From assembly GCA_017409785.1 (NCBI GenBank), contig JAFQSD010000002.1, positions 226,597-290,596 on the forward strand: DNA of 64,000 nucleotides, given 5' to 3'. The translations under genes and the position numbers were made by a program. Position 1 is the first letter of the stretch; every line of letters starts with the position of its first letter. Below are positions 1 through 64,000 of the stretch, one piece after another. The notes under the pieces are model-generated. The model made no database searches. It saw nothing but the letters and a program-made list of their open reading frames with translations, and was not told the DNA's origin. The stretch is from Bacilli bacterium. GTDB lineage: Bacteria; Bacillota_I; Bacilli_A; RF39; UBA660.

Positions 1-309
1 TACTAGATTCTTACACTCTATAAAATAACAATGTGCTTTACTAAGTACTACATAATCTATTTGTGCTTTTAATCCATCACATTCAATATTAATATCTCTA
101 AGTACATATAATCCTAAATTAGATTTAGAAAGCTGATATTTAATTTCATTTTCTCCTTCTAATCCCTTTTTAACAATATATAACTCTTCATATAATTCTT
201 CACATTTAGAATATTCATCCTTTAATTTCATTAAAGCATCATATCTATCTTGCAAATCAGAATTTTCTTTTAGAAAAATTGTATCTTTAAAAAAATCAAA
301 TAATGGCAT
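1..309 (-). CDS. NERD-domain protein, partial (3' end outside window)
   Basis: The first 103 codons of a minus-strand gene lie here; the rest is beyond the left edge. The start ATG at 309 follows GGGAGATG. Residues 1-50 are charged and probably coiled-coil. From about residue 52 the pattern GENEIKYQL, then DGLKAQIDYVVLS and CYFIECKNLV, matches the NERD (nuclease-related) domain, with the acidic QID and ExK residues of the restriction-endonuclease-like fold. NERD proteins are presumed nucleases and often sit near mobile or defence genes, which fits the cassette at 1529-4872. The family call is fairly secure; the biological role is unknown. Confidence 0.7.
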   Translation of the reverse strand, partial: MPLFDFFKDTIFLKENSDLQDRYDALMKLKDEYSKCEELYEELYIVKKGLEGENEIKYQLSKSNLGLYVLRDINIECDGLKAQIDYVVLSKAHCYFIECKNLV

Positions 310-353
310 AACATCATCTCCCAAAAAAATTATAACATAAAAACTTTTATAAA

Positions 354-959
354 CTATTTTTTCTTCTTATTAGCAAAATAAATACCTGTTCCAATTCCAC
401 CAACAGTGATAAATCCTAAAAAATCACTCACAGGATTGGATGATTCTTCTTCAGATGTTTCCTCCTTATATTTACATGAACCATCATCTTTATTAGCTTG
501 TTCATTATTGTTCAATGCACTTTTATCAGTACAACCATATATATAATACTTGCACGAACCATCATCTTTTTCAGCTGTTTCATCATAATTATAAGCGTTC
601 TTGTCCATACAACCTTCAATAAAATATTCACAAGAACCATCATCTTTTTCAGCAGATGAATTATAGTTTTTTGCATTTTCATCAGTACATCCTTTAATAA
701 AATACTGACATGAGCCATCATCTCTATTAGCATTAGAATTATAATTCTTAGCAGAACGATCAGTACATCCATAAACCACAGGTGGCGTACATCTACAAGT
801 AGGACTAAACGTACCATCAGCACAGATTTGTCTTCCATCAGAACTGCACCCCGCTACTCCACCATGACTTGAACAACAACCTCTAGCAGCAAATACACTA
901 AAAGGAAATATCATTATTCCTATAACACTTAATATTAAAACTAATTTACAACTCTTCAT
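354..959 (-). CDS. Secreted Cys-rich repeat protein with C-terminal membrane anchor
   Basis: A 201-residue exported protein with a signal peptide (KSCKLVLILSVIGIMIF, cleavage near VFA-AR). Next comes a Cys-dense block (RGCCSSHGGVAGCSS), then four tandem repeats of about 23 residues with the pattern GCxDxxAxNYxxxAxxDDGSCxY at roughly residues 64-163. This repeat type occurs in secreted proteins of many bacteria and probably forms small disulphide-bonded or ion-binding modules. A low-complexity Glu/Ser linker leads to a hydrophobic stretch and KKKK, resembling a sortase-type tail without LPxTG. The start ATG follows AGGAGT. The upstream region is the Spo0A-box module at 986-1074. Function unknown. 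Confidence 0.7.
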   Translation of the reverse strand: MKSCKLVLILSVIGIMIFPFSVFAARGCCSSHGGVAGCSSDGRQICADGTFSPTCRCTPPVVYGCTDRSAKNYNSNANRDDGSCQYFIKGCTDENAKNYNSSAEKDDGSCEYFIEGCMDKNAYNYDETAEKDDGSCKYYIYGCTDKSALNNNEQANKDDGSCKYKEETSEEESSNPVSDFLGFITVGGIGTGIYFANKKKK

Positions 960-985
960 AATACTACTCCTAACAACTAAAATAT

Positions 986-1074
986 CTCAACAATACTATA
1001 TCATTTCACAATAATTACGAATTTTTTTTCCTTAAATATGCAATTTTGCTTCCTTGAATCGACAAAATTCGACA
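986..1074 (-). promoter_or_regulatory. Promoter module 1 with tandem Spo0A boxes
   Basis: Read on the minus strand, TGTCGAA (1074-1068) and TGTCGAT (1064-1058) lie exactly 10 bp apart, the spacing of tandem 0A boxes. A TATAGT -10-like element lies near the downstream end. The whole 89-bp block aligns without gaps to 4904-4992, with about 67 of 89 positions identical by hand count. It lies directly upstream of the Cys-rich secreted protein gene. Confidence 0.65.
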
Positions 1075-1100
1075 GAAAAAAGAGAGTAAACTCTCTCTTT
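1075..1100 (-). terminator. Intrinsic terminator after the Nudix gene
   Basis: AGAGAG and CTCTCT halves around a TAAA loop are followed on the minus strand by a run of T. The hairpin abuts the stop codon of the Nudix gene and closes the operon that starts at 4872. Confidence 0.75.
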
Positions 1101-1479
1101 ATAAACTTACATACTCAGCAAGTAGTACATCCGCAGGCGCTAAATCATAACTTAATAGTTCATCCTTACTTACCCACTTATATTCTGAATGATCATGTAA
1201 TTTAAAATCACCACTAATATACTCACAATCATAAAGTCTTAAATCTACTGTCTTAGTAGGATAACTACATACATTATTAATTAAAAACTTATTAGCTTTT
1301 ATCTTTAATTCAAACTCTTCTTCTATTTCTCTTTCAATAGCATGAGCTTCATCTTCACCTTGTTCTACTTTACCTCCAGGAAATTCCCATTTACCCATTA
1401 CATTCTCATCTCCAGTAGAACGTCTAGCTATTAATACTTTATTATCTCTAATAATAAGAGCAGCTACTACCTTAATCAT
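1099..1479 (-). CDS. Nudix (MutT-like) hydrolase
   Basis: A 126-residue single-domain Nudix protein that probably hydrolyses a nucleoside triphosphate or related diphosphate, such as an oxidised nucleotide. The Nudix box is visible at about residues 35-57 as GKVEQGEDEAHAIEREIEEE, with the metal-binding REIEEE intact. The usually invariant Gly near the end of the box is Glu (EEFEL). The N-terminal strand KVVAALIIRDNKVLIARR is typical of MutT proteins. The start ATG follows AGGAAGTG. The gene is 49 bp downstream of the AAA ATPase gene; a TATAAT in that gap may give it its own promoter. Confidence 0.85.
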   Translation of the reverse strand: MIKVVAALIIRDNKVLIARRSTGDENVMGKWEFPGGKVEQGEDEAHAIEREIEEEFELKIKANKFLINNVCSYPTKTVDLRLYDCEYISGDFKLHDHSEYKWVSKDELLSYDLAPADVLLAEYVSL

Positions 1480-1528
1480 AATTTCACTTCCTAGAAAAAT
1501 TATAACATAATATAGATTTTACTAAAAC

Positions 1529-2911
1529 TCATAAAAAGTTTCTCATTTTATCAATAGAATTTTGTAAATCATCGTAATTAGCCACACCATTATCTTTTCT
1601 ATGATGTATTTGATTTCTTATAAACGTGTGAACACTTACTTCATTTGGATTACCCATCCAAGCACAATTCTTTAGTTCCCCTTTTTGAGTTACAAAATAA
1701 TCATTGTCAAATTGTTTTATACCAACATTACTTCCATACTTATCTTTTAATTCTTCATATAATTCATTATGATACTCTTCTGTTGCTAAATTAAACGCGA
1801 TATAATTTACCTCATTTGACGAAACATATGATAACTTTCTATCACCAACAGGAGAAATACTTTTATCCGGCTTTAATATAAAAGTCTTAATATTATCATT
1901 AAAATACAATTGCTTTACTAACAAAGGTGAATGTGTTGTAATAATTATTTGACTATCTTTTGATATATTCAATAAAAAATCAACAAATTTTTTTTGAATA
2001 CTTGGATGTAAATGTAATTCTGGTTCATCAATTAAAATGAGCATTTTCTTTTTACTTTGAATAGACATATAATATGAATATATTAAAGCAAAAATCATTT
2101 CGTAACCAGAACCAATATTAGATAACAATATATGCTGAAAATTACTTTTCTTTATCACTAAATTAGAATTACTAAATGGTCTATAATTATCTAAAAAATC
2201 CAAATGAACTTTTAATCCACTTATTTCTTCAAATTTATCTATAGCCATTGACAAATTATTATTTTCAATTTTATCTTTTTTTATTAAATCATCTAATGTC
2301 TTATTAATATCCTGTCTAGTAGAACAATTCTTATTAAATTGAAAATTCAAATCTTCCATAATTCTATCAAACCTAGTATTATTAAATGTTCCCGCTCTTG
2401 TTTGTGAAAGTCTATTTTTATCTAAATAAACCACATCTAACTCTGTAAATCGTTTTCCCATATATGGATTATTAATCTTCATTCTCAAATTCATATTACC
2501 AGGAACGTTCTTTAATGGATCCTTTGCTACATATAACTGGTCTGAAACTAGTGTTGAAGATAAATAATCGCTACTAGCGCGAGACCTACACCCGCCAAGA
2601 AATCTAAAACCAATTGCCTCGAATTGTGTTTTTGGCATTAATCCCAAAACATTAAAAATATCATTTGTATATATAGTAATATCAGTTTTCTTTTCAATCT
2701 CATTTAAATCTGAAAAAACATAAGTATCGCTTTTATATTCTAATAATGGAAATGCTAACGCATCAAGAACGGTTGTCTTACCACATCCATTTTCACCCAC
2801 TAAAATAGTAAGACCACTACCTTCATTTTTTCCATCAGGAATATTCAAATCATTAATTTCCAATTTTTCAAACAATCTAAAATTTTTAATTTCAATATCT
2901 TTTATAAACAT
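1529..2911 (-). CDS. AAA/ABC-type ATPase with C-terminal RNQIHH motif
   Basis: A 460-residue SMC/ABC-like ATPase of the kind found in OLD, RloC and similar anti-phage systems. Walker A is GENGCGKT at residues 39-46, a signature-like LSNIGSGYE lies in the second half, Walker B is LILIDEPELHLHP, and the switch His is in ITTHSPLL. After the ATPase core an extension ends with VHTFIRNQIHHR; R-x4-H resembles the catalytic motif of HEPN ribonucleases, though this is only a motif resemblance. It is the third gene of the cassette, 34 bp after the preceding gene, with RBS AAAGGATGG. Likely role: the NTP-driven sensor or regulator of a defence module (inference). Confidence 0.7.
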   Translation of the reverse strand: MFIKDIEIKNFRLFEKLEINDLNIPDGKNEGSGLTILVGENGCGKTTVLDALAFPLLEYKSDTYVFSDLNEIEKKTDITIYTNDIFNVLGLMPKTQFEAIGFRFLGGCRSRASSDYLSSTLVSDQLYVAKDPLKNVPGNMNLRMKINNPYMGKRFTELDVVYLDKNRLSQTRAGTFNNTRFDRIMEDLNFQFNKNCSTRQDINKTLDDLIKKDKIENNNLSMAIDKFEEISGLKVHLDFLDNYRPFSNSNLVIKKSNFQHILLSNIGSGYEMIFALIYSYYMSIQSKKKMLILIDEPELHLHPSIQKKFVDFLLNISKDSQIIITTHSPLLVKQLYFNDNIKTFILKPDKSISPVGDRKLSYVSSNEVNYIAFNLATEEYHNELYEELKDKYGSNVGIKQFDNDYFVTQKGELKNCAWMGNPNEVSVHTFIRNQIHHRKDNGVANYDDLQNSIDKMRNFL

Positions 2912-2945
2912 ATATCATCCATCCTTTAAAATTTCACAAAATATA

Positions 2946-3713
2946 TTATTCTTTCTCTAAAAAATTTATAAAAACTTCTGATGATTTAGTATAACTTTTC
3001 CTATACTTTTTATAAAGCTTCTCAACAACATTATATTTGTAGATATATTGAGTATATTTATTTTCTCTCTTATGTCCTTCACAAGCAATATAATGACAAT
3101 TCATATCAAAAATATATTGTCTAGATAAAATCCAATTAATGTCAACAAATAAAGTTAATAAGCCTAACATAAAATCAATTAAGTTTTTATTAACTAATTC
3201 TCCATCCTTAGACATTTGATTATAATCCAATCCAACTTGCATTGAATATATAGTGGAATGGCTCTTTTTACATAAATATCTCCACAGCGCTATAATTTCA
3301 TCTTTTACATCATTAGGTATTTTTTTGTTATTTAAAATCTTTGATACAGGTTTCACATTAAAATCAGCTTCATAAAATTCTTTATATAATTTTTTGTCAT
3401 CATATTTAATTACTTGAATTATAATTATAAAGCCTTCAAAAACATTTCTCAACAATATTGCTGCGCTGGAATGATAACCAAGTTTAATCAATTGCAACGC
3501 AGAATGTAAATTTAAAGAATTTTTATATACAATACCTCTCAAAGCAGGATAATAATCCTCTTTATAATTAAAATTAACATGCAAAGAATAATCCATAATT
3601 AAATTATTTTGTTTCTCAATACAACTAGTTAAATTTTTTATTATAGAGCCATAATCTAAAATTATAGACTTTTGATTTTTTTTAGTAATATTACTTAAAG
3701 ATGCATACTCCAT
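2946..3713 (-). CDS. HEPN-like / DUF5677-type protein
   Basis: A 255-residue mostly helical protein without signal or membrane segments. The segment SAAILLRNVFEGFIIIIQVI and the later LWRYLCKKSHSTIY resemble DUF5677-type proteins; R-x6-H in the second segment fits the HEPN RNase motif. The gene starts at ATG 3713 after GGAG, 13 bp behind the DUF3800 gene and 34 bp ahead of the ATPase gene, so the three are probably co-transcribed. It is a candidate effector of the cassette. The family call is tentative. Confidence 0.5.
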   Translation of the reverse strand: MEYASLSNITKKNQKSIILDYGSIIKNLTSCIEKQNNLIMDYSLHVNFNYKEDYYPALRGIVYKNSLNLHSALQLIKLGYHSSAAILLRNVFEGFIIIIQVIKYDDKKLYKEFYEADFNVKPVSKILNNKKIPNDVKDEIIALWRYLCKKSHSTIYSMQVGLDYNQMSKDGELVNKNLIDFMLGLLTLFVDINWILSRQYIFDMNCHYIACEGHKRENKYTQYIYKYNVVEKLYKKYRKSYTKSSEVFINFLEKE

Positions 3714-3726
3714 TTACAATCTCCTT

Positions 3727-4872
3727 TCACATATTTAAAACATCAAAAACATCAGAAATATTTGTATTAACGTCACTAATAGAACTATATACTAATTTTA
3801 AACATTCATAATAATGGTAATTAAAAACAAAAGTGTTTCTATTCTTTTTTGGATAATTATTACCAAACATAATTGCGATACATAAAACAAATGCCCAATC
3901 ATTCAAAGGAACAGTGTAATTTATATGATAAACCGATAATTTATGTTGAACACTAGCAAGAAGTTTTAAATCCCATTCACTGCTTTCTTTCCAAAGTTTC
4001 TTATCCTCAGAATGTTTTAAACTTTTATCATAAGCATGTCGTACAATACTAGTAATATTATCTATAATCTGAAGCATATAATTGTTTTTACTTTCTTCAA
4101 AATTAACATCAATTCCACAATTAGACAGTTCATCTTTAAATACATCTTCAAATTCATCTATACTATCATGAATATAGCAAATATTTTCATTATTAAAACC
4201 AATATCATTCTTTATAAAATATATTAATTCTGATAAAGCATTAAGATTAATAAGATTTACAATATTAGCATCTTTATACCAGCCAAAAGTCATAAAATCT
4301 TTATAAAAATCTTCTGCTTGATTGTCGTCTAAAATCATTTTTGAAATTTCAACAACAGCATTTTCTTGTAAATTAAAATTAACATACTCATAATTAATTA
4401 AAAATTCCAAATACTTTATCAAAGAATTTTTGGATGGATTTTCAATAAAATTTAAATATTGAATAAAAAAATCATCCTTTTGTTTTGATAATACTGTGGC
4501 TTGTTGATAATAATGAGTGGTTAACTGACTTTGATAAACAAATCCAAATAAAGATGTCAACAATAATGTGGCAATGTAAAATCTTTTATCATAAATCAAT
4601 ACATAATAATGAGTATTATCAAACAAATATCTCAATAAATATTTAAGTTCATTATTTTTTTCTTTTGTTAACAAATCTGAACCTTTTACTTCTCCTCTAA
4701 TATTAAATTTCTTTTTAAAATTATCATACTTTTTATATACTGTCTTATAATCAGAATCATCTTTTATAACTAAAGCTCCAACAGCAAATGTTGGTTGACT
4801 CTTAAAATTTAAAAGATCATCTTTTTTAAAAATGCAGCCACTTTGACCAGACTCATCAAAATATATTTTCAA
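3727..4872 (-). CDS. DUF3800 domain protein
   Basis: About 381 residues. The N-terminus KIYFDESG is the hallmark of DUF3800, a family with an RNase H-like fold and conserved acidic residues, common in defence islands. FAVGALVI and GEVKGSDLL follow as in the family. I place the start at TTG 4872, which has AAGGTG at good spacing; a GTG three codons upstream would sit on its own ribosome site. It is the first gene of the operon and lies directly behind the Spo0A-box module at 4904-4992. The catalytic role is unproven. Confidence 0.7.
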   Translation of the reverse strand: MKIYFDESGQSGCIFKKDDLLNFKSQPTFAVGALVIKDDSDYKTVYKKYDNFKKKFNIRGEVKGSDLLTKEKNNELKYLLRYLFDNTHYYVLIYDKRFYIATLLLTSLFGFVYQSQLTTHYYQQATVLSKQKDDFFIQYLNFIENPSKNSLIKYLEFLINYEYVNFNLQENAVVEISKMILDDNQAEDFYKDFMTFGWYKDANIVNLINLNALSELIYFIKNDIGFNNENICYIHDSIDEFEDVFKDELSNCGIDVNFEESKNNYMLQIIDNITSIVRHAYDKSLKHSEDKKLWKESSEWDLKLLASVQHKLSVYHINYTVPLNDWAFVLCIAIMFGNNYPKKNRNTFVFNYHYYECLKLVYSSISDVNTNISDVFDVLNM

Positions 4873-4903
4873 TATACTCACCTTCTTTTGTAAAAAAGAC
4901 TAA

Positions 4904-4992
4904 CTCAACATTACTATATCACTCTCTAAGAATTGTGGATAAAAATTCCTTGAATATACCACTTTACTTCCTCGAATCGACAAATTTCGACA
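4904..4992 (-). promoter_or_regulatory. Promoter module 2 with tandem Spo0A boxes
   Basis: This block is a gapless match to 986-1074. Minus-strand TGTCGAA (4992-4986) and TGTCGAT (4982-4976) have 10-bp spacing, and a TATAGT -10-like element lies close to the downstream end. It precedes the DUF3800/HEPN/ATPase operon. The best conserved stretches are the box pair, the CTTCCT segment next to it and the -10 region. Confidence 0.65.
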
Positions 4993-4995
4993 AAA

Positions 4996-5021
4996 TAATA
5001 AGAATACTTTCGTATTCTTAT
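4996..5021 (-). terminator. Terminator overlapping a stop codon
   Basis: AAGAATAC and GTATTCTT around TTTC form a hairpin followed by a T-rich tract on the minus strand. It overlaps the stop codon of the P-loop kinase gene. Confidence 0.6.
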
Positions 5022-5449
5022 TTGCACCTCTCCAACACATCACTCAAGTATTCTCCTGACTTAAGTACTATTTTATTAGGACAACTATTTCTTTCACAGT
5101 CATTAATATGACTATCCCATCTGGAGAAAAATCCTTCTGTAAAGTCTTTATCACTACCTCTAGATATTGCTCTTTGCTTGTACTCTTCTTTTAATTCTCT
5201 TTCAGGATATACTAAGTAATATTTAATACCTCTTTTATTCATTATATGTAATGGTTCACCATATGTCGTAATAAACACATAATCATAAATTTCACTTAAT
5301 CCTCTTGCACACTCTACATATACTTCTTCCCAATTACTACCAGGTAACTTCTTAAAATATGTTGTATCTAAATCAAATGAACTAATATTACTATTCTTAC
5401 TAATATAACTTTTTCCTATATTAGAAAACCCACTTATAATAACACCCAT
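5018..5449 (-). CDS. Small P-loop nucleotide kinase-like protein
   Basis: A 143-residue protein with an N-terminal P-loop GFSNIGKS (about residues 7-14) followed by an acidic FDLDTTYF, as in adenylate-kinase-like and polynucleotide-kinase-like folds. No second domain is present. The start ATG follows GGAGG. The gene diverges from the protein-kinase-like gene at 5534, with a palindrome between them. The substrate cannot be assigned. Confidence 0.55.
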   Translation of the reverse strand: MGVIISGFSNIGKSYISKNSNISSFDLDTTYFKKLPGSNWEEVYVECARGLSEIYDYVFITTYGEPLHIMNKRGIKYYLVYPERELKEEYKQRAISRGSDKDFTEGFFSRWDSHINDCERNSCPNKIVLKSGEYLSDVLERCK

Positions 5450-5485
5450 ATAATACCTCCACTACAAAGCAATTCTTCTACTACA

Positions 5486-5506
5486 TTATAACACATTGTG
5501 TTATAA
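5486..5506. promoter_or_regulatory. Palindrome with divergent -10 elements
   Basis: TTATAACACA and TGTGTTATAA form a 21-bp palindrome broken only at its central base. A TATAAT can be read outward on each strand (TGTTATAAT), so both divergent genes appear to start from this point. The arrangement suggests one dimeric regulator or mutually exclusive promoters. Confidence 0.5.
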
Positions 5507-5533
5507 TAGTAAGTTAATTAAGAAGGTGACACT

Positions 5534-6247
5534 ATGATTCCAAATAAAGAAATAACAAGATCCCAATTTTATGAACTTGTCGATTATCAAAAATTATACG
5601 CTGGTGGCGAAGCCACTATTTGTGAATCAGATACTCCCTTCTCTGTTTATAAACTTTTCTACCATTGTTCAACACCAGTGGCCATGCCACCAAATAAAGT
5701 AAAAAAAATATCTAGATTATATGATGAACAAGTTGATTATAGTGTCCATCCTCTTTGTACTGTTAGTCTTGATGATGTCATTGTTGGTTATGAAATGACA
5801 TCAGACATAGACCTAAATAAAGCTCAGATTAACTTCTTACCAGATGAAGAAAAAAAATATTTTCTAACTAAAACAAAAGAAATATTAGAATATTTTTCTT
5901 CTTTAGGAATCATCTATGGCGATGTAGAACCTCGTAATATTTTATTTGATAGAAATACCGGAAGAATAGAATTCTGTGATATGGATAATATCGCATGGGA
6001 TGACCTTCCAATGGACTTATTACCTAGTCATGTTCAAGACTATAATACATCACGTCCAATAGATAAAAATCTTCATCCCTATATGCATAACATAATGACA
6101 CTAAAATCTCTTGGATTAGATACTTATTGGGCAACACGTAGAGAATTAAGAAGTCATTTTAAAAGACCAGCAATTAAAACTATTAAATCAATGAAAGATC
6201 CTAGTAACTTCACTAATGAATATATTGTAGAGTATTTAAAAAAATAA
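5534..6247 (+). CDS. Protein-kinase-like phosphotransferase
   Basis: A 237-residue compact kinase-fold protein. VYKLF carries the ATP-binding Lys (about residue 35), YGDVEPRNILFD is the catalytic loop with Asp and Asn (about residue 134), and FCDMDN replaces the DFG motif (about residue 153). It resembles RIO or aminoglycoside-phosphotransferase-like kinases rather than PASTA-type Ser/Thr kinases, and has no membrane segment. The start ATG follows AAGGTG. It is one of only two plus-strand protein genes in the window. Substrate unknown. Confidence 0.6.
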   Translation: MIPNKEITRSQFYELVDYQKLYAGGEATICESDTPFSVYKLFYHCSTPVAMPPNKVKKISRLYDEQVDYSVHPLCTVSLDDVIVGYEMTSDIDLNKAQINFLPDEEKKYFLTKTKEILEYFSSLGIIYGDVEPRNILFDRNTGRIEFCDMDNIAWDDLPMDLLPSHVQDYNTSRPIDKNLHPYMHNIMTLKSLGLDTYWATRRELRSHFKRPAIKTIKSMKDPSNFTNEYIVEYLKK

Positions 6248-6249
6248 AA

Positions 6250-6278
6250 TTGACCAAATAACATATTATTTATATAAT
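6250..6278 (+). promoter_or_regulatory. Promoter for small RNA
   Basis: TTGACC (6250-6255) and TATAAT (6273-6278) are 17 bp apart, immediately after the stop codon of the kinase-like gene. No ORF with a ribosome site follows. Confidence 0.6.
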
Positions 6279-6284
6279 ATTCTT

Positions 6285-6402
6285 GCAAAAGAAATTTCTC
6301 TTTTGTAAGAACTTAAAATGTTCTTAACGAAGTGTCCTATAATCGAGGGTTGAGCACTTCTAAACAAAAAACTACAAGTCAAAATGACCTGTAGTTTTTT
6401 TA
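6285..6402 (+). ncRNA. Candidate small RNA (about 118 nt)
   Basis: Downstream of a good promoter the sequence forms a long hairpin (TTCTTGCAAAAG with CTTTTGTAAGAA), then a GAAGTG/CACTTC-closed element holding TATAATCGAGGGTTGA, and finally a terminator at 6371-6402 (CTACA...TGTAG, then seven T). There is no start codon with a Shine-Dalgarno sequence. The terminator also has T on the minus strand and may serve the convergent gene. I do not recognise the family; SRP and tRNA signatures are absent. Confidence 0.5.
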
Positions 6403-6444
6403 TTGACATTTACTCATAAAAAAGTATTACAAACTTTTTACAAC

Positions 6445-6999
6445 TTACTTTTTATTAGGATTAAGAGTTTCTTTTGCATCGAGTTCTTTTAACTTTTTTC
6501 TAAATCTATTTTCAAATGTTCTTTCTGCTGCTCTTTCATCAACATTATTCGCATATTTTTTCTTACAATCAGGACATTGAATATCATAGTCAAACATATC
6601 ATAATCCAAAACACACCCACATTTACAAATTAACATTAAATCCACAACACTTGGGCCATTAGAAGTATTACACCATCTCCATCTATAATTCATGCCATCA
6701 TAAATATCTTCCGTATATGTTTCTAATAAAATTTCTTTATTTGATTTAGTAGGTGTTTTACATTTACTTCTTTTCCAATATTCTTTAATTATGTAAAGTA
6801 TTCCAATAATCATCACCATAATCCACAAAGGTATTTTGAAAGTAATAAACAGCCACAAATATTTAACCGATGCTTTTATAGCTATCCAAAATCCAGATAT
6901 AAAATTCACATTATTAATATAAGATAATATTATTCCAGCAACAACTTCTCCAATTACTGTAAGTAAAAAACCAAATATTGCTTTAATTATTTTCTTCAT
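6445..6999 (-). CDS. Membrane protein with cytosolic zinc ribbon
   Basis: 184 residues with two membrane segments in the first 75 (AIFGFLLTVIGEVVAGIILSY; LWIMVMIIGILYIIKE). A soluble tail carries CKCGC and CPDC, a four-cysteine zinc-ribbon arrangement, followed by a charged helical end. The start ATG follows AGGAGG. No family recognised; it might anchor a protein partner at the membrane. Confidence 0.55.
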   Translation of the reverse strand: MKKIIKAIFGFLLTVIGEVVAGIILSYINNVNFISGFWIAIKASVKYLWLFITFKIPLWIMVMIIGILYIIKEYWKRSKCKTPTKSNKEILLETYTEDIYDGMNYRWRWCNTSNGPSVVDLMLICKCGCVLDYDMFDYDIQCPDCKKKYANNVDERAAERTFENRFRKKLKELDAKETLNPNKK

Positions 7000-7069
7000 T
7001 ATCCATTCCTCCTGTCAACAAAATAGATTTTATCACATTGAACATATTTTCGCGTGTTGCAAATGCAAC

Positions 7070-7100
7070 CAAAAAAGAAGAAAACCTATGTTTTCTTCTT
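7070..7100 (-). terminator. Terminator after thrS
   Basis: AGAAGAAAAC and GTTTTCTTCT pair around CTAT, followed by a T run on the minus strand, at the 3' end of thrS. Confidence 0.75.
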
Positions 7101-8634
7101 ATCTTTTCTTAATCTCCTCTTTAATAAATTTAATGAATTCATCTATTGGTAAAGAAATATTTTCTTCACTTCCAAATCTTCTAAAACTTACCAAGTTATT
7201 ATCTCTTTCATTATCTCCAATAATTACTGAGATTGGATTTTTCATAACATTACTGTTTCTGATCTTTTTACCCATATTCTCTTTAGAGTCATCATACTCT
7301 ACTCTAATATCTTCATCAATTAATAAGTCTCTTAACTTACGACAATATTCATCATGATACTTAACACTAACTGGAATAATATTTACTTGTACAGGAGAAA
7401 GCCAAATTGGTAAAACTCCTTTAAATTGTTCAAGAAGTAGTACTAAGAATCTTTCATAAGATCCAAGTACTGCTCTATGTACCATAACTGGAACTTGTTT
7501 TTCACCATTCTCATCTATATAGAATAATCCAAATCTCTTAGGAGTAGCAAAATCTAATTGAACAGTTGGTATTTGAATTTCTCTACCCAAGGCATCCTTA
7601 AACATAAAGTCTAACTTAGGTCCATATAAAGCAGCTTCTCCTTCACATCTAACTGCGTCTAATCCTAACTCATCAGATACTTCTTTAAGCATCTCTTCAC
7701 ACTTATCCCAGTCTTCTTTACTTCCAATATACTTTTCAGGATGTTCATAGTCTCTTACAGATAAAGATACCCAATGATTATCCCATAGACCCATTCTTGA
7801 ATAAAAATCTCTTATTAAGTTACACATATTCATAACTTCTTCTTTAACTTGATCTACTCTACAGAATGAATGTCCATCTTCAACAGTAATTGCATATACT
7901 CTTGAAAGTCCCCCAACAGCACCTTGTAATTCAGCTCTATACTGTTTATCAGACTCCATATATCTAATTGGTAAATCTTTATAACTTCTAAGCTTAGAAG
8001 CATATATTTGAGTATGATGTGGACATTGTACTGGTTTTAATACAAAACTATGTCCTTTAGGTGACTTAACTCTAAATAACTCATCATTAAATTTCATCGC
8101 ATGTCCACTTGTTTCAAAAAGTGAAATATCAGCTAAACTTGGACAACTTACCTTTTGAAATCCATACTTACGACATACTCTTTCAATTTCTCTTTGAAGT
8201 TCATCTTTAACAATACATCCTCTTGGAGAATAAAGCGGAAGTCCTGGACCAACATAATCTGAAAAACAGAATAAATCCAATTCTTGCCCTATTTTTCTAT
8301 GATCCCTCTCTTTCGCATCTTCTAAGAATGCTTCATATTCCCTAACTTCTTCTATTGATGAAAATCCTTTCCCAACAATTCTAACAATCATCTCTTTACT
8401 AGAGTCTCCATCTAAATAAACTCCACTAATACGAAGTAACTTCACAAAACAATCATCATCTAACTTATGAATTTCTTCTTCTAATTTTTCAAAATCATTT
8501 TCACTAATTACTTCATCACACTTAAAATCATAATAAAATTCTTCATCCTTAAACCCAATACTTTCAAAAACTACATTACTATAATTATTTCTTATTACTT
8601 CTTGTAATAACTTACTTCCTTTTTCATTTATCAT
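7099..8634 (-). CDS. thrS: Threonyl-tRNA synthetase, short form without TGS/editing domains
   Basis: The protein attaches threonine to tRNA-Thr. It has 511 residues against about 640 for the usual bacterial enzyme; the catalytic core begins near residue 110 (RDHRKIGQELDLF) after only a short N-terminal region, so the TGS domain and most of the editing domain are missing. Core landmarks are VGPGLPLYSPRG, the zinc Cys/His in KPVQCPHH, the motif 2 region YRAELQGAVGGLSRV, the VHRAVLGSYERF motif 3 and a C-terminal anticodon domain (VNIIPVSVKYHDEY). Without editing it may mischarge serine unless another factor corrects this. Tandem leader elements at 8735-9108 control it. Confidence 0.92.
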   Translation of the reverse strand: MINEKGSKLLQEVIRNNYSNVVFESIGFKDEEFYYDFKCDEVISENDFEKLEEEIHKLDDDCFVKLLRISGVYLDGDSSKEMIVRIVGKGFSSIEEVREYEAFLEDAKERDHRKIGQELDLFCFSDYVGPGLPLYSPRGCIVKDELQREIERVCRKYGFQKVSCPSLADISLFETSGHAMKFNDELFRVKSPKGHSFVLKPVQCPHHTQIYASKLRSYKDLPIRYMESDKQYRAELQGAVGGLSRVYAITVEDGHSFCRVDQVKEEVMNMCNLIRDFYSRMGLWDNHWVSLSVRDYEHPEKYIGSKEDWDKCEEMLKEVSDELGLDAVRCEGEAALYGPKLDFMFKDALGREIQIPTVQLDFATPKRFGLFYIDENGEKQVPVMVHRAVLGSYERFLVLLLEQFKGVLPIWLSPVQVNIIPVSVKYHDEYCRKLRDLLIDEDIRVEYDDSKENMGKKIRNSNVMKNPISVIIGDNERDNNLVSFRRFGSEENISLPIDEFIKFIKEEIKKR

Positions 8635-8670
8635 TTTATTTCCTCATTTCTTAATATCTATTTACTTTTT

Positions 8671-8712
8671 CTACTTCTGGGAGTACTTGGTCTCACTTTC
8701 TTTCTTGGTCAT
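8671..8712 (-). CDS. 13-codon ORF between T-box and thrS
   Basis: ATG 8712 is preceded by AAAGGAGGAGAT, a stronger ribosome site than that of thrS itself, and encodes MTKKESETKYSQK, ending 36 bp before the thrS start. It lies after the T-box terminator, so it is translated only when thrS is transcribed. It holds two ACC Thr codons. It may be a coupling or leader peptide, or it may simply load ribosomes; its function is unknown. Confidence 0.45.
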   Translation of the reverse strand: MTKKESETKYSQK

Positions 8713-8734
8713 ATTTAAATCTCCTCCTTTATAA

Positions 8735-8945
8735 CAAAAAAAGAATGGTCCCATAGGAGTGCATTCTGCACGGTACCATCCTTCTATTCACTTAATTACT
8801 TAACGAAGTCTCCTCCGGGAATCTCTTTCGAGTCCAACTAATAGGTAGTAACTACTAGATACATTTATTATCTTCCACCAAACGATAACTCTCTATAAAA
8901 TATAATTCTAATAATCATGTCCTATATATTAGTCTTTATAAATAC
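8735..8945 (-). promoter_or_regulatory. T-box leader of thrS
   Basis: On the minus strand GGATGGTACCGTGC is the T-box antiterminator sequence. It is followed by the competing terminator in which GAATGGTCCC-type halves close on GTGCA/TGCAC, ending in seven T. Upstream lies a long Stem I-like region with AGAGAG near its start and candidate Thr specifier codons (ACU, ACC) in TTACTACC. T-boxes bind uncharged tRNA and allow read-through into synthetase genes, here tRNA-Thr. A TATAAT at 8951-8946 lacks a good -35, so transcription probably enters from the leader promoter upstream. Confidence 0.88.
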
Positions 8946-8961
8946 ATTATAACATAAATAT

Positions 8962-8993
8962 AAAAAAGTCTATTACTTGATTGTAATAGACTT
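8962..8993 (-). terminator. Attenuator terminator after Thr leader peptide
   Basis: AAGTCTATTAC and GTAATAGACTT form a perfect 11-bp stem with loop AATCAA and six T, 31 nt after the leader-peptide stop. The loop and the end of the ascending arm (ACAATCAA, 8984-8977) are complementary to TTGATTGT (9050-9043) inside the leader ORF, giving an alternative fold that would break the terminator. Confidence 0.75.
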
Positions 8994-9024
8994 CTTCAAT
9001 AAAAATATTCTTAAGATACTATAA

Positions 9025-9108
9025 TTATTTAAGTACGCCAAAACAATCAATATTACTAATTGACTTAACTGTAGTTGTATAAGTTGTCGTAATTTGATTT
9101 CTTAACAT
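9025..9108 (-). CDS. Thr-rich leader peptide (27 codons)
   Basis: ATG 9108 follows AAAGGGAGTGG and encodes 27 residues including TTTYTTT, that is six Thr codons among seven (ACG ACA ACT TAT ACA ACT ACA, 9090-9070). The ORF begins 28 nt after the predicted transcription start of a consensus promoter and is followed by an intrinsic terminator, as in amino-acid biosynthetic attenuators such as E. coli thrL. Segment AGTCAAT (9065-9059), just after the Thr codons, can pair with ATTGATT (9051-9045), the segment that can otherwise disrupt the terminator. Stalling on Thr codons should therefore promote read-through into the T-box and thrS. Confidence 0.7.
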   Translation of the reverse strand: MLRNQITTTYTTTVKSISNIDCFGVLK

Positions 9109-9141
9109 ACTTTCCACTCCCTTTTTCAAAAAAGCAGTCTA

Positions 9142-9170
9142 ATTATATCATACTTTTCTAATTATGTCAA
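9142..9170 (-). promoter_or_regulatory. Consensus promoter of the thr leader
   Basis: TTGACA (9170-9165) and TATAAT (9147-9142) are separated by exactly 17 bp, a perfect sigma-A consensus. Start is expected near 9136. Confidence 0.85.
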
Positions 9171-9175
9171 TTTCA

Positions 9176-9203
9176 CCAAAAAAGAACCCTTACAGGTTCT
9201 TTA
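9176..9203 (-). terminator. Terminator after paralogue A
   Basis: AAAGAACC and GGTTCTTT halves are followed by T residues on the minus strand, just after the stop of the gene at 9208. Confidence 0.7.
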
Positions 9204-9207
9204 ATAA

Positions 9208-10113
9208 CTATGCTTCATTTTCTACTGAACTATATCTATAACTTGTTCTTCCTTGAGCAAAGAATCCTAATCCTTCAGCAACTTTTTCATTTGTTTCTCT
9301 TGCTAAAAGTTCATTAATTTCTTCTTCACTTAATGCAGGAATTTCAACATCTTTCATTGGGAACTCATTATAGTCACTAGCAATAACTAAATCTTTTAAA
9401 CTATTTCCTCTATGAAGTGGAACAACTCCAAAGTAATTACTATCACTAGCACGATTTTCATAAGTAAGTCTAGCAGTATCTAACATTTCTCTTCTTAATA
9501 AAGTTCTCTTATTATAAGTATCAGACCAAGGACCATAATCAAATGCTTGTCTAGCTAATAATAACATTTCTTTAGCCCCAACTCTATGGAAATATCCTTC
9601 TCCTTTACGAGTTGAATAAACTTTAAGTTCTCTTTCATACATAACTCCACGTTTAGTATAAACTCTTCTTTCTACAGAATTATGCATGTTATAGTGATGA
9701 TTATCACAACCAATATTATCAACTGCACCATTATTAGTAATAATTATAACTTCACCATGATCACCTAAAGTAGCAATTTGTTCTACAACATTCTTTTGTC
9801 TAACAACATTACCATCTTCACCAACATATGAATGATTTTCAAATTCTTTAACACATTTAACTGTTCTTTCATCTGGACAAGAAACACCTAATTTATATTT
9901 ATCACCAGAATGATTTATATAACTAAATGAATAATAATTATTACTCTTATCAACTAAAACAACACTTGGATCTTCAATATGCATTTCTTCAATAAATCCA
10001 TTTACTTCTGATAAAGCTGTAACAAAAGCAGGATTTTCTAAAAATTCTAAACAAACACCTAATTCTACTACTTTATCTACTATATTATCTCTTAAATCAA
10101 TTACACTACTCAT
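9208..10113 (-). CDS. Lineage-specific protein, paralogue A
   Basis: About 301 residues. I start it at ATG 10113, which has AGGAGG and aligns with the start of the neighbour; a longer frame upstream runs through that neighbour's terminator. It is clearly homologous to the gene at 10203 along its full length: VIDLRDNIVDKVVELGV against VRELRKNLVDKVCELGV, then NSYVGxxGxVVR, DNIGCDNHHYNM, GYFHRVGAKE, RTLLRREMLDTAR and YFGVVPL. No signal peptide, membrane segment or known motif is visible. The invariant Cys, His and Tyr in GCDNxHYNM might bind metal. Function unknown. Confidence 0.6.
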   Translation of the reverse strand: MSSVIDLRDNIVDKVVELGVCLEFLENPAFVTALSEVNGFIEEMHIEDPSVVLVDKSNNYYSFSYINHSGDKYKLGVSCPDERTVKCVKEFENHSYVGEDGNVVRQKNVVEQIATLGDHGEVIIITNNGAVDNIGCDNHHYNMHNSVERRVYTKRGVMYERELKVYSTRKGEGYFHRVGAKEMLLLARQAFDYGPWSDTYNKRTLLRREMLDTARLTYENRASDSNYFGVVPLHRGNSLKDLVIASDYNEFPMKDVEIPALSEEEINELLARETNEKVAEGLGFFAQGRTSYRYSSVENEA

Positions 10114-10147
10114 ATTATAGCCTCCTATACTATATACAAGTATAACA

Positions 10148-10180
10148 AAAAAGCAACTTATTGTAAATAAATTGCTTTTA
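10148..10180 (-). terminator. Terminator between the paralogues
   Basis: AAAAGCAA-TTATT and AATAA-TTGCTTTT pair around GTA and continue into T on the minus strand, separating the two paralogous genes into independent units. Confidence 0.65.
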
Positions 10181-10202
10181 TATTTCAATAATTTTACTAT
10201 AT

Positions 10203-11129
10203 TTACATAACTCTAACAGCAACTGAAGTTTTGTTACCATTATTACTACTATAACTATAAGTAGTTCTTCCTACTGCATATTCTCGTAATCCATTAGCAA
10301 CTCTTTCATCAGCTTCTCTAGCAATCATTGCATCAACTTCACTTTGCATTAGTGGATGAATAGTTACATCAGGTACTGGATAAGTATTATACCCATTAGC
10401 AATAAACATATCTCTTAAACCATGTTGTTGATCTAATGGAACAACTCCATAATGTGTATGTCTTGTAGTTTTATCTTCATATACAACTCTAGCTGTATCT
10501 AATTTCTCTCTTCTTAATAATGTTCTAGAAGTAACTGTATTATTCCATCTATCATATTGTGGTGCCCATCTAGCATAAGATAATAATTCATTTGCTCCAA
10601 CTCTATGGAAATATCCATTACCTAAACGAGAACCATAATGTCTACTTTCTCTTTCATGCATAACACCATTTCTATCATAAACACAAGTTTCTACTGATGA
10701 ACTCATATTATAATGTACATTATCACAACCAACATTATCCATAGAACCAAAATTTGTAGTAATTGTAACACTACCATAATCATCAACTTTAGCAACTTTT
10801 TCAATTGCATGTTTTACTCTTACAACACTACCACTATTTCCAACATAAGAATGTGGTTCTTCAACTCTTACACATTTAACAAAATCTTCTCCTGCAGTTA
10901 ATTCAAAACTATATTTATCTCCTGCGCTATCAGTATAATCAAATGCTATCATCCCATCATGTTCTCTAACATGTACACTTTCTGGATTACTCACATTCAT
11001 ATTATTTATTAAACCATCTATTCCTGATAAAGTTGGAATAAAAGCAGGATGTGATACAAAGGCACTTCCAACACCAAGTTCACAAACTTTATCTACTAAA
11101 TTCTTTCTTAATTCTCTAACGTTACTCAT
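10203..11129 (-). CDS. Lineage-specific protein, paralogue B
   Basis: 308 residues; the start ATG follows GGAGGAG. It shares with paralogue A the blocks HSYVGNSGSVVRVKHAIEK, ITTNFGSMDNVGCDNVHYNM, GYFHRVGANELL and RTLLRREKLDTARV. The C-terminus ends in a Ser/Asn-rich tail (YSYSSNNGNK). No known family is recognised. The tandem arrangement indicates a local duplication, with divergence strongest in the N-terminal third. Confidence 0.6.
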   Translation of the reverse strand: MSNVRELRKNLVDKVCELGVGSAFVSHPAFIPTLSGIDGLINNMNVSNPESVHVREHDGMIAFDYTDSAGDKYSFELTAGEDFVKCVRVEEPHSYVGNSGSVVRVKHAIEKVAKVDDYGSVTITTNFGSMDNVGCDNVHYNMSSSVETCVYDRNGVMHERESRHYGSRLGNGYFHRVGANELLSYARWAPQYDRWNNTVTSRTLLRREKLDTARVVYEDKTTRHTHYGVVPLDQQHGLRDMFIANGYNTYPVPDVTIHPLMQSEVDAMIAREADERVANGLREYAVGRTTYSYSSNNGNKTSVAVRVM

Positions 11130-11215
11130 AATATACTCCTCCGTATCTTAACTACATATAGTATATCAAAAGAAAACAGATTGTTAGTCAACAATCTGTA
11201 AATATCATGTCTACT

Positions 11216-12064
11216 TTACACAAGAATTTTTTGAGGTTTCTTCTTAACATATTGATGCATAAAATTACTCTTATCACTTTTACCTGGTAATAGTAATTCT
11301 GCAAACTCTATAGCCTTATCTCTATTCTCTCTTTCATATCCTTCTAAGATATATATTCTAGCAAAACTATCAATATATCTATCTACTTCTCTCTTATCAT
11401 ATCGTGGCTTTGCCGCACCCATAGTTAAATAATAAAATACGTTAATATAATTTTGCCAATATAAAGGATTATTAGTCATATTAGCAGGTCTATATTCAAT
11501 TAAATCACGATCTCTAGTTTTAAATGTAATTCCATATCTCTTTTGATTAGAAAACATTCCAACAGTGGCACCATCTCCAACAGACAACATTCCTTTTAAT
11601 GCTAAAATTATTGGTGCCGCATATATATCTAAAGAGTCTCTATATCCACTATCTCCTTGTGAAAATCTATAAATAATATCTTCATACATTGCAAATAATT
11701 TTAATAATCTAACTTTTTCTTTATCACTAGGTAATAAACTACCATCAAAGTTTACTTGAAAACTACATTTATCATAATCAGGATTTAAACTTTCTAATAT
11801 TTCACCCAATCTTAATAATTCTTTCCAAGTATCTTTTGTATTTTGTAAAACTGGTGATACTATTTCAGCACTTTCTCCTTTAGTAAGACTCTTATCATCT
11901 TTAATTGACCATCTAGAACCCATTTCTTTCCTAACTAACTTATAAACTTCATTAGGATTAACTTTATCTAATTCTAATTCTAATCCAAAATTTACTTTTT
12001 TAGGAATACCTAAAACCTCTCTATATTCAAAAGGTCTTTTCTCCATCTCTCTAATTATATCCAT
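11216..12064 (-). CDS. Putative amidoligase (GCS/GS-like fold)
   Basis: 282 residues. KVNFGLELELD (about residues 23-33) matches the first acidic motif of the amidoligase_2 family, WSIKDDKSL the second, GESAEIVSPVL the third and CSFQVNFDGSL the position of the family HxH strand, here with Gln/Asn instead of His. Such enzymes join amines to carboxylates and often modify peptides or cell-wall components. It lies upstream of a FemX-like ligase gene, though spacing does not prove co-transcription. The start ATG follows GAGGAGGTGAT. Confidence 0.55.
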   Translation of the reverse strand: MDIIREMEKRPFEYREVLGIPKKVNFGLELELDKVNPNEVYKLVRKEMGSRWSIKDDKSLTKGESAEIVSPVLQNTKDTWKELLRLGEILESLNPDYDKCSFQVNFDGSLLPSDKEKVRLLKLFAMYEDIIYRFSQGDSGYRDSLDIYAAPIILALKGMLSVGDGATVGMFSNQKRYGITFKTRDRDLIEYRPANMTNNPLYWQNYINVFYYLTMGAAKPRYDKREVDRYIDSFARIYILEGYERENRDKAIEFAELLLPGKSDKSNFMHQYVKKKPQKILV

Positions 12065-12134
12065 AGTATCACCTCCTCGCCGTAGTATTTTAACACAAAA
12101 TAAAAAAAATAAAAAGATATGTATTTCTACATAT

Positions 12135-13436
12135 CTATTTACTAAACTTCATCTTTATATGTTTTAACTTCTTAACAGTCTTAAAAGCTGTCTTATATAA
12201 CCAATATAATGGTTTATTAATTACTAGGTCAAACTCACCCATAAACTCAACTACATATCCACCAAAATCTCTTTTAAATGAATATAGTCCATAAAGTGGG
12301 TTTCTCTTTTCATCAAAGTCACCTGTTATACCATAGAAATTATATCTATCATAATTATTCTCAATAGCATATTTCATTCCTGCAAAATGTACTGTATAAG
12401 CAGATTGGAATTCCATAAACTCTTTATAAGAACCACCTGCAAAAGATAATACTTCATTACCATGAATAAAGAATAAAATACCACCTAAAGTAATTACTTC
12501 TCCATGTTCATCACGTAATTCTTCAATATGTTTAATATTTTTATTTAAACGTTCAATATCCTTTTCAGCCTCATTTTGTTTTTGTAGATATTTCTTTTCA
12601 TTCATCTTTTCAGGCGCAGCCTTATATTTAGCTTCTCTATCTTCTTTATCTTTCTTAATTGTCTTTAATTCATTCTTATACTCATCAATCAATTCCTTAG
12701 TATCTAACTCAGCAATTAATATCTTTAACATTCCATCATCATGAAATGCTTTAAACATATTTTGATAATATGTAATTGAACGATCAATAAACTCTCTTCT
12801 TTCTCCAGTATGTTGCATTATATCTTTAAATTTATCAATCTCATCATATTCAATTTCACGAACTTTAATTTTATTTCTTTCATTCTTACGAAGAATTTGT
12901 CTAGTCTTAGTATCCATCTTCTTCATTACTTCATCTACAGTAGTATTCTTTGTATCAGTAACAAATATCCATCTAGCTTGTAGATCTTCTTGCATTAAAT
13001 GAAATCCTAAATGTTTATAGCCTAGTTTAACTAAATTATTAAATGCTTCATAATTATGATTTCCATCTTCTACAACATTACCATCTAATCCTCTTTCTTG
13101 ATAAGAAACATAAGGATCAATCTTTACAAATATTGCATTTTCTCTTTTAGCAAATTTTTTAATTTCTTCAGTAAAGAACTTAACTAATTCAAAATTATTA
13201 TAATCAATTAAAAAACCTCTAGGAGCATAAAGCATCTTTTTCTTAATAGGTGTCATTTTAGATAAAATCATGGTTGCTGCTAGTATCTTTTTACCTTCTT
13301 TAATACCAACTAATTTCATACCCCAACCATTTTCACTTTTTAGTTTACCCCAATTTATAGTTTGAAAGAAACTTGCTTGTTCATGTTTATAAGCAAACTT
13401 CTTAAACTCATCTTCTTTTAGTACTACAAATTCCAT
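12135..13436 (-). CDS. FemX/FemA-type peptidoglycan branching aminoacyltransferase
   Basis: About 433 residues. FemX-family enzymes move amino acids from aminoacyl-tRNA to the lysine of lipid II to make interpeptide bridges. The two GNAT-like halves are visible (FFQTINWGKL at the start; FAGGSYKEFMEFQSAYTVHF and YNFYGITGDF in the second half). A charged coiled-coil insertion at about residues 250-300 (YKNELKTIKKDKEDREAKY) corresponds to the antiparallel helical arm of FemA/FemX. ATG 13436 is chosen because AGGAG is correctly spaced from it. It overlaps no gene but sits 22 bp after the flippase gene. Confidence 0.85.
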   Translation of the reverse strand: MEFVVLKEDEFKKFAYKHEQASFFQTINWGKLKSENGWGMKLVGIKEGKKILAATMILSKMTPIKKKMLYAPRGFLIDYNNFELVKFFTEEIKKFAKRENAIFVKIDPYVSYQERGLDGNVVEDGNHNYEAFNNLVKLGYKHLGFHLMQEDLQARWIFVTDTKNTTVDEVMKKMDTKTRQILRKNERNKIKVREIEYDEIDKFKDIMQHTGERREFIDRSITYYQNMFKAFHDDGMLKILIAELDTKELIDEYKNELKTIKKDKEDREAKYKAAPEKMNEKKYLQKQNEAEKDIERLNKNIKHIEELRDEHGEVITLGGILFFIHGNEVLSFAGGSYKEFMEFQSAYTVHFAGMKYAIENNYDRYNFYGITGDFDEKRNPLYGLYSFKRDFGGYVVEFMGEFDLVINKPLYWLYKTAFKTVKKLKHIKMKFSK

Positions 13437-13458
13437 ACTACTCAACTCCTACTACAAA

Positions 13459-15096
13459 TTACTTTCTCTTAAATATTTTCTTAATATCTTTTAAACTATT
13501 AATATCAAATATTCTATATAATTCTTTAGTCTTAACAACTACTCCAAAATAAACTAATGCTCCAACAACTGTATAAATTAATGTAACAACTATTGCTAAT
13601 AATCTACTACTAACATTCATTGGAATAAATAACTTCATAATTAATAATACAATTGTCATTAAAATAACCCCTAATAAAACATTACCTAATGTTTTTAATA
13701 CAGGTTTAAAGTTAATTTTAAAACTCTTCTTAATATAACAAAAACAAATTATTACTGGAAGCAAGAATCCAAAGATTGTTGCTACTATAGAACCATAAAA
13801 TGGTTCTATACCAATCATGTCACATAAATACATAAATGGTACATTTAATAATATCTTTGATAATATACCAGCAAATAAACTAATAAATAATACTTTATTA
13901 CCCTTTAATATTTGTACAATCATTGTCGTTGTTGTAAATAATGATGTAGCAAGTGCTACAAACACTAACACACTATAAGCACTTGGTCCAAACTTGCTTG
14001 CACCATAGAATATGGTCCAAACTGGCTCTGCCAAAATACTTAATCCAACTGTCATAGGTATAACAAAGAACAATACAAATTGATATGTTTTATTAATTCT
14101 ATCTTCTACACCTTTAGAATCATTTTCTACTAAATTAGATGTTAAATTAGGAATTAAACTAGTCATTAAACCAGTAACTAATGATATAACAATCATATTA
14201 ATTTTTAATCCCCATGTGGAAATAATACTAATAATACTTTCAGCATCAGTAACACTATAATTAAACTTATTAACTAATGTCTTAACTAACATCATAACAT
14301 CTACTGAATTATATAATGTTCTAAATACTTCAATCATTACCAAAGGTAATGCATAAATAATAATCTTTTTAAATATTTCTTTTGTCGTAAACACAGGTTC
14401 TTTAACCTGTTTTTCTTCAGCAAAAGCTTTCTTAAATTTCTTTTCTTTTAATAGTAAATATATTTCTGCAAATAAACCACCTACTGTAGCAGCAAATACA
14501 GAAACACATACGGTCGCAGTTAAACTAAAGTTAAATACTTTATACATTAAGAAACTTCCAACAACAATAATTAAAACTCTAACTACTTGTTCAATAACTT
14601 CACTAAGAGACGTTTCTGTAATATATCTATGTCCTTGGAAATATCCTCTAACCACACTAAGTAAAGGAATAATTAATATAGCTGTAGAAATCGTTCTAAT
14701 AACTAAAGCAACATCTTCTTTAGTATTACCCCCTTCAACTCCACCTATAATTAAATATCCAATCTTATCAGCAAAAATAAATAATACAAGAAAGCAAACA
14801 ATTCCTGCTATTATAGATAACCATTTACCAATATCATATGCTTTCTTTTTGGCTTTACTATAGCCAAGAGTATGGTATTCACTAATAACCTTACTCATGG
14901 CTATTGGAATACCAGCCATAGATATACTTAAAAATACAGAATAAATATTATAAGCATATGCATATAAAGCTCCACCCTTTTCTCCAATAACACTATTAAA
15001 AGGTATTACATATAGAATACCTAATACTTTACATAATACAATTGCAAAAGTCGCAATAAATGCTCCTTGCATAAAAGAACTTTTCTTAATTTTCAT
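13459..15096 (-). CDS. SpoVB/MurJ-family lipid-linked oligosaccharide flippase
   Basis: 545 residues with about 14 hydrophobic segments. The N-terminus KKSSFMQGAFIATFAIVLCK and the following GILYVIPFNSVIGEKGGALY match the SpoVB/YtgP branch of the MOP exporter superfamily. These proteins flip lipid-linked cell-wall precursors. Its position directly upstream of the FemX-type gene (22-bp gap) supports a role in peptidoglycan assembly, either vegetative or in the spore cortex. The start ATG follows GATGTGAT. Confidence 0.85.
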   Translation of the reverse strand: MKIKKSSFMQGAFIATFAIVLCKVLGILYVIPFNSVIGEKGGALYAYAYNIYSVFLSISMAGIPIAMSKVISEYHTLGYSKAKKKAYDIGKWLSIIAGIVCFLVLFIFADKIGYLIIGGVEGGNTKEDVALVIRTISTAILIIPLLSVVRGYFQGHRYITETSLSEVIEQVVRVLIIVVGSFLMYKVFNFSLTATVCVSVFAATVGGLFAEIYLLLKEKKFKKAFAEEKQVKEPVFTTKEIFKKIIIYALPLVMIEVFRTLYNSVDVMMLVKTLVNKFNYSVTDAESIISIISTWGLKINMIVISLVTGLMTSLIPNLTSNLVENDSKGVEDRINKTYQFVLFFVIPMTVGLSILAEPVWTIFYGASKFGPSAYSVLVFVALATSLFTTTTMIVQILKGNKVLFISLFAGILSKILLNVPFMYLCDMIGIEPFYGSIVATIFGFLLPVIICFCYIKKSFKINFKPVLKTLGNVLLGVILMTIVLLIMKLFIPMNVSSRLLAIVVTLIYTVVGALVYFGVVVKTKELYRIFDINSLKDIKKIFKRK

Positions 15097-15192
15097 TTAA
15101 TCACATCTTTCTTACATATAGTATATCACTTATAAAAAGCAATATAAAATTTTTTTACAAATTTTATGTCAACAAAAAAGACACAAAGTGTC

Positions 15193-15771
15193 TTAATTAA
15201 AATAATATTTTTTCTTCTTAGGCATATAAAACATATCTTTATATACTTGTAAGTTAATCTTACTATTAATCTTAAAAGGTTGTTTAGTATCACCTAACTG
15301 ATACAAAATAAATTTCGGTCCTTCATCAGTATTAACTAATAATTTTACAATCTGTGCAGGAGCACCATTTAATAAAATATTATCATCCATATAACCATAC
15401 ACTGTGGCCTCAATATCACGGCCACGATATTTAATCATTAAATGTCTTATAACTGGAGTTATCCCAATTATAAAAGCCACAAGTCCAATAAGTCCAAACA
15501 TACCTAAAAATAATACTATTGGTAAAACTTCAGCATCATCAATCATTAATACAAACGGAATAAATAAACCAACTGAACCAAATGAAAATGCAAAAATCAT
15601 TGGAAATATCACATTCCAAAAATTCATATTAGCTTCCCTACAATCAATAACCTCATATTCCATATCAGCAAATCTAGTATCTAACCCAGTTGCTGCATTA
15701 CAATAAGGACAAATTTCTGAAGTAACAGGAGCCCCACAATTATGACAATGTTTTACATTATTTACTCTCAT
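15193..15771 (-). CDS. Zinc-ribbon membrane protein
   Basis: 192 residues. The N-terminus has CHNCGAPVTSEICPYC, a zinc ribbon. Two membrane helices follow (MNFWNVIFPMIFAFSFGSVG and VLFLGMFGLIGLVAFIIGI), then a beta-rich C-terminal domain (RGRDIEATVYGYMDD...NGAPAQIVKLLV) like DUF3592-type domains. The start ATG follows AGAGGTGAG. Function unknown. Confidence 0.55.
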   Translation of the reverse strand: MRVNNVKHCHNCGAPVTSEICPYCNAATGLDTRFADMEYEVIDCREANMNFWNVIFPMIFAFSFGSVGLFIPFVLMIDDAEVLPIVLFLGMFGLIGLVAFIIGITPVIRHLMIKYRGRDIEATVYGYMDDNILLNGAPAQIVKLLVNTDEGPKFILYQLGDTKQPFKINSKINLQVYKDMFYMPKKKKYYFN

Positions 15772-15844
15772 AATCTCACCTCTATTATACTCATTATATC
15801 ATAGCAAAATAAAAAACTTAATTAGTAATTAAGTTTTCTATTAT

Positions 15845-16285
15845 CTACATATGTTTACCAGCTTTATGTTCTCTAGCTTGTGCATCTCTAACTCCATTTT
15901 GAAGTAAGAAATATTTATTAGCTAAATCATTGAAAGCACTTTCACTAGCACTATCTGGTTTTAAAACACCATTAACTTCAAATTCATTTTCAAGATAAGA
16001 AAGTCTTCTTTCAACTTCATCATCACTACTTCTTAATTGTTCAGCTTCTTTCTTTAATTTATCATAACAATAATTAACCATGTTAATTAAATTATCTTGT
16101 TTAATAACTGCTCCTTTTACACAATCAGGAAAATCTCTTTGTAATCTAGCAAATTCACTAGCAGAAACTAAATCAAGTTGTCCAGCTAAACTAGGACGAT
16201 TAAGTTCAACAAGCTTTCCACCTGCAGTAACATCTCCTGAATGTATTGGTTTTAAATATTGTACATATGCATACTTTGAATCCAT
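15845..16285 (-). CDS. Small hypothetical protein
   Basis: 146 residues, soluble and charged, predicted helical in its second half (YDKLKKEAEQLRSSDDEVER). The start ATG follows GGAGGATAG. It has its own downstream hairpin (AAAACTTAAT with ATTAAGTTTT). No family recognised. Confidence 0.5.
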   Translation of the reverse strand: MDSKYAYVQYLKPIHSGDVTAGGKLVELNRPSLAGQLDLVSASEFARLQRDFPDCVKGAVIKQDNLINMVNYCYDKLKKEAEQLRSSDDEVERRLSYLENEFEVNGVLKPDSASESAFNDLANKYFLLQNGVRDAQAREHKAGKHM

Positions 16286-16399
16286 ATTTTTCTATCCTCC
16301 AATTTTCTATTATTAACTTAATTATAAAATACCATAAATTAAATAACAATCTTCTATCAAAAACTTTACACAAAAAAAATACTCACTAAAGAGTATTTT

Positions 16400-17236
16400 T
16401 TACATTGTCTTTGGTACTTCACTCATCTCATATTTATTTTTAAATGAGCTTACTAAATTAGGGAATCTTTTTCCAACATATGTATCTTTTATAGACTCAC
16501 CTTCAAAAGATTCACTTGAAACACGTTGTGACTTAGTTGGTTTACTATCAGAACTTAAATCAAACCATCCATCTGATAAAATAAATCCTTCTGCTTTAGA
16601 TGAAACAACTTCTTTTTCTCCAACACTAGTATGTACTGAAAGTTCAATTTTTGTTGGATCTTCACTATCTCTTGATACTGCAATTCCTGACTTACAAGGA
16701 ATAGAAGAAATACCAAACATAGTTGCTCCATCAAATGATTGAACACGATGTCTTGAAGAAACTAGTCCATCTTCCCCAATCATAACAATTTCTTCATCAT
16801 TATTAGATTTATTTTTAATACTTACAGAATAAGGTGTTAAATCAATATTAAAATCATCAGACATTAGAGAATAACCAGTTCCATTTCCTTCTTTACAAAA
16901 TAAAGTAGAGCCTACATATAATCTTCTTTTTCCATCAACATTAACCATTCTTAACATTTCATTATCAAATAAAGCATAAATAAGATCTGAATTAAGATCA
17001 AAATTTCCCATTATTGTAGCACAAACTGATTCAGAAAGATCTTTACCCATAAAACTCTTTAATAATAAAACTGTTAAGTCCTCAATATTTTCACCAGCAT
17101 TGAAAATATCCATGGCAACATTACCACTACTATTTTGTTTATAAGTATTAATTTTATCAATAATTCCAGTTAAAAATATTTCTCTATCATCACTTGCCAT
17201 ACTATCTATAGAACTAATAACTTCTGAATAATTCAT
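16400..17236 (-). CDS. Hypothetical protein
   Basis: 278 residues without signal peptide or membrane segments. A helical N-terminal third (ILKxF-type, VLLLKSFMGKDLSESVC) precedes a beta-rich region. The start ATG follows AGAGGTGG. The downstream hairpin AAAAATACTC/GAGTATTTTT ends the unit. I recognise no family. Confidence 0.5.
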   Translation of the reverse strand: MNYSEVISSIDSMASDDREIFLTGIIDKINTYKQNSSGNVAMDIFNAGENIEDLTVLLLKSFMGKDLSESVCATIMGNFDLNSDLIYALFDNEMLRMVNVDGKRRLYVGSTLFCKEGNGTGYSLMSDDFNIDLTPYSVSIKNKSNNDEEIVMIGEDGLVSSRHRVQSFDGATMFGISSIPCKSGIAVSRDSEDPTKIELSVHTSVGEKEVVSSKAEGFILSDGWFDLSSDSKPTKSQRVSSESFEGESIKDTYVGKRFPNLVSSFKNKYEMSEVPKTM

Positions 17237-17290
17237 AAATATCCACCTCTATTATCAACATTATAACATAAAAATCTATAAATAAATATC

Positions 17291-17451
17291 AAAAAAGCAC
17301 AATCTATTTGATTGTGCTTCATATAAAGAAAAGGCCTAATTATATTAGGCAAACAAATAGGCCGCCTTGCGGCGACCATTCAGGGGGTTCGGTTGAATAT
17401 ACTCTCACATTAAACCGTGAGAGATATCGGCGTGATTTAAAACCATCACGC
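17291..17451 (-). ncRNA. Candidate structured small RNA (about 160 nt)
   Basis: The promoter is TTGACA (17486-17481), 17 bp, TATGAT (17463-17458). The predicted RNA is a row of hairpins: GCGTGAT/ATCACGC, CTCTCAC/GTGAGAG, ATTCA/TGAAT around an ACCGAACCCCC loop, GGTCGCC-GCAA-GGCGGCC with a G-U pair that would be a C-A mismatch on the other strand, GCCTAAT/ATTAGGC, and a terminator AGCACAATC/ATTGTGCT plus T run (17291-17319). This fills the gap of about 290 bp between two minus-strand genes. It lies 55 bp upstream of the gene at 17236, but its own terminator argues for an independent RNA. Family not recognised. Confidence 0.6.
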
Positions 17452-17527
17452 ATCTTAATCATAAAGTATATTCCTAAAATTGTCAATTGCTTAACAAAAA
17501 ATATTTTTTTATTTACACATCATAAAA

Positions 17528-18427
17528 TTAAATTTTAACTTCATACATCGCGTATAATTCATTCTTATCAAGTGAATTAATAAATTGTCTCATTTCTTCA
17601 TCAAAAGACCAAGATTTAAATCTAACATACTTTAATTTATTCTTATCTGCTAGTCTTTGAACTTCTCTAAATAGTCTTGTCGCAATACCCATTCTTCTAA
17701 ATTCTGGAACTACATAAATATCTCTAACTGTTAAATAATAACGATCTTCAAATGCCCTTCCATCTTTCTCATTAATAAATTCATATACTACAAATCCCAC
17801 AAGTCTATCTTCTCTATAGCAGACAAAAACTCCCATATCAAAACTTCTACCACATACTTTAGATAACTCAGAATTTATCATCTTAAAATTTCTTACAAAG
17901 ATATCACTACGATTTTCCCATCTACCCATATAAAGCTTATTATAAAGTTTATTAAACTCCTCGGTATCATCTTTCTCTATCTTTCTAATAATCTCATCTT
18001 TTAAATAAACTCTAGATTTAACAATATCTATTGCTAAATCACCCTTATCTCTCTTTAATTTAACAAATACTGTTTTAGGTATTTCTTCAATTCTAAATCT
18101 TGATCTATCTTCAAGTTCTACAAATATAAATTTATTTCCACCATCACCTATTATTCTAGGAACAGCTTCTCTTATCTCTTCTGTACTTGAAATAGGTCCA
18201 TCTTTATAAAATCCATATGCTTGTCCTACACCAGTAGAATTAATTTCATCAATTAATTCTCTACTAAACGTAATATCACTAGAAAAGAATAATATAGCAT
18301 ACTCTTTATCATCAATCATTTTATCAACATATTCTAATGTATCTAAATGGCTTAAGCCAAACCTTTTTCTAAATGAATCATATAATTTCTTTAATGATGA
18401 GTTATACTCTCCAATTATTTCTTTCAT
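17528..18427 (-). CDS. GNAT-family N-acetyltransferase with long N-terminal region
   Basis: About 299 residues. The C-terminal 110 carry a GNAT fold: VGFVVYEF, the YYLTVRDIYVVPEFRRMGIA motif A with the acetyl-CoA pyrophosphate loop RRMGIATRLF, and a following helix-strand. The N-terminal 180 residues are of unknown type and could be a second degenerate GNAT unit. I use ATG 18427 with GAGGTATG rather than the TTG five codons earlier. Substrate unknown. Confidence 0.75.
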   Translation of the reverse strand: MKEIIGEYNSSLKKLYDSFRKRFGLSHLDTLEYVDKMIDDKEYAILFFSSDITFSRELIDEINSTGVGQAYGFYKDGPISSTEEIREAVPRIIGDGGNKFIFVELEDRSRFRIEEIPKTVFVKLKRDKGDLAIDIVKSRVYLKDEIIRKIEKDDTEEFNKLYNKLYMGRWENRSDIFVRNFKMINSELSKVCGRSFDMGVFVCYREDRLVGFVVYEFINEKDGRAFEDRYYLTVRDIYVVPEFRRMGIATRLFREVQRLADKNKLKYVRFKSWSFDEEMRQFINSLDKNELYAMYEVKI

Positions 18428-18497
18428 ATTATCATACCTCAATATAATTATATCACTAAATAAAAAAATAAAAAGAATAGTAGAAGTTTACTTTCTA

Positions 18498-20492
18498 CTA
18501 TCCTTTAGTAATTGAATTAATCAATCTAATTTTTAATTCATCATTATCAGTATCTTTATTTAATAAATATTCTTTAGAATCTTTCTTAGTTTGAAGTAAA
18601 ATCTTATAATCAGACTTAATATTAGCGATCTTAAATGCCATATCTCCACTTTGTTTAGTACCAAACAAGTCTCCATGTCCTCTTAATTTAAAGTCTTCTT
18701 CACTAATTTCAAAACCATCATCAACTGTTTCCATTATTTTTAGTCTTTCTGCATCACTATCACTAATTAAGATGCATTGACTCTTAGAAGTACCTCTTCC
18801 AACTCTTCCTCTTAACTGATGTAATGTTGATAAACCAAATCTATCTGCATCAAAAATAACCATTGTAGTTGCATTAGGAACATCAACTCCTACTTCAACA
18901 ACAGTAGTTGAAATAAGAATTTGAACTTCATTATTCTTAAATTGATCCATAATCAAGTCTTTAGCCCCACTAGACATTTTACCATGAACAATATCAATCT
19001 TATAATGTTCACCAAATGCTAGTTTCATTTTATCTCTTAATTCACATACATTAGTTAAATCTGAATTTTCACTTTCTTCAATTAATGGAGCAATAACATA
19101 AACTTGATGTCCTGCTTTTAATTCTTCATACATCATTCCAAGTACATCTTTAATTTCCGCAATACTCTTTAAATATGTATCAATCTTTTGTCTACCTTTA
19201 GGTCTTTCCTTAATAGTAGAAACATCCATATCTCCAAATATTGTTAATGCATAAGTTCTTGGAATTGGTGTTGCACTCATATAAAGTACATCAGGCTTAA
19301 TTCCTTTATTTTGTAAATTTGCTCTTTGATGAACACCAAATCTATGTTGTTCATCAGTAATTACTAATCCTAAGTTATTATATTCAACTTCATCTTGAAT
19401 TAAAGCATGAGTACCAATAATCATATGTATACTACCATCTTTAAGTCCTTTATAAATATCATTCTTTTCTTTCTTAGGAGTTGAACCAGTTAATAATTCA
19501 ACACGAATATCTTCTTTTTCTAAAAATTTCTTTAAATTTAAATAATGTTGCATAGCAAGTATTTCAGTTGGTGCCATTAAAGCACTTTGATACCCACTAT
19601 AATGATTAGCCAGCATTCCAATAAAAGCAACAATAGTTTTACCACTACCAACATCACCTTGTAATAATCTATTCATTCTACTTGGTGCTTCTAAATCTTT
19701 AATAATTTCATCTACTGCTTTTAATTGATCACCAGTTAATTCGAATGGAATACTCTTAATAAATTTATCGATTCTTTTTTGATCAATAACTCTTTCTAAT
19801 CCATTCTTTTCTCTTTTATTTTGTTCTTTTAAATAATTAATCTTAAACATAAATTCAAATAATTCTTCATACTTAAGTCTAATAGTTACTTCTTTTAACT
19901 TTTCACTAGTAGAAGGATTATGAATTACATTTAATGCTGTTTTCTTATTTAAGAAATTATATTTTTCAATATACTCTTGTGGTATATAATCTGGAATTTC
20001 TTTTCCATGCATAAGTAATGCCATATTAATAAAAGTTGAAATATTTTTATTAGTTAAACCACTTGTACAATGATACACTGGTTCAATTTTAACTTTATTA
20101 GACAATACTCCCATCTTTATATCAGAAGCTGTTATAACATTCTTACTCTTATCTAATTTACCAATAACAGTAATTCCTGTCCCAACAGTTAATTGGCTCT
20201 TTAAAAAAGCTCTATTAAAGATAGAAACCCCTACAACACCACTTGGAGTAACTAGTCTAAAATTCATTTTATTTAAACCAGCTTTAAACCTCATAAGTAT
20301 AGGGATACTTTCTACTTTACCATCTATTATTATCTTCCCACCATCTTCAACTTCAGATAATTCATTTCTTTCTAAAACATCATATCTGAATGGATAATGA
20401 GTCACTAAATCTTCAATTGTATGTATGTTAATTTTGTTCAATAAAGAAAGGGACTTCGGTCCAATACTTTTAACATCTTTCAACTCTGTCAC
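18498..20492 (-). CDS. recG: ATP-dependent DNA helicase RecG
   Basis: 664 residues, the usual length. RecG reverses stalled replication forks. The N-terminal wedge/OB region (about residues 1-200) is followed by SF2 helicase motifs: motif I LLQGDVGSGKT, motif II ITDEQHRFG, motif III MSATPIPRT, and motif VI QLRGRVGRG. The start is GTG 20492 with AAGGAAGTGAT upstream. It is the only gene in its unit; a small RNA gene faces away from it upstream. Confidence 0.95.
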   Translation of the reverse strand: MTELKDVKSIGPKSLSLLNKINIHTIEDLVTHYPFRYDVLERNELSEVEDGGKIIIDGKVESIPILMRFKAGLNKMNFRLVTPSGVVGVSIFNRAFLKSQLTVGTGITVIGKLDKSKNVITASDIKMGVLSNKVKIEPVYHCTSGLTNKNISTFINMALLMHGKEIPDYIPQEYIEKYNFLNKKTALNVIHNPSTSEKLKEVTIRLKYEELFEFMFKINYLKEQNKREKNGLERVIDQKRIDKFIKSIPFELTGDQLKAVDEIIKDLEAPSRMNRLLQGDVGSGKTIVAFIGMLANHYSGYQSALMAPTEILAMQHYLNLKKFLEKEDIRVELLTGSTPKKEKNDIYKGLKDGSIHMIIGTHALIQDEVEYNNLGLVITDEQHRFGVHQRANLQNKGIKPDVLYMSATPIPRTYALTIFGDMDVSTIKERPKGRQKIDTYLKSIAEIKDVLGMMYEELKAGHQVYVIAPLIEESENSDLTNVCELRDKMKLAFGEHYKIDIVHGKMSSGAKDLIMDQFKNNEVQILISTTVVEVGVDVPNATTMVIFDADRFGLSTLHQLRGRVGRGTSKSQCILISDSDAERLKIMETVDDGFEISEEDFKLRGHGDLFGTKQSGDMAFKIANIKSDYKILLQTKKDSKEYLLNKDTDNDELKIRLINSITKG

Positions 20493-20646
20493 TCGGTATC
20501 ACTTCCTTCTTGGCCTATTATAACATATTTCGAAAAAATACACTAATACTTTTTAACTTTTTTGAACAATTTATTTCCCAAGCCCTCAAAAAGTCCTTGA
20601 TATTCCTAGAAAAAAGCCACTTTTTTAACTTTTTTTGCAATTTTTA

Positions 20647-20675
20647 TTGACAAAATGACCAACTTCGATTAGTAT
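20647..20675 (+). promoter_or_regulatory. Promoter for small RNA
   Basis: TTGACA (20647-20652) and TAGTAT (20670-20675) are 17 bp apart in the gap upstream of recG, directed away from recG. Confidence 0.6.
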
Positions 20676-20681
20676 AGTAAT

Positions 20682-20818
20682 CACCAATTCGGAATTAGGC
20701 GAATTGGTCGCTAGTATCACACTAGCCAACCCCTTTTTATTCTTTTTGGAAGCGGCCTCTCAGGGGGTGCCGCTTCTTAGATAAAAAACAAAAGAGACGT
20801 GGCCGACGTCTCTTTTTT
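20682..20818 (+). ncRNA. Candidate small RNA with predicted pseudoknot (about 137 nt)
   Basis: Three hairpins are visible: ACCAATTCG/CGAATTGGT (683-691 with 700-708), GCTAGT/ACTAGC (710-715 with 721-726), and GAAGCGGC/GCCGCTTC (749-756 with 769-776; all plus 20,000). The loop of the third carries GGGGT (20764-20768), complementary to ACCCC (20729-20733) between hairpins two and three, giving an H-type pseudoknot. A terminator GAGACGT/ACGTCTC plus T run ends it (20790-20818) and also suits the convergent lipoprotein gene. It explains the 332-bp gap. Family not recognised. Confidence 0.6.
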
Positions 20819-20824
20819 GTTATA

Positions 20825-21352
20825 TTATTCTTTAGCAATATAAAATAAATATTTTGGAGGAGCATATCCAACCATAATACCATCATTAGTAGTAATTAAA
20901 GCACTATCTCCCTTACCCATCATATGTTCTTTATAATCATCCCAAGTATCACCAGTACTACCAGGGAATTTACTTTCATTAATAGTAAATTCTTCAAGAC
21001 TTAAAATATAATTTACTTGCTCTTGCCACACAACCTCAGAAAAACTATTATTACTATTGCATACTTCATTCTCTTTTATCATCATCCAAGCAAAATCAAA
21101 ATCTTCATCATATGATAAAGTCATTTTAGAACAATTAGTTTCATAAAAAACATCATATCCTTTTTCACCATTATCAAATGAAAATTCATCAATACTACTA
21201 TAATTAATATCTTCAAAATATTTACTCTCTTTTAATTCTTCTACAAATTCATTAACTACCTTATTAAGTTCTGGATAATCTACCAACTCTTTAGAAGAAG
21301 TACAAGCTGTACATAAAAAAGCAACTAAAACTAAACATAATATTTTTTTCAT
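20825..21352 (-). CDS. Small lipoprotein
   Basis: 175 residues starting at ATG 21352 after GTGAGG; the longer frame upstream lacks a ribosome site. MKKILCLVLVAFLCTAC is a lipoprotein signal with lipobox CTAC (Cys 17). The mature acidic domain (VNEFVEELKESKYFEDINYSS onward) is unrecognised. It lies immediately downstream of the PFOR gene, separated by about 50 bp. Confidence 0.65.
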   Translation of the reverse strand: MKKILCLVLVAFLCTACTSSKELVDYPELNKVVNEFVEELKESKYFEDINYSSIDEFSFDNGEKGYDVFYETNCSKMTLSYDEDFDFAWMMIKENEVCNSNNSFSEVVWQEQVNYILSLEEFTINESKFPGSTGDTWDDYKEHMMGKGDSALITTNDGIMVGYAPPKYLFYIAKE

Positions 21353-21405
21353 ATATACCTCACTATTATTAAAATTATTATAACACAAAAAAAGTAGCCC
21401 TTCGA

Positions 21406-24400
21406 CTACTCTTTATTTGTTTCTACTAAAGATTGATAATACTTATATCTATCTTCTGCATTCTTTTTATTTTCTTCTAAAATTTCTTTTGAATTTTTAA
21501 CTAATTTATCAAGTGCTCTATATCTATCTTCTCCACTAATAAATTCTTCATATTTAGAAAAGTCTGCTTGACTATCTAACTTAAATTCGCCAGTTACAGG
21601 ACTATAATGGAATAATGGGAAATATCCAGATAATGTCGCATCCTTTTCTTCTTGAATAGAATTCTTCATACCTTTAATTATTCCTTGAGCAATACATGGT
21701 GCATAAGCAATAATAATACTTGGTCCATCATAACTTTCTGCTTCTTTTAAAATCTTAATTGTATGAGTTGGATTAGCACCTAATGAAATAGTTCCTACAT
21801 ATACATGTGGATAAGTAAGTGCTATTTTAGCTAAATCTTTCTTCGCAGTTTGTTTACCATTAGAAGCAAACTTCGCAACTGCTCCAGTTCTTGTGGACTT
21901 AGACGCTTGTCCACCTGTATTAGAATATACTTCTGTATCAAGTACTAATATATTAACATTTTCTCTATTAGCTAATACATGGTCAATTCCATTATAACCA
22001 ATGTCATAAGCCCATCCATCTCCACCAATCATCCATACAGATCTTGGCATAATAAAGTCTTTTAATTTAGCTAATCCTTCAATCTTAGTTTCATCAATTA
22101 CTTCTAGTAATTTTTCTGCATTTTCTTCATTTTGATTTTCTGCATAATTTTTATAAATATCAACTTCACTCTTTTTAACAACTTTCATATTTGAAAGAAT
22201 CATATGTGAAATTCTTTTTTTCATTACTTCATCAGCAATTTTCATACCATAACCAAATTCTGCATTATCTTCAAATAATGAATTAGCCCATGGCACTGAA
22301 TAAGGCATACTTGGCATAGAAGCTCCATAAATAGAAGAACATCCAGTTGCATTCGCAACTACCATTTTATCGCCAAATAACTGTGTTAAAAGCTTTAGAT
22401 AAGGTGTTTCACCACATCCTGCACAAGCACCAGAGAATTCAAACTTAGGAGTCTTAAATTGACTACCCTTAACTGTGTTAGTAGGCATTACATTTTTCTT
22501 CTCATTAACTTCATTAAATAAGTACTTATACTCTTCATCTTTTTTAAGTTTCTTAATCTCATCCTTAGCTTTCATAATGATAGCTTTAGCACCCTTCTTA
22601 CCAGGACACACTTCACTACATAATCCACAACCTGTACAATCCTCAATACTAACACCAATACTAAATTTATAATTTTGATCTTTAATATTTGCATCAATTA
22701 AATTATTAGTAACTACTTCTGGTGCATCAATAACCTCTTTTTCATTTAGTAAGAAAGGTCTAATTACTCCATGTGGACATACTAATGAACATAAGTTACA
22801 TGAAATACAATTCTCTGAATTATAACATGGAAGCATTTCACTAATATCTCTCTTATCATATTTAGAAGTTCCTGCTTCCATTGCCCCATCTGGACTCTTT
22901 AAGAAACTACTTACTGGTAATGTATCTCCTTCCATAGAATCAATTACTTGGAAAATAGTTTTCTTAACATTAACTAAATCTTCAACAAAATCTACATAAG
23001 GAAGTTTAACAGGTACTAAACTCTCTAAACTTGCTTCTATTGCTTTAATATTTTTAGTAACAAGATCTCCTCCCTTATTACTAAATCTAACTGCTAAATT
23101 TTCTTTAATCTTATTAATAGCAAAATTAGCATCAACAATCTTTCCTAACTTAAAGATTAATACTTCCATAATTGCACTAATCTTACCAGGAATTCCTGCT
23201 TCTCTAGCAATTCTATCAGCATCTATAATAAACATCTTAACATTTCTACTTTGTAAAATCTTTTTATCATGACTACTCATCATAGCTAGTATTTCATCAG
23301 GACTCTTACTTGTATTAACAACAAATACTCCTTTAGAATTAATCTTTTCTAACATTCTAAGTTTCTTTAAATAACTATCTTTTGTACAAACTACTAAACT
23401 TGCTTTTTCAACATAATAACTTGATCTAACTGGTTTCTTACTAAATCTTAAATTAGAAATAGTAACACCACCACTCTTCTTAGAATCATATTGGAAATAA
23501 CCTTGTACATATGCATTTGTATAAGTTCCTGTTATCTTCATTAAATCCTTAGTAGCAGAAACCATACCATCACTACCAAATCCATATACTAAGAATTCAA
23601 TATTCTTATGCGGAATAGAAAATTTCTTATCATAACTAATACTTAAATTAGTAACATCATCATTTATACCTACAGTAAAGTTATTATGAACATCTCTTGT
23701 ATCTAGAAAATCATAAATACCTTTAATCATTGCTGGTGTTGTATTCTTACTAGAAAGTCCATATCTACCACCATAAACATTTACTTTAGCATCTACTTCT
23801 TTAATAGTTTTAATAACATCTAAATATAATGGTTCACCTGCAGAACCAGGTTCTTTAGTACGATCAAGTACTGCAATCTTTTTAACAGTCTTTGGTAAAC
23901 TCTTTAAGAAATATTTAGTACTAAATGGTCTATATAAATGAACTTCTACAAGTCCAACACTCTCATTCTTTTCATCTACTAAGTAATCTATTGTTTCTTT
24001 AATAGTTTCACAAACTGAACCCATCGCTACAATAACTTTAGTTGCTGTCTTGCTACCATAGTAATTAAATGGTTTATAATCTTCTCCAGTAATTTTATTA
24101 ATTTCTTGCATATACTCATTAACAATATCTGGAACTTTATCATAATAACTATTTCTAACTTCACTTGCTTGGAAATAAATATCCTCGTTTTGAGCAGTAC
24201 CTCTAATCAATGGTTTATTAGGATTAAGTGCTCTTTCTCTAAATTCATTTAAACTTTTTTCATCAATTAATTTCTTTAATTTTTCAGTATCAATTTCTTC
24301 TACTTTTTGTAATTCATGACTAGTTCTAAACCCATCAAAGAAATTAACAAAAGGAACTTTTCCTTTAATAGCAGCTAAATGTGCAACTCCAGTTAAATCC

Positions 24401-24840
24401 ATAACTTGTTGTACTGAACTAGATGCAAGCATTGCAAAACCAGTACTACGAGCTGCATATATATCTTGATGATCTCCAAAAATAGATAGTGCATGTGTTG
24501 CTAAGCTTCTAGCTGCCACATTTATAACACAAGGTAATAACTCACCAGCAATCTTATACATATTTGGAAGCATTAATAAAAGACCTTGACTAGCAGTATA
24601 AGTAGTTGTTAAACATCCAGATAAAAGTGACCCATGCACCATTCCTGCTGCTCCTGCTTCACTTTGCATCTCTACTACTCTAACTGGTGTATCAAAGTAA
24701 TTCTTCTTCCCTTCATTACTCCATTTATCTGTTAACTCCGCCATAGGTGAAGCCGGAGTTATTGGATAAATTCCTGCTACCTCTGTAAAATTATATGAAA
24801 CATAACTACATGCTTCATTACCATCCATTATTCTCTTCAT
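21406..24840 (-). CDS. nifJ: Pyruvate:ferredoxin (flavodoxin) oxidoreductase
   Basis: 1144 residues, the single-chain PFOR. It converts pyruvate and CoA to acetyl-CoA and CO2, passing electrons to ferredoxin. The pyruvate-binding N-terminus is AGIYPITPASPMAEL. Two 4Fe-4S clusters are set by CISCNLCSLVCPHG and CTGCGLCSEVCPG near residues 680-750, and the third cluster by CAGCGE with a later Cys. The thiamine-diphosphate site is GGDGWAYDIGYNG with the downstream YSNTGGQASKS. The start ATG follows GAAAGGATTGG. It marks an anaerobic fermentative metabolism. Confidence 0.96.
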   Translation of the reverse strand: MKRIMDGNEACSYVSYNFTEVAGIYPITPASPMAELTDKWSNEGKKNYFDTPVRVVEMQSEAGAAGMVHGSLLSGCLTTTYTASQGLLLMLPNMYKIAGELLPCVINVAARSLATHALSIFGDHQDIYAARSTGFAMLASSSVQQVMDLTGVAHLAAIKGKVPFVNFFDGFRTSHELQKVEEIDTEKLKKLIDEKSLNEFRERALNPNKPLIRGTAQNEDIYFQASEVRNSYYDKVPDIVNEYMQEINKITGEDYKPFNYYGSKTATKVIVAMGSVCETIKETIDYLVDEKNESVGLVEVHLYRPFSTKYFLKSLPKTVKKIAVLDRTKEPGSAGEPLYLDVIKTIKEVDAKVNVYGGRYGLSSKNTTPAMIKGIYDFLDTRDVHNNFTVGINDDVTNLSISYDKKFSIPHKNIEFLVYGFGSDGMVSATKDLMKITGTYTNAYVQGYFQYDSKKSGGVTISNLRFSKKPVRSSYYVEKASLVVCTKDSYLKKLRMLEKINSKGVFVVNTSKSPDEILAMMSSHDKKILQSRNVKMFIIDADRIAREAGIPGKISAIMEVLIFKLGKIVDANFAINKIKENLAVRFSNKGGDLVTKNIKAIEASLESLVPVKLPYVDFVEDLVNVKKTIFQVIDSMEGDTLPVSSFLKSPDGAMEAGTSKYDKRDISEMLPCYNSENCISCNLCSLVCPHGVIRPFLLNEKEVIDAPEVVTNNLIDANIKDQNYKFSIGVSIEDCTGCGLCSEVCPGKKGAKAIIMKAKDEIKKLKKDEEYKYLFNEVNEKKNVMPTNTVKGSQFKTPKFEFSGACAGCGETPYLKLLTQLFGDKMVVANATGCSSIYGASMPSMPYSVPWANSLFEDNAEFGYGMKIADEVMKKRISHMILSNMKVVKKSEVDIYKNYAENQNEENAEKLLEVIDETKIEGLAKLKDFIMPRSVWMIGGDGWAYDIGYNGIDHVLANRENVNILVLDTEVYSNTGGQASKSTRTGAVAKFASNGKQTAKKDLAKIALTYPHVYVGTISLGANPTHTIKILKEAESYDGPSIIIAYAPCIAQGIIKGMKNSIQEEKDATLSGYFPLFHYSPVTGEFKLDSQADFSKYEEFISGEDRYRALDKLVKNSKEILEENKKNAEDRYKYYQSLVETNKE

Positions 24841-24915
24841 AGTACCAATCCTTTCACTATATTTTATTATATATCAAACTACCACAAAATAAAAGAATTT
24901 CAATTGAAATTCCTT

Positions 24916-25815
24916 TTATTTATGTTGATAAATCTTACCCTTATCACAAATTCTCTTTGTTAAATTATCATAAAAATCATCCATTAATGTAAACCATTCA
25001 TCACCAAGAACTTTATGTAAAACTCCTCTTGCTTCACTAAATTTTTCCGGATAAGTTCTTAAAACTAAATAGTCTGCAAATTGCTCTTCAAAACTTGCCA
25101 CATGTTTTCCATAATAAGCTTCGCTAAAATAATCATCATTATGCATTGCTAATACACATTCTATTGTCTCTTTACCATAATCTAAGAAGAATGGATTAAC
25201 TCCATAAAATATCGCATCAATAATATTAGACACTCTATTATAATTATCAATATCTTCATTAAATGCAGAAACTAATGCATAATGATCTTCTAATCTATCT
25301 TCAATCATTTCATCTTCAGTTCCATCCGGATATCTTTCAAAGTATTCTTCTCTAAACTCTGGATGTCTTTCATAAAACTCTAATGGATCATCAATATCCT
25401 CTGTTAAGATATCATATGCTTTATCTCTATATTTTTGTAATAATTCTGATATAAATCTTTTCTTATTTAATATTCTCTTTTTACAAGTTCTATTTACTTT
25501 CAAGAAACCACTAGGTATTTCACCTCTAGCAAAAATATTTAATAATAAATGACCAAATTCATGACAAGCAATTTCTTCTGTACCAGAAGATGTAATCGCA
25601 AAGTCATAACCATTATCTAATAAATCAACATAAGAAAATGCTTCTTCAGAATAAGAAAGTTTAATATTTTGACGAGATAACACACTAATATTTTCTACTA
25701 CTCTACGACTTACTTCATCATTTTCAAATCTTAAAAATAAATTATGTAGTAGTTTCATTGTTAAAAAGTTTGGATCATCTAATCCTAGAAAAAACTCTTC
25801 AACATCTTTTCGCAT
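24916..25815 (-). CDS. Zincin-type metallopeptidase-like protein
   Basis: 299 residues, no signal peptide. The sequence IACHEFGHLLLN (about residues 82-93) contains HExxH, the zinc site and catalytic Glu of gluzincin-type proteases. A possible third ligand Glu lies in SFEEQFADYLVLRTYP, the pattern seen in ImmA/IrrE-like or toxin-lethal-factor-like peptidases. The start ATG follows AAAGGAGGGG. No substrate can be named. Confidence 0.6.
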   Translation of the reverse strand: MRKDVEEFFLGLDDPNFLTMKLLHNLFLRFENDEVSRRVVENISVLSRQNIKLSYSEEAFSYVDLLDNGYDFAITSSGTEEIACHEFGHLLLNIFARGEIPSGFLKVNRTCKKRILNKKRFISELLQKYRDKAYDILTEDIDDPLEFYERHPEFREEYFERYPDGTEDEMIEDRLEDHYALVSAFNEDIDNYNRVSNIIDAIFYGVNPFFLDYGKETIECVLAMHNDDYFSEAYYGKHVASFEEQFADYLVLRTYPEKFSEARGVLHKVLGDEWFTLMDDFYDNLTKRICDKGKIYQHK

Positions 25816-25874
25816 ATTATCCCCTCCTTTTTGTTGTCATATTATAACAAAAAAATTAGGAAATATCAACTTTC

Positions 25875-27131
25875 CTAATTAATATATTTTGCATACTGAC
25901 TTAAACTTGTATATCTATTTAATGGAATTCTAGGTATTTTATATAAATTAACTCCTCTAGTTGCCTTTCTATATCCTCCAATAAACGCCATTTTAAATCC
26001 AGCTTCCTGTAATGCCGAAATACCATAATCATTATATTCATAAAATGGAAAACAAAAGGCCTCAGTATCATTTAATAATTGTCTACTTATCTTTAAATCT
26101 GTTACTAGTTTAGTCTTATCTAAACATTTTAAAGGACTTCCTTGTCCACCTGCACAAACTCCAGGTGTATGTAAATTATGTGTATGCGAAGCAAGTTCCA
26201 TATAATCAGATTTAAATTTTTCTGCTGGATACCATCCACTTATTAAGAATAATGTTGCATTAACTTTATATTCTTCTAATAACGGAATAAAGTTATGTGC
26301 TCTAGCACCATCATCTATAGTAACTAAAATTGATTTCTTTGGAGCACGTAACTTTCCTTCTAAATAAAGTCTTAACTCAGTAGTATTCATTGTAAAGAAA
26401 TTATTAGTTTTTAAATAATTAAAATGTTCCCTAATTTGACTATCAGAATGACATATTTGTTCATTACAAGAATTGTCACCTGCTAAATAAATAAAATGAT
26501 AAACAGTAACCGGAATACCATTTGCTTCTTCTAGAGTTGTATTACTAACTTCATATGTTTTTAAAACATCTTCCTTATCAACAAACAATAATTCATTAAA
26601 ATATTCAATATAATATCCATTATCATCTTTCATAACAATAGATTTATCAATAGAATCATTTATTGTATAAACAACATTACCATCTCTATATAATCTAACA
26701 TTTTCTTTAGAAACAATATTTTCATTAAAAAGCAAATAATTCTTATAACGATCACTTCTACTTTTTATTTCTCCACCAACTTTTAAATCTTGATATTTAA
26801 CATAATAACCTAATTCTTTAATCTTAAAATACTTTGTTTTTGTATCGATCTCGCATTCTTCTAAAGAAACTACTTCTCCTTTACCAATAGTACCAACACT
26901 TTCATATTTACCATCTTTTTCTTCATACAGTATAGTTTCTTTATTTACTTCAACAACATCACCATAATGACTTTTTATTTCTTTAAGTAATGCTTTTTCA
27001 GCAATAATTTTTAACTCTTCTTGATGTTCTAAATAAAAGTAATATCCTACTCCACCACCACAAACTAACACTAATAAGATAATTAATCCTACTATTATTT
27101 TCTTCTTTAATCTTCTTCTCACTCTTGCCAT
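25875..27131 (-). CDS. Membrane-anchored polysaccharide deacetylase
   Basis: About 418 residues, starting at ATG 27131 after AGAGGAG (the upstream extension lacks a site). A basic N-terminus and one membrane helix (KIIVGLIILLVLVCGGG) anchor it outside the cell. SH3-like beta-rich repeats occupy residues 60-220. The NodB deacetylase domain follows: TIDDGARAHN holds the catalytic/metal Asp pair, SHTHNLHTPG the metal His pair, and FPFYEYNDYG a later motif. It probably removes acetyl groups from peptidoglycan or a wall polysaccharide. Confidence 0.8.
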   Translation of the reverse strand: MARVRRRLKKKIIVGLIILLVLVCGGGVGYYFYLEHQEELKIIAEKALLKEIKSHYGDVVEVNKETILYEEKDGKYESVGTIGKGEVVSLEECEIDTKTKYFKIKELGYYVKYQDLKVGGEIKSRSDRYKNYLLFNENIVSKENVRLYRDGNVVYTINDSIDKSIVMKDDNGYYIEYFNELLFVDKEDVLKTYEVSNTTLEEANGIPVTVYHFIYLAGDNSCNEQICHSDSQIREHFNYLKTNNFFTMNTTELRLYLEGKLRAPKKSILVTIDDGARAHNFIPLLEEYKVNATLFLISGWYPAEKFKSDYMELASHTHNLHTPGVCAGGQGSPLKCLDKTKLVTDLKISRQLLNDTEAFCFPFYEYNDYGISALQEAGFKMAFIGGYRKATRGVNLYKIPRIPLNRYTSLSQYAKYIN

Positions 27132-27196
27132 ATTTTCTCCTCTTATATACAACTCTAAGAAAAGTATAACAAACAAAAAAACTTCTAACAAGAAGT

Positions 27197-28168
27197 TTAA
27201 ATACTACCTTTAATTAAAGTGTATATTTGTTTATATGTTGTATTTGTATAATGTACACCATCACCTGATGAAAATCCATTATTCATTAAGTAAGTATTAG
27301 TATCAATATACTTAACGTAACTAGATAAACCATTTTTTAATTTTAAATTAAATACATCTATATCATCATTTAAATGTTCTGCACTTCTATTAGTTGGATT
27401 AACTGAAACAAAGTAAAGTTTTCCACCTTTTTGTGTAACACTAGATACAAGTCCATTAATATAACTAATATAATTATCTGCATTATATAAATCATTAACT
27501 CCCATTAAAATGATAACACATGAACCATTAGTAATTTGATTTTCAATATTTGGAATACCAGTTGACTTCATCCAACTAAGTCCCATTGAACTCTTACAAC
27601 TCCAAACATCATTTTTACCTTGATCTCCAACTGCACCCTTCATCCCAACAGTTCTAGAATCACCAACAAAAATTAATTTTTTTGTAGTCACTTCAGGTGT
27701 AGTTGGGACAGGATTAGTATTTTCTGTTGCACTACCAGTCTCAACATTAGAATTTGTCTTAGTACCAGTCTTACCATTAAAATCATCCGGATCAGTATAA
27801 ATATTTGTCTTATCTTTATTAGGGTCAATATAACTAGAATTACCACCACTAGTCTGATTAATAGAATCAGCTTGATTCCAACAACTAGCTATATCAAAAT
27901 TACCATCTAATAATTTCATTACCGCATTCACAATGGCTGGTAATAAGAATAGTACAATTAGGGCAATTATCATATTTTTAAATAGATTTTTATATTTCTT
28001 TTCGTCTGGATTACTCAATAATTTATAAAAAGCTATTCCAGCACCAACAATTGCAAGTATAGGACCTACTATCCATAAAATATTCATAAACTTCTTTACA
28101 ACAGAAAGTATTGCTGCAAGTCCCGGATCACTACAATTACCACTAATATTTAAAATAAAATTCATCAT
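27197..28168 (-). CDS. Pilin-like two-TM module fused to SGNH hydrolase
   Basis: About 323 residues from ATG 28168 (AAAGGAATG upstream). The first 105 residues (FMNILWIVGPILAIVGAGIA, then a second helix ending in LLPAIVNAVMKLL and ASCWNQ) are nearly the same as the start of the next gene and resemble VirB2/TrbC-type pilin subunits. A linker with IDPNKDKTNIYTDPDDFNGK leads to an SGNH/GDSL esterase domain: FVGDSRTVG (Ser block), MGVNDLY (Asn block), DGVHYT (Asp-His). It probably deacylates a wall or glycan substrate at the membrane surface. Confidence 0.7.
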   Translation of the reverse strand: MMNFILNISGNCSDPGLAAILSVVKKFMNILWIVGPILAIVGAGIAFYKLLSNPDEKKYKNLFKNMIIALIVLFLLPAIVNAVMKLLDGNFDIASCWNQADSINQTSGGNSSYIDPNKDKTNIYTDPDDFNGKTGTKTNSNVETGSATENTNPVPTTPEVTTKKLIFVGDSRTVGMKGAVGDQGKNDVWSCKSSMGLSWMKSTGIPNIENQITNGSCVIILMGVNDLYNADNYISYINGLVSSVTQKGGKLYFVSVNPTNRSAEHLNDDIDVFNLKLKNGLSSYVKYIDTNTYLMNNGFSSGDGVHYTNTTYKQIYTLIKGSI

Positions 28169-28249
28169 AATAATCATTCCTTTTTTAAGAACATTCACTA
28201 ACAAAATTATAACAAACAAAAAAAGTTCTTTCAACAAAGAACTTTTATT

Positions 28250-29227
28250 TTAATACTTATCTAATAATGCTTGAGTTGGTGTACAATAATCAGCTTCATT
28301 AACAGAAGTTAATACCTTACTAGCATCAAACCATCCCGCTAAACCAGAACCTCCTGTTGAATATCCATTTCCAACAAAGATTTTATTATCTTTATAATCA
28401 AGTAAAGCCATATAGTGTTGTGATGAAGTAAATGAACTACTTCCTCCCTTTTTAGAACCATACACTTTAATAACTACTACTTTACCACCAGCTAACGCAT
28501 TTTTAATATTAGTTGCTGAAGTACTTCCACTTGCACAGCTAAATAAACCATTACTTAAGCTATTTATACCATTTCTAGGATAACTATGTCTATGACCAGA
28601 ATCAAATACAGTTTTAGGTGTAATACTAGAATTAGCAGCAGATGAAACAACCGCAACAGAAGTAATCATACAACCAATTTCATTAATTGTTGATCCACTA
28701 GGATATTTAACCGCTCCCCATTTTGAATCATTTTGATAATAAACATTATAACGAATTCTTGTCTTTTCATTACGATAATAAGAAGCACTATATTTACCTT
28801 CTGCATTTACATTCTTTTGTGTACCAGTTTTACCATCAAATGCATCTGGATCAGTATAGATAGTAGTCTTATCTTTATTTTCATCAATATAAGTTGATTT
28901 TTGACCACTAACTTCACTTATAATTTCTGCTTGATTCCAACAAGTTGCTAAATCAAAATGTCCATCAAACATACCCATAACTACATTAATTAACATAGGT
29001 AAAAAGAATAATATAATAAGCGCAATAATCATATTCTTAAATATTGGTTTATATTTCTTTTCATCAGGATTACTCATTAATTTAAATAAAGCAATTCCTG
29101 CTCCTACGATTGCAAGTATTGGACCTACAATCCATAAAATATTCATAAATTTTTTTACTGTGGCTAAAATTGTAGCTAATCCTGGATCAGTACAAGTACC
29201 ACTAACTGCTAAAATATAAGATAACAT
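28250..29227 (-). CDS. Pilin-like two-TM module fused to C39-type cysteine peptidase
   Basis: About 325 residues from ATG 29227 (GGAGATGAG upstream). The N-terminal module and linker (IDENKDKTTIYTDPDAFDGK) are paralogous to those of the gene at 27197, but the C-terminal domain is a papain-like C39 peptidase: YYQNDSKWGAVKY, INEIGCMITSVAVV with the catalytic Cys, HYMALLDYKDNKIFVGN with the His. These domains usually cleave peptides or cross-bridges. Domain exchange on a common membrane base is evident. Confidence 0.7.
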   Translation of the reverse strand: MLSYILAVSGTCTDPGLATILATVKKFMNILWIVGPILAIVGAGIALFKLMSNPDEKKYKPIFKNMIIALIILFFLPMLINVVMGMFDGHFDLATCWNQAEIISEVSGQKSTYIDENKDKTTIYTDPDAFDGKTGTQKNVNAEGKYSASYYRNEKTRIRYNVYYQNDSKWGAVKYPSGSTINEIGCMITSVAVVSSAANSSITPKTVFDSGHRHSYPRNGINSLSNGLFSCASGSTSATNIKNALAGGKVVVIKVYGSKKGGSSSFTSSQHYMALLDYKDNKIFVGNGYSTGGSGLAGWFDASKVLTSVNEADYCTPTQALLDKY

Positions 29228-29289
29228 ATTCTCATCTCCATAAATACAACAAAGAAGCATCACTTATCTAAGATGCTTCTAATTATTTC

Positions 29290-30375
29290 TTAAGCTTTAA
29301 CTACCCAGAAAGTAGACATATCTCTTAGACCATATCTTCCTCCAGCAACTGGAGTATTAACAATTTGTCCATTAATAACTAACTCAGAAGAACTTCCTCC
29401 ATCTAAGTTAGCAGCATTATATGCCCCATATCTTTCCATAATATCAGTTAAGTCAACCATATCAGCACCAAGACTTGTTGCTAAACGACCATTAATAACT
29501 AACATAAGTACAATACCATCTTGTCTTTGTCCTATAGCAGTACGAGGAGCAATTCCCCATCCACCATTTCCTCTAATAAATGATCTTTTACCATTAACAA
29601 TTAAGTATGGTCCAAATTCAACCGCATCTCTATATCCAGTTGCAATTGCTTGACTCTTACTCATATTTCCTAAAACAAGTTTATTCTCTTTTGTAAATCC
29701 AATGAAACCTCCACCCATTCTAGCATCTGCATAATCCCAAACAACATTTCCATTTGAGAAAACAGTACCATGTGGAATTGCACCATTTGAATTCCAATCA
29801 GGATCATAGAATCCTCCAGCATTCATTGCAATAATTGCATTTTCTCTTTGAGAAACAGTTAAAATATCTTGTCCTCTTTTTCCTAAATATGCAGTAGTTG
29901 CAACACTAATCTTAGAAGGATCATATAATACAACTAAAAATCCTTTATATGTAGGTCCAGTAATATCAATTACTTTATATAAATCATTACCTGGATCCTT
30001 TTGTAAAACTGCTTTTTCATATTGATTTCTATATATTGTAGTAGTATATTGTCTAAATTGAATTGCATCAGGATTACTAATATCTCCAGACTCAATAATA
30101 CTATTAGACTCTAATACTTCTTGAATAGTTTCGTCACTATAAAACCAAGTAGCTAAATATTGATGGCTCATAGTAGTCATAGCACTTGTAATCCAGAAAT
30201 TTCTAAATCCAGCCCAAGGTCCATAAAAGATAAATAAGAAACTAGCTACACCAACAACAAAAAGAGATGAAAGTGTAACTAAAACTTTCTTCTTAAAAGA
30301 CCATTTTTTCTTTTCTTTTACTTTTTTTTCTTTTACAACTTTTTCTGTTTTTTCACGTTTCTTAAATAACTTCAT
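29290..30375 (-). CDS. Phosphodiester glycosidase (NAGPA) family exoenzyme
   Basis: 361 residues. A Lys-rich cytosolic start, one membrane helix (KVLVTLSSLFVVGVASFLFIF) and an external NAGPA/DUF2233 domain: IAMNAGGFYDP, GTVFSNGNVVWDY, APRTAIGQRQDGIVLMLV and NLDGGSSSELV are the recognisable blocks. These enzymes cleave GlcNAc-phosphodiester bonds in bacterial exopolysaccharide or teichoic-type polymers. It follows the gene at 30377 with one base between stop and start, so the two are translationally linked. Confidence 0.85.
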   Translation of the reverse strand: MKLFKKREKTEKVVKEKKVKEKKKWSFKKKVLVTLSSLFVVGVASFLFIFYGPWAGFRNFWITSAMTTMSHQYLATWFYSDETIQEVLESNSIIESGDISNPDAIQFRQYTTTIYRNQYEKAVLQKDPGNDLYKVIDITGPTYKGFLVVLYDPSKISVATTAYLGKRGQDILTVSQRENAIIAMNAGGFYDPDWNSNGAIPHGTVFSNGNVVWDYADARMGGGFIGFTKENKLVLGNMSKSQAIATGYRDAVEFGPYLIVNGKRSFIRGNGGWGIAPRTAIGQRQDGIVLMLVINGRLATSLGADMVDLTDIMERYGAYNAANLDGGSSSELVINGQIVNTPVAGGRYGLRDMSTFWVVKA

Positions 30376-30376
30376 A

Positions 30377-30946
30377 CTACTTCACTTCTTTTCCGTCAAA
30401 TGCACCATCTTTATTATAATCTACATATTTTTTATTAGTTTTATATTCAATTAAAGCAAGTGTACTTCCCACTGCAGCTTGTTGCTCATTAAATGTCTTA
30501 ATTGTATTGTTATAAACATCAACATCTCCAACAAAGTAATTAATTACTTGTTCATATACAAGTTTATAATCACTACATTTACTATTAACACTACTATCTG
30601 GATAATATACATCTTTACATAATCCATTCATAGTTTTAACTTGTGTAGCAATTCCATCTACAACACTTTCGTAATTACTCATTCTTTCTTTAAGTATTAC
30701 ATCATCATTTGCTAAAGTATCATAGAATACATTTCCTAAATATTGTGTATATAATGCTTCTCTAGCTTCTTCAAAAGTAGTTACACTTTTATTAAAACTT
30801 TCGAACTCATCTTTAACTACTACCATTCTAGCTTGTGTAGCTTCTCTATCTGCTTTTAAAGATACAACAAAAGCACAAACTGTTCCTGAAATAATCATCA
30901 CAATACTTACCATTAATAACGCTACAGCGAATTTTTTTGACTTCAT
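30377..30946 (-). CDS. Membrane-anchored hypothetical protein
   Basis: 189 residues. One N-terminal helix (FAVALLMVSIVMIISGTVCAF) is followed by a helical, probably coiled external domain (residues 35-180) with two Cys (GLCKDVYYPDSSVNSKC) that may form a disulphide. It ends with YKTNKKYVDYNKDGAFDGKE. It is coupled to the NAGPA gene and so probably acts with it. No family recognised. Confidence 0.55.
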   Translation of the reverse strand: MKSKKFAVALLMVSIVMIISGTVCAFVVSLKADREATQARMVVVKDEFESFNKSVTTFEEAREALYTQYLGNVFYDTLANDDVILKERMSNYESVVDGIATQVKTMNGLCKDVYYPDSSVNSKCSDYKLVYEQVINYFVGDVDVYNNTIKTFNEQQAAVGSTLALIEYKTNKKYVDYNKDGAFDGKEVK

Positions 30947-31032
30947 ACACTATCACCTGCCTAACATTTTATCAAAATTTTAATTAAATGTATACCCCTA
31001 CAACAAAAAATATCTAAATAAATTAGATATTT

Positions 31033-31974
31033 TTACAGATCCTTTTCAGTTTCTTTTGAAATATAAATTGGTCTTTTCTTAACCTCTAAATAAACCTTAG
31101 CTAAATACATTCCCATAATTCCAAAGAAGAACAATTGTAATCCACCCATAAACATAATCATACATGCAAGTGATGGCCATCCACTAACTGGATCTCCATA
31201 TACTAAAGTCTTCCAAATAATAAATATAATTACTATAAAAGATATTAAACAAAATATTAAACCAATAATTGCAGAAATAACTAAAGGAGTTGTAGAAAAT
31301 GCTAAAATTCCTTCTAAAGCATATTTAAATAATTTAAAGAAATTGAATTTTGATTTTCCTGCAACTCTTTGTGGTGGAATATAATCTATCCATTTAGTAT
31401 TAAATCCTACAAATCCAAAAATACCTTTTGTATAACGATTATATTCCCCCATATCTACAATAGCATCTACCATTCTTCTCTTCATTAAACGATAGTCTCT
31501 TGCTCCTGGTTGTTGAGGTACAGAAGAAATTGCTCCTATTAATTTATACCAACAACTTGTAAAAAACTTTCTAAGTAGTGAATAATCATCATGTCTACTA
31601 GAATATAACGCTACACAATCATAATTCTCTTTTTCAATTAATTCATACATTTTAATAAGCATTTCTGGTGGATCCTGCATATCAGCATCCATTATACAAA
31701 CATAATCTCCAGTTGCATTAGAAAGTCCTGCATACATTCCTGCTTCTTTTCCAAAATTTCTTGAAAAAGAAATATATCTTACTCTTTTATCTTTCTTAGA
31801 AAAATCTCTTAAAATACTAAGTGTAGAATCTTTACTTCCATCATTTATAAATAAAAACTCAAACTCAACATACTTCATTTCTTTTGCAACACGACAAACC
31901 TCTTCATAGAAAAGAGGTAAAGATTCTTCCTCATTATAACAAGGTACAACTACCGAAATCTTTTCTTTTGCCAC
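31033..31974 (-). CDS. Family 2 glycosyltransferase, polyprenyl-phosphate type
   Basis: 313 residues. VVVPCYNEEESLPLF and DADMQDPPEMLIKMY are the nucleotide-sugar and metal-binding blocks of GT2 enzymes such as GtrB, ArnC and DPM synthase. Two C-terminal membrane helices (TTPLVISAIIGLIFCLI; MIMFMGGLQLFFFGIMG) fit the GtrB subgroup, which loads a sugar on undecaprenyl phosphate. The start is GTG 31974 after GTAGGTGG. It sits 8 bp behind the gene carrying a GtrA flippase domain, its usual functional partner. Confidence 0.88.
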   Translation of the reverse strand: MAKEKISVVVPCYNEEESLPLFYEEVCRVAKEMKYVEFEFLFINDGSKDSTLSILRDFSKKDKRVRYISFSRNFGKEAGMYAGLSNATGDYVCIMDADMQDPPEMLIKMYELIEKENYDCVALYSSRHDDYSLLRKFFTSCWYKLIGAISSVPQQPGARDYRLMKRRMVDAIVDMGEYNRYTKGIFGFVGFNTKWIDYIPPQRVAGKSKFNFFKLFKYALEGILAFSTTPLVISAIIGLIFCLISFIVIIFIIWKTLVYGDPVSGWPSLACMIMFMGGLQLFFFGIMGMYLAKVYLEVKKRPIYISKETEKDL

Positions 31975-31982
31975 ATTACCAC

Positions 31983-32861
31983 CTACTTATTAAATACAAA
32001 TAATTTACTAAAAATATAATTTAAAATAATTACAATAATATTAGCCATTATTTTAGAGAACACTTCTCCTGACTCAATAACATCAAGTAATAAATACATT
32101 GCTCCCATATCAACACCTAATGTTAATAATCTAACAATTACAAATGCAACTAATTCTTTAGCACTCTTTTTCTTACTCTTATCTTTACTTTCAAATACAA
32201 ATAATTTATTAGTAATAAATGCAAATAAAACTGCAATAATCCAAGCAATTAAATTACTAATATAAACTTCTAAACCACATGTTCTAAGTATAAAGAATGA
32301 AACAACATTTACTACTGTAGTTAATGCTCCAAATAATAAATACATTATTACTTCTCTACACTTATTAAACCAAGAAGTATGATTATCTTCTATAATATAA
32401 TCTTCAAGTAACTTAATAAAATTCTTAGTATTACTATTAAACTTTTTAGCTTTAAATGTTTTTGCTTTTTCAATCATCTTACCAAGTTTACCAAAATCTT
32501 TAAGTTCAAGAATATATCCTTGTTTTGTAAACTCTCCAATAATTTGTTTTTGATGATCATTTGTATGTTCTTTAAACTTCTTTAATCTTGCAGCTGCAAT
32601 AACAGGTTTACCTCTCTTAATTGCACTAAGTATATTTCCAACACCACCATGTGTAATTAATAAATCACATTTTTCAATAATTTCATTAAATTCATCTGTT
32701 GGAATTAAATCGAATATTTCCATATTCTTAGATTCATACTTTGTATGGCCTGCTTGAACAATAACTTTCTCTTTAATTGTTCCTTTCTCAATTTCTCTAT
32801 CAATTGCTTTTAATAATCTAGAGAAATCTTTATCTTGAGTTCCAAGTGTAACGAATATCAT
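31983..32861 (-). CDS. Fusion of PssE/Alg13-like glycosyltransferase and GtrA flippase
   Basis: About 292 residues from ATG 32861, which overlaps the preceding stop as TAATG. Residues 1-150 are the UDP-sugar-binding half of a PssE/Alg13-type enzyme: IFVTLGTQDKDFSRLL and LLITHGGVGNILSAIKRGKP. Residues 170-290 hold four membrane helices of the GtrA family (YLLFGALTTVVNVVSFF, then FAFITNKLFVF), which translocate polyprenyl-linked sugars. The catalytic partner is the next gene upstream (Alg14/PssD-like). Joining these two domains in one chain is unusual. Confidence 0.8.
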   Translation of the reverse strand: MIFVTLGTQDKDFSRLLKAIDREIEKGTIKEKVIVQAGHTKYESKNMEIFDLIPTDEFNEIIEKCDLLITHGGVGNILSAIKRGKPVIAAARLKKFKEHTNDHQKQIIGEFTKQGYILELKDFGKLGKMIEKAKTFKAKKFNSNTKNFIKLLEDYIIEDNHTSWFNKCREVIMYLLFGALTTVVNVVSFFILRTCGLEVYISNLIAWIIAVLFAFITNKLFVFESKDKSKKKSAKELVAFVIVRLLTLGVDMGAMYLLLDVIESGEVFSKIMANIIVIILNYIFSKLFVFNK

Positions 32862-33337
32862 TAGAACACCCACCCCCCAAACTCTGCATCAGGATATAAT
32901 TCTTTCATACTCTCCCATTGTACAATAAATTTATCTGCAAAAGGATAAATACATCTACCTGTAATTGTCTTAGTAGTCATATTCGCAAATGTTTCAATAT
33001 AAATAATTCTACTTCCAAATATTTTACCTATACAACACATTGGTCCAGCTGTATGAGCCCCTGTTGTAATAATATAATCTGGATGTATTTTAAAATATAA
33101 GAATAAGCTTTTAAAACAATTGTAAAGTAACTTAAAAGGATAAGTAAGCATATGATCTTTAGTACCATATACTAAAAAATTAATTTTATCACCATAAGTT
33201 TCTTTCATTTTTAAATTAGATTTAGTTTTCTCAGTAATTACATGATAATCACAGTCATTAAACATATCTTTTAACTGCATCATCTCAACTAAGTGTCCTC
33301 CTGTTGAGGAAATAAACAATACTTTTTTATCTTTCAT
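32861..33337 (-). CDS. PssD/Alg14-like glycosyltransferase subunit
   Basis: 158 residues. KVLFISSTGGHLVEMMQL at the start and IITTGAHTAGPMCCIGK with IYIETFANMTT match the Alg14/PssD membrane-associated acceptor-binding subunit. With the Alg13-like domain of the following gene it forms a complete GT28-type enzyme adding a second sugar to a lipid-linked precursor. It starts 4 bp after the stop of the GT4 gene. Confidence 0.85.
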   Translation of the reverse strand: MKDKKVLFISSTGGHLVEMMQLKDMFNDCDYHVITEKTKSNLKMKETYGDKINFLVYGTKDHMLTYPFKLLYNCFKSLFLYFKIHPDYIITTGAHTAGPMCCIGKIFGSRIIYIETFANMTTKTITGRCIYPFADKFIVQWESMKELYPDAEFGGWVF

Positions 33338-33341
33338 ATTA

Positions 33342-34475
33342 TCAACTCTCTTCTATTAAATCTATCCATTGTTTACTAACCACTTCACACGTGTATTGTT
33401 TAACCCCTTCTTTAGAAACTTTACCAATTCTTTTTCTTTCTTCTTTATTATCTATTAAGTCACTAACTTTTTTTATAAAAGCAGCGTAACTTCTATTTTT
33501 AATTAAGTACCCATTCTTTCCACTTTGAATTAATTCTCTAGCTCCTTCAGCAGAATCAAATGCTATACAAGGAACCCCGTGAGACATAGCTTCAATAAGT
33601 ACTATTCCAAATGATTCAGTATAAGAAGTTAATAAATAAATTGATGAATCTTGTAACAATTTATCAATATAATCTTTATCTCTAAAACCATGTAATGTAA
33701 CAAACTCTTCTAATTCATGATCTTTTATAAACTTCTCTAACTTATTTTTCTCTACTCCATCACCAACAATATCTAACTTCCAATCAGGATATTCTTTATG
33801 TAATAAAGTATAAATTTTTAATAAATCAATAAATCCTTTTTCTGGACTAAGTCGTCCAACTGATACTAATCTTTTCTTATTTAAAGGTGCTAATTTATCT
33901 GGAACACTTTCTATAACATTAGGTATATATACACATTCACATTTACTATCAATTAATTCTTTACTATAAAATTCTTTTAATGAATTAGATACTAACACTA
34001 AATAATCTAATTTTTTATTTGATCTAGTAATATTAGCTGCATACTTAAAATCACCATGATAATGATTATGTTCCCAACCAATCTTAAGAACACCTTCTTT
34101 ACCATAATCTCCTAACCATTCATCAAATATATCACGAGTAGCAATTATAACTTCACTATCACAATTCTTAATGAATTTAATCATTGTACTACGTCTTTTC
34201 ATTAAGACTTTAACAGCATATAATCCCTCTTTAAAAATCTTAAAAATATTTTTAGAACGAAATGCTTTTTTTAATGCATCTTTATTAGGTTTAACATCAG
34301 TTAAATATTTAATTTTTACTCGCTTATCAACTGGAAATACCGACTTTTCAAATAGTTTATATGTACACGCTATTTCAACATCATATTTCTCACATAACAT
34401 ATTCGCAAGTGCTGCTACTGACTTTTCAATGCCACCATATCCTAAATGTAAAGATAAAATAGACACCCTCTTCAT
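33342..34475 (-). CDS. Family 4 glycosyltransferase
   Basis: About 377 residues, starting at ATG 34475 with AGGTGATA; a 59-residue upstream extension is out of context. GT-B fold: RVSILSLHLGYGGIEKSVA in the acceptor half, VSVGRLSPEKGF and ESFGIVLIEAMSHGVPC with the two catalytic/UDP-binding Glu in the donor half. It heads a four-gene polysaccharide unit with spacing of 1-8 bp to its neighbours. Confidence 0.88.
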   Translation of the reverse strand: MKRVSILSLHLGYGGIEKSVAALANMLCEKYDVEIACTYKLFEKSVFPVDKRVKIKYLTDVKPNKDALKKAFRSKNIFKIFKEGLYAVKVLMKRRSTMIKFIKNCDSEVIIATRDIFDEWLGDYGKEGVLKIGWEHNHYHGDFKYAANITRSNKKLDYLVLVSNSLKEFYSKELIDSKCECVYIPNVIESVPDKLAPLNKKRLVSVGRLSPEKGFIDLLKIYTLLHKEYPDWKLDIVGDGVEKNKLEKFIKDHELEEFVTLHGFRDKDYIDKLLQDSSIYLLTSYTESFGIVLIEAMSHGVPCIAFDSAEGARELIQSGKNGYLIKNRSYAAFIKKVSDLIDNKEERKRIGKVSKEGVKQYTCEVVSKQWIDLIEES

Positions 34476-34581
34476 ATTATCACCTAAAATCATTATAACA
34501 TCTTTAGTAAAATAAACAAAATATTTAACAAAAAAACTATGATATAGCATCATAGTTTTAATTAATAAATTAATTTTTTTA

Positions 34582-35568
34582 TTAAGCAGCTGGAGCAACT
34601 GGTGCTGCAGATGCTGCTGGAGCCACTTCAGCAACTGGTGCCACTGGAGCAACTTCTGCTACAGGTGTAACCATTGTAGCTTCTGCTGCAACTGGTGCTT
34701 GTACTTCTGGAGTACTAACAGTTGGAATTGGTTGTGTATTTTCTAAAGGATTTGCTCCTCCATATATTTGATGAGGTTGTTCATTTAGATTTAAATCAGC
34801 TGATACTGCTGGACTAGCTCCACCATAAATTACAGGTTCTGTTGTTGGTGCAGCTGGAGCAACTTCAGCAACTGGTGCTACTGGAGCAACTTCTGCAACT
34901 GGTGCTACTGGAGCAACTTCTGCAACAGATGCTACTGGAGCAACCTCAGCAACTGGTGCTACCGGAGCAACTTCTGCAACTGGTGCTACTGGAGCAACTT
35001 CTGCAACTGGTGCTACTGGAGCAACTTCTGCAACTGGTGCTACTGGAGCAACTTCTGCAACTGGTGCTACTGGAGCAACCTCAGCAACTGGTGCTACTGG
35101 AGCAACTTCTGCAACTGGTGCTACTGGAGCAACTTCTGCAACTGGCGCTACTGGAGTAACTTCTGCAACAGGTGCACTTGCAGTAACTGCTGCTACTGAT
35201 GCAGGGTCAACAACTGGTGCTGCTGCTACTGGAGCTGCTTCTGCAACTGGAGCAACTGCTACAGGTTCAACTGCAACTGGTGCTACCGCTACTGGAGCCA
35301 CTTCTGTAACTGGTGCTGCTGCTACAGGTTCAACTGCAACTGGTGCAGCTGCTACCGGAGCATTAGGATCTGCAACAGCTGGAGCATTAGGATCAACAAC
35401 TGCTGTTTGTACAGATGCATCTGGTGTACCTTCCTCTGATTTTTTCTTTTCTTTTTTAGCCTTACTTGAAGTTACAATTAAAATAATAATTGCAATTATT
35501 AATAATAAAATTCCTCCGGTAATTAACATTCCTGGAACAGTTAAAAACCAATCTAAACTAAACTTCAT
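34582..35568 (-). CDS. Membrane-anchored Pro/Ala/Val repeat protein
   Basis: 328 residues. A single N-terminal membrane helix ([21 protein letters not shown]), then KAKKEKKK, then a long low-complexity domain dominated by the nonapeptide APVAPVAEV. The C-terminal part includes two IYGGA(S/N)P copies. Pro/Ala/Val arrays usually form extended wall-spanning rods. The base composition is much richer in GC than its neighbours because Ala, Val and Pro codons dominate. The start ATG follows GGGAGTAG. Confidence 0.7.
34846..35172 (-). repeat. 27-bp tandem repeat (about 12 copies)
   Basis: The unit reads ACTGGTGCTACTGGAGC followed by AACTTCTGCA on the plus strand and encodes nine residues (VAPVAPVAE). 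About twelve copies differ at a few silent or conservative positions (Ser, Thr or Ala substitutions). Copy number is likely to vary between strains. Confidence 0.85.
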
Positions 35569-35659
35569 AAGTATCTACTCCCTCTATTCTCATAATTCTA
35601 ATATAATGATAACAAAAAAAGTTTGCAAATGCAAACATTTTATTTAGAGATTATTCCTT

Positions 35660-36319
35660 TTATAATGTAAACTGTGACCAATGTCCAACTTTATTAGGTT
35701 TTAGACTAAATGACATCAACTCTTTTGTCACCGGATGATAGAATTCAAGTTCATAAGAATATAAAGCAATTTGTGTTTTATCTTGCTTACCATATCTTTG
35801 ATCACCAAGTAAATAATGCCCACGAGATGCAAACTGAACTCTAATTTGATGATGTCTACCTGTTTCTAAAGAAATATCCACTAAACTAGCATCGATATTC
35901 TTATTATATTCAACAACTCTATAAGTTAATACAGATTCTTTACCATCTTTAGAAACAATTGTATTTCCATTATCTAGTCTTTTTAATTTATCAACAAACT
36001 TTCCTTCAGTATTCTCCATTTTACCAGACACAACTGCATAATACTTTTTAGAAAAGTTTCTTTCACTAACTTGTTTACTTAATCTACTAGCTGCTTTAGA
36101 TGTTCTAGCAAAAACCATTATTCCGCCAACTGGTCTATCTAATCTATGAACTAAACCTATATACACATTACCAGGTTTATTATATTTTTCTTTAATATAT
36201 TCTTTAACCATATCTAGTAAAGAAATATCTCCAGTATTATCACCTTGACTTAATACATTAACTGGTTTCTCTACTACTATAATATGATTATCTTCATATA
36301 AAACATTAAGTTTATTCAT
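35660..36319 (-). CDS. RluA-family pseudouridine synthase
   Basis: About 219 residues starting at ATG 36319. VLYEDNHIIVVEKPVNVLSQ and VGLVHRLDRPVGGIMVFART with the catalytic Asp in HRLDR define the RluA family; GRHHQIRVQFAS is the second conserved block. It lacks the S4 domain, so is of the short RluA/TruC type. Its start lies inside the last codons of the methyltransferase gene (8-bp overlap), so both rRNA-modifying enzymes are translated together. Confidence 0.9.
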   Translation of the reverse strand: MNKLNVLYEDNHIIVVEKPVNVLSQGDNTGDISLLDMVKEYIKEKYNKPGNVYIGLVHRLDRPVGGIMVFARTSKAASRLSKQVSERNFSKKYYAVVSGKMENTEGKFVDKLKRLDNGNTIVSKDGKESVLTYRVVEYNKNIDASLVDISLETGRHHQIRVQFASRGHYLLGDQRYGKQDKTQIALYSYELEFYHPVTKELMSFSLKPNKVGHWSQFTL

Positions 36320-37184
36320 TACTTTCCCATCTTCCATAAATACCACATGGTAATACTAAACTATTTTCTTTAATTGGAATACCTACTTCACCACAAGTAA
36401 CTTTACCTTCATACTTTTTATTAACAGTCATTCTAAGCATATTTGATAAAACTGTAGAAGAAAGTCCTGTAGTATAAGAATTAATTAAAAAGAATAATGG
36501 TTCATCACTTAATATTTCAGTACAAATTTCAACTAAATAATTAAGATTCTTTTCAATATCCCAAACTTCTCCATTAGCCCCTCTTCCATAACTAGGAGGA
36601 TCCATAATAATAGCATCATACTTATTTCCACGTCTAATTTCTCTTTGTACAAATTTAACAACGTCATCTATTAAATATCTAACTGGATAATCTTCCATAC
36701 CACTACTTTTAACATTTTCTTTAAACCAATCAACCATTCCTCTTGAACTATCTACATGAGTAACACTAGCTCCTGCACTTAAACATGCAACACTTGCCCC
36801 TCCTGTATAAGCAAATAAATTTAAAACTTTAATTGGTCGATTTGCTTTTTTAATTTTATCAATCATAAAATCCCAATTAACTGCTTGTTCAGGAAATAAA
36901 CCAGTATGTTTAAATCCCATTTGTTTAATATTAAAAGTTAAACCCTTGTAATCTACTTTCCAACTTCCTGGAATATTTTTTAAGTTCTCCCAATGACCTC
37001 CACCTTTATTACTTCTATAGTAAACCGCATCAATCATTGATCGATATTTTTCTAACAAATCTCCATTATTCCAAACAATTTGTGGATCTGGTCTTAATAA
37101 ATATATATCTTTCCATCTTTCTAGCTTCATTCCGTTAGAAGCATCTATTATTTCATAATCCTTCCAGTCATTTGCTAATAACAC
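36312..37184 (-). CDS. RlmI-like SAM-dependent RNA methyltransferase
   Basis: About 290 residues. LNLFAYTGGASVACLSAGA is SAM motif I, VTHVDSSRGMVDW motif II, IIMDPPSYGRG the catalytic NPPY-like motif. COG1092/RlmI-type enzymes methylate 23S rRNA cytidine; this one lacks the PUA domain. The start is uncertain: GTG 37184 fits GAGGTGAT best, while GTG 37193 lies on that site. Confidence 0.85.
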   Translation of the reverse strand: MLLANDWKDYEIIDASNGMKLERWKDIYLLRPDPQIVWNNGDLLEKYRSMIDAVYYRSNKGGGHWENLKNIPGSWKVDYKGLTFNIKQMGFKHTGLFPEQAVNWDFMIDKIKKANRPIKVLNLFAYTGGASVACLSAGASVTHVDSSRGMVDWFKENVKSSGMEDYPVRYLIDDVVKFVQREIRRGNKYDAIIMDPPSYGRGANGEVWDIEKNLNYLVEICTEILSDEPLFFLINSYTTGLSSTVLSNMLRMTVNKKYEGKVTCGEVGIPIKENSLVLPCGIYGRWESNE

Positions 37185-37258
37185 ATTAATCACCTCATCA
37201 ACATTCGACCATATTATAACACAAATAAAAAAAGAAGAAAATATTCTTCTTTTAATTT

Positions 37259-38086
37259 CTATGCTCCTGCATTAAATTGCTTACCATAAGTTGTAATTAA
37301 ATAAGTACCACTAAATCCTAAAATCTCACTTTGATGTTTAGTAAGTCCCTCATCAAGTCTCATTTCATATTCACAAGCAACATCAACATATTTAGAACAT
37401 TCTTCTTTATTAGTAGCCATCATTCTAAATATTTGTGAAGTAGTTCTAACTGACGTACCACTAGCTTTACCAGCATAACTAAAATCAATTATATCTCCTT
37501 GATAATTAGATTTACTATAAACAACTGGGCTACTTACAACAGTCGCACTATTATGTGTCTTAGCAACAACATAATTATAAACATTTCCATCTTTCTTTAA
37601 AACATAATAATGTCCAGCAGATGCATCAACAGTTTTAACTTTTAAAACTTGACTATCTCTCATAATAGCATCAATTATCATATAATTACTATCAGAAGTA
37701 GGTACTACTGTATAAGCAGCATTCTCACCACTTCTAACTATATAATGATATTTACCATCATCTGTCTTAACAATATTTTCATCAAATAATGCCACAACTT
37801 TTTGTGTTAAAGATGAAGCCATACAATGTTGTTCATTAGAATACTTTTGTCCTACAGACAATTCATATAAAATACCAGACTCAGTAATAGCATGCTTTCC
37901 TGTTAAAAATTTAACTTTATCATAATCTGGATCCTTTAATAATGCATCACATATAAGTTCAGCACCAGATAAAGCAAATCCAGAATGTCTTATATCTCTA
38001 GTAGTAGATGCATGAATAGCATCACATCCACAACATAAAAAAGCTAACATCACAAATAACCCAATAACTTTAATTCTTTTTATCAT
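37259..38086 (-). CDS. Lipoprotein of unknown function
   Basis: About 275 residues from ATG 38086, after GGTAGGGTG. IKVIGLFVMLAFLCCGC is a lipoprotein signal with lipobox LCCGC. The mature domain has four Cys and long beta-rich stretches (YHYIVRSGENAAYTVVPTSDSNY). No family recognised. A hairpin and T run at the 3' end give it its own terminator. Confidence 0.6.
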   Translation of the reverse strand: MIKRIKVIGLFVMLAFLCCGCDAIHASTTRDIRHSGFALSGAELICDALLKDPDYDKVKFLTGKHAITESGILYELSVGQKYSNEQHCMASSLTQKVVALFDENIVKTDDGKYHYIVRSGENAAYTVVPTSDSNYMIIDAIMRDSQVLKVKTVDASAGHYYVLKKDGNVYNYVVAKTHNSATVVSSPVVYSKSNYQGDIIDFSYAGKASGTSVRTTSQIFRMMATNKEECSKYVDVACEYEMRLDEGLTKHQSEILGFSGTYLITTYGKQFNAGA

Positions 38087-38239
38087 AAACACCCTACCTT
38101 ATATAAAGTATCATATTATAAATAGATTATATCGTAAACAATAACCAAAATCAATAAATCACTTTTATTCTCTATAACTTTACAAACCCATATTTTTGTA
38201 AATTTACAAATAATTTTTTAAATATCGAAAAAAACTTTA

Positions 38240-38268
38240 TTGACAAACTTAACTATATATATTATATT
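38240..38268 (+). promoter_or_regulatory. Promoter of 38275 RNA gene
   Basis: TTGACA (38240-38245), 17 bp, TATATT (38263-38268). It is followed by a structured sequence and not by an ORF. Confidence 0.75.
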
Positions 38269-38274
38269 TATATT

Positions 38275-38617
38275 GTAATCTCGGTGACGAAAGTATAGTT
38301 TAGCCAAAACTAGACTAGAAATTGTAAAATTTGGGAGTGAAAACTTTAAAGTAATAACTTATCATAGGCCGAGATGCTGTAACCAAGTAGAGAGAAAGAA
38401 AACTCTGTAGGTAAGATGGTCAAGATTTAGTACTGATAATACTAGAAATTGATTAACCTATTAAACTCGGGACATAATTTTATATAATGCTGAAGTTAAA
38501 ATTTAATTGATATTTATCTACATTACTATTTAAATATTAATAGTTTAATGCCAGGTGTTTTATAAATCTCTAGAATGTCTTTTCTTTGGAAATGTTATGT
38601 ATAACATTTCCTTTTTT
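38275..38617 (+). ncRNA. Structured noncoding RNA gene (about 343 nt)
   Basis: The predicted transcript begins just before ATCTCGG (38278-38284), which pairs with CCGAGAT (38368-38374) to close a domain containing a TAGTTT/AAACTA hairpin. Next come AGAG/CTCT and TAGTA/TACTA hairpins, the latter extended by GGTCAA with TTGATT. The end is a terminator GGAAATGTTAT/ATAACATTTCC plus six T (38588-38617). No ORF or ribosome site is present, and no gene follows on this strand, so it is not a riboswitch. I checked for RNase P (GAGGAAAGUCC, ACAGAA) and tmRNA (T-loop, CCA) signatures and found none. A match to a family such as raiA cannot be judged by eye. Confidence 0.7.
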
Positions 38618-38638
38618 ATTGTCTAAATAAAAAAAATA

Positions 38639-38666
38639 AAACTCAAGCTTCTAACTTGAGTTTTTT
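38639..38666. terminator. Bidirectional terminator
   Basis: AAACTCAAG and CTTGAGTTT pair around CTTCTAA with T runs on both strands. It backs up the ends of the two convergent RNA genes. Confidence 0.7.
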
Positions 38667-38738
38667 ATCCGATTTTAAATTTTAATACTTTGGAAAAGAG
38701 TTTATATATAAAATTCAAAATATGAATTACATTTCATT

Positions 38739-38769
38739 AAAAAAGATAAGAGTAATGACCCTCTTATCT
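38739..38769 (-). terminator. Terminator of the array RNA
   Basis: GATAAGAG and CTCTTATC form an 8-bp stem followed by six T on the minus strand only, so it ends minus-strand transcription that has crossed the array. Confidence 0.75.
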
Positions 38770-39013
38770 CAAAAAGAATTATATACTTTTTTAATCATTC
38801 TTTTGTCAACGGATTAGAATCTGATAAATTCTAATCCTTCCTGGTTTCCAGGGAGCCAATCTATATGTCATTTGAGATTAGCCACTTATCAAAGTAAAGT
38901 TTTTCCATCTCTACTGTAACCTCTAGCACATAGCCGGTAAGATTCATATTTCCAAATAATAGTATTTTATTAACTTTTTTCAACTATTGATAATGGTCCC
39001 CCTGGTCATTAAA

Positions 39014-39632
39014 ACAGCTATGATTGGTCGCCTGGACAGCTATATATAGTCGTTTGCCCATTAGGTTTACAGCTATACATAGTCATCAACAGCTCACCCT
39101 GGTCATTCAACAGCTGGATGTTAGTCCTTACTACAGCTACCATTGGTCGTACTACTTTACAGCCAATTTTAGTCGCGAAGTAACTTCTTTTAATCATCCA
39201 AGTCGATTATGAGAGTCACAACTACAGCTAATAATAGTCAATTTTGCATCAGCTATTATTAGTCATAAATAACAGCTAACACCAGTCGTCATAACAGCCA
39301 ACGAAAGTCATCTACAGCCATTGAAAGTCGCTTGCAGCTATTATTAGTCATTTATTAAACAGCTAATAATAGTCACTCGGCAGCTAATATAAGTCATTTA
39401 TTTTAAACAGCTTATATTAGTCACTACTAACAGCTTACACTGGTCATACCAGCAGCCACTCATAGTCCCCTTAACAGCCAAGACCGGTCATTGTCTTTTT
39501 TAGCCACAAATTAGTCGTTATTTCTAACAGCTAAGATTAGTCCTTGCAACAGCTCATACTAGTCACCATTTTTAAACAGCTAATATAAGTCCTCGCAACA
39601 GCTTTAAGGCTAGTTACAACAGCCAATTATCA
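39014..39632 (-). repeat. Array of 23 variable decamers with constant flanks
   Basis: On the plus strand each unit is ACAG-CY-N6-RG-TC, always in this orientation, with centre-to-centre spacing of mostly 20-27 bp (one gap of 33, one of 65). Two units have an 11-base core. Two further degenerate copies lie at 39598 and 39619. The six central bases vary freely while the first and last two are fixed as pyrimidine/purine partners. Decamer coordinates and pairing are given in the findings. Confidence 0.85.
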
Positions 39633-39695
39633 TAATATTCATTCAGTTAATAGCTTGATCATTATAGGTCATATATGCTATATACTAACAATATC

Positions 39696-39723
39696 ATTAT
39701 AACATAGTTTGTCACTTTGTCAA
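39696..39723 (-). promoter_or_regulatory. Consensus promoter of the array RNA
   Basis: TTGACA and TATAAT are both perfect, separated by 16 bp, reading away from the lipid kinase gene and into the array. Confidence 0.8.
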
Positions 39724-39737
39724 CCGACTTTTTTAAA

Positions 39738-40604
39738 TTAGTCTAAAATTTTTTTAAGCAATTCTTTATCATTATAAATAGTAATCGCATGCTTAAGTAA
39801 TCGTACATCAAACTCATCATCATAAAGAGTTTCTCCGTCAGCACCTACAATAACTTTTTGGGTAGTTTTAAACTTAATTCTATCAGCTAATCTATGATGT
39901 ACATGAGGACTTTCTTCATGAGTTCCTTTTAGAACTTTAAGTAAAAGTCCTGGAATACTAGCTTTACTAACTCTATCTACAAAATAAATATCAAACATTC
40001 CATCACTTACATCAGCATTAGGTGCCATTGTCCATCCACCACCATAAGTCTTACCATTCATAATAGTAACAATAGTATATTCCCCAGTCTTCTTTGCTCC
40101 ATTTAAAACAAATTCAACTTCTTTAAACTTATACTTAACAAAAGTATAAGCAATACTTGCATTATAAATTTGACTACGTGGAATTTTCTTTTCTTTCATT
40201 AGTTCAGCATTATGTCCAATTTCTGCATCAATTCCGAATGAACAACAATTTAAAAAATAAGTATCATTAACTTTACCAACATCAACAGGAAAACTTAATT
40301 CTTCTCTATCTTTAATACTCTTATAATAATCATTTCCAGAACCAGCTGGTACAACAGCTAACATATTTTTAGTACCAATAATTCCATTTAATACTTCAAG
40401 TAAAGTTCCATCTCCACCAACACTATAAATTATATATTCACCCTTCTTATATTTTTTAGCAATCTCTGTTGCTTCATGTCCTCTAGTTGTATAGAAAATC
40501 TCATAATCAAGGCCTAATTCAGGTGCAACTCTTTCAATATTTTTACCAACTTTTTCTCCTCTACCTGCTCCACTCGTAGGATTAACTATAAATATATGTT
40601 TCAT
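39738..40604 (-). CDS. Diacylglycerol/lipid kinase (DgkB/YegS family)
   Basis: 288 residues. IFIVNPTSGAGRGEKVGKNI, the SVGGDGTLLEVLNGI loop and VVPAGSGNDYYKSI are the nucleotide-binding blocks of the DAGK catalytic domain; YGGGWTMAPNADVSDG lies in the second domain. The enzyme returns diacylglycerol to phosphatidic acid during membrane and teichoic-acid turnover. Its ATG directly follows the TAA of plsC, whose last codons supply the GGAGGAG ribosome site, so the two genes are coupled. Confidence 0.92.
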   Translation of the reverse strand: MKHIFIVNPTSGAGRGEKVGKNIERVAPELGLDYEIFYTTRGHEATEIAKKYKKGEYIIYSVGGDGTLLEVLNGIIGTKNMLAVVPAGSGNDYYKSIKDREELSFPVDVGKVNDTYFLNCCSFGIDAEIGHNAELMKEKKIPRSQIYNASIAYTFVKYKFKEVEFVLNGAKKTGEYTIVTIMNGKTYGGGWTMAPNADVSDGMFDIYFVDRVSKASIPGLLLKVLKGTHEESPHVHHRLADRIKFKTTQKVIVGADGETLYDDEFDVRLLKHAITIYNDKELLKKILD

Positions 40605-41207
40605 TTACTTCTCCTCCAACATCTCTAACATCTTATTTCTTAAAAGTTCATTTGCTTTTTCTAAATCCATAGAACTTATATCTATTGGTTTACCAAACCT
40701 TACTTTTAAATCACTTTTAAAAACTTTATATTTCCCAGTAATAACACAAGGAACAATCATCTTTCCAGTAGCACTAGCCATCTTTACAGCCCCAAACTTA
40801 AAAGGAAGAAGACCACCTTCTTTATTCCTTGTTCCTTCTGGAAATATTCCAATGACTTCATTGTTATTTAAATACTCTTCCGCAACAGCCAAAGCTAAAG
40901 GATTTTTCTTATCCCTATCAACAGGAATAGTTCCAAACGATAAATAAAACCATTTCATCTTACCAAGAAAAAGTTCTTTTTTCGCAATAAAATGGACAAT
41001 TCTTCTAGTACTATATATTAAAATAGCTGGATCAAATGCATGAACATGATTACATGCAATAACACATCCATCTTTTTTAGGAATATTTTCTTTACCAACA
41101 ATCTTCGGATTATAAATAATTTTAGCGACTAATAAAAGAATTGGTTTAATTACATAATACATAACTAAATTTCTTTTATATCCATCATCTACTTTTTTCT
41201 TACTCAT
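40605..41207 (-). CDS. plsC: 1-acyl-sn-glycerol-3-phosphate acyltransferase
   Basis: 200 residues. NHVHAFDPAIL holds the catalytic NHxxxxD motif and GIFPEGTRNKEGGLLPFK the glycerol-phosphate-binding FPEGTR motif, followed by the VPCVITG block. The enzyme makes phosphatidic acid. The start ATG follows AGAGGTAAT. It is translationally coupled to the lipid kinase gene downstream, which makes the same product by another route. Confidence 0.93.
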   Translation of the reverse strand: MSKKKVDDGYKRNLVMYYVIKPILLLVAKIIYNPKIVGKENIPKKDGCVIACNHVHAFDPAILIYSTRRIVHFIAKKELFLGKMKWFYLSFGTIPVDRDKKNPLALAVAEEYLNNNEVIGIFPEGTRNKEGGLLPFKFGAVKMASATGKMIVPCVITGKYKVFKSDLKVRFGKPIDISSMDLEKANELLRNKMLEMLEEK

Positions 41208-41271
41208 ATAATTACCTCTAATATAATTATACCATAAAAAAAGTAGTGAGCTAAGTCACTACTTCATATCA

Positions 41272-43584
41272 TTAATATTCTTCATCTTCTGGTCCTGGAG
41301 AACCACAACCGCCAACCAACGAAAATCCGATTAATGACATATTACTATTTATAGGTGTATTTATATTAAATAAACCAGTATTAACAGTAGGTCTATTATC
41401 ATATGGATAAAGATTGTCACAATTAGTCATACAATCCCAATCTTCTTCACCACATGCTGCATTACATTGATTTCTTTGGGCATATAAATTATTATATGCT
41501 GCAACTTGTGATGGTACAGAACTATCATAATAATGAAGACCATCATCCCTACCCTCACAAATAGTTTGACCATTTACTTTATCACACCAAATTACTCCAT
41601 AAGTATTATCATATGAATACTCATTCCATTCGGCTATATAATTTTCTTTAACACCAGCAACTAATGCATTATATAAAGTATCTCCCGCTTTAACTTTAAT
41701 ATTAGCAATATTTCTAAAACCAGCATTACTACATACAACTAAATCATAAAGAGCAACATTATAATAAACTTCTGCAGGGGCACTTGGTGTCTCTTCTTTT
41801 TTAGACTCTTCCTTCGGTTCTTCTTTAGAAACAGATTCTGTTTTTACAACAGTTTCACTCTTAAATGGAATTGTTTTTGTAACTTTAGGCCATTCTTTAG
41901 ACCATCCTTTAAATGTCAATTTATTTCCAATTATATTTGCTTCAGCACCAATTTCAGCAAAAGTTCCTGCTACAATCTTAGCTTCTACAATATTTGTCAT
42001 CTTATCAGTAGTCATTTCTGATTTTGCAGAAATATTACCTTTACCATAAAGACCTACACTACCAGTTCCAAGTAAATTAACCATATTTAGAAGTTCTACT
42101 CCCGCTTTCGCAGTAACTCCAATTCTTACTTTTCCTTCGGCCATAGCATCCGCAGTCATCTTATTTTTAGTTGATGCAGTTGCATAGAATTCCTTTTCAG
42201 TAGAATATCCAAAAGATACTTTTGTAGTATTAGTTAAATTAGAACTAATATTACCTTTAATATCAAAATCTAATAATAAGTTTGTTGTTAAAAGAATTTG
42301 AATTCCTGGAATACCAGATTCAACTGACACTTCTCCAAACTTCTTATCTAAACCATAATCATCTTTTTCAATTTTATATAACTCATCACTTAACCAGTTA
42401 ATACCTGTTTTATCCGCAGCTAAAGTACTAAAATCATTTTTAATTTTCTTTAAAGTTTCACTTTCTGTTTCAATTGAAGACTTAATAGATTGTCTTATTT
42501 CAAATTCAATTCCAACATCCCAAGTAACAATTGATTCAAAATTCTCATAAGCTTTTGCTTTAATTCCAACCTCATATCCAGTACTTAATTTATGGTGTTT
42601 TAAGAAACTCTTATTAAATACTTTATCCCCTGGATCAGTTTCTAATGTAACTCCAAAAACTACTTCTTTATCTTTCTTATTATATTTTGGATATGTTACT
42701 TTTACTTTCGCTGCAGCATCAACATCTAACATTAAACTATCAACAATTGACTTCTTCGCAACACTTGCTAAATAAGCAGCAAATTCTTCATTTACCTCAA
42801 CTTCTGATAAATCAAGATATTCCATATTATAATAATCAAATTTACTAAATACTTCTTCTAATTTAGGAATCTCTACTTCATAAGTACCATCACTATTTAC
42901 TTTAGTAATCTTATAAGCTGCTTTTGGATTATTATTACTATCTTCTGTAACTAATATTTCCCCTACTTTTAATTTTCTTTTAGTTTTAATAACATTATCA
43001 TTTACCTTGACACTATCATTACTAACCACTTCAACATTCTTAGTATATTTATGTGATTGACTAGCAATACGAACAGTACTAAATGTAACAATATTAGCCT
43101 CACTTAACTCACTATCAGTAAACTTTCCATTTGTAATTTTTAATGTATAAGTTTTACCTTCATCCCAACCATTTTCAGTTGGTTTAATAACAACATTACC
43201 ATCACTTTTTTCTTCAGTTACTTCAACTTTCTTTTCATCTTCATCAAGTACTTCATAACTAAAATCATCTTGAACTAAAACTTCAAAACTTTCATCTAAA
43301 GAAGCTCCCATCATATAATAGCTTCCATCAGTAAGCATTGAAACAATTGGTTCAGATTCCGCTAACTTAGTCTTTTTTACATCTCTCATATAAGAAATTA
43401 AAAATAATAAACCAATAATAAAACAAATTACTAATAATGAAATAATAAATACTAATTTTTTATTAATTTTAGTTTTTTTATTTTCTTCTTTTTTATTAAT
43501 TTTAAATTTTTTCTTATCTTTATTCTTTACTTTCTTATCTTCAATGCCTTCATCTTTTTTCTTCTTTTTAACTTCTTTTTCCAT
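41272..43584 (-). CDS. Large membrane-anchored surface protein
   Basis: 770 residues. A 46-residue Lys-rich cytosolic tail (KKKKDEGIEDKKVKNKDKKK) precedes one membrane helix (LVFIISLLVICFIIGLLFLIS). The external part has an Ig-like/SbsA-like segment at about residues 85-170 (TYTLKITNGKF), a long beta-rich middle, a Lys/Glu linker, and a C-terminal DUF4430-like region (IKVKAGDTLYNALVAGV) with about nine Cys. No enzymatic motif is visible. Probably a structural or adhesive envelope protein. Confidence 0.6.
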   Translation of the reverse strand: MEKEVKKKKKDEGIEDKKVKNKDKKKFKINKKEENKKTKINKKLVFIISLLVICFIIGLLFLISYMRDVKKTKLAESEPIVSMLTDGSYYMMGASLDESFEVLVQDDFSYEVLDEDEKKVEVTEEKSDGNVVIKPTENGWDEGKTYTLKITNGKFTDSELSEANIVTFSTVRIASQSHKYTKNVEVVSNDSVKVNDNVIKTKRKLKVGEILVTEDSNNNPKAAYKITKVNSDGTYEVEIPKLEEVFSKFDYYNMEYLDLSEVEVNEEFAAYLASVAKKSIVDSLMLDVDAAAKVKVTYPKYNKKDKEVVFGVTLETDPGDKVFNKSFLKHHKLSTGYEVGIKAKAYENFESIVTWDVGIEFEIRQSIKSSIETESETLKKIKNDFSTLAADKTGINWLSDELYKIEKDDYGLDKKFGEVSVESGIPGIQILLTTNLLLDFDIKGNISSNLTNTTKVSFGYSTEKEFYATASTKNKMTADAMAEGKVRIGVTAKAGVELLNMVNLLGTGSVGLYGKGNISAKSEMTTDKMTNIVEAKIVAGTFAEIGAEANIIGNKLTFKGWSKEWPKVTKTIPFKSETVVKTESVSKEEPKEESKKEETPSAPAEVYYNVALYDLVVCSNAGFRNIANIKVKAGDTLYNALVAGVKENYIAEWNEYSYDNTYGVIWCDKVNGQTICEGRDDGLHYYDSSVPSQVAAYNNLYAQRNQCNAACGEEDWDCMTNCDNLYPYDNRPTVNTGLFNINTPINSNMSLIGFSLVGGCGSPGPEDEEY

Positions 43585-43680
43585 AATCTTACTCCTTCAT
43601 TATAAAGGATATAACACCATAATTTTAAAAACAACCAACTTGTAATGAAGAGAATTTTATTTGTAAAAAAAAGCAAGTTA

Positions 43681-45006
43681 TTAACTTGCATCTGAAATCA
43701 TAATTGTAATAGTAAAGATATTATCATCATGAGTAATATTTAACTCTCCATCATACTTTTTAACTATATCTTTTATAATCTTAAGTCCATATCCATGGTC
43801 TTCATTTTTACGTGACTTAATCTTTTTATCTTTATAATTAACTTTTCCATCATAACTATTACTACATTCAATAATTATATTGCCTAATTTTTTCTTAATA
43901 CTGAATTTAATAATCTTATCATCTACTAAAGAACTATTCTCAATCGCATTATCAAGGATATTTGTAAATAAATTTGATACGTCAATATCTTCCATAAAAC
44001 TAATATTATTTTTAATATCAATTTCAGTTTTAATACCTAACTCTTTAGCTTTACTAACTTTTGTATTTAAAACAATATTTAATATATCATTATTAGAATA
44101 TTTAACTAATTCATATTGTTTTAAATCCTCATCAATTTTCTTAATAAACTTTTCACGATCTTTTTCATTTTTAAGTCCATACATCACACTAATATTATTC
44201 TTAATATCATGATTAATTTTTTTAATTTTATCTTCTTTAATTTTCATTTCATTATAATATTCTAACTGCATAACTTCTTTTTCTTTTAAGAATTTATTTT
44301 CTGCCTCAGTCTTATTTACTTCTTGATAAAACTTTAATCTACTATAACTATATATCATTAAGAATACTGACACTATAAATGAAACAACTCCAGTAATAAC
44401 CATATTCTTAGACTCCGGCATAAAATACATCGGTATATTACAAGTACATACTAAAATTACTGAAAATAAATTAATTAAAAATATTACTTTTGTTTTAACT
44501 TTCTTTCTATTTACAAAAAGTAAAATCATTATTTCTACAAAAGTTAATGCTGTATAAGCATAACCCTGTGTACAAAAAGACGAATATATATCTGAACTAA
44601 ATATCTCTAATAATTCTTCATATGGCATAACATTAAAATCATGAAATGATATATTATGTTTTGCCATCATCATAGAATTAAGAGAACCATTTACAACCAT
44701 ATTTAATATAGACCATAAAAATGGAGCCAAAAATCTTTTCCATTTTTTATCATCAGAAAAAATAAAACAAGATGCAAATATCCCTATAAATAAAATATCT
44801 TGTCTAAATTCATATGTAGTAATATTTAATCTACAAATAAAATAAACAACTAAATAAAATAAAAACCATTTCCATACTGGAAATTTACTATTATTTCTAT
44901 CTTTTAAAATACTAGAAAGGAAAAAAGCTGTTGTAAATAAACTCACAACAGTCATTAAAATACCCATTACTTCTAAATACCAATTATCAAAATTATAAAG
45001 TCGCAT
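43681..45006 (-). CDS. AgrC-type sensor histidine kinase (GHKL)
   Basis: 441 residues. Six to seven hydrophobic segments fill the first 210 residues, then a coiled linker, the phospho-acceptor region KIKKINHDIKNNISVMYGL with the His in NHD, and a HATPase_c domain (N box LFTNILDNAIENSS, G box HGYGLKIIKDIVKKYDG). This matches the peptide-pheromone and bacteriocin-sensing AgrC/ComD class. It starts 2 bp after the stop of its regulator gene. Confidence 0.88.
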   Translation of the reverse strand: MRLYNFDNWYLEVMGILMTVVSLFTTAFFLSSILKDRNNSKFPVWKWFLFYLVVYFICRLNITTYEFRQDILFIGIFASCFIFSDDKKWKRFLAPFLWSILNMVVNGSLNSMMMAKHNISFHDFNVMPYEELLEIFSSDIYSSFCTQGYAYTALTFVEIMILLFVNRKKVKTKVIFLINLFSVILVCTCNIPMYFMPESKNMVITGVVSFIVSVFLMIYSYSRLKFYQEVNKTEAENKFLKEKEVMQLEYYNEMKIKEDKIKKINHDIKNNISVMYGLKNEKDREKFIKKIDEDLKQYELVKYSNNDILNIVLNTKVSKAKELGIKTEIDIKNNISFMEDIDVSNLFTNILDNAIENSSLVDDKIIKFSIKKKLGNIIIECSNSYDGKVNYKDKKIKSRKNEDHGYGLKIIKDIVKKYDGELNITHDDNIFTITIMISDAS

Positions 45007-45008
45007 TA

Positions 45009-45704
45009 CTACACTTCCTCTTTAACATAATCAAATATTTCATTCTTAACTTTACTAATACTATTTCTACTAATAGGAATAACTTTACCATTATCCAAAA
45101 TAACTTGATTATGTTTATAACTCTTAACTCTTTCAAGATTAACTAAATAACTTTTATGAGTACGTAAAAAGTTTCCTTTTAGCATCTCTTCCATATCACT
45201 AAGTTTACCATAACTTACTAATACTTCATTCTTTAAATGTATATTTACAAGTCTAGCATCACTTTCAATATAATATATTTCATTAATCTTAACTTTACGA
45301 GTTTCTTTCAATGTCTTAACAACAATAACTTTATTTTCTTTATTAATTTTTTCAATTGCCTTTAAATAAGCCTTCTCTACTTTTTCTTTACTTAATGGTT
45401 TCTTAATTAAATAAACTAATTCTGTTTCAAATACATCTTCTATATATTCATCATATCCTGTAATATAAATTAACTTAGTACCTTTTAAATAATTTCCATT
45501 TTCTTTAATAAGTTCAATTCCATTAGTATTATCTAATCTAATGTCTATAAATAGAATATCACATTTCCTTGTTTTAATATCTTCTAAAAATTTTCTATAA
45601 TCAGTATATCCATAAATATTATCTTTATCACTACCAATACTCTTTAGCATACTACCTAGTGAGTCTACTATTACCTCTTCATCGTCTAAAATAAATATAT
45701 TCAT
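45009..45704 (-). CDS. LytTR response regulator (AgrA-type)
   Basis: 231 residues. Receiver domain with acidic pair DDEE, phospho-acceptor Asp in DILFIDIRLDN and Lys in LIKKPLS; LytTR DNA-binding domain from about residue 128 (YIESDARLVNIHL, FLRTHKSYLVNLERV). LytTR regulators control bacteriocin, virulence and competence genes. Its promoter (TTGTAA, 16 bp, TATGAT) carries the 19-bp operator at 45729-45747 that is shared with padR. It heads a two-gene operon with the sensor kinase. Confidence 0.9.
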   Translation of the reverse strand: MNIFILDDEEVIVDSLGSMLKSIGSDKDNIYGYTDYRKFLEDIKTRKCDILFIDIRLDNTNGIELIKENGNYLKGTKLIYITGYDEYIEDVFETELVYLIKKPLSKEKVEKAYLKAIEKINKENKVIVVKTLKETRKVKINEIYYIESDARLVNIHLKNEVLVSYGKLSDMEEMLKGNFLRTHKSYLVNLERVKSYKHNQVILDNGKVIPISRNSISKVKNEIFDYVKEEV

Positions 45705-45728
45705 GAACTACCACTCCCTAAGGCTTAT

Positions 45729-45747
45729 TATACAACGACTTTACATC
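45729..45747. promoter_or_regulatory. Operator copy b (two-component operon)
   Basis: TATACAACGACTTTACATC lies just downstream of the TATGAT -10 of the response-regulator gene. It matches copies a (47004-47022) and c (50550-50568), consensus TATAYAACGWCWTTAYATM. Confidence 0.6.
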
Positions 45748-45770
45748 ATATTTCCACTACCAGAAATTAC

Positions 45771-45799
45771 AAAAAAGGTACACTTTATAACGTGTACTC
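45771..45799 (-). terminator. Terminator after the padR/hemolysin III operon
   Basis: GTACAC and GTGTAC pair around TTTATAAC, followed by six T on the minus strand. Confidence 0.7.
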
Positions 45800-46663
45800 T
45801 TATAATGCATAAAAATATACTGCGAAGAAGAAACAGAAACTTGCCGCTACACAGAACAAGTGAAATAAAGAATGCATATATTCTTTTTTCTTGCCTATTC
45901 CATAAAGAATAGCACCTACTGTATAAACCACTCCTCCAAGTAATAAAAGTAATATTCCAAAATGATTCATATTATTCCATAATGGTTTAAATGTAACAAT
46001 AATACACCATCCCATTACTAAATATAAAACCATCGAAATCTTCTTAAACTTAATCATATCTAATGAATTAAGTAATATTCCAAGCACTGCACATCCCCAT
46101 ACAAAACCAAATATCCACCAACCTATTTTTAGTGGTAATACACATAAACAAAATGGTGTATATGTACCAGCAATCAGTAAAAATATTGAACAATGATCAA
46201 TTATTCTAAATATTCTTTTCGCATTATTTCTCGCAAGCGAATGATATAAACAACTCATAATATATAAAATAATTGATGAAATTCCATATAGTAATGATGA
46301 TAATAAATCAAGACCACTATCTGATTTAATAATACATAAAATTAATCCTGCTATTGAAAGAGCACCACCAATACCATGTGATATTGAATTAACTAGTTCT
46401 TCTCCTAACTTATATTTAGGTAAATCAATTTTATTAGCTAACTTACTATTTTCTTTCTTATACTCTTTTATAACAGACATCAAATCTCCTAAACTATTGA
46501 TACATATTTGATAGTTTTCTTCTTCATCATTTGTTGTCTTTTTAACTTCTTCACTTTTCTCTAGTAAATCATTCATTATTTCTTCTTTTAATTCTTTTAC
46601 TTCTTCAGTATCAGCCAACTTTTTAAATTTTTTATTTAAATACTTCTCAAACTTTTCCTTCAT
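45800..46663 (-). CDS. HAAS domain fused to hemolysin III (PAQR) membrane protein
   Basis: 287 residues. The first 75 (FEKYLNKKFKKLADTEEVKE and following helices) look like a HAAS/DUF1700-type helical domain, typical partners of PadR regulators. The rest is a seven-helix hemolysin III/PAQR domain: ELVNSISHGIGGALSI, CLYHSLARNN, FRIIDHCSIFLLIAGTYTPF and a C-terminal HSLFHLFCVAASF with the conserved metal His residues. The padR gene is directly upstream and its last codons contain this gene's ribosome site, so the two are co-expressed. Confidence 0.75.
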   Translation of the reverse strand: MKEKFEKYLNKKFKKLADTEEVKELKEEIMNDLLEKSEEVKKTTNDEEENYQICINSLGDLMSVIKEYKKENSKLANKIDLPKYKLGEELVNSISHGIGGALSIAGLILCIIKSDSGLDLLSSLLYGISSIILYIMSCLYHSLARNNAKRIFRIIDHCSIFLLIAGTYTPFCLCVLPLKIGWWIFGFVWGCAVLGILLNSLDMIKFKKISMVLYLVMGWCIIVTFKPLWNNMNHFGILLLLLGGVVYTVGAILYGIGKKKEYMHSLFHLFCVAASFCFFFAVYFYAL

Positions 46664-46664
46664 A

Positions 46665-46991
46665 TTATTTATCTCCTAATAATAATTTATCTAAAATACT
46701 TTTGTTCTTATTCCAATCTGCTTTTTTATCTTTTAAATATTTCTTACCTTGAGCAGTTATCTTATAATATCTACGTCTTGCAACATCTGGATTATCATTC
46801 CAATAAGAAGTAATTAATCCCTCTTTTTCCATTCTTTTAAATGCTAAATAAATTGTTGCATTCTTTATATCCATCGCATTATTAGTTCTTTCAATAATAG
46901 ACTGAGAAACCTTATATCCATAAGAATCACCTTCTAATAATACATTTAATATAATTGCATCTGTAAAGCCTCTTAATATTTCTGCATTCAT
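46665..46991 (-). CDS. PadR-family transcriptional regulator
   Basis: 108 residues, the short PadR class. ILRGFTDAIILNVLLEGDSYGYKV begins the winged helix; MDIKNATIYLAFKRMEKEGLI is the recognition helix and wing region; RRRYYKITAQGKKYL completes the wing. These repressors usually autoregulate. Promoter TTGTAA-17-TAATAT lies immediately upstream with operator copy a right after the -10. The start ATG follows AAAGGAGAC. Confidence 0.88.
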   Translation of the reverse strand: MNAEILRGFTDAIILNVLLEGDSYGYKVSQSIIERTNNAMDIKNATIYLAFKRMEKEGLITSYWNDNPDVARRRYYKITAQGKKYLKDKKADWNKNKSILDKLLLGDK

Positions 46992-47003
46992 ATTAGTCTC
47001 CTT

Positions 47004-47022
47004 TATATAACGACATTACATA
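47004..47022. promoter_or_regulatory. Operator copy a (padR operon)
   Basis: TATATAACGACATTACATA is a near-dyad lying between the -10 (TAATAT, 47029-47024) and the padR start. This is the position expected for an autorepressor. Confidence 0.65.
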
Positions 47023-47088
47023 TATATTACCATATCATCTAGATAATTACAAATAAAAATAGGGTTGTATCACACCCCTATTATTTTT

Positions 47089-49044
47089 TTAAAATCCTGT
47101 TGGATAATTAGTTAAATGTCCATATGTACTAACTAATCTTTCACCCTTAATAATTGTAAAGCCGCTTGTCTTAGTATAAGGATGTTTATTAATAATTATT
47201 CCAACCTTTTCACCATATGCTTCTGCAATAATAAATCCATCATCAGCTTTACCAACAATTAGTGCTACATGACCATCTCTTCTAATAATGTCTCCGACTT
47301 CCCCATTTTCTTTAGAAAGAGGTAATCCATTCCAATAATAATATGTATTAGCTAGCATATCATTATAAACAATTCCTGTATTATGAAAACTCCAATTAAC
47401 AAAGCCATCACAATCCATTCCATAATAATTATATCCTTCATATGTTGGATTCTCACGATACATTCCCCATCCACCATAAGCACCAATCGAAGAAGTCTTT
47501 CCACCTCTCCAGTAAGGAATCTTAATCTTATATTTCTGAATTAAGACAACTTGTAACGTTACTCCAGCAGTTGCAGCCCCTGTTTTTGAATAAAGTCCTG
47601 CCGCTCTAACAGATCTAGCCATCAATTTATTCAACTCTTCAACTGACCAACCTTTACCTTTTAAATAATCACTTAATTTAGTACCTTTTAAAACTGTATA
47701 CCCACTCATAGTCATAGGTAAAACATTATTATTTAAAGTAATTGTTTTTGCTTCACTTATATTTCCATTACTATCTTCAGCCCAAACATAAGTTGTTCCT
47801 GGAAGTCTAACAACATTAATACTATCTTTACTTGTTGCTACATACCCACCAGTTGCCTTATCAGGTAAACTATTTGTATAACTAAAGTAATATCCTGCAA
47901 TACTACTATCAATTGTCTTACCTTTTACCGTAACTATTACCCCATCATTTTTAATACTATCAACAAATACTTTTGTATCAAGTTGACAACTACAAGATGC
48001 ACTATTTCCCGCACTATCATAAACAACAACATTATTATTAGCAACAAACGCAGAAAGTGTAACAACATTTGATGAATAATCTTTACCATTAACAATATAC
48101 CGACTTACTTCTACATTATCATTTGCATTAATTGTTACATTAGTTTTTCCATTCTTATATTCTGCACTACAACTTACATTAGGATTAGTCTTATCAATAT
48201 TATTAACTTTTATTTCTGCTTCTCTAACAATACCTTTAGAACTATATGATTTAAACTTATAAGTACCATTACTTGATACACTATAAACATAATTCTTACT
48301 ATCTACTTTAGAACCATCTGGTAATAATAAATAATCAAAATAATCATCTGTTACCTTTACATTTATATCTACATTTTCATTTGTATATTTACCAGCAACA
48401 ACACTAAGATGTAATTCAGCATTCACAACAACTACATTTCTTTTAACTGATGTAGTAATACCAGAAGAATTCTTAACTGTATAAACTATTTGATATGTGC
48501 CTTCTTTAGTATTATCAATATTATGTGTAACCTTTACATACTTTTTAATATCTCCATCAACAGTATCTACTGCTGTAAATCCTTCTTCTTTATAATTACC
48601 ATTTAAATCAATATATACAGTTTCTGCTCCCTTAAGAGCAATAATAGTTTCTCCTTTTTGAATAATTTCATTTTTCTTATCTTCATCATTTTTATTATCA
48701 TCTTCAACTAATGATTTCTTATTAATAACCTTAACTATTCTTTTTACATAAATATCATCATATTTATAAACAATTTCATATTGTCCTGTCTTATTTAAAT
48801 TTAAATTACTTTCAACAACAATCTTATCTGAATAGTCTTTCTTATTTTTATCATATACTTTAGCACCAGGATCTTCATAAGAACCACCTTTATATACAAC
48901 AACATTAGCATCTCCATTAAGTTCTAATGTATATAAACTATTTTTAATATTACCTATAACAACTGAAATAATAATTATTACTGCTAATATTACACAAGTC
49001 ATAACTATTATCCAATCATTTGAAAGTCCCTTATTCTTTTTCAT
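47089..49044 (-). CDS. Ig-like repeat protein with NlpC/P60-like hydrolase domain
   Basis: About 651 residues from ATG 49044 (GAGGTGAG upstream). One N-terminal membrane helix (WIIVMTCVILAVIIIISVVI). Two DUF5011-type Ig-like domains follow (YEDPGAKVYDKNKKDYSDKI; IDLNGNYKEEGFTAVDTVDG), then further Ig-like segments. The C-terminal domain has MDCDGFVNWSF with the catalytic Cys and RDGHVALIVG with the His, as in NlpC/P60 or related peptidases that cleave peptidoglycan stem peptides. A surface wall hydrolase anchored at the membrane. Confidence 0.75.
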   Translation of the reverse strand: MKKNKGLSNDWIIVMTCVILAVIIIISVVIGNIKNSLYTLELNGDANVVVYKGGSYEDPGAKVYDKNKKDYSDKIVVESNLNLNKTGQYEIVYKYDDIYVKRIVKVINKKSLVEDDNKNDEDKKNEIIQKGETIIALKGAETVYIDLNGNYKEEGFTAVDTVDGDIKKYVKVTHNIDNTKEGTYQIVYTVKNSSGITTSVKRNVVVVNAELHLSVVAGKYTNENVDINVKVTDDYFDYLLLPDGSKVDSKNYVYSVSSNGTYKFKSYSSKGIVREAEIKVNNIDKTNPNVSCSAEYKNGKTNVTINANDNVEVSRYIVNGKDYSSNVVTLSAFVANNNVVVYDSAGNSASCSCQLDTKVFVDSIKNDGVIVTVKGKTIDSSIAGYYFSYTNSLPDKATGGYVATSKDSINVVRLPGTTYVWAEDSNGNISEAKTITLNNNVLPMTMSGYTVLKGTKLSDYLKGKGWSVEELNKLMARSVRAAGLYSKTGAATAGVTLQVVLIQKYKIKIPYWRGGKTSSIGAYGGWGMYRENPTYEGYNYYGMDCDGFVNWSFHNTGIVYNDMLANTYYYWNGLPLSKENGEVGDIIRRDGHVALIVGKADDGFIIAEAYGEKVGIIINKHPYTKTSGFTIIKGERLVSTYGHLTNYPTGF

Positions 49045-49113
49045 GGTACTCACCTCTACCATACTCATTATAACATAAAAGACATTAATCTAATTAATGT
49101 CTTCTTTACTACT

Positions 49114-50259
49114 TTACACTGTTTCTATATCTTTTTTATCAAGTTTCTTTTTTATACTTTCTTTTAGTAATGCATAAACTACTGAAGCAAGTGGCAAACC
49201 AATAAGCATACCAACTACTCCAAATAAATTACCACCTACTGTAATTGCAAGTAAAGTCCATAATGGTGAAAGTCCAACAGACTTACCAACAACTTTAGGA
49301 TAAATAACATTTCCCTCGATTTGTTGAATAATTACAAATACAGCTATAAAGATAAGTGCTTGAATAGGATTTGAAATAGCAATTAATATTGCTCCTACAG
49401 CACAAGCTATAAACGCCCCAAATATAGGTACAAGTGCTGTAACTGCAGTTAACACTCCAATTAATAATGCATATGGAAATCCACATAATAAACAAACAAC
49501 AAATATAATTGTACCTAAAATTACCGCTTCTACACATTGTCCTGAAATAAACTTACTAAATGTTTTATTTGTAAGTGTTGCTACATCCATAATCTTATTT
49601 GCTTTTCTCTTTTCAGTAAAAGCATATACTAATTTTTTCATACAATCAACAAGATGTTCTTTTTGACATAACATATAAATTGCAAATACTAATCCAGTAA
49701 AGATATATACAAAACCATCAAATAAACCACTAACAAATCCAACTATTCCATTAACAATATAAGTTAGAATACTAGAAACAATACTAGAAACACTACCACT
49801 TTCTGCAAACATAACTTCTATTTCTTTTTGAATATCAGGATATTTATCTAATAAACTAATAACAAAATCTTTTCCACTTTCTACTAAAGCTGGAACACTA
49901 TTCATTAATGATTCAATATTTTCTACTAACTCTGGTATTAATAAGAATGCAATTACTACAATAATAAGTACTAATAAAAGTAAAGATAAAATAATTGAAA
50001 AAGCTCTAATAACACCCTTATATTTATCTTCATACTTATCAGGTATAAATGCCTTTACAAACTTCTCCATCTTCATCATCGGAATATTCATAATATAAGC
50101 AAGTACTCCACCTAAAATAAATGGTGAAAATACTCTATAAATATTTCCTATAACATCAAATATTAATTTTAAATTATTAAGTCCCCAAAATGCTAATACA
50201 CCAACAAGTACTAAAATAATCCATTTACGCATTTCATTAAGACTATCACTAAGTTTCAT
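49114..50259 (-). CDS. AI-2E family transporter-like membrane protein
   Basis: 381 residues with eight hydrophobic segments. The typical blocks are PFILGGVLAYIMNIPM, the central IVSSILTYIVNGIVGFVSGL, and VIIQQIEGNVIYPKVVGKSVG followed by PLWTLLAITVGGNLFGVVGM. The family covers PerM/YdiK/TqsA proteins, some of which export small molecules or ions. The substrate is not predictable. The start ATG follows TTGGAGG. Confidence 0.88.
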   Translation of the reverse strand: MKLSDSLNEMRKWIILVLVGVLAFWGLNNLKLIFDVIGNIYRVFSPFILGGVLAYIMNIPMMKMEKFVKAFIPDKYEDKYKGVIRAFSIILSLLLLVLIIVVIAFLLIPELVENIESLMNSVPALVESGKDFVISLLDKYPDIQKEIEVMFAESGSVSSIVSSILTYIVNGIVGFVSGLFDGFVYIFTGLVFAIYMLCQKEHLVDCMKKLVYAFTEKRKANKIMDVATLTNKTFSKFISGQCVEAVILGTIIFVVCLLCGFPYALLIGVLTAVTALVPIFGAFIACAVGAILIAISNPIQALIFIAVFVIIQQIEGNVIYPKVVGKSVGLSPLWTLLAITVGGNLFGVVGMLIGLPLASVVYALLKESIKKKLDKKDIETV

Positions 50260-50338
50260 AATTAATCCTCCAATCTAACAACTATAGTATACACCATTTT
50301 AAACTACAAAAAAAGAGTTAACTTTTAGTTAACCCTTA

Positions 50339-50491
50339 TTAAATATGAAAACTTTTTTTCATAAAAATCCATAAATAATCATTACCTTTTAAAAAACATT
50401 TACTAATATTTGATAAGTAATTTATTTGTCCAATCAAAGTTTTTACCAAACTTGTAATATAATCTTTCTTTCTATTTAATTTAGGATACAT
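50339..50491 (-). CDS. Small protein of 50 residues under operator c
   Basis: ATG 50491 follows a perfect AGGAGG and heads a basic peptide beginning MYPKLNRKKDYITSLVKTLI and ending KKSFHI. It is preceded by TTGTAT (50571-50566), 17 bp, TATAAT (50548-50543), with operator copy c between them, and followed by a GGGTTAAC/GTTAAC hairpin. It has no homology I can recognise. Regulation by the padR-type operator suggests a stress or signalling peptide; coding status is supported by the ribosome site only. Confidence 0.5.
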   Translation of the reverse strand: MYPKLNRKKDYITSLVKTLIGQINYLSNISKCFLKGNDYLWIFMKKSFHI

Positions 50492-50549
50492 AATACCTCC
50501 TATATAATCTATTCAAAATATATTATTTCACATCACCACTAAATTATAC

Positions 50550-50568
50550 TATATAACGTCATTATATA
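50550..50568. promoter_or_regulatory. Operator copy c (50-codon gene)
   Basis: TATATAACGTCATTATATA is the most symmetrical copy (eight of nine dyad positions) and lies between -35 and -10 of the small-protein promoter. Confidence 0.65.
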
Positions 50569-50597
50569 CAACCCTAAAAAAAAGCGGATATTTCCGC

Positions 50598-51059
50598 TTA
50601 TTTAATATTTTCAATAAATTCACTACTTAAAATTTTCTTTAAAGTATTCTTTTTCTTTCTATTAATAATATCATCAACAAGTTCCATCTCAACAGCATCC
50701 CATAATAATACCCATGCTCCTATAATAACAACTTCTTTAATTACATCAAATTTTATTATAGAAGCAATTATTAAAGCCAAAATACCTAAAAACAAAAAAC
50801 TAAATTGCTTCATATTTGTTTTATGAAATCTAAAATCACTTTTCTCACAAGCTTCATCTATTGCTTGCTTAATAATTTCACTACAACGAATATTACCTTT
50901 TAAATTATTATTAATAATTACTTTTAAAGTATCATTTTTCTTCATTCTGGGAAATGCTTCAATCATATATTGAATTAATTCTTTAGACACTTTTCTTCCA
51001 TTATATCTTTCAAATAAATCATCTGTACTATTTATATCTATTTCTAATATTTTTTCCAT
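50598..51059 (-). CDS. Hypothetical protein with two membrane helices
   Basis: About 153 residues from ATG 51059 (AGGTGATG upstream, inside the end of the preceding gene). The N-terminal 75 residues are soluble (MEKILEIDINSTDDLFERYN); two hydrophobic helices follow (FSFLFLGILALIIASII; VVIIGAWVLLWDAV), then a basic tail. It starts 9 bp downstream of the GH10-PHP stop and is probably co-transcribed with it. No family recognised. Confidence 0.55.
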   Translation of the reverse strand: MEKILEIDINSTDDLFERYNGRKVSKELIQYMIEAFPRMKKNDTLKVIINNNLKGNIRCSEIIKQAIDEACEKSDFRFHKTNMKQFSFLFLGILALIIASIIKFDVIKEVVIIGAWVLLWDAVEMELVDDIINRKKKNTLKKILSSEFIENIK

Positions 51060-51068
51060 ACACATCAC

Positions 51069-54000
51069 CTATCCAATCATAAAAACAACTGCTATACCAA
51101 ATATTACTAATAAACCAATTGCAAGTAGTAAATTTAAACTACTAGTAAATCCACTATCACTACTACTAGAAGAATTATTATTACCTGAATTATTACCACT
51201 ATTTGAATTATAAGTATAAACTTTAGGAGTTTGACTTGTAGTCATTGTAGTACCTTGTTGCTTACTTTCACTAAATGCTTGAACTGCTGCTGATGCATTA
51301 CTTCTTTTTTGTGGATCATTTGAAGTTTTTGCTTCTGTTAAATATCCTACTACTTGTATATATTCCGCTTTAGTTTTGCATCCAGCTTCTTTCGCTTCAC
51401 TCAAGGACATAGTTGCACGTGCAAGCATTCTTTCTCTAGCTTTTGCCGTTTCCAAAGCTCTTTCTCGTCTAAGCTCATATCTTGCTTTCATAGCAACTTT
51501 TTCACTGTCAGAATAACTCGTATCATCATCTATTTTTTTTATTTCCTCACTAATTGCAATTTGTTCAGCAGTACAAGCCTTACCATACTTATCGCCAATA
51601 GCTGTAAGCATATCACCAATGCGTTCAAATGCATCGTCACCTTCTTTTACATCAACACCCGCCATAATCATTTGAACTAGGCTTGTCTCCTGTGTAATAG
51701 AATTTCTTTTTGTTTCTTCATATCTTGTCTGCAATTTCTCATTATTTTCTCTTGCAACAACAGGATCATATGTTTCTATAAGTTTCAATTTTGAAGTATC
51801 AATATGTTTAGCAAGACGTTCTCTATCTTCATCAATTGTCAACATATGACTCGGATGATGTGCATCAACTCCATAAATAACTGTACATTTTTCTTGTGCA
51901 GCAATATCCCAAAATAATGAATGTGGATAAGCAAATTCTCCATCACTCATTTCTTTATGTTCTAAAGCGCCACGAACATTTAATTCAAGAGGAATACCTA
52001 AATCACTAGCCTTACTACAAATCATACGACTTGCTGCAGCTGCATTCTTCATAAATTCATCATACTCTTCAGGACTCTTCATTCTATCTCTAAACATCAT
52101 AAAATAATCAGGATGAGCAACAATATCAAATATCCCAGTATCCATAGCCTTACAAACCATTTCTGCATATATCAAAGGATATTTAGGATCCGATCTACTC
52201 ACAATACCCATTCCACTTTGAACATAATGCTGTCCTAATATCATATAATCACATTTACTTCTTAAGTCAGCTAAATATCCCATTTTACTTGGATCACATT
52301 CAGCTTCAAACCCACATCTAATTGTCATATCAGGATATTTATCCTGTAATTCTCTAATTGATTTTAAATAATCATCAACTTCACTAACATGCATTCTTTG
52401 TCCTTGTTGCCATTGTTCTAAAGTATCAAAGGCAACATGATCAGAAAAACCAATACTTGTAATACCTTGATTTCTAGCTGCAAGAACATAAGTCTCATCA
52501 TCCATATCAGCAGCATGGCCACATCTACTAGTATGACCATGATAATTAAAGTTTTGTTTTCTAACCAATTTAGCCATCTCAGCTGACTTAGGAATCATTC
52601 CTTCAGTAAACATACCACCATGTAATGAAGTTATTGGTTGTTTTCCACTTTTTATACGTTCCATATTATCTAAATCAACTCTAAAGTTTTGACTATCAGT
52701 CTTACTCCAAATAGTAAATCCTCTAATATTACATTGTTCTCTCAATTCTTCTATTACTTCATAAACTTCATTAATTTTATGTTGTCTAATTTTTTCAATC
52801 TCTTCTGATGTTAATCCTTCAACATTACTTGTCATTGCTAAATCAAATTCAGTTATCTCAATTGGTAAACCTAATGTACTAAGAGCAAGAAACATATTTC
52901 TAATTTCTTCTTTAGTAACATTATTATCTATATGCATTTGTGTACCAATACTATCAATTAATTTAACACCATTCCCTTTAGCATAATCCTGAAGTTCTTT
53001 AATTAGTCCTAATGTCGCTTCCATCTTCTTCGGATCAGTTAAGAAATCATCATTATACATAAAATCTACATTTGGCAAATTATGTCTTGCAATAGCTAAA
53101 ACCCCACATAAATCATCTAAGCTTAAATGTTTTAACCATCCAGCCTGAGTATTATCATCATAATTACCTTTAGCATCTTTTTCTTGTGGAAAATCACTTC
53201 TCAATGTATAAGGAACATCTCCTACAACAGGATGTCTATTTAAAAGTTCATTAAAAATATCAATACTTCTAACAACATCTGGATATTGTTCAAAGACTTT
53301 TGTAACGCTATCTACATAAAAGCTTAATTTCTCACGAACTAGTTCCCTATTTAAGTCATTTTCTTCTAACTCAAATAATTCCCTTGGACAATCCATATAA
53401 AACATTAACGTATTAATACGAACTGTTTTTCCTAAACTTCTAGCATAATCTAAACATTTTCTTAAATATTTATCTTCAAATGCTCCATTTTGTAATATAA
53501 CTTTTCCATATTTTGCTTCTTCATCAATCGTAATTGAATCATAAAAATATCTAACTTGTTTTTCTAATTCTTGATACGCTTCAATAGTAGTACCCTTAAT
53601 TCCTTCTTTTTCTATTGGAGAAAACTCTCTTATAGTTCTAAGAAAACCATCAACTTTTTCTTGCGCTAAAGCTAAAGCTTCTTCTAAACTCATTCCATTA
53701 GAACTATAGCTTTCTCTAAATGCTGCAGTAATACCATTTATAATTGCAATATGGCCATACTCAGAATTTTCAGCAACAGCTTTATCTACAAGTGCCATTT
53801 CTTTTGCACTAATTCTTTTTCTCAAATATTCAAGTTTTCTAGCCATTTCTATTCCATTATTAGCATTATATTCATTTCTTGATGTTAAAGCATTTAAATA
53901 GCTATCAAAAACTCTTTGTCTATATTCAACAAACCCTTCATTTTCTAAAAGTGTTGGTGCTGATATATTTGTAATTTTACTAAGTGCTAATTCTAATGAT

Positions 54001-54323
54001 TCAAAGTCATGACTATTAGCAATCATCATTAAGTCAATATCCTGAATATTTAAAGTTATTCCTTTATGTTGAACAGACAAATTTTGTAAATTTCTTGCAA
54101 CTTCTAAATCTTTACTAAGCATTTCTTCAATTTCATGTTTAGTTCTAATTGATCTTTCAGTTTTCTCAATATCAAATCGAGCTTGTTTTTCATCTATTCC
54201 TTCAACAGTAAACTTTTTAACCATTTCCTCAACAGTACTTTCATCAACTGAAATTCCTGCTGCGCGTAATCTTTCACATGATTGCATAACCAATTCTTTT
54301 ATAGCTGTAATTCTATTATCCAT
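51069..54323 (-). CDS. GH10-like glycoside hydrolase fused to PHP phosphoesterase
   Basis: About 1084 residues from ATG 54323 (TAGGAGTG upstream). Residues about 230-560 look like a family 10 TIM barrel: RSIDIFNELL carries the acid/base Glu, SIGTQMHID the barrel His, and PIEITEFDLA the nucleophile Glu. Residues about 590-850 are a PHP domain of histidinol-phosphatase type: NYHGHTSRCGHA, SIGFSDHVAF, CGFEAECDP, DIVAHPDYF and YGVDAHHP supply the metal ligands. There is no signal peptide; one C-terminal helix (NLLLAIGLLVIFGIAVVFMI) would anchor it, leaving the enzymes in the cytosol. Substrate unknown. Confidence 0.75.
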   Translation of the reverse strand: MDNRITAIKELVMQSCERLRAAGISVDESTVEEMVKKFTVEGIDEKQARFDIEKTERSIRTKHEIEEMLSKDLEVARNLQNLSVQHKGITLNIQDIDLMMIANSHDFESLELALSKITNISAPTLLENEGFVEYRQRVFDSYLNALTSRNEYNANNGIEMARKLEYLRKRISAKEMALVDKAVAENSEYGHIAIINGITAAFRESYSSNGMSLEEALALAQEKVDGFLRTIREFSPIEKEGIKGTTIEAYQELEKQVRYFYDSITIDEEAKYGKVILQNGAFEDKYLRKCLDYARSLGKTVRINTLMFYMDCPRELFELEENDLNRELVREKLSFYVDSVTKVFEQYPDVVRSIDIFNELLNRHPVVGDVPYTLRSDFPQEKDAKGNYDDNTQAGWLKHLSLDDLCGVLAIARHNLPNVDFMYNDDFLTDPKKMEATLGLIKELQDYAKGNGVKLIDSIGTQMHIDNNVTKEEIRNMFLALSTLGLPIEITEFDLAMTSNVEGLTSEEIEKIRQHKINEVYEVIEELREQCNIRGFTIWSKTDSQNFRVDLDNMERIKSGKQPITSLHGGMFTEGMIPKSAEMAKLVRKQNFNYHGHTSRCGHAADMDDETYVLAARNQGITSIGFSDHVAFDTLEQWQQGQRMHVSEVDDYLKSIRELQDKYPDMTIRCGFEAECDPSKMGYLADLRSKCDYMILGQHYVQSGMGIVSRSDPKYPLIYAEMVCKAMDTGIFDIVAHPDYFMMFRDRMKSPEEYDEFMKNAAAASRMICSKASDLGIPLELNVRGALEHKEMSDGEFAYPHSLFWDIAAQEKCTVIYGVDAHHPSHMLTIDEDRERLAKHIDTSKLKLIETYDPVVARENNEKLQTRYEETKRNSITQETSLVQMIMAGVDVKEGDDAFERIGDMLTAIGDKYGKACTAEQIAISEEIKKIDDDTSYSDSEKVAMKARYELRRERALETAKARERMLARATMSLSEAKEAGCKTKAEYIQVVGYLTEAKTSNDPQKRSNASAAVQAFSESKQQGTTMTTSQTPKVYTYNSNSGNNSGNNNSSSSSDSGFTSSLNLLLAIGLLVIFGIAVVFMIG

Positions 54324-54404
54324 ATCAAACACTCCTACACTATCATTATAACCTAAATTACAAAGAAAAAAAACTAACATTTAGTTAGTTTTACATCTAT
54401 AAAA

Positions 54405-55091
54405 TTATATTTTTTTATTAAATATTTTTTTATCCAAATTTCTTACATTTGTCTCCATATCATTTTGTAACTGACAAGAATCCATTGTTAATAATCTTTC
54501 CCTATAAAGTTCTAGACATTCTCCATCAGTAAATTCTCCAGCACTTAAGTACATATACATTTGTGCTTTACCACCAAATACTTCATCTATTAATTGTGGT
54601 TCAAAACATAATGCTGCACAAACTACAGTTTCTACATCACCACAAGTCTTTATACCCTTAATAAGATCATCATAAGAACCATCTTCTTTAGCTTTTTCTC
54701 TTAAACGATATAAAGCACTTACTTCTTCTTCTCTATCAGTCATAACAGAAGCAATTGCTCTTAAACCTAATGTCACAAATTCTTCTCTTTCAACTTCGTT
54801 AAAATCTAAATATTGACATATTAATGTAGTTTGTCTACATTGTTTAACTCTCTCTTCTGCTTCAGCTTTAAACTCAGCATCATAATAACCAAAACCATAT
54901 AATATCTCCAAATCCCCATCAAAGTTAGCAATATCATCAAGTAGTCTTTCGTGAAGTGCACTAACATCTATTCCTTTTCTTTCTTCATCAGTTAATGAAC
55001 TATAATGTTCTAAAATACTTTGAAAAACTTCTTTTTTATTATTTCTATTTATAGTTCCCAACATAAAGTTTATTATTTCTTGATTACTCAT
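54405..55091 (-). CDS. Hypothetical helical protein
   Basis: 228 residues, acidic and almost entirely helical, with no signal or membrane segment. The start ATG follows AAGGGAGTGG. Cys residues in the middle (ICQYLDFNE, KTCGDVETVVCAALC) show no zinc pattern. It lies 81 bp upstream of the GH10-PHP gene. No family recognised. Confidence 0.5.
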   Translation of the reverse strand: MSNQEIINFMLGTINRNNKKEVFQSILEHYSSLTDEERKGIDVSALHERLLDDIANFDGDLEILYGFGYYDAEFKAEAEERVKQCRQTTLICQYLDFNEVEREEFVTLGLRAIASVMTDREEEVSALYRLREKAKEDGSYDDLIKGIKTCGDVETVVCAALCFEPQLIDEVFGGKAQMYMYLSAGEFTDGECLELYRERLLTMDSCQLQNDMETNVRNLDKKIFNKKI

Positions 55092-55168
55092 TCAACCACT
55101 CCCTTCAAATGTGGCTACATTATATCATAAATTAACATTTTTTGCAAATTTTACTTATCTAAAGCAAA

Positions 55169-55193
55169 GAAAAAAGCAACCATTTGGTTGCTT
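55169..55193 (-). terminator. Terminator after the tRNA pair
   Basis: AAGCAACC and GGTTGCTT pair around ATTT, followed by T on the minus strand, 11 bp beyond tRNA-Thr. Confidence 0.8.
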
Positions 55194-55203
55194 ATCTACT
55201 ATC

Positions 55204-55279
55204 TGGTGCCGAAAACAGGACTTGAACCCGTAACCTACTGATTACAAATCAGTTGCTCTACCAATTGAGCTATTTCGGC
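55204..55279 (-). tRNA. tRNA-Thr (anticodon UGU)
   Basis: A 76-nt cloverleaf with acceptor GCCGAAA/TTTCGGC, D-arm GCTC...GAGC, anticodon stem ACTGA/TCAGT with loop TTTGTAA, T-arm with TTCAAGT and an encoded CCA. Anticodon TGT reads ACN Thr codons. It is the substrate of the synthetase at 7099-8634 and the probable ligand of its T-box. Confidence 0.97.
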
Positions 55280-55282
55280 AAG

Positions 55283-55369
55283 TGGTGCTCGTATCCGGAC
55301 TTGAACCGGAACTCTATCGCTAGAAGTGGATTTTGAGTCCACCGCGTCTACCAATTCCGCCATACGAGC
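55283..55369 (-). tRNA. tRNA-Leu (anticodon CAA)
   Basis: An 87-nt class II tRNA: acceptor GCTCGTA/TACGAGC, anticodon stem GTGGA/TCCAC with loop CTCAAAA, a long variable arm, TTCAAGT T-loop and encoded CCA. It is transcribed ahead of tRNA-Thr with three bases between. Confidence 0.97.
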
Positions 55370-55423
55370 GGGGTATGAATAAATTATATATCATATTCCC
55401 AAAAACATGCAAGCATTTTTTTA

Positions 55424-56347
55424 TTAACTTTTTTTATTTAAATAAACTAATCGTTTTACTCCATCACATTGGAAAGTAGGATCGACATCTCCTCTTCTAA
55501 TTCTTTCAATCATACCAAACCTATAATTATAGGCATCCTCAACATTAATATTCCCAATATTTTTAATACCACGACTATTAAGTCTATCAAATCCCTTATG
55601 TAATAATTCTTGATATTGTTCACTTAATATTGCATCTTGATACTTAGCAACTAACTCCTTAAAACCAGCTTCTTTTACACCAGTATCAAACATAAAAATT
55701 TCTGATGCTAATTGAACAGCATCACTATAACTTAAATCTTCATATTTCATTAAATAATCAATCGCATTACCATTTGTATGACACGCAAAACAGTGCATTA
55801 AATTTTTTAAATCAGTAACTCCCATTGAAGGAGTATGTTCAACATGAAACTGACATAAAAACATATAACTATTATCACCATACATCTTTATCTTAGGGTG
55901 AGTATTATTAGCAACAGCTAAAGGAAGTAAATATGCATGTTCCTTAATATATTTAAGTTGTTCAGAACTAAGACCTGTTGATAACTTATTATAATCAATT
56001 TCATCAATAACACTACAAACATTACCATATAAAATTTCTTCATTTTCACCAGCAACCTCAGAAGAAAAATATGAAGAAATTTTCTCATCTAATCCAACAG
56101 TCTTTTCTTTAAAAGAAAGATAATCTTCATATGTTAAAACACCACTCATACCCTTTTTATACATTTCTTCTACCGCAGCATAAAAATCATTATTTAAATA
56201 ATCATAATTACCATAAGTTCTTCTTAATGCAGTTAATAACTCTCTTTCAATTTGCTTAAGAACATTATAATCATCTATAGTTATACCTTCTCTTTGCCCT
56301 TTAGAAACTATATTCGAAAACCTAGCATCCATATCTAAAAAAGTCAT
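55424..56347 (-). CDS. Orphan DnaG-type CHC2 zinc-finger protein
   Basis: About 307 residues from ATG 56347 (AAAGGAAGTG upstream). Residues about 160-225 match the primase zinc domain: MFLCQFHVEHTPSMGVTDLK and HCFACHTNGNAIDYL give the C-x2-H...C-x2-C site. In DnaG this domain is at the N-terminus and is followed by the TOPRIM RNA polymerase core; here it is internal and no TOPRIM is present, with helical regions on both sides. It cannot be the replicative primase; it could be a regulator or an accessory DNA-binding protein. No family name assigned. Confidence 0.7.
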   Translation of the reverse strand: MTFLDMDARFSNIVSKGQREGITIDDYNVLKQIERELLTALRRTYGNYDYLNNDFYAAVEEMYKKGMSGVLTYEDYLSFKEKTVGLDEKISSYFSSEVAGENEEILYGNVCSVIDEIDYNKLSTGLSSEQLKYIKEHAYLLPLAVANNTHPKIKMYGDNSYMFLCQFHVEHTPSMGVTDLKNLMHCFACHTNGNAIDYLMKYEDLSYSDAVQLASEIFMFDTGVKEAGFKELVAKYQDAILSEQYQELLHKGFDRLNSRGIKNIGNINVEDAYNYRFGMIERIRRGDVDPTFQCDGVKRLVYLNKKS

Positions 56348-56429
56348 CTCAAACACTTCCTTTTTTCGAATTATTATACACTAAGCAATAATCTTTTCAA
56401 ATAAAAAACTTAACAAAATGTTAAGTCTT

Positions 56430-57011
56430 TTAATTTAATTCTTCTTCTACATATTTAGATGTGTATAAATCAGATTCATTATCTTCTTCTACACCTTCAT
56501 TTTCTTCTAAGAAATCTCTCATATCAGGTAAATCCTCTATGGTTGCTAAACCAAAATAATCTAAGAAATCACTAGTAGTCTCATAAAGAATTGGTCTTCC
56601 TGGTAAATCACTTCTACCAACTTCTTTAATAAAACCTTTAGCAACAAGTTTTCTTACCATTTGAACACTACCTACTCCACGTAATTTATCAATTTCTACT
56701 CTAGTAATAGGTTCATTATATGCAATAATTGCTAATGTTTCTAAAGCAGATTGACTTAAAACATTAGTTTCTGGATTTTCAATTAACTTTTGATAATATT
56801 CTCTATGTTCAAACTTAGTAGTAAGTTTAAATCTATTACCTAGAAAATCTATTCTAAGACCACGAGCATCATCCTCATAATCTTTTTTTAATTCCATTAG
56901 TAATTCTTTTGATTCTTCTTCACTTATTTCAAGTACATCTTCTATTTGTTCTAATGTTAATCCATCTTCCCCAACTACAAATAAAAGACCTTCTAATACT
57001 GCCTTTTTCAA
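56430..57011 (-). CDS. scpB: Segregation and condensation protein B
   Basis: 193 residues. VLEGLLFVVGEDGLTLEQIE, then ALETLAIIAYNEPITRVEID and a winged-helix with GRPILYETTSDFLDYFGL identify ScpB, a dimeric kite subunit of the SMC-ScpAB condensin. The start is TTG 57011 with GGAGG at proper spacing; it overlaps the scpA stop as TTGA. The acidic C-terminal tail is typical. Confidence 0.94.
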   Translation of the reverse strand: MKKAVLEGLLFVVGEDGLTLEQIEDVLEISEEESKELLMELKKDYEDDARGLRIDFLGNRFKLTTKFEHREYYQKLIENPETNVLSQSALETLAIIAYNEPITRVEIDKLRGVGSVQMVRKLVAKGFIKEVGRSDLPGRPILYETTSDFLDYFGLATIEDLPDMRDFLEENEGVEEDNESDLYTSKYVEEELN

Positions 57012-57727
57012 CGTACTACCTCCTTACAAATAATATCATCAAATGCTTTTTCCTGTTTAATAGTAAGTTCCCCACTCTTAGCCATCTCAAGTACTGCTAA
57101 AAATGTTGCTACTACATATTCCTTTGTTAAAACAGGAAAAAGTTCAAAAAATGAAACTCTTTTCTTACTCTTTAATAACCTCTTAATATCATGTCTTCTA
57201 GAAGAAACACTTATCTCATTAACAGTAACTTTTGTCTTTAATGGTTTATTATCTTTCTTTCTAGCTAAATATCTCTTGAATGCTTCAACTAAATCATCTA
57301 ATGAAACATCAACATTAATTTCAGTTTCTTCATCAACATAGTTCTTAATATTTTCAGGTGATTTTGTATATATTTCTCTTCTTAAACTTTCTTTTTCTTG
57401 TAAAACTTTAGTAATTTCTTTATAAGCTTGATATTCTAATAATCTATTAACTAATTCTTCTCTAGGATCTTCTTCTTCCTCTTCTTCATCAACAGTTTGT
57501 CTAGGAAGTAACATCTTACTTTTTATTTCTAGTAATTCTGCCGCAAGTACTAAATACTCACTCGCTACTTCTAGATTCATTTTTTCTTGTAAATCTAAAT
57601 AATCCATATATTGTTTTGTAATAGATTCAATCTCTATATTCATTATATCCATCTTACTTTCTTTAATAAGATGAAGTAATAAATCAAGAGGTCCTTCAAA
57701 ATCATTAATTTTAAATTCTACATTCAT
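57008..57727 (-). CDS. scpA: Segregation and condensation protein A
   Basis: About 239 residues from ATG 57727 (GGAGTGAT upstream). VEFKINDFEGPLDLLLHLIK is the SMC-neck-binding N-terminus, EYLVLAAELLEIKSKMLLPR the conserved middle, and the C-terminal winged helix contacts the SMC head. ScpA is the kleisin that closes the SMC ring. It ends in TGA, which shows that TGA is a stop codon here. Confidence 0.94.
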   Translation of the reverse strand: MNVEFKINDFEGPLDLLLHLIKESKMDIMNIEIESITKQYMDYLDLQEKMNLEVASEYLVLAAELLEIKSKMLLPRQTVDEEEEEEDPREELVNRLLEYQAYKEITKVLQEKESLRREIYTKSPENIKNYVDEETEINVDVSLDDLVEAFKRYLARKKDNKPLKTKVTVNEISVSSRRHDIKRLLKSKKRVSFFELFPVLTKEYVVATFLAVLEMAKSGELTIKQEKAFDDIICKEVVR

Positions 57728-57803
57728 TAAAATCACTCCGAACTATAAATTAATTATAACATAATAAAAACCCTTATGCTATAATAATATTTAGGTGATA
57801 TAA

Positions 57804-58106
57804 ATGAAAAACTTTACTATGCGTGATGAAGAATTTATATGTGAAAACTGTGGACAATTAGTATCCCCTCTTGGATACACTGCCCGTGACCACTGTCCAC
57901 ACTGTTTATATTCAAAACATGTAGATATAATGCCAGGTGATAGAGCAAATCCTTGTAAAGGTTTATTAAAACCAATTGGTATTGAAAAATTTAAAGATAC
58001 TTATAAAATTCTTTATAAATGCACATCATGTGGCCAACCACACAAAAATATAATGGCTAAAGATGATAACATGGAACTTATAATTGAATTATCAAAAGTA
58101 AACTAA
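57804..58106 (+). CDS. RNHCP-domain zinc protein
   Basis: 100 residues. FICENCGQLV, ARDHCPHCLYSKHVD, MPGDRANPCKGLLKPIG and YKCTSCG match the RNHCP domain, named after its R-N-H-C-P motif (here R-D-H-C-P), with four CxxC-type zinc ligand pairs. These small proteins probably bind RNA or ribosomes. The start ATG follows TTTAGGTGAT. It is one of only two plus-strand protein genes; it diverges from scpA and converges with the gene at 58129. Confidence 0.85.
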   Translation: MKNFTMRDEEFICENCGQLVSPLGYTARDHCPHCLYSKHVDIMPGDRANPCKGLLKPIGIEKFKDTYKILYKCTSCGQPHKNIMAKDDNMELIIELSKVN

Positions 58107-58128
58107 AAAAACTACTATTAAGTAGTTT

Positions 58129-58845
58129 TTATTTTTTTACACTTTTAGGTAAATATAAAAGTCTTTTACAATCTTCATAATTACCTGCTTCTAGTTTTTC
58201 TAAATCAGTACCAAAGGCTACTGCCTCAATAAATGTTTGTTGATATGGGTGAATATGTGAATAAGTACCATTCGCACTTCTAACCAATCCCGTATCACCA
58301 ATTGAAAGTTTTAATTTAGTCCCATTTTTTATTCCTAAACAATATTTAGAAATATCTCCTAATCTTAATTCACATATTTTTTTCTTAGCTTCATAATCCT
58401 TAAACAAACTATCTTGACCTACTTTATAAAATCTATCTCTAATATAATGTAATGTATTATAAGTAGATTCATAATCATATACATGTTTAGGATCACAATA
58501 AAATTCTGTTAGCATTTCTAATGTCATTCCGTACGGAAAGAATAGCTCTCCATCTAACATAAATACACCTATTCTATTTCCACTGCGATAAGTTGAATCC
58601 GCTAAAAACGAAAAATCAGAAACAGTAAAAGCTTTCATGAACTCATTCCATCTTACTTCATCTTCTTCAGTATGTTCAACCACCCTATCACTAGAGTGAC
58701 TCACAAAGTCATGATTAACTTTATCAATATATTGAAGCCTTTCACCTACATATTTTAATAAATCAGGATTTTCTCCTGTACTAGACCATTCATTATATAA
58801 ACTTTCTAATTTAGATCTACTTAATCCATCTATAATCTTCTTCAT
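58129..58845 (-). CDS. Hypothetical protein
   Basis: 238 residues, soluble. No recognised motif; NRIGVFMLDGELFFPYGMTLE and LRLGDISKYCLGIKNGTKL are the best-ordered stretches. The start ATG follows TTTGAGGGG. It lies just downstream of the spoVA operon but separated by a hairpin (AAATATTTCAATATTTC), so a link with sporulation is only positional. Confidence 0.5.
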   Translation of the reverse strand: MKKIIDGLSRSKLESLYNEWSSTGENPDLLKYVGERLQYIDKVNHDFVSHSSDRVVEHTEEDEVRWNEFMKAFTVSDFSFLADSTYRSGNRIGVFMLDGELFFPYGMTLEMLTEFYCDPKHVYDYESTYNTLHYIRDRFYKVGQDSLFKDYEAKKKICELRLGDISKYCLGIKNGTKLKLSIGDTGLVRSANGTYSHIHPYQQTFIEAVAFGTDLEKLEAGNYEDCKRLLYLPKSVKK

Positions 58846-58905
58846 AACCTAATCCCCTCAAAAGTAGGCCTATTATATCATAAAAAAAGAAATATTTCAA
58901 TATTT

Positions 58906-59256
58906 CTAATTTTTAGGCTTAAATATCAAACTAAATACAAAAGAAAATATAATAGCAGCAGTTATACCTGTCGCAGTTAAATCAAACATCCCCATTAATA
59001 GTCCAATAAAACCATTACTATTAGTTGCGGCTAGTGCCCCATGAATCAATGAATGACCAAAACTAGTAATCGGTAACATTGCTCCTCCACCTACATATTT
59101 AATAATTAAATCATATATACTAAAACTATCTAAAGCAGCTCCAACAACAACTAATATACTAGTAATATGTCCTGGAGTTAACTTTGTATTATCCAAAATA
59201 ATTTGTGAAATCATACAAATTGTTCCACAAAATAAAAATGAATTTAATAAAAGCAT
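58906..59256 (-). CDS. spoVAE: Stage V sporulation protein AE
   Basis: 116 residues with three to four membrane helices. LLNSFLFCGTICMISQIILD, then LTPGHITSILVVVGAALDS and MLPITSFGHSLIHGALAA match SpoVAE(b). It is part of the inner-membrane channel that moves dipicolinic acid into the forespore. Its ATG overlaps the spoVAD stop as TAATG. Confidence 0.92.
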   Translation of the reverse strand: MLLLNSFLFCGTICMISQIILDNTKLTPGHITSILVVVGAALDSFSIYDLIIKYVGGGAMLPITSFGHSLIHGALAATNSNGFIGLLMGMFDLTATGITAAIIFSFVFSLIFKPKN

Positions 59257-60248
59257 TATACCGCCTCCAAACTAATCGCATGCGCAATTGAATTTATATT
59301 CTCTTTTTGATAAACCATTGTTGGAGAAAATAAAGCACCAGTCGCAATAAGTAAAACTCTTTTTAATTTTTTCTTTTTTAATTGATCAAATATATATGAA
59401 AAATTTACTAATGCACTACATACAGGTCCTGACCCTCCAGCATTTACTTCTTCTTGTTCTTCTAAATCATAAAGCATAACTCCACAATCATTATAATTAT
59501 TAGATAAATCTATTTCATGAACATTAAACATATAATCTTTTAAAATAGCTTTCCCATATAATCCTAAGTCACCAGTTAAAATCAAATCATAATCATCAAC
59601 ACTTCTACCAGTTTCTTCAAAATGAGTAAGTAAAGTTTCTATTACTGCTGGTGCCATTACTCTTCCCATATCATTAACATCATTCTGTTTATAATCAACA
59701 ATTTTCCCTAATGTTGCACAATCAACTTTAACATTTGTCTTTTCATTAGTTAATAAACAAGCAGCACCTCCTGTTGCCGTAAATGTCGCACTAGAAGGAC
59801 GTGGTGCTCCATATTCAATTGGATTTCTAAATTGTTTTTCACTACTTAAATTATGACTAGAAACAACCACACATGCGTTATTACAACGTTTATCATCAAT
59901 GAAATTACTTCCTACTATCATTCCAAGAACACTTGTACTACAAGCCCCATAAATACCTATAAAAGACTTCCCTACACTATAAGTTCCATATGTAGAAGCA
60001 GTTATTTGATTTAATAAATCTCCCCCTATAGTAAGTTCAATTTCTTCTTTTCTTAATCCAGTTTTTTTCATAAGTAAAACTAATGCATCTTTAATTAACT
60101 TTATTTCAGCCTTTTCAAATGATTTTTCCCCAAAATATAAATCACTATAAGTTTTATCAAAATATTTCTTTAAGGGGCCATTTTTTTCATATGGCCCCGC
60201 CACTGTCGCAGTATCTTTTATATATACATTCTTATAATTAAATGTCAT
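59256..60248 (-). CDS. spoVAD: Stage V sporulation protein AD
   Basis: 330 residues, normal length, thiolase-like fold. IKDTATVAGPYEKNGPL at the start and FIGIYGACSTSVLGMIVGSN with the Cys-containing block are typical. SpoVAD binds dipicolinic acid at the outer surface of the inner spore membrane. It overlaps spoVAC by ATGA. Confidence 0.93.
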   Translation of the reverse strand: MTFNYKNVYIKDTATVAGPYEKNGPLKKYFDKTYSDLYFGEKSFEKAEIKLIKDALVLLMKKTGLRKEEIELTIGGDLLNQITASTYGTYSVGKSFIGIYGACSTSVLGMIVGSNFIDDKRCNNACVVVSSHNLSSEKQFRNPIEYGAPRPSSATFTATGGAACLLTNEKTNVKVDCATLGKIVDYKQNDVNDMGRVMAPAVIETLLTHFEETGRSVDDYDLILTGDLGLYGKAILKDYMFNVHEIDLSNNYNDCGVMLYDLEEQEEVNAGGSGPVCSALVNFSYIFDQLKKKKLKRVLLIATGALFSPTMVYQKENINSIAHAISLEAV

Positions 60249-60688
60249 GAAATCACCCCAATCAAGTATCTAATCATTCCAAAAAACCACGCCGATACAA
60301 CTCCATATAAAATAACCGAACCAGCCAACTTAAACACATTAGAACCAACTCCATAAATTGGTCCTTCATTTTTATAATCTAACGCAGCACTTGTCATTGA
60401 ATGAGCAAAGCCCGTAATCGGAATTAATAATCCACATTTAAATTTAGTAACCAACTTATCAAAAAATCCTAAGGCTGTACATAAACTCGATACAAAAATA
60501 AAAAACACAATCATAAATGTTGAAGCTTCACTTCTAGAAATATGCATTTTAGTAGTTAAAATCATAATAATTGCTTCACCCAAAAATCCAATTATTCCTC
60601 CTACTAAAAAAGCTAAGCATGCATTTCTTATTCTATGCTCATCTGCTTTATACAAATCCGCAATTCTATCATATTTTGTATTCTTCAC
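60245..60688 (-). CDS. spoVAC: Stage V sporulation protein AC
   Basis: 147 residues with four membrane helices (CLAFLVGGIIGFLGEAIIMI; FMIVFFIFVSSLCTALGFF; LIPITGFAHSMTSAA). SpoVAC is a mechanosensitive channel subunit for dipicolinic acid transport. Start GTG 60688 after GGTGATG. It heads a three-gene operon (C, D, E); spoVAA, spoVAB and spoVAF are not here, as in the minimal clostridial-type set. Confidence 0.92.
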   Translation of the reverse strand: MKNTKYDRIADLYKADEHRIRNACLAFLVGGIIGFLGEAIIMILTTKMHISRSEASTFMIVFFIFVSSLCTALGFFDKLVTKFKCGLLIPITGFAHSMTSAALDYKNEGPIYGVGSNVFKLAGSVILYGVVSAWFFGMIRYLIGVIS

Positions 60689-60704
60689 ATTTCATCACCA
60701 TTCA

Positions 60705-60733
60705 TAGTATGTATTAAAATAATTTATTCATAC
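60705..60733 (-). promoter_or_regulatory. Sigma F/G-type promoter of spoVA
   Basis: GTATG (60733-60729) and CATACTA (60711-60705) are 17 bp apart, matching the forespore consensus (GYATR, CATNNTA). No good sigma-A promoter is present in this gap. Confidence 0.6.
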
Positions 60734-60762
60734 AAAAAAACTTAAGAAAAATTTCTTAAGTT
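60733..60762 (-). terminator. Terminator after sigF
   Basis: AACTTAAGAAA and TTTCTTAAGTT with a T run on the minus strand; it separates the sigF operon from spoVA. Confidence 0.75.
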
Positions 60763-61396
60763 ATAAAGTACATCTTAATTTTTCTAAAATTTTACCTTCT
60801 TTTCTCGAAACTTGTACTTGGCTAATACCAAGTTTTTTACTTGCTTCACTCTGTGTCATTTCTTGATAGTATCTTGCATCAATTAATAACTTTTCTTCAT
60901 CACTCAGTCTACTAATAGCAGCTTTTAAATCTAAAACCGTTGCATTCATTCCATTGTCATAACAGGCAACTGAATTATACATTGAAACATCTTCATCATA
61001 ATAACAATCTAAACTTCTAACTTCTTGCATTGTACTTCTAACTTCTCCTATTTTTTCTTCATCAATTTCTAAAAATAAAGATACTTCAGTATCAGTTGGT
61101 TCTCTACCTAATCTTTGTCTCATCATATCTCTACACTTTTCAATAGAACTATTTAGTCTAATCATTTCTTTTCCAACTTTAACACTTCTATTTTCTCTTA
61201 CAAACTTAGTTACTTCTCCTAAAATATAATAATATGCATAACTAGAAAATTTGACTCCTACACTATTATCAAAATGTTTATATGCATCAATTAAACCAAT
61301 CATTCCAACCTGATACAAATCATCTCTATCAAAATAATTTCCATACTTACTTATAATACTAAAAACTAAATTCTCGTATTCTAATAAGTCGTCCAT
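60761..61396 (-). CDS. sigF: Sporulation sigma factor (SigF/SigG group)
   Basis: 211 residues. Region 2: NYFDRDDLYQVGMIGLIDAY and KFSSYAYYYILGEVTKFVRE; region 3: RLNSSIEKCRDMMRQRLGRE; region 4: LLIDARYYQEMTQSEASKKL with the helix-turn-helix GISQVQVSRKE. This is the sigma-70 group 3 type of sporulation factors. Linkage to an anti-anti-sigma-like gene and Spo0A boxes favours SigF, though SigG cannot be excluded by sequence alone. Strong RBS AGGAGG, 8 bp after the STAS gene. Confidence 0.85.
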   Translation of the reverse strand: MDDLLEYENLVFSIISKYGNYFDRDDLYQVGMIGLIDAYKHFDNSVGVKFSSYAYYYILGEVTKFVRENRSVKVGKEMIRLNSSIEKCRDMMRQRLGREPTDTEVSLFLEIDEEKIGEVRSTMQEVRSLDCYYDEDVSMYNSVACYDNGMNATVLDLKAAISRLSDEEKLLIDARYYQEMTQSEASKKLGISQVQVSRKEGKILEKLRCTL

Positions 61397-61404
61397 TTTC
61401 CTCC

Positions 61405-61737
61405 TTATATAGTTAAATAATTAAATATTTCTTTCTCCTCCCTTACATAAAAAAATCTATCTTGTTTAACTTTCTGATCATATTTATTATCTAATCCATA
61501 TAATTTAACTTTTCCTCCAGAAAGAAATATTTCAATTAATTTATTTTCTAACCATTCATCAAAATTAAATTCAAATTTTTCTATATTTGAAAAGTCAAAA
61601 ACAAAATAATGCATTCCCTGTTTATAAAGCAAATAATTTATTTCTCTTTCAAAATCTGTAATTGTTTCTTTGTTTAAAATACCATTCAAACGTACAAATA
61701 ACATTCCTTTTAAAACTTCAATATCAACCTCTAGCAT
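61405..61737 (-). CDS. STAS-like anti-anti-sigma factor, divergent (SpoIIAA position)
   Basis: About 110 residues from ATG 61737 (AGGTGAT upstream). The strand-helix pattern (LEVDIEVLKGMLFVRLNGIL; HYFVFDFSNIEKFEF) fits the STAS fold of SpoIIAA. In SpoIIAA the phosphorylated Ser is in a DSSG-like motif after the third strand; here that position reads EFNFDEW, with no Ser. The gene directly precedes sigF, whereas B. subtilis has spoIIAB between them. It could be an allosteric or vestigial regulator. Confidence 0.6.
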   Translation of the reverse strand: MLEVDIEVLKGMLFVRLNGILNKETITDFEREINYLLYKQGMHYFVFDFSNIEKFEFNFDEWLENKLIEIFLSGGKVKLYGLDNKYDQKVKQDRFFYVREEKEIFNYLTI

Positions 61738-61791
61738 CGATATCACCTCTCAAGTAAAAATATAAAATATAATACTTTTCTTTTCTATCAA

Positions 61792-61834
61792 TTCGACAAA
61801 AGAAGACTATTTTTTCGTTCGACAAAATTCCACA
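61792..61834 (-). promoter_or_regulatory. Spo0A boxes ahead of the spoIIA-like operon
   Basis: Minus-strand TGTGGAA (61834-61828, one mismatch), TGTCGAA (61824-61818) and TGTCGAA (61798-61792). The first two are 10 bp apart. A TATTAT -10-like element follows, with the last box over the -35 region, as in Spo0A-activated spoIIG-type promoters. Confidence 0.75.
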
Positions 61835-61845
61835 AAAAAAGAAGA

Positions 61846-62241
61846 TTATTTAATCTTCTTTATAACCAACTCTTTATAGCCAGTCTCTTCATCAAACTCT
61901 CTAGTCAATTTATAATTATCTATTTCTATAATTACGACTTCTGCTGTCGAATTAACAAAACATCCTTCACTTAAATGTCCACCTACTGTTACACCTTCAT
62001 CATCAGAAAAACTTACATGAATGTGAACTCCATCTTCAGAAATAGTTCCTGTCATACTAACAATTTCATAATCTCTAACATTGTGATAAAACTTTTCCCC
62101 ACCAGCAAGTCTAAAGTTTATTTCATAACAGCATCCAACACAAGCTCCAATTATTCCAGCCTTAATATTATTATCATTACAATATTTAACAATTTCTTTT
62201 CTTAAATCCATTCCTTTAGTTAATCTAAACACATGCATCAT
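61846..62241 (-). CDS. PPC/DUF296 domain DNA-binding protein
   Basis: 131 residues, a single PPC domain. RLTKGMDLRKEIVKYC, GIIGACVGCCYEINFRLA and VHIHVSFSDDEGVTVGGHL match the family, with the conserved GGHL. Bacterial members form trimers and are thought to bind DNA or nucleotides. Start ATG follows GGTGATATTGA. A terminator would lie in the gap to the spoIIA-like operon. Confidence 0.85.
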   Translation of the reverse strand: MMHVFRLTKGMDLRKEIVKYCNDNNIKAGIIGACVGCCYEINFRLAGGEKFYHNVRDYEIVSMTGTISEDGVHIHVSFSDDEGVTVGGHLSEGCFVNSTAEVVIIEIDNYKLTREFDEETGYKELVIKKIK

Positions 62242-62291
62242 TCAATATCACCTCTAATTATATTATAACAAAAAAAAGAAGCATAAGCTTC

Positions 62292-62840
62292 TTAAATAAA
62301 CATATAACTTGGTTTTTCATAGTGAGAAATCTTCTTATCTTCGGCATATTTCTCTACTAATACAACCTTTTCTTCTTTTAAACTTCTTTGTACATCAATA
62401 ATTCTTTGATTTCTAGAACCTCTAAAATGTAAATCATAGCTTTTTTCTTCTAGAATAAATTTTCCATCTACTAAGACATCAATTTGTTCTAAAAGTTTTC
62501 TATGTTTTGGATTTTGAAGCATTTTTTCATAAGTAAAGCCTGTATAACACCAAACATTAAGTCCCATCTCATGTGCAGCTTTACTTATCTCATAGCATGC
62601 TTCGCTCTGACATACAGGATCTCCTCCTGATAAAGTTAATCCATCTTGATGCTTAATTTCTCTTAATGCATCAATTACCTCTTCCACATCAACTAAAACC
62701 CCATCATTAAAGCTATGTGTTTGAGGATTGTGACATCCTTTGCAGGCATGAGGGCATCCCTGTGTCCATAACACAGTTCTTACCCCCTCACCATCTACAA
62801 CTGAGTCTGCCTGTAAATCAGCAGCTAATCTAATTTGCAT
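62292..62840 (-). CDS. nrdG: Anaerobic ribonucleotide reductase activase
   Basis: 182 residues. This radical-SAM enzyme makes the glycyl radical on NrdD. WTQGCPHACKGCHNPQTHSF carries the CxxxCxxC cluster motif, LTLSGGDPV the SAM-binding GGE-like motif. Its ATG overlaps the stop of the small nrdD-tail ORF as TAATG. Confidence 0.94.
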   Translation of the reverse strand: MQIRLAADLQADSVVDGEGVRTVLWTQGCPHACKGCHNPQTHSFNDGVLVDVEEVIDALREIKHQDGLTLSGGDPVCQSEACYEISKAAHEMGLNVWCYTGFTYEKMLQNPKHRKLLEQIDVLVDGKFILEEKSYDLHFRGSRNQRIIDVQRSLKEEKVVLVEKYAEDKKISHYEKPSYMFI

Positions 62841-63004
62841 TATTTAGCGTTTTTCTTTAATAAGTCTTTATGTCCGCTATGTTTTACACGATCTCTTTCT
62901 TCAGCTCTTTTACCATTATTGAATCTTGATACATCTCCTGCAAGATATCCTGTAACTCTTCTTATTCTTTCGAACCCTTGTCCTTCTCCTACTACTTTTT
63001 CCAT
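62840..63004 (-). CDS. Separate glycyl-radical tail of NrdD (54 residues)
   Basis: ATG 63004 after AGGGAGAA encodes 54 residues. The core RIRRVTGYLAGDVSRFNNG followed by KRAEERDRVKH corresponds to the extreme C-terminus of standard NrdD (RRVCGYL...NxGKxxExxxRVKH), which holds the glycyl-radical Gly. The main NrdD gene upstream ends without this part. The two ORFs are 33 bp apart, each with a ribosome site, so this is a split gene and not a sequencing frameshift. It probably acts as a subunit supplying the radical loop. Confidence 0.7.
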   Translation of the reverse strand: MEKVVGEGQGFERIRRVTGYLAGDVSRFNNGKRAEERDRVKHSGHKDLLKKNAK

Positions 63005-63037
63005 AAACTATTTCTCCCTTTTCTTTATATTTTTTAT

Positions 63038-64000
63038 TTATCTACCACAACACTCAGGTGCTGTAATTTTCTCCATTGGAACTCCCTCAAACTCTTTACG
63101 TCCACATCTAGGACATACATCATTGATAACTCCAACATAACCACAAACTGGGTCTCTATCTACTGGATGGTTAACTGCTCCATAACCAATTCCTACTTCT
63201 TTCATTGTTCTAATGATACTTTCGAATGCATCAACGTTAGCAGCAACATCTCCATCAACTTCGATATAAGAAATATGTCCACCATTTGTGAATTCATGAT
63301 ATGGTGCCTCAGTATGTAACTTGTCACTAATACTAATATTATAGTAAACAGGTACATGGAATGAGTTTGTATAATATTCTCTATCTGTAACTCCCTTAAT
63401 CTTTCCATAAATAGCTCTATCAATATTTGTAAATCTACCAGATAATCCTTCAGCTGGTGTAGCTAAACATGTAAAGTTTAAGTTATATTTCTTAGCATTT
63501 TCATCAATTCTATCTCTCATGAATTTAATGATTTCAATTCCTAATTTTTGACTCTTAGGATCTTCACCATGATGTTTACCAGTTAATGCTTTTAAACATT
63601 CTGCTAAACCAATAAATCCAGTTGATAATGAACCATGTTTCCAAACTTTTCTTAATCTATCTGTTGGTTTTAATTTTTCACCATTTGTCCATACACCTTG
63701 TCCTAGTAAGAATGGGAAGTTATAACAACGTTTATTACATTGTACTTCAAATCTTTCTAGTAATTGGTCACGAACTTTATCAATAATTTCTCCAAGTTCT
63801 TCATAGAACCCCTTCATATCTGCTTTATCTCTTTCACCTAAAGCAATACCATATTTAATACCAAGTCTTACTAAGTTAATAGTTGTAAATGAAAGATTTC
63901 CTCTTCCAGTAACTACTTGATTATCTGGAGAAGTAACATCTGCTACAACTCTTGTACGACAACCCATGTAAGAAACTTCTGTATTAACATCTCCTTCTTT
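63038..64000 (-). CDS. nrdD: Anaerobic ribonucleoside-triphosphate reductase, partial (5' end outside window)
   Basis: The last 320 codons of class III RNR, which makes dNTPs without oxygen. YMGCRTRVVADVTSPDNQ, GRGNLSFTTINLVRLGI, LLGQGVWTNGE and HGSLSTGFIGLAE are catalytic-domain blocks; CGYVGVINDVCPRCG with CC near the end forms the C-terminal zinc site. The frame runs open through base 64000, so the ATG at 63967 is internal. It stops at ECCGR, before the glycyl-radical segment, which is on the small ORF downstream. Confidence 0.92.
   Translation of the reverse strand, partial: KEGDVNTEVSYMGCRTRVVADVTSPDNQVVTGRGNLSFTTINLVRLGIKYGIALGERDKADMKGFYEELGEIIDKVRDQLLERFEVQCNKRCYNFPFLLGQGVWTNGEKLKPTDRLRKVWKHGSLSTGFIGLAECLKALTGKHHGEDPKSQKLGIEIIKFMRDRIDENAKKYNLNFTCLATPAEGLSGRFTNIDRAIYGKIKGVTDREYYTNSFHVPVYYNISISDKLHTEAPYHEFTNGGHISYIEVDGDVAANVDAFESIIRTMKEVGIGYGAVNHPVDRDPVCGYVGVINDVCPRCGRKEFEGVPMEKITAPECCGR

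Follow-up and report, generated by a model that had tools for sequence, protein, structure and literature searches.

Attenuation through a leader peptide is best known from the thr operon of E. coli, whose leader encodes a peptide with Thr codons, folds into a mutually exclusive terminator and antiterminator, and controls biosynthesis genes. The RNA logic of stalling leaders ahead of resistance genes is similar. Several tRNA sensors can also stand before one gene: B. subtilis thrZ carries three T-boxes, and in the B. subtilis rtpA (anti-TRAP) operon, ascribed to Chen and Yanofsky (2003, 2004), a T-box is reportedly followed by rtpLP, a leader peptide acting on translation.

In Bacillota, His leader peptides have been described at a hisS paralogue and hisZ (PMC2965389) and at his operons (PMC9413887), and tandem T-boxes at thrS (PMC12452182). 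The tyrZ gene has an adenine riboswitch and a T-box-Tyr, with a promoter before each (PMC9481103). For tenericutes, one paper notes a lack of reliable data on attenuation (PMC4833913). Here we describe a locus of a Bacilli bacterium in which a codon-run leader stands ahead of a T-box.

Results

Organization of the locus

The window, by which we mean the whole 64,000-nt stretch of DNA analyzed, carries on its minus strand, in order, a promoter (P1), a leader ORF, an intrinsic terminator, a T-box, a second short ORF and a threonyl-tRNA synthetase (ThrRS) gene. As judged from the sequence features below, positions 9170-8961 are very probably a ribosome-mediated transcription attenuator for a second ThrRS gene, with a run of Thr codons that would read out the supply of charged tRNA-Thr. 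P1 (TTGACA-17-TATAAT, 9170-9142, minus strand, as are all features of this locus) matches the consensus at 12 of 12 positions, has a TG before its -10 element and is conserved among relatives. A Shine-Dalgarno (SD) sequence GGGAG (9121-9117) precedes leader peptide 1, a 27-codon ORF (MLRNQITTTYTTTVKSISNIDCFGVLK, ATG at 9108, stop at 9025) with homologous Thr-rich ORFs 5' of thrS2 in relatives. Its codons 7-13 (9090-9070) read Thr Thr Thr Tyr Thr Thr Thr (TTTYTTT) and are the putative sensor. The promoter and the six Thr codons in seven had been proposed by an earlier sequence-only reading, and both stand. A short ORF, an SD sequence and a run of cognate codons are what an attenuator of the trp, his or thr type would have.

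Four RNA elements accompany the ORF. A 5' arm spanning the start codon (9112-9088, core AAUCAA at 9099-9094) was identified in the minimum free energy (MFE) fold and from duplex energies in 17 leaders and in the Lys leaders described below. Segment 1 (AGUCAAU, 9065-9059) is conserved as AARTCAAY in the leader alignment. Segment 2 (UUGAUUGUUUUGG, 9050-9038) is the 5' side of the predicted antiterminator, and segment 3 (CUAUUACAAUCAA, 8989-8977) lies over the 5' arm and loop of the intrinsic terminator (8998-8961). The three segments had been recognized before; the pairing of segment 2 extends further into the terminator than was then claimed.

Downstream, a candidate promoter P2 with an extended -10 (TGtTATAAT, 8954-8946) ends 7 nt before the T-box match (8939-8752). 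The T-box covers positions 1-219 of the RF00230 model with 74.3 bits (E 3.7e-16), which is below the Rfam gathering score of 93. Its specifier, by our own reading of the model alignment, is ACU (Thr, 8849-8847). The 13-codon ORF of leader peptide 2 (MTKKESETKYSQK, 8712-8671) follows, with Thr-codon ORFs similarly placed in relatives. The earlier reading was right that the downstream synthetase has its own T-box, and had overlooked this second Thr-codon ORF behind it.

The synthetase gene (8634-7099) encodes a 511-aa ThrRS (TIGR00418, 515.7 bits) with catalytic and anticodon domains and no tRNA_SAD editing domain in Pfam. Since the genome encodes a full-length ThrRS elsewhere, the gene described here is an additional synthetase, which we name thrS2; the earlier reading had no means of knowing that it is a second ThrRS or that it lacks the editing domain. 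The other ThrRS has the tRNA_SAD domain and its own T-box, and no peptide leader. We infer that the physiological role of the locus is tight control of a backup ThrRS without an editing domain. Two adjacent genes at 9208-11129 (minus strand) encode proteins that resemble each other, each about 300 aa long and unmatched in Pfam and NCBIfam; P1 follows the end of one of these genes, and the pair adjoins the leader in a sister species (G002) too.

Conservation of the leader peptide and its RNA

We aligned 33 leaders, 17 and 16 from two genome sets. Left out were second-set loci that repeat a first-set genome, as judged by peptide, one duplicate (L113, the same as L111), two later finds (L198 in G259 and L178 in G388), and seven loci that lack the core or run off a contig (L087, L092, L096, L102, L118, L119, L120). 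Across codons 5-16, ACN occurs 178 times in frame versus 6 and 2 times in the other frames. At least four Thr codons are present in 27 of the 33 leaders and at least six in 21. The run is weak or gone in the remaining six (three Thr codons in G312, L110 and L115, two in L111, one in G373 and L106). The rare codons ACG and ACC make up 48 of the 182 Thr codons of leader 1, versus 29 of 791 in the 45 long ORFs of the window. For L106, the leader with one Thr codon, no promoter of its own was seen by eye; it lies right behind what appears to be the tail of a tyrS gene.

The DNA of the leader ORF is identical base for base among the three species analyzed from the genus. Their flanks vary, as does thrS2, with 95-97% identity at the protein level, which suggests that the RNA is constrained along with the peptide. 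Segment 2 is present as UUGRUUGUUUU in every aligned leader, but its reading frame varies. The peptide stops inside segment 2 in five leaders (G175, G241, G376, L100, L101) and ahead of it in five others (G238, L112, L117, L110, L111). Where measured, the stop codon falls between -8 and +28 nt of the start of segment 2, a placement in which a ribosome at the end of the ORF would mask the antiterminator strand, as an attenuator would need. Since segment 2 is kept while frame and stop shift, the IDCFSI ending of the other peptides is probably a by-product of the RNA element. The C-terminal residues are not conserved across leaders. We therefore rejected the notion of an independently conserved small protein: its C-terminal half is lost through frame changes and early stops, although the RNA is retained.

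Terminator, antiterminator and competing folds

The terminator at 8998-8961 is the sole terminator-like site in 8500-9600, where shuffled sequences give a mean of 0.2, and it stands between leader ORF and gene, as attenuation would demand. The fold of leader plus terminator has a z of -4.95, and none of 200 shuffles is as good. Across the leaders, five of the ten stem pairs have changed on both sides while 99.7% of alignment cells remain paired, which none of 500 shuffles equals.

The putative antiterminator joins 9050-9038 to 8989-8977 through 8 bp, a 2x2 loop and 3 bp. In the window this duplex of segments 2 and 3 reaches -11.2 kcal/mol, a value that is modest when taken alone (17 of 1000 shuffles reach it). 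Its match becomes convincing by comparison with relatives only, not from the window alone. Segment 2 is complementary to the terminator 5' arm and loop in 96.8% of cells; the covariation is weak (75 of 500 shuffles are as good) because both strands are nearly invariant. In L108, whose loop is altered, the loop still pairs with its own segment 2 given one bulged U, as read by eye.

When the upstream part is held away, all 17 leaders folded are predicted to adopt the 2:3 pairing in the nascent RNA, with mean pair probabilities of 0.81-0.98, and an antiterminator that excludes the terminator is also predicted in six of six further leaders. The 5' arm is also able to pair with segment 2 in the MFE fold. 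With the whole leader free, it captures segment 2 in several leaders, that of the window among them, and the 2:3 probability there falls near 0. In five leaders (G060, G097, G037, G175, G269) the free leader already favours 2:3, with a probability above 0.9. Termination without a ribosome is thus no general prediction, since these five would prefer the antiterminator untranslated. The competition between the pairings is clear in the modelled folds, and the ribosome-free default is not uniform.

Lysine version of the leader

Five genomes (G085, G322, G159, G280 and G343, the last two nearly identical; loci L202, L208, L209, L212 and L213) carry the same leader with a Lys run, MLNNQIKKSIKKNKKSI, directly before the gene for class I LysRS (lysK). 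This assignment comes from the two of the five proteins that were scanned (PF01921, E about 1e-111; TIGR00467). The leader ORF reads MLN.QIKKSIKKNKKSI..IGCFS.SS., and no T-box was reported at the Lys-run leaders of these five genomes. Their terminator stem is different yet retains ACAAUCAA, and their antiterminator comprises 14-15 continuous bp. Four of the five, those with UUGGUUG in segment 2, have AACAACCAA as their 5' arm. The same leader with an Asn/Lys/Ile-rich run, NKIIKNNKKS, also occurs in another genome (G260, L207 / L191) ahead of a DUF7674 protein.

The codon run thus matches the downstream synthetase, Thr before ThrRS and Lys before LysRS, and this is the strongest evidence for codon sensing. 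The match also bears on two other accounts of the leader. It might mainly be a general sensor of translation that releases segment 2 upon stalling of any kind or slow initiation, with the Thr run contributing only part of the response. In favour of this, the 5' arm covers the start codon and Thr codons are few in some leaders. The strictly in-frame runs of Thr or Lys that match the synthetase nevertheless make such a sensor unlikely. It might instead be an arrest-peptide or drug-induced attenuator that stalls on the nascent peptide, as macrolide leaders do, and not for lack of Thr-tRNA. Although the RNA logic is similar, the run switches to Lys before LysRS where an arrest peptide would be conserved, and the C-terminal residues are not kept, so that we give this account hardly any weight.

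The codon-sensing attenuator is therefore the reading we follow. From its parts, their conservation, the competing pairings and the match of run and synthetase, all of which appear in the sequence, we infer stalling, termination and read-through as follows. When Thr-tRNA is ample, the ribosome would reach the stop codon in or near segment 2 and cover segment 2, and the terminator would form. When it is scarce, the ribosome would stall on the Thr run and keep the 5' arm and segment 1 away. The freed segment 2 could then pair with segment 3 in the terminator 5' arm and loop, and the polymerase would continue into the T-box. The T-box would be a second checkpoint, for uncharged tRNA-Thr, ahead of thrS2. 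Some transcripts probably start at P2 and skip the leader, and the Thr-codon ORF behind the T-box probably adds a translational check.

Distribution of the leader and thrS2

Among 386 genomes of the family, 21 encode a close ThrRS, and in 17 of these it is of the short type (thrS2). All 17 short-type genes have the leader, although in G259 gene and leader lie at the ends of different contigs; the presence of the leader before thrS in related genomes is what the earlier reading had suggested looking for. No leader was seen at the four long-type ThrRS genes of the 386 genomes, one of which has little upstream sequence. In its own genome, the leader model finds a single strong match of 122.6 bits, the next being 24.4 bits (E 0.45).

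A wider search combined a covariance model with a pattern for segments 1 and 2. The pattern occurs in 22 of the 386 family genomes and its reversed form in 2. Of 395 genomes searched for other families of the class, 5 contain it: two are known family cases, and the other three, outside the family and with other spacing, were taken as chance. Matches at L185, L187 and L193 were also taken as chance, as no codon-run leader is found there, and we did not class L180 (E 6.8e-6) or L181 (E 0.004) as leaders of this kind. At L180, a weak leader- and terminator-like stretch precedes what appears by eye to be a homologue of an amidoligase-like gene of the window (11216-12064). The relatives are recorded as metagenome-assembled Bacilli, Erysipelotrichaceae, Clostridia, Mollicutes or Tenericutes, and many were sampled from goat, sheep, water deer or rabbit ("Lapin").

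T-box, candidate second promoter and series control

TGnTATAAT stands just before the T-box at 13 of the 25 T-box loci evaluated, window included (G259, L101 and L102 are left out of this count and the spacing in G238 was taken by eye). As P2 lies between terminator and T-box, part of the thrS2 mRNA in the window may start past the leader. P2 would probably yield a further transcript under T-box control alone, with P1 transcripts meeting both devices. The proposal that threonine shortage is sensed twice in series thus holds for P1 transcripts, and P2 transcripts probably see the T-box only.

P2 also invites a different account, in which the leader ORF is an independent gene for a small protein or sRNA and thrS2 is made only from P2 via the T-box. 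P1, ORF and terminator do form a complete unit, and an extended -10 is conserved before the T-box as counted above. Against this, the T-box begins 15-27 nt past the terminator stem at five loci (G376, G238, L089, L112, L117), which leaves no room for P2, so leader and T-box must act in series there. Eight of the 33 leaders (G084, L105, L106, L107, L108, L110, L111, L115) have no T-box, as judged by motif and spacing: segment 3 lies 55-198 nt from the gene in these and at least 289 nt where a T-box is present. A cmscan at E 0.01 finds no T-box in the eight; the same scan missed five of seven loci with plain T-box motifs. In four of the eight (L106, L108, L110, L115) a ribosome-binding site comes no more than about 10-20 nt past the T-run. 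In these four, the stretch from the terminator to thrS2 or leader 2 has no room for another promoter, so thrS2 must be read through the attenuator. The Lys version likewise sits directly before lysK. Given these loci and the loss of the C-terminal peptide while the RNA is kept, an independent unit seems very unlikely.

The two devices come and go separately, as the T-box-less loci and two others indicate. In L102, leader and terminator are lost and P1 now runs straight into the T-box. In L092, start codon and terminator are lost together, while P2 and the T-box are kept. A peptide conserved without its terminator, which the sequence-only reading would have taken to point to an independent small protein, was not seen among the leaders. 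The case for a stalling attenuator, proposed in that reading, is strengthened by conservation, by RNA elements that are independent of frame, by the T-box-less leaders and by the Lys/LysRS version.

Leader peptide 2 and other ORFs behind T-boxes

A script finds leader 2, which usually starts with MT, in 31 of 36 upstream regions, including those where the T-box is missing. It reports none in G097, L089, L100, L106 and L115; another look finds one in G097. Thr accounts for 91 of its 433 codons, 75 of the 91 are ACG or ACC, and ACN occurs 91, 15 and 4 times by frame. Its stop codon lies 4-38 nt before the thrS2 start (36 nt in the window). The folds are inconsistent with respect to a simple SD-sequestering hairpin (GGAG/CUCC). 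Leader 2 is a likely third sensor and a candidate translational check.

Short ORFs follow the T-box at 5 of the 17 T-box loci of the same genome, thrS2 included. A second tyrS has a T-box and then an ORF MDSDYYYYYFDDCNLINYTNYL.. with a Tyr run (MDSDYYYYY.., L009 1731-1829, plus strand), which is kept in two other genomes (L219, L220, L221). The ORF behind the trpB T-box reads MKEYDWNWRKPY.. (..DWNWRKPY..), and that behind the serS T-box reads MKKFSFNNLIFSKVSC, with 3 Ser in 16. These three genes were identified by eye from sequence. A short ORF behind the glyS T-box is a weak case (trpB, serS and glyS loci: L007, L016, L017). A trpB homologue was missing in 48 other genomes, so that the Trp case rests on one genome. 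A filter for cognate runs before the other T-boxes of the genome returned nothing convincing.

Discussion

We have high confidence, in silico, that the attenuator is real and that its series control with the T-box applies to P1 transcripts. A broader view is possible, which we consider slightly less probable than an even chance: the backup synthetase would be guarded by three tRNA sensors, namely a peptide attenuator, a T-box and a rare-codon leader peptide. The leader would belong to a family that swaps its codon run, and a T-box followed by a cognate peptide would recur at tyrS and trpB. The division of labour within that view is equally tentative; the attenuator would sense charged tRNA at transcription, the T-box uncharged tRNA at transcription, and leader 2 would act at translation.

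Gain and loss of attenuator and T-box separately before the same gene form a natural series in which one could test what is gained by sensing charged and uncharged tRNA jointly. The exchange of Thr for Lys on one RNA frame offers a direct view of how attenuator specificity changes. The locus also places codon-run attenuators in gut Bacilli, some with records labelled Mollicutes or Tenericutes, and it suggests a possible reason to keep a spare synthetase without an editing domain tightly off.

Leader-peptide attenuators in Bacillota, tandem thrS T-boxes and the pairing of T-box and leader peptide are known; in our limited search we did not find the stack or the Thr/Lys swap in print. That search covered the open-access literature, with subscription journals mostly outside it, and yielded no paper in which a Bacillota synthetase is under a leader-peptide attenuator for Thr or Lys, or in which such an attenuator is stacked on a T-box. 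The locus resembles the E. coli thr leader in its Thr-codon peptide and exclusive folds, but the regulated gene is a synthetase; the covariance model of Rfam Thr_leader has no match in 8500-9250 at E up to 10. As in the rtpA operon, a T-box and a leader peptide would sense uncharged tRNA twice in series. The rtpA peptide comes after the T-box and acts on translation, whereas the main leader here comes before the T-box and would act on transcription, so that leader 2 is the closer analogue.

The His leaders of Bacillota are likewise codon-run attenuators in Gram-positives, and one set sits on a duplicated synthetase, as here. They use His codons and are described as replacing T-boxes, whereas our leader is stacked on one. 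Tandem T-boxes similarly place a ThrRS gene under serial tRNA-Thr sensing, but they repeat one device where this locus combines two different ones. The tyrZ arrangement shares two promoters, the second serving the T-box alone, and a second synthetase gene with thrS2; its first device is a metabolite riboswitch, whereas that of thrS2 is very probably a peptide attenuator.

Follow-up and report, generated by a model that had tools for sequence, protein, structure and literature searches.

A candidate stand-alone RNA of about 950 nt composed largely of one repeated, two-fold symmetric helix module in a genus of Bacilli

What is encoded by a gap between genes in which short elements with constant flanks follow one another in a single orientation? 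The question was raised by a locus of a Bacilli bacterium (GTDB lineage RF39; UBA660) with a 1.5-Mb genome of 28% G+C. The window analysed is a stretch of 64,000 nucleotides of contig JAFQSD010000002.1 (assembly GCA_017409785.1), and all coordinates refer to it. The locus is placed between a diacylglycerol kinase gene (39738-40604, minus strand) and a lipoprotein-like gene (37259-38092, minus strand), in one of only two long ORF-free gaps in the window. The other gap is occupied by a T-box leader (8752-8939, minus strand; RF00230, 74.3 bits, E 4e-16, under the gathering score of 93).

The elements are preceded on the minus strand by the sequence TTGACA-16-TATAAT, with TG before the -10 hexamer (39723-39696). 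It agrees with the consensus at 12 of 12 positions, as expected from the perfect promoter of the preliminary description, and in two relatives of the same genus (G001 and G002) both hexamers are unchanged and the spacer has diverged. The strand-specific terminator described there was also found, as an intrinsic hairpin with a U run (38770-38743, minus strand) that carries three compensatory pairs across the genomes. From this promoter and terminator the RNA was taken to extend from about 39689 to 38739 on the minus strand, a length of about 950 nt. No conserved ORF was found within it in the three genomes compared. Since it has its own promoter and terminator and is without a conserved ORF, the locus is predicted to encode a stand-alone structured noncoding RNA.

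The array had been described as 23 decamers of one orientation with constant flanks, numbered from low to high coordinate. The orientation is indeed single throughout, and 21 of the 23 fit the plus-strand pattern CAG-CY-N6-RG-TC exactly; the two that deviate are arm 5, which is 11 nt long with a single base bulged out, and arm 20, which is irregular and whose true position is 39505. One further arm (arm 0, GACCAGGGGGACC, 38995-39007) is absent from the earlier list. This gives 24 arms in all, every one of which is used in 12 nested helices. Elsewhere in the window the strict decamer pattern occurs 0 times on the same strand and once on the opposite strand. A two-element pattern gave 9 matches in the host genome, all inside the array, and the matches of a covariance model of the module (R3) in that genome were all at the RNA locus. 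REP/BIME elements are likewise short hairpins with constant ends; unlike these and other dispersed repeats, the modules are clustered and occur in the genome only at this locus.

The conserved helices are 23-22, 21-20, 19-0, 18-1, 17-12, 16-15, 14-13, 11-4, 10-5, 9-8, 7-6 and 3-2, all in the minus-strand RNA. Nine of the 11 pairings made earlier by hand are retained in the consensus fold; 23-20 and 22-21 are replaced by 23-22 and 21-20, so that the nesting holds except for 23-20 enclosing 22-21, and the helix of arm 19 with 38995-39007 had been missed. The tree is closed by a 5' core strand (39626-39688), nearly invariant in the three genomes, and its partner in the consensus fold, the 3' core strand (38923-38994); this pairing includes a conserved internal loop and has few consensus pairs that vary. 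Next to the 5' core stand hairpin modules 23-22 (39549-39593; arms 39580-39589 and 39553-39562; 10/10, 9/10 and 9/10 pairs in the three genomes) and 21-20 (39501-39544; arms 39531-39540 and 39505-39514), the latter taken from the consensus fold, with the inner 4-5 pairs formed in the window and G002 and 8 consecutive pairs in G001. The array-closing helix joins arm 19 (39478-39487) to arm 0, both invariant in the three genomes, with 38995-39005 paired in the consensus fold. Arm 18 (39456-39465) pairs with arm 1 (39018-39027) in the consensus fold, with a compensatory change of G-C to U-A in G001.

Arms 17 (39434-39443) and 12 (39318-39327), with three compensatory pairs in G001, enclose hairpin modules 16-15 (39380-39424) and 14-13 (39334-39376); both have 10/10 pairs in the window and G002, with two compensatory pairs in the former. 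Helix 11-4 (39298-39307 with 39093-39102) has 8/10, 10/10 and 10/10 pairs, three of them compensatory in G001, and is stacked in line with helix 10-5 (39276-39285 with the 11 nt of 39114-39124), which has 10 pairs and one bulge in the window and G002 and 7/10 pairs in G001. Farther in are module 9-8 (39224-39266; 10/10 in the three genomes, A-U to G-C in G001), a central conserved segment with its own hairpin that is almost invariant in the three genomes (39174-39220), and module 7-6 (39133-39176; 8/10, 8/10 and 9/10, U-A to C-G in G001), which has a central two-position internal loop. Module 3-2 (39036-39086) is 10/10 in the window and G002. The conserved 3' domain (38811-38920) has four hairpins (38920-38888, 38883-38854, 38852-38840 and 38837-38811), with compensatory pairs in the second and fourth.

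The RNA is present once, at the same place, in three of three genomes of the genus, with identities to the window RNA of 91% in G002 and 73-83% in G001. RNAalifold on the three genomes gave 272 pairs; in 27 of these both bases have changed and pairing is preserved. Between the window and G001, partners in the 10-bp cores stay paired despite changes of letters (20 changed pairs kept, 11 of them double, and 6 broken), which is the outcome that the preliminary description had asked of homologues. Permutation of partners gave P values of <0.00005 to 0.0008 per genome. In an alignment of 12 hairpin modules, 95.5% of cells were paired and 17 cells were double-changed against a shuffled mean of 4.1; the pairing signal was gone when the alignment was slid by one column. 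Hairpins 16-15 and 14-13 are missing as a block from G001, where 17-12 is itself a hairpin, and hairpin 3-2 of that genome is still paired with quite different letters and has lost the module flanks, leaving a plain helix; no single module is thus essential. Hairpin loops differ in length and sequence between the genomes. Covariation in three genomes and the loss of whole hairpins in G001 show structure at the level of RNA, and on this comparative sequence evidence the comparison with the two other genomes is decisive that the RNA structure is real. With only three genomes, few evolutionary events stand behind the counts of covarying pairs.

Evidence from the single sequence is moderate. Against shuffles that kept the flanks and decamer ends, the fold of the 596-nt array gave z of -1.7 to -2.4, and 2 to 14 of 200 shuffles folded as well; such shuffles fold fairly well because pairs form readily between AT-rich decamers whose ends are complementary. 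Nested pairing gave a stronger signal: neither column permutation nor letter permutation reached the best score of 86 in any of 1000 sets, and order permutation did so in 5 of 1000. The full transcript had a fold z of -4.0 (0 of 20 shuffles as good). Forcing ten conserved helices cost 8.6 kcal/mol relative to a free minimum of -252.5, which places the conserved fold near, yet not at, the optimum computed for this single sequence.

In 10 of the 12 helices each arm has the form RYGA-CYNNNNNNRG-CUGU and is paired with another such arm. Flanks were counted over the 54 helix ends that the ten regular helices provide in the three genomes. The invariable GA of each arm comes opposite the CUG of the arm with which it pairs, and the result is an A·C mismatch at 54/54 ends, a G·U wobble at 54/54 and a Y·G pair at 48/54; tandem U·G/G·U is present at 35/54. 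Position 4 beyond the core is paired at 53/54 ends (permutation mean 43.2, sd 1.5) and position 5 at 43/54 (mean 28.9, sd 2.6), and pairing at position 6 is at the permutation null. No register other than the A·C one gave an excess of comparable size. Outer, inner (junction-side) and loop ends of the helices behave alike. Because pairing with the partner arm exceeds the null at positions 4 and 5, the flanks are not junction linkers, as had been supposed; they are paired, and the helix runs at least two pairs further. Of the branched tree with a repeated junction module that had been proposed, the tree and the repeated module are borne out by covariation in the three genomes, and the assignment to junctions is not. 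A reading of the flanks with a bulged A was rejected, since covarying pairs beyond the flank appear only in the A·C register.

Each regular helix is about 20 positions long and has the same wobble step twice, at a distance of 11 bp. A-form RNA completes a turn in about 11 bp, so the two A·C/G·U steps would face the same side of the helix and each module would offer two identical surfaces. The linkers measure 12 and 11 nt (11-10 and 5-4) and 12 and 12 nt (19-18 and 1-0), so that the period of about 11 bp would roughly continue between in-line helices (11-4 on 10-5, 19-0 on 18-1). As deduced from these counts, the module is two-fold symmetric, with a free but complementary 10-bp core and fixed wobble ends.

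Synteny around the RNA is stable within the genus. A second stand-alone RNA of about 340 nt, convergent with the first, was found at 38230-38620 (plus strand), with promoter TTGACA-17-TATATT and a terminator. It holds a PGK RNA domain (RF03040) just under the gathering score and is kept at the same place in three of three genomes with no adjoining pgk gene; the PGK RNA is listed as a cis-regulator, which makes a free-standing copy unusual. The diacylglycerol kinase gene had no match at E<=1e-30 in the family's other genera tested, and its only other match, 37% identical, was in another family of the class. Genes at 41272-45704 (minus strand), for a 770-aa protein of unknown family and a GHKL histidine kinase, with an adjacent 231-aa gene, are present in G002, but the corresponding region of G001 showed none of them. 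A gene at 34582-35568 (minus strand) encodes a protein that is anchored in the membrane and has a long tract of APVAEV-type repeats, which in the related genomes give rise to false isrG matches in Rfam.

The distribution was determined with R3 and with a second covariance model, R1, built on the 3' core. Clusters of R1 matches were found only in this genus (386 family and 395 class genomes searched), as were clusters of R3 matches (291 family genomes, with a lossy first-look filter in this model). BLAST in the 386 family genomes also gave this genus only, as did a search of 288 genomes of the order with the element pattern; the genome sets overlap, and the order is sampled by a single very large family. 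Short BLAST matches in G036, G019, G006 and G017 were set aside as chance, as were weak matches of R1 in other genera; those inspected lay within coding sequence. Viral contigs, phages and plasmids gave chance or tandem-repeat matches only and no array. A three-element pattern run on all genome contigs proved a poor one, the matches listed being mostly tandem-repeat loci. Next to the methyltransferase gene, no long ORF-free gap was found in five of six other genera, and two gaps were found in the sixth. The RNA, present in all three genomes of the genus and in none of several hundred others searched in the family and class, thus appears genus-restricted as far as searched.

The RNA had no noteworthy Rfam match at the gathering score, nor had the array one when E was allowed up to 10 (cmscan, 38200-39750), so the earlier statement that no described family has this design holds as far as tested. 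A literature query for an RNA of repeated symmetric-module design found no description, which is weak evidence; we ourselves know of no description of such a module. The locus has features general to large structured noncoding RNAs, namely its own promoter and terminator, no conserved ORF and covarying structure. GOLLD, ROOL and OLE are RNAs of bacteria or of bacterial phages; OLE, like the present RNA, is encoded in the chromosome, and it binds proteins. The present RNA is like them in being stand-alone, several hundred nucleotides or more in length and elaborately branched with invariant cores, and unlike them in being made from one repeated symmetric module, which to our knowledge is not described for them, and, as far as searched, in being restricted to a genus. 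None of their covariance models was listed for 38200-39750 (cmscan, E up to 10). By size and style the RNA fits the broad kind of large ornate bacterial RNAs, and no named family.

Two other systems share single traits with it. CsrB/RsmY sponges carry many copies of one short unit as a multivalent platform, a comparison of working only; the units of CsrB are GGA in hairpin loops, read by CsrA, whereas the constant element here sits inside helices. CsrA (PF02599) was not found in the host's 93.8% complete genome, with positive controls in three named genomes, which makes a CsrA sponge unlikely, and GGA stood between paired arms in 0 of 19 extracted hairpins. In Type III toxin-antitoxin systems the ToxI RNA has a repeated unit followed by a terminator, but its units are tandem near-identical repeats ahead of a toxin gene; the arms described here differ and have their partners at a distance, and the gene that follows is the remote lipoprotein gene. 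No toxin gene lies directly downstream: the next gene on the same strand starts at 38092, behind a second terminator, and has no Pfam match.

The letters of the cores vary and the mismatch is fixed all over the tree, which suggests one kind of ligand reading many equal sites. We tentatively propose that the RNA is a multivalent protein-docking scaffold, a quite possible role although we stop short of calling it probable. A repeated partner, for which a dimeric RNA-binding protein is the likeliest candidate, would dock on many modules at once; a large ribonucleoprotein particle would be built, or the protein held in store, and the invariant 5', middle and 3' cores may form a second, unique site. 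The genes nearby (diacylglycerol kinase, acyltransferase, lipoprotein) give no hint of a partner, and the fixed A·C/G·U step could also suit RNA-RNA packing or metal binding. With packing, the in-phase steps would be sites of contact between helices, and the RNA would fold by itself or oligomerise into a large ordered body or cage. GOLLD, ROOL and OLE, which form protein-free homo-oligomers (PMC12286853), provide a precedent; the length of about 950 nt, the branched tree and the nearly invariant cores resemble that group, and a module that is symmetric and faces one side is well suited to the packing of helices. Those RNAs are held together by a variety of interactions, however, among them A-minor contacts and kissing loops, and an identical step in nearly every helix is not described in the parts of the paper used here (PMC12286853). 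Moreover, cmscan gave no homology to them, and the variation of the hairpin loops leaves no sign of conserved kissing loops. A particle of RNA only is in our judgement somewhat unlikely, and a repeated RNA-binding protein is favoured over varied contacts because one ligand with many equal sites explains the fixed mismatch best.

The steps may instead merely shape the helices, splitting 20-bp duplexes into 10-bp pieces, avoiding cutting by RNase III and keeping AT-rich arms in register, with the function in the cores and the array as a spacer or set of arms. This would agree with the absence from the array of any duplex of more than about 10 Watson-Crick pairs, the tolerated loss of modules in G001 and the cores being the most conserved part; yet any mismatch would do for the purpose, and A·C and G·U are each kept at every one of the 54 ends, so that we consider it unlikely. 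Protonated A+·C pairs and the binding of metals by tandem G·U pairs are established chemistry, and an invariant A·C beside an invariant G·U, often in tandem with another, would permit about 20 steps to switch together with ions or pH. No gene in cis is regulated, the RNA ending in its own terminator, and such a responsive RNA seems very unlikely. Least credible is an array acting as DNA, in which the repeats would be direct sites for a DNA-binding protein and pairing a by-product of symmetric ends. One orientation, constant ends in all elements and the fair folding of end-keeping shuffles would suit it, but distant arms covary as partners, flank positions 4 and 5 are complementary to the partner arm alone, spacing is irregular and whole hairpins are gained or lost; this reading is disfavoured.

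The locus may represent a new architectural class, which we put forward with the same reserve as the docking scaffold: a giant noncoding RNA made almost entirely of copies of one two-fold-symmetric module. Its A·C/G·U steps, placed once per helical turn, would form a periodic surface on which a dimeric protein, or further copies of the RNA, could dock, and it would evolve by gain and loss of whole modules. In the natural large RNAs known to us so far, helices are individually shaped. If the proposal is true, the RNA would show that modular architecture occurs in natural RNA, built on an identical, symmetric module spaced by the helical turn, and its simple rule, a free core with fixed A·C/G·U ends, can be tested through single-pair changes. 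It would also mean that large RNAs can arise and stay within a single genus, and that family databases may miss many of them.
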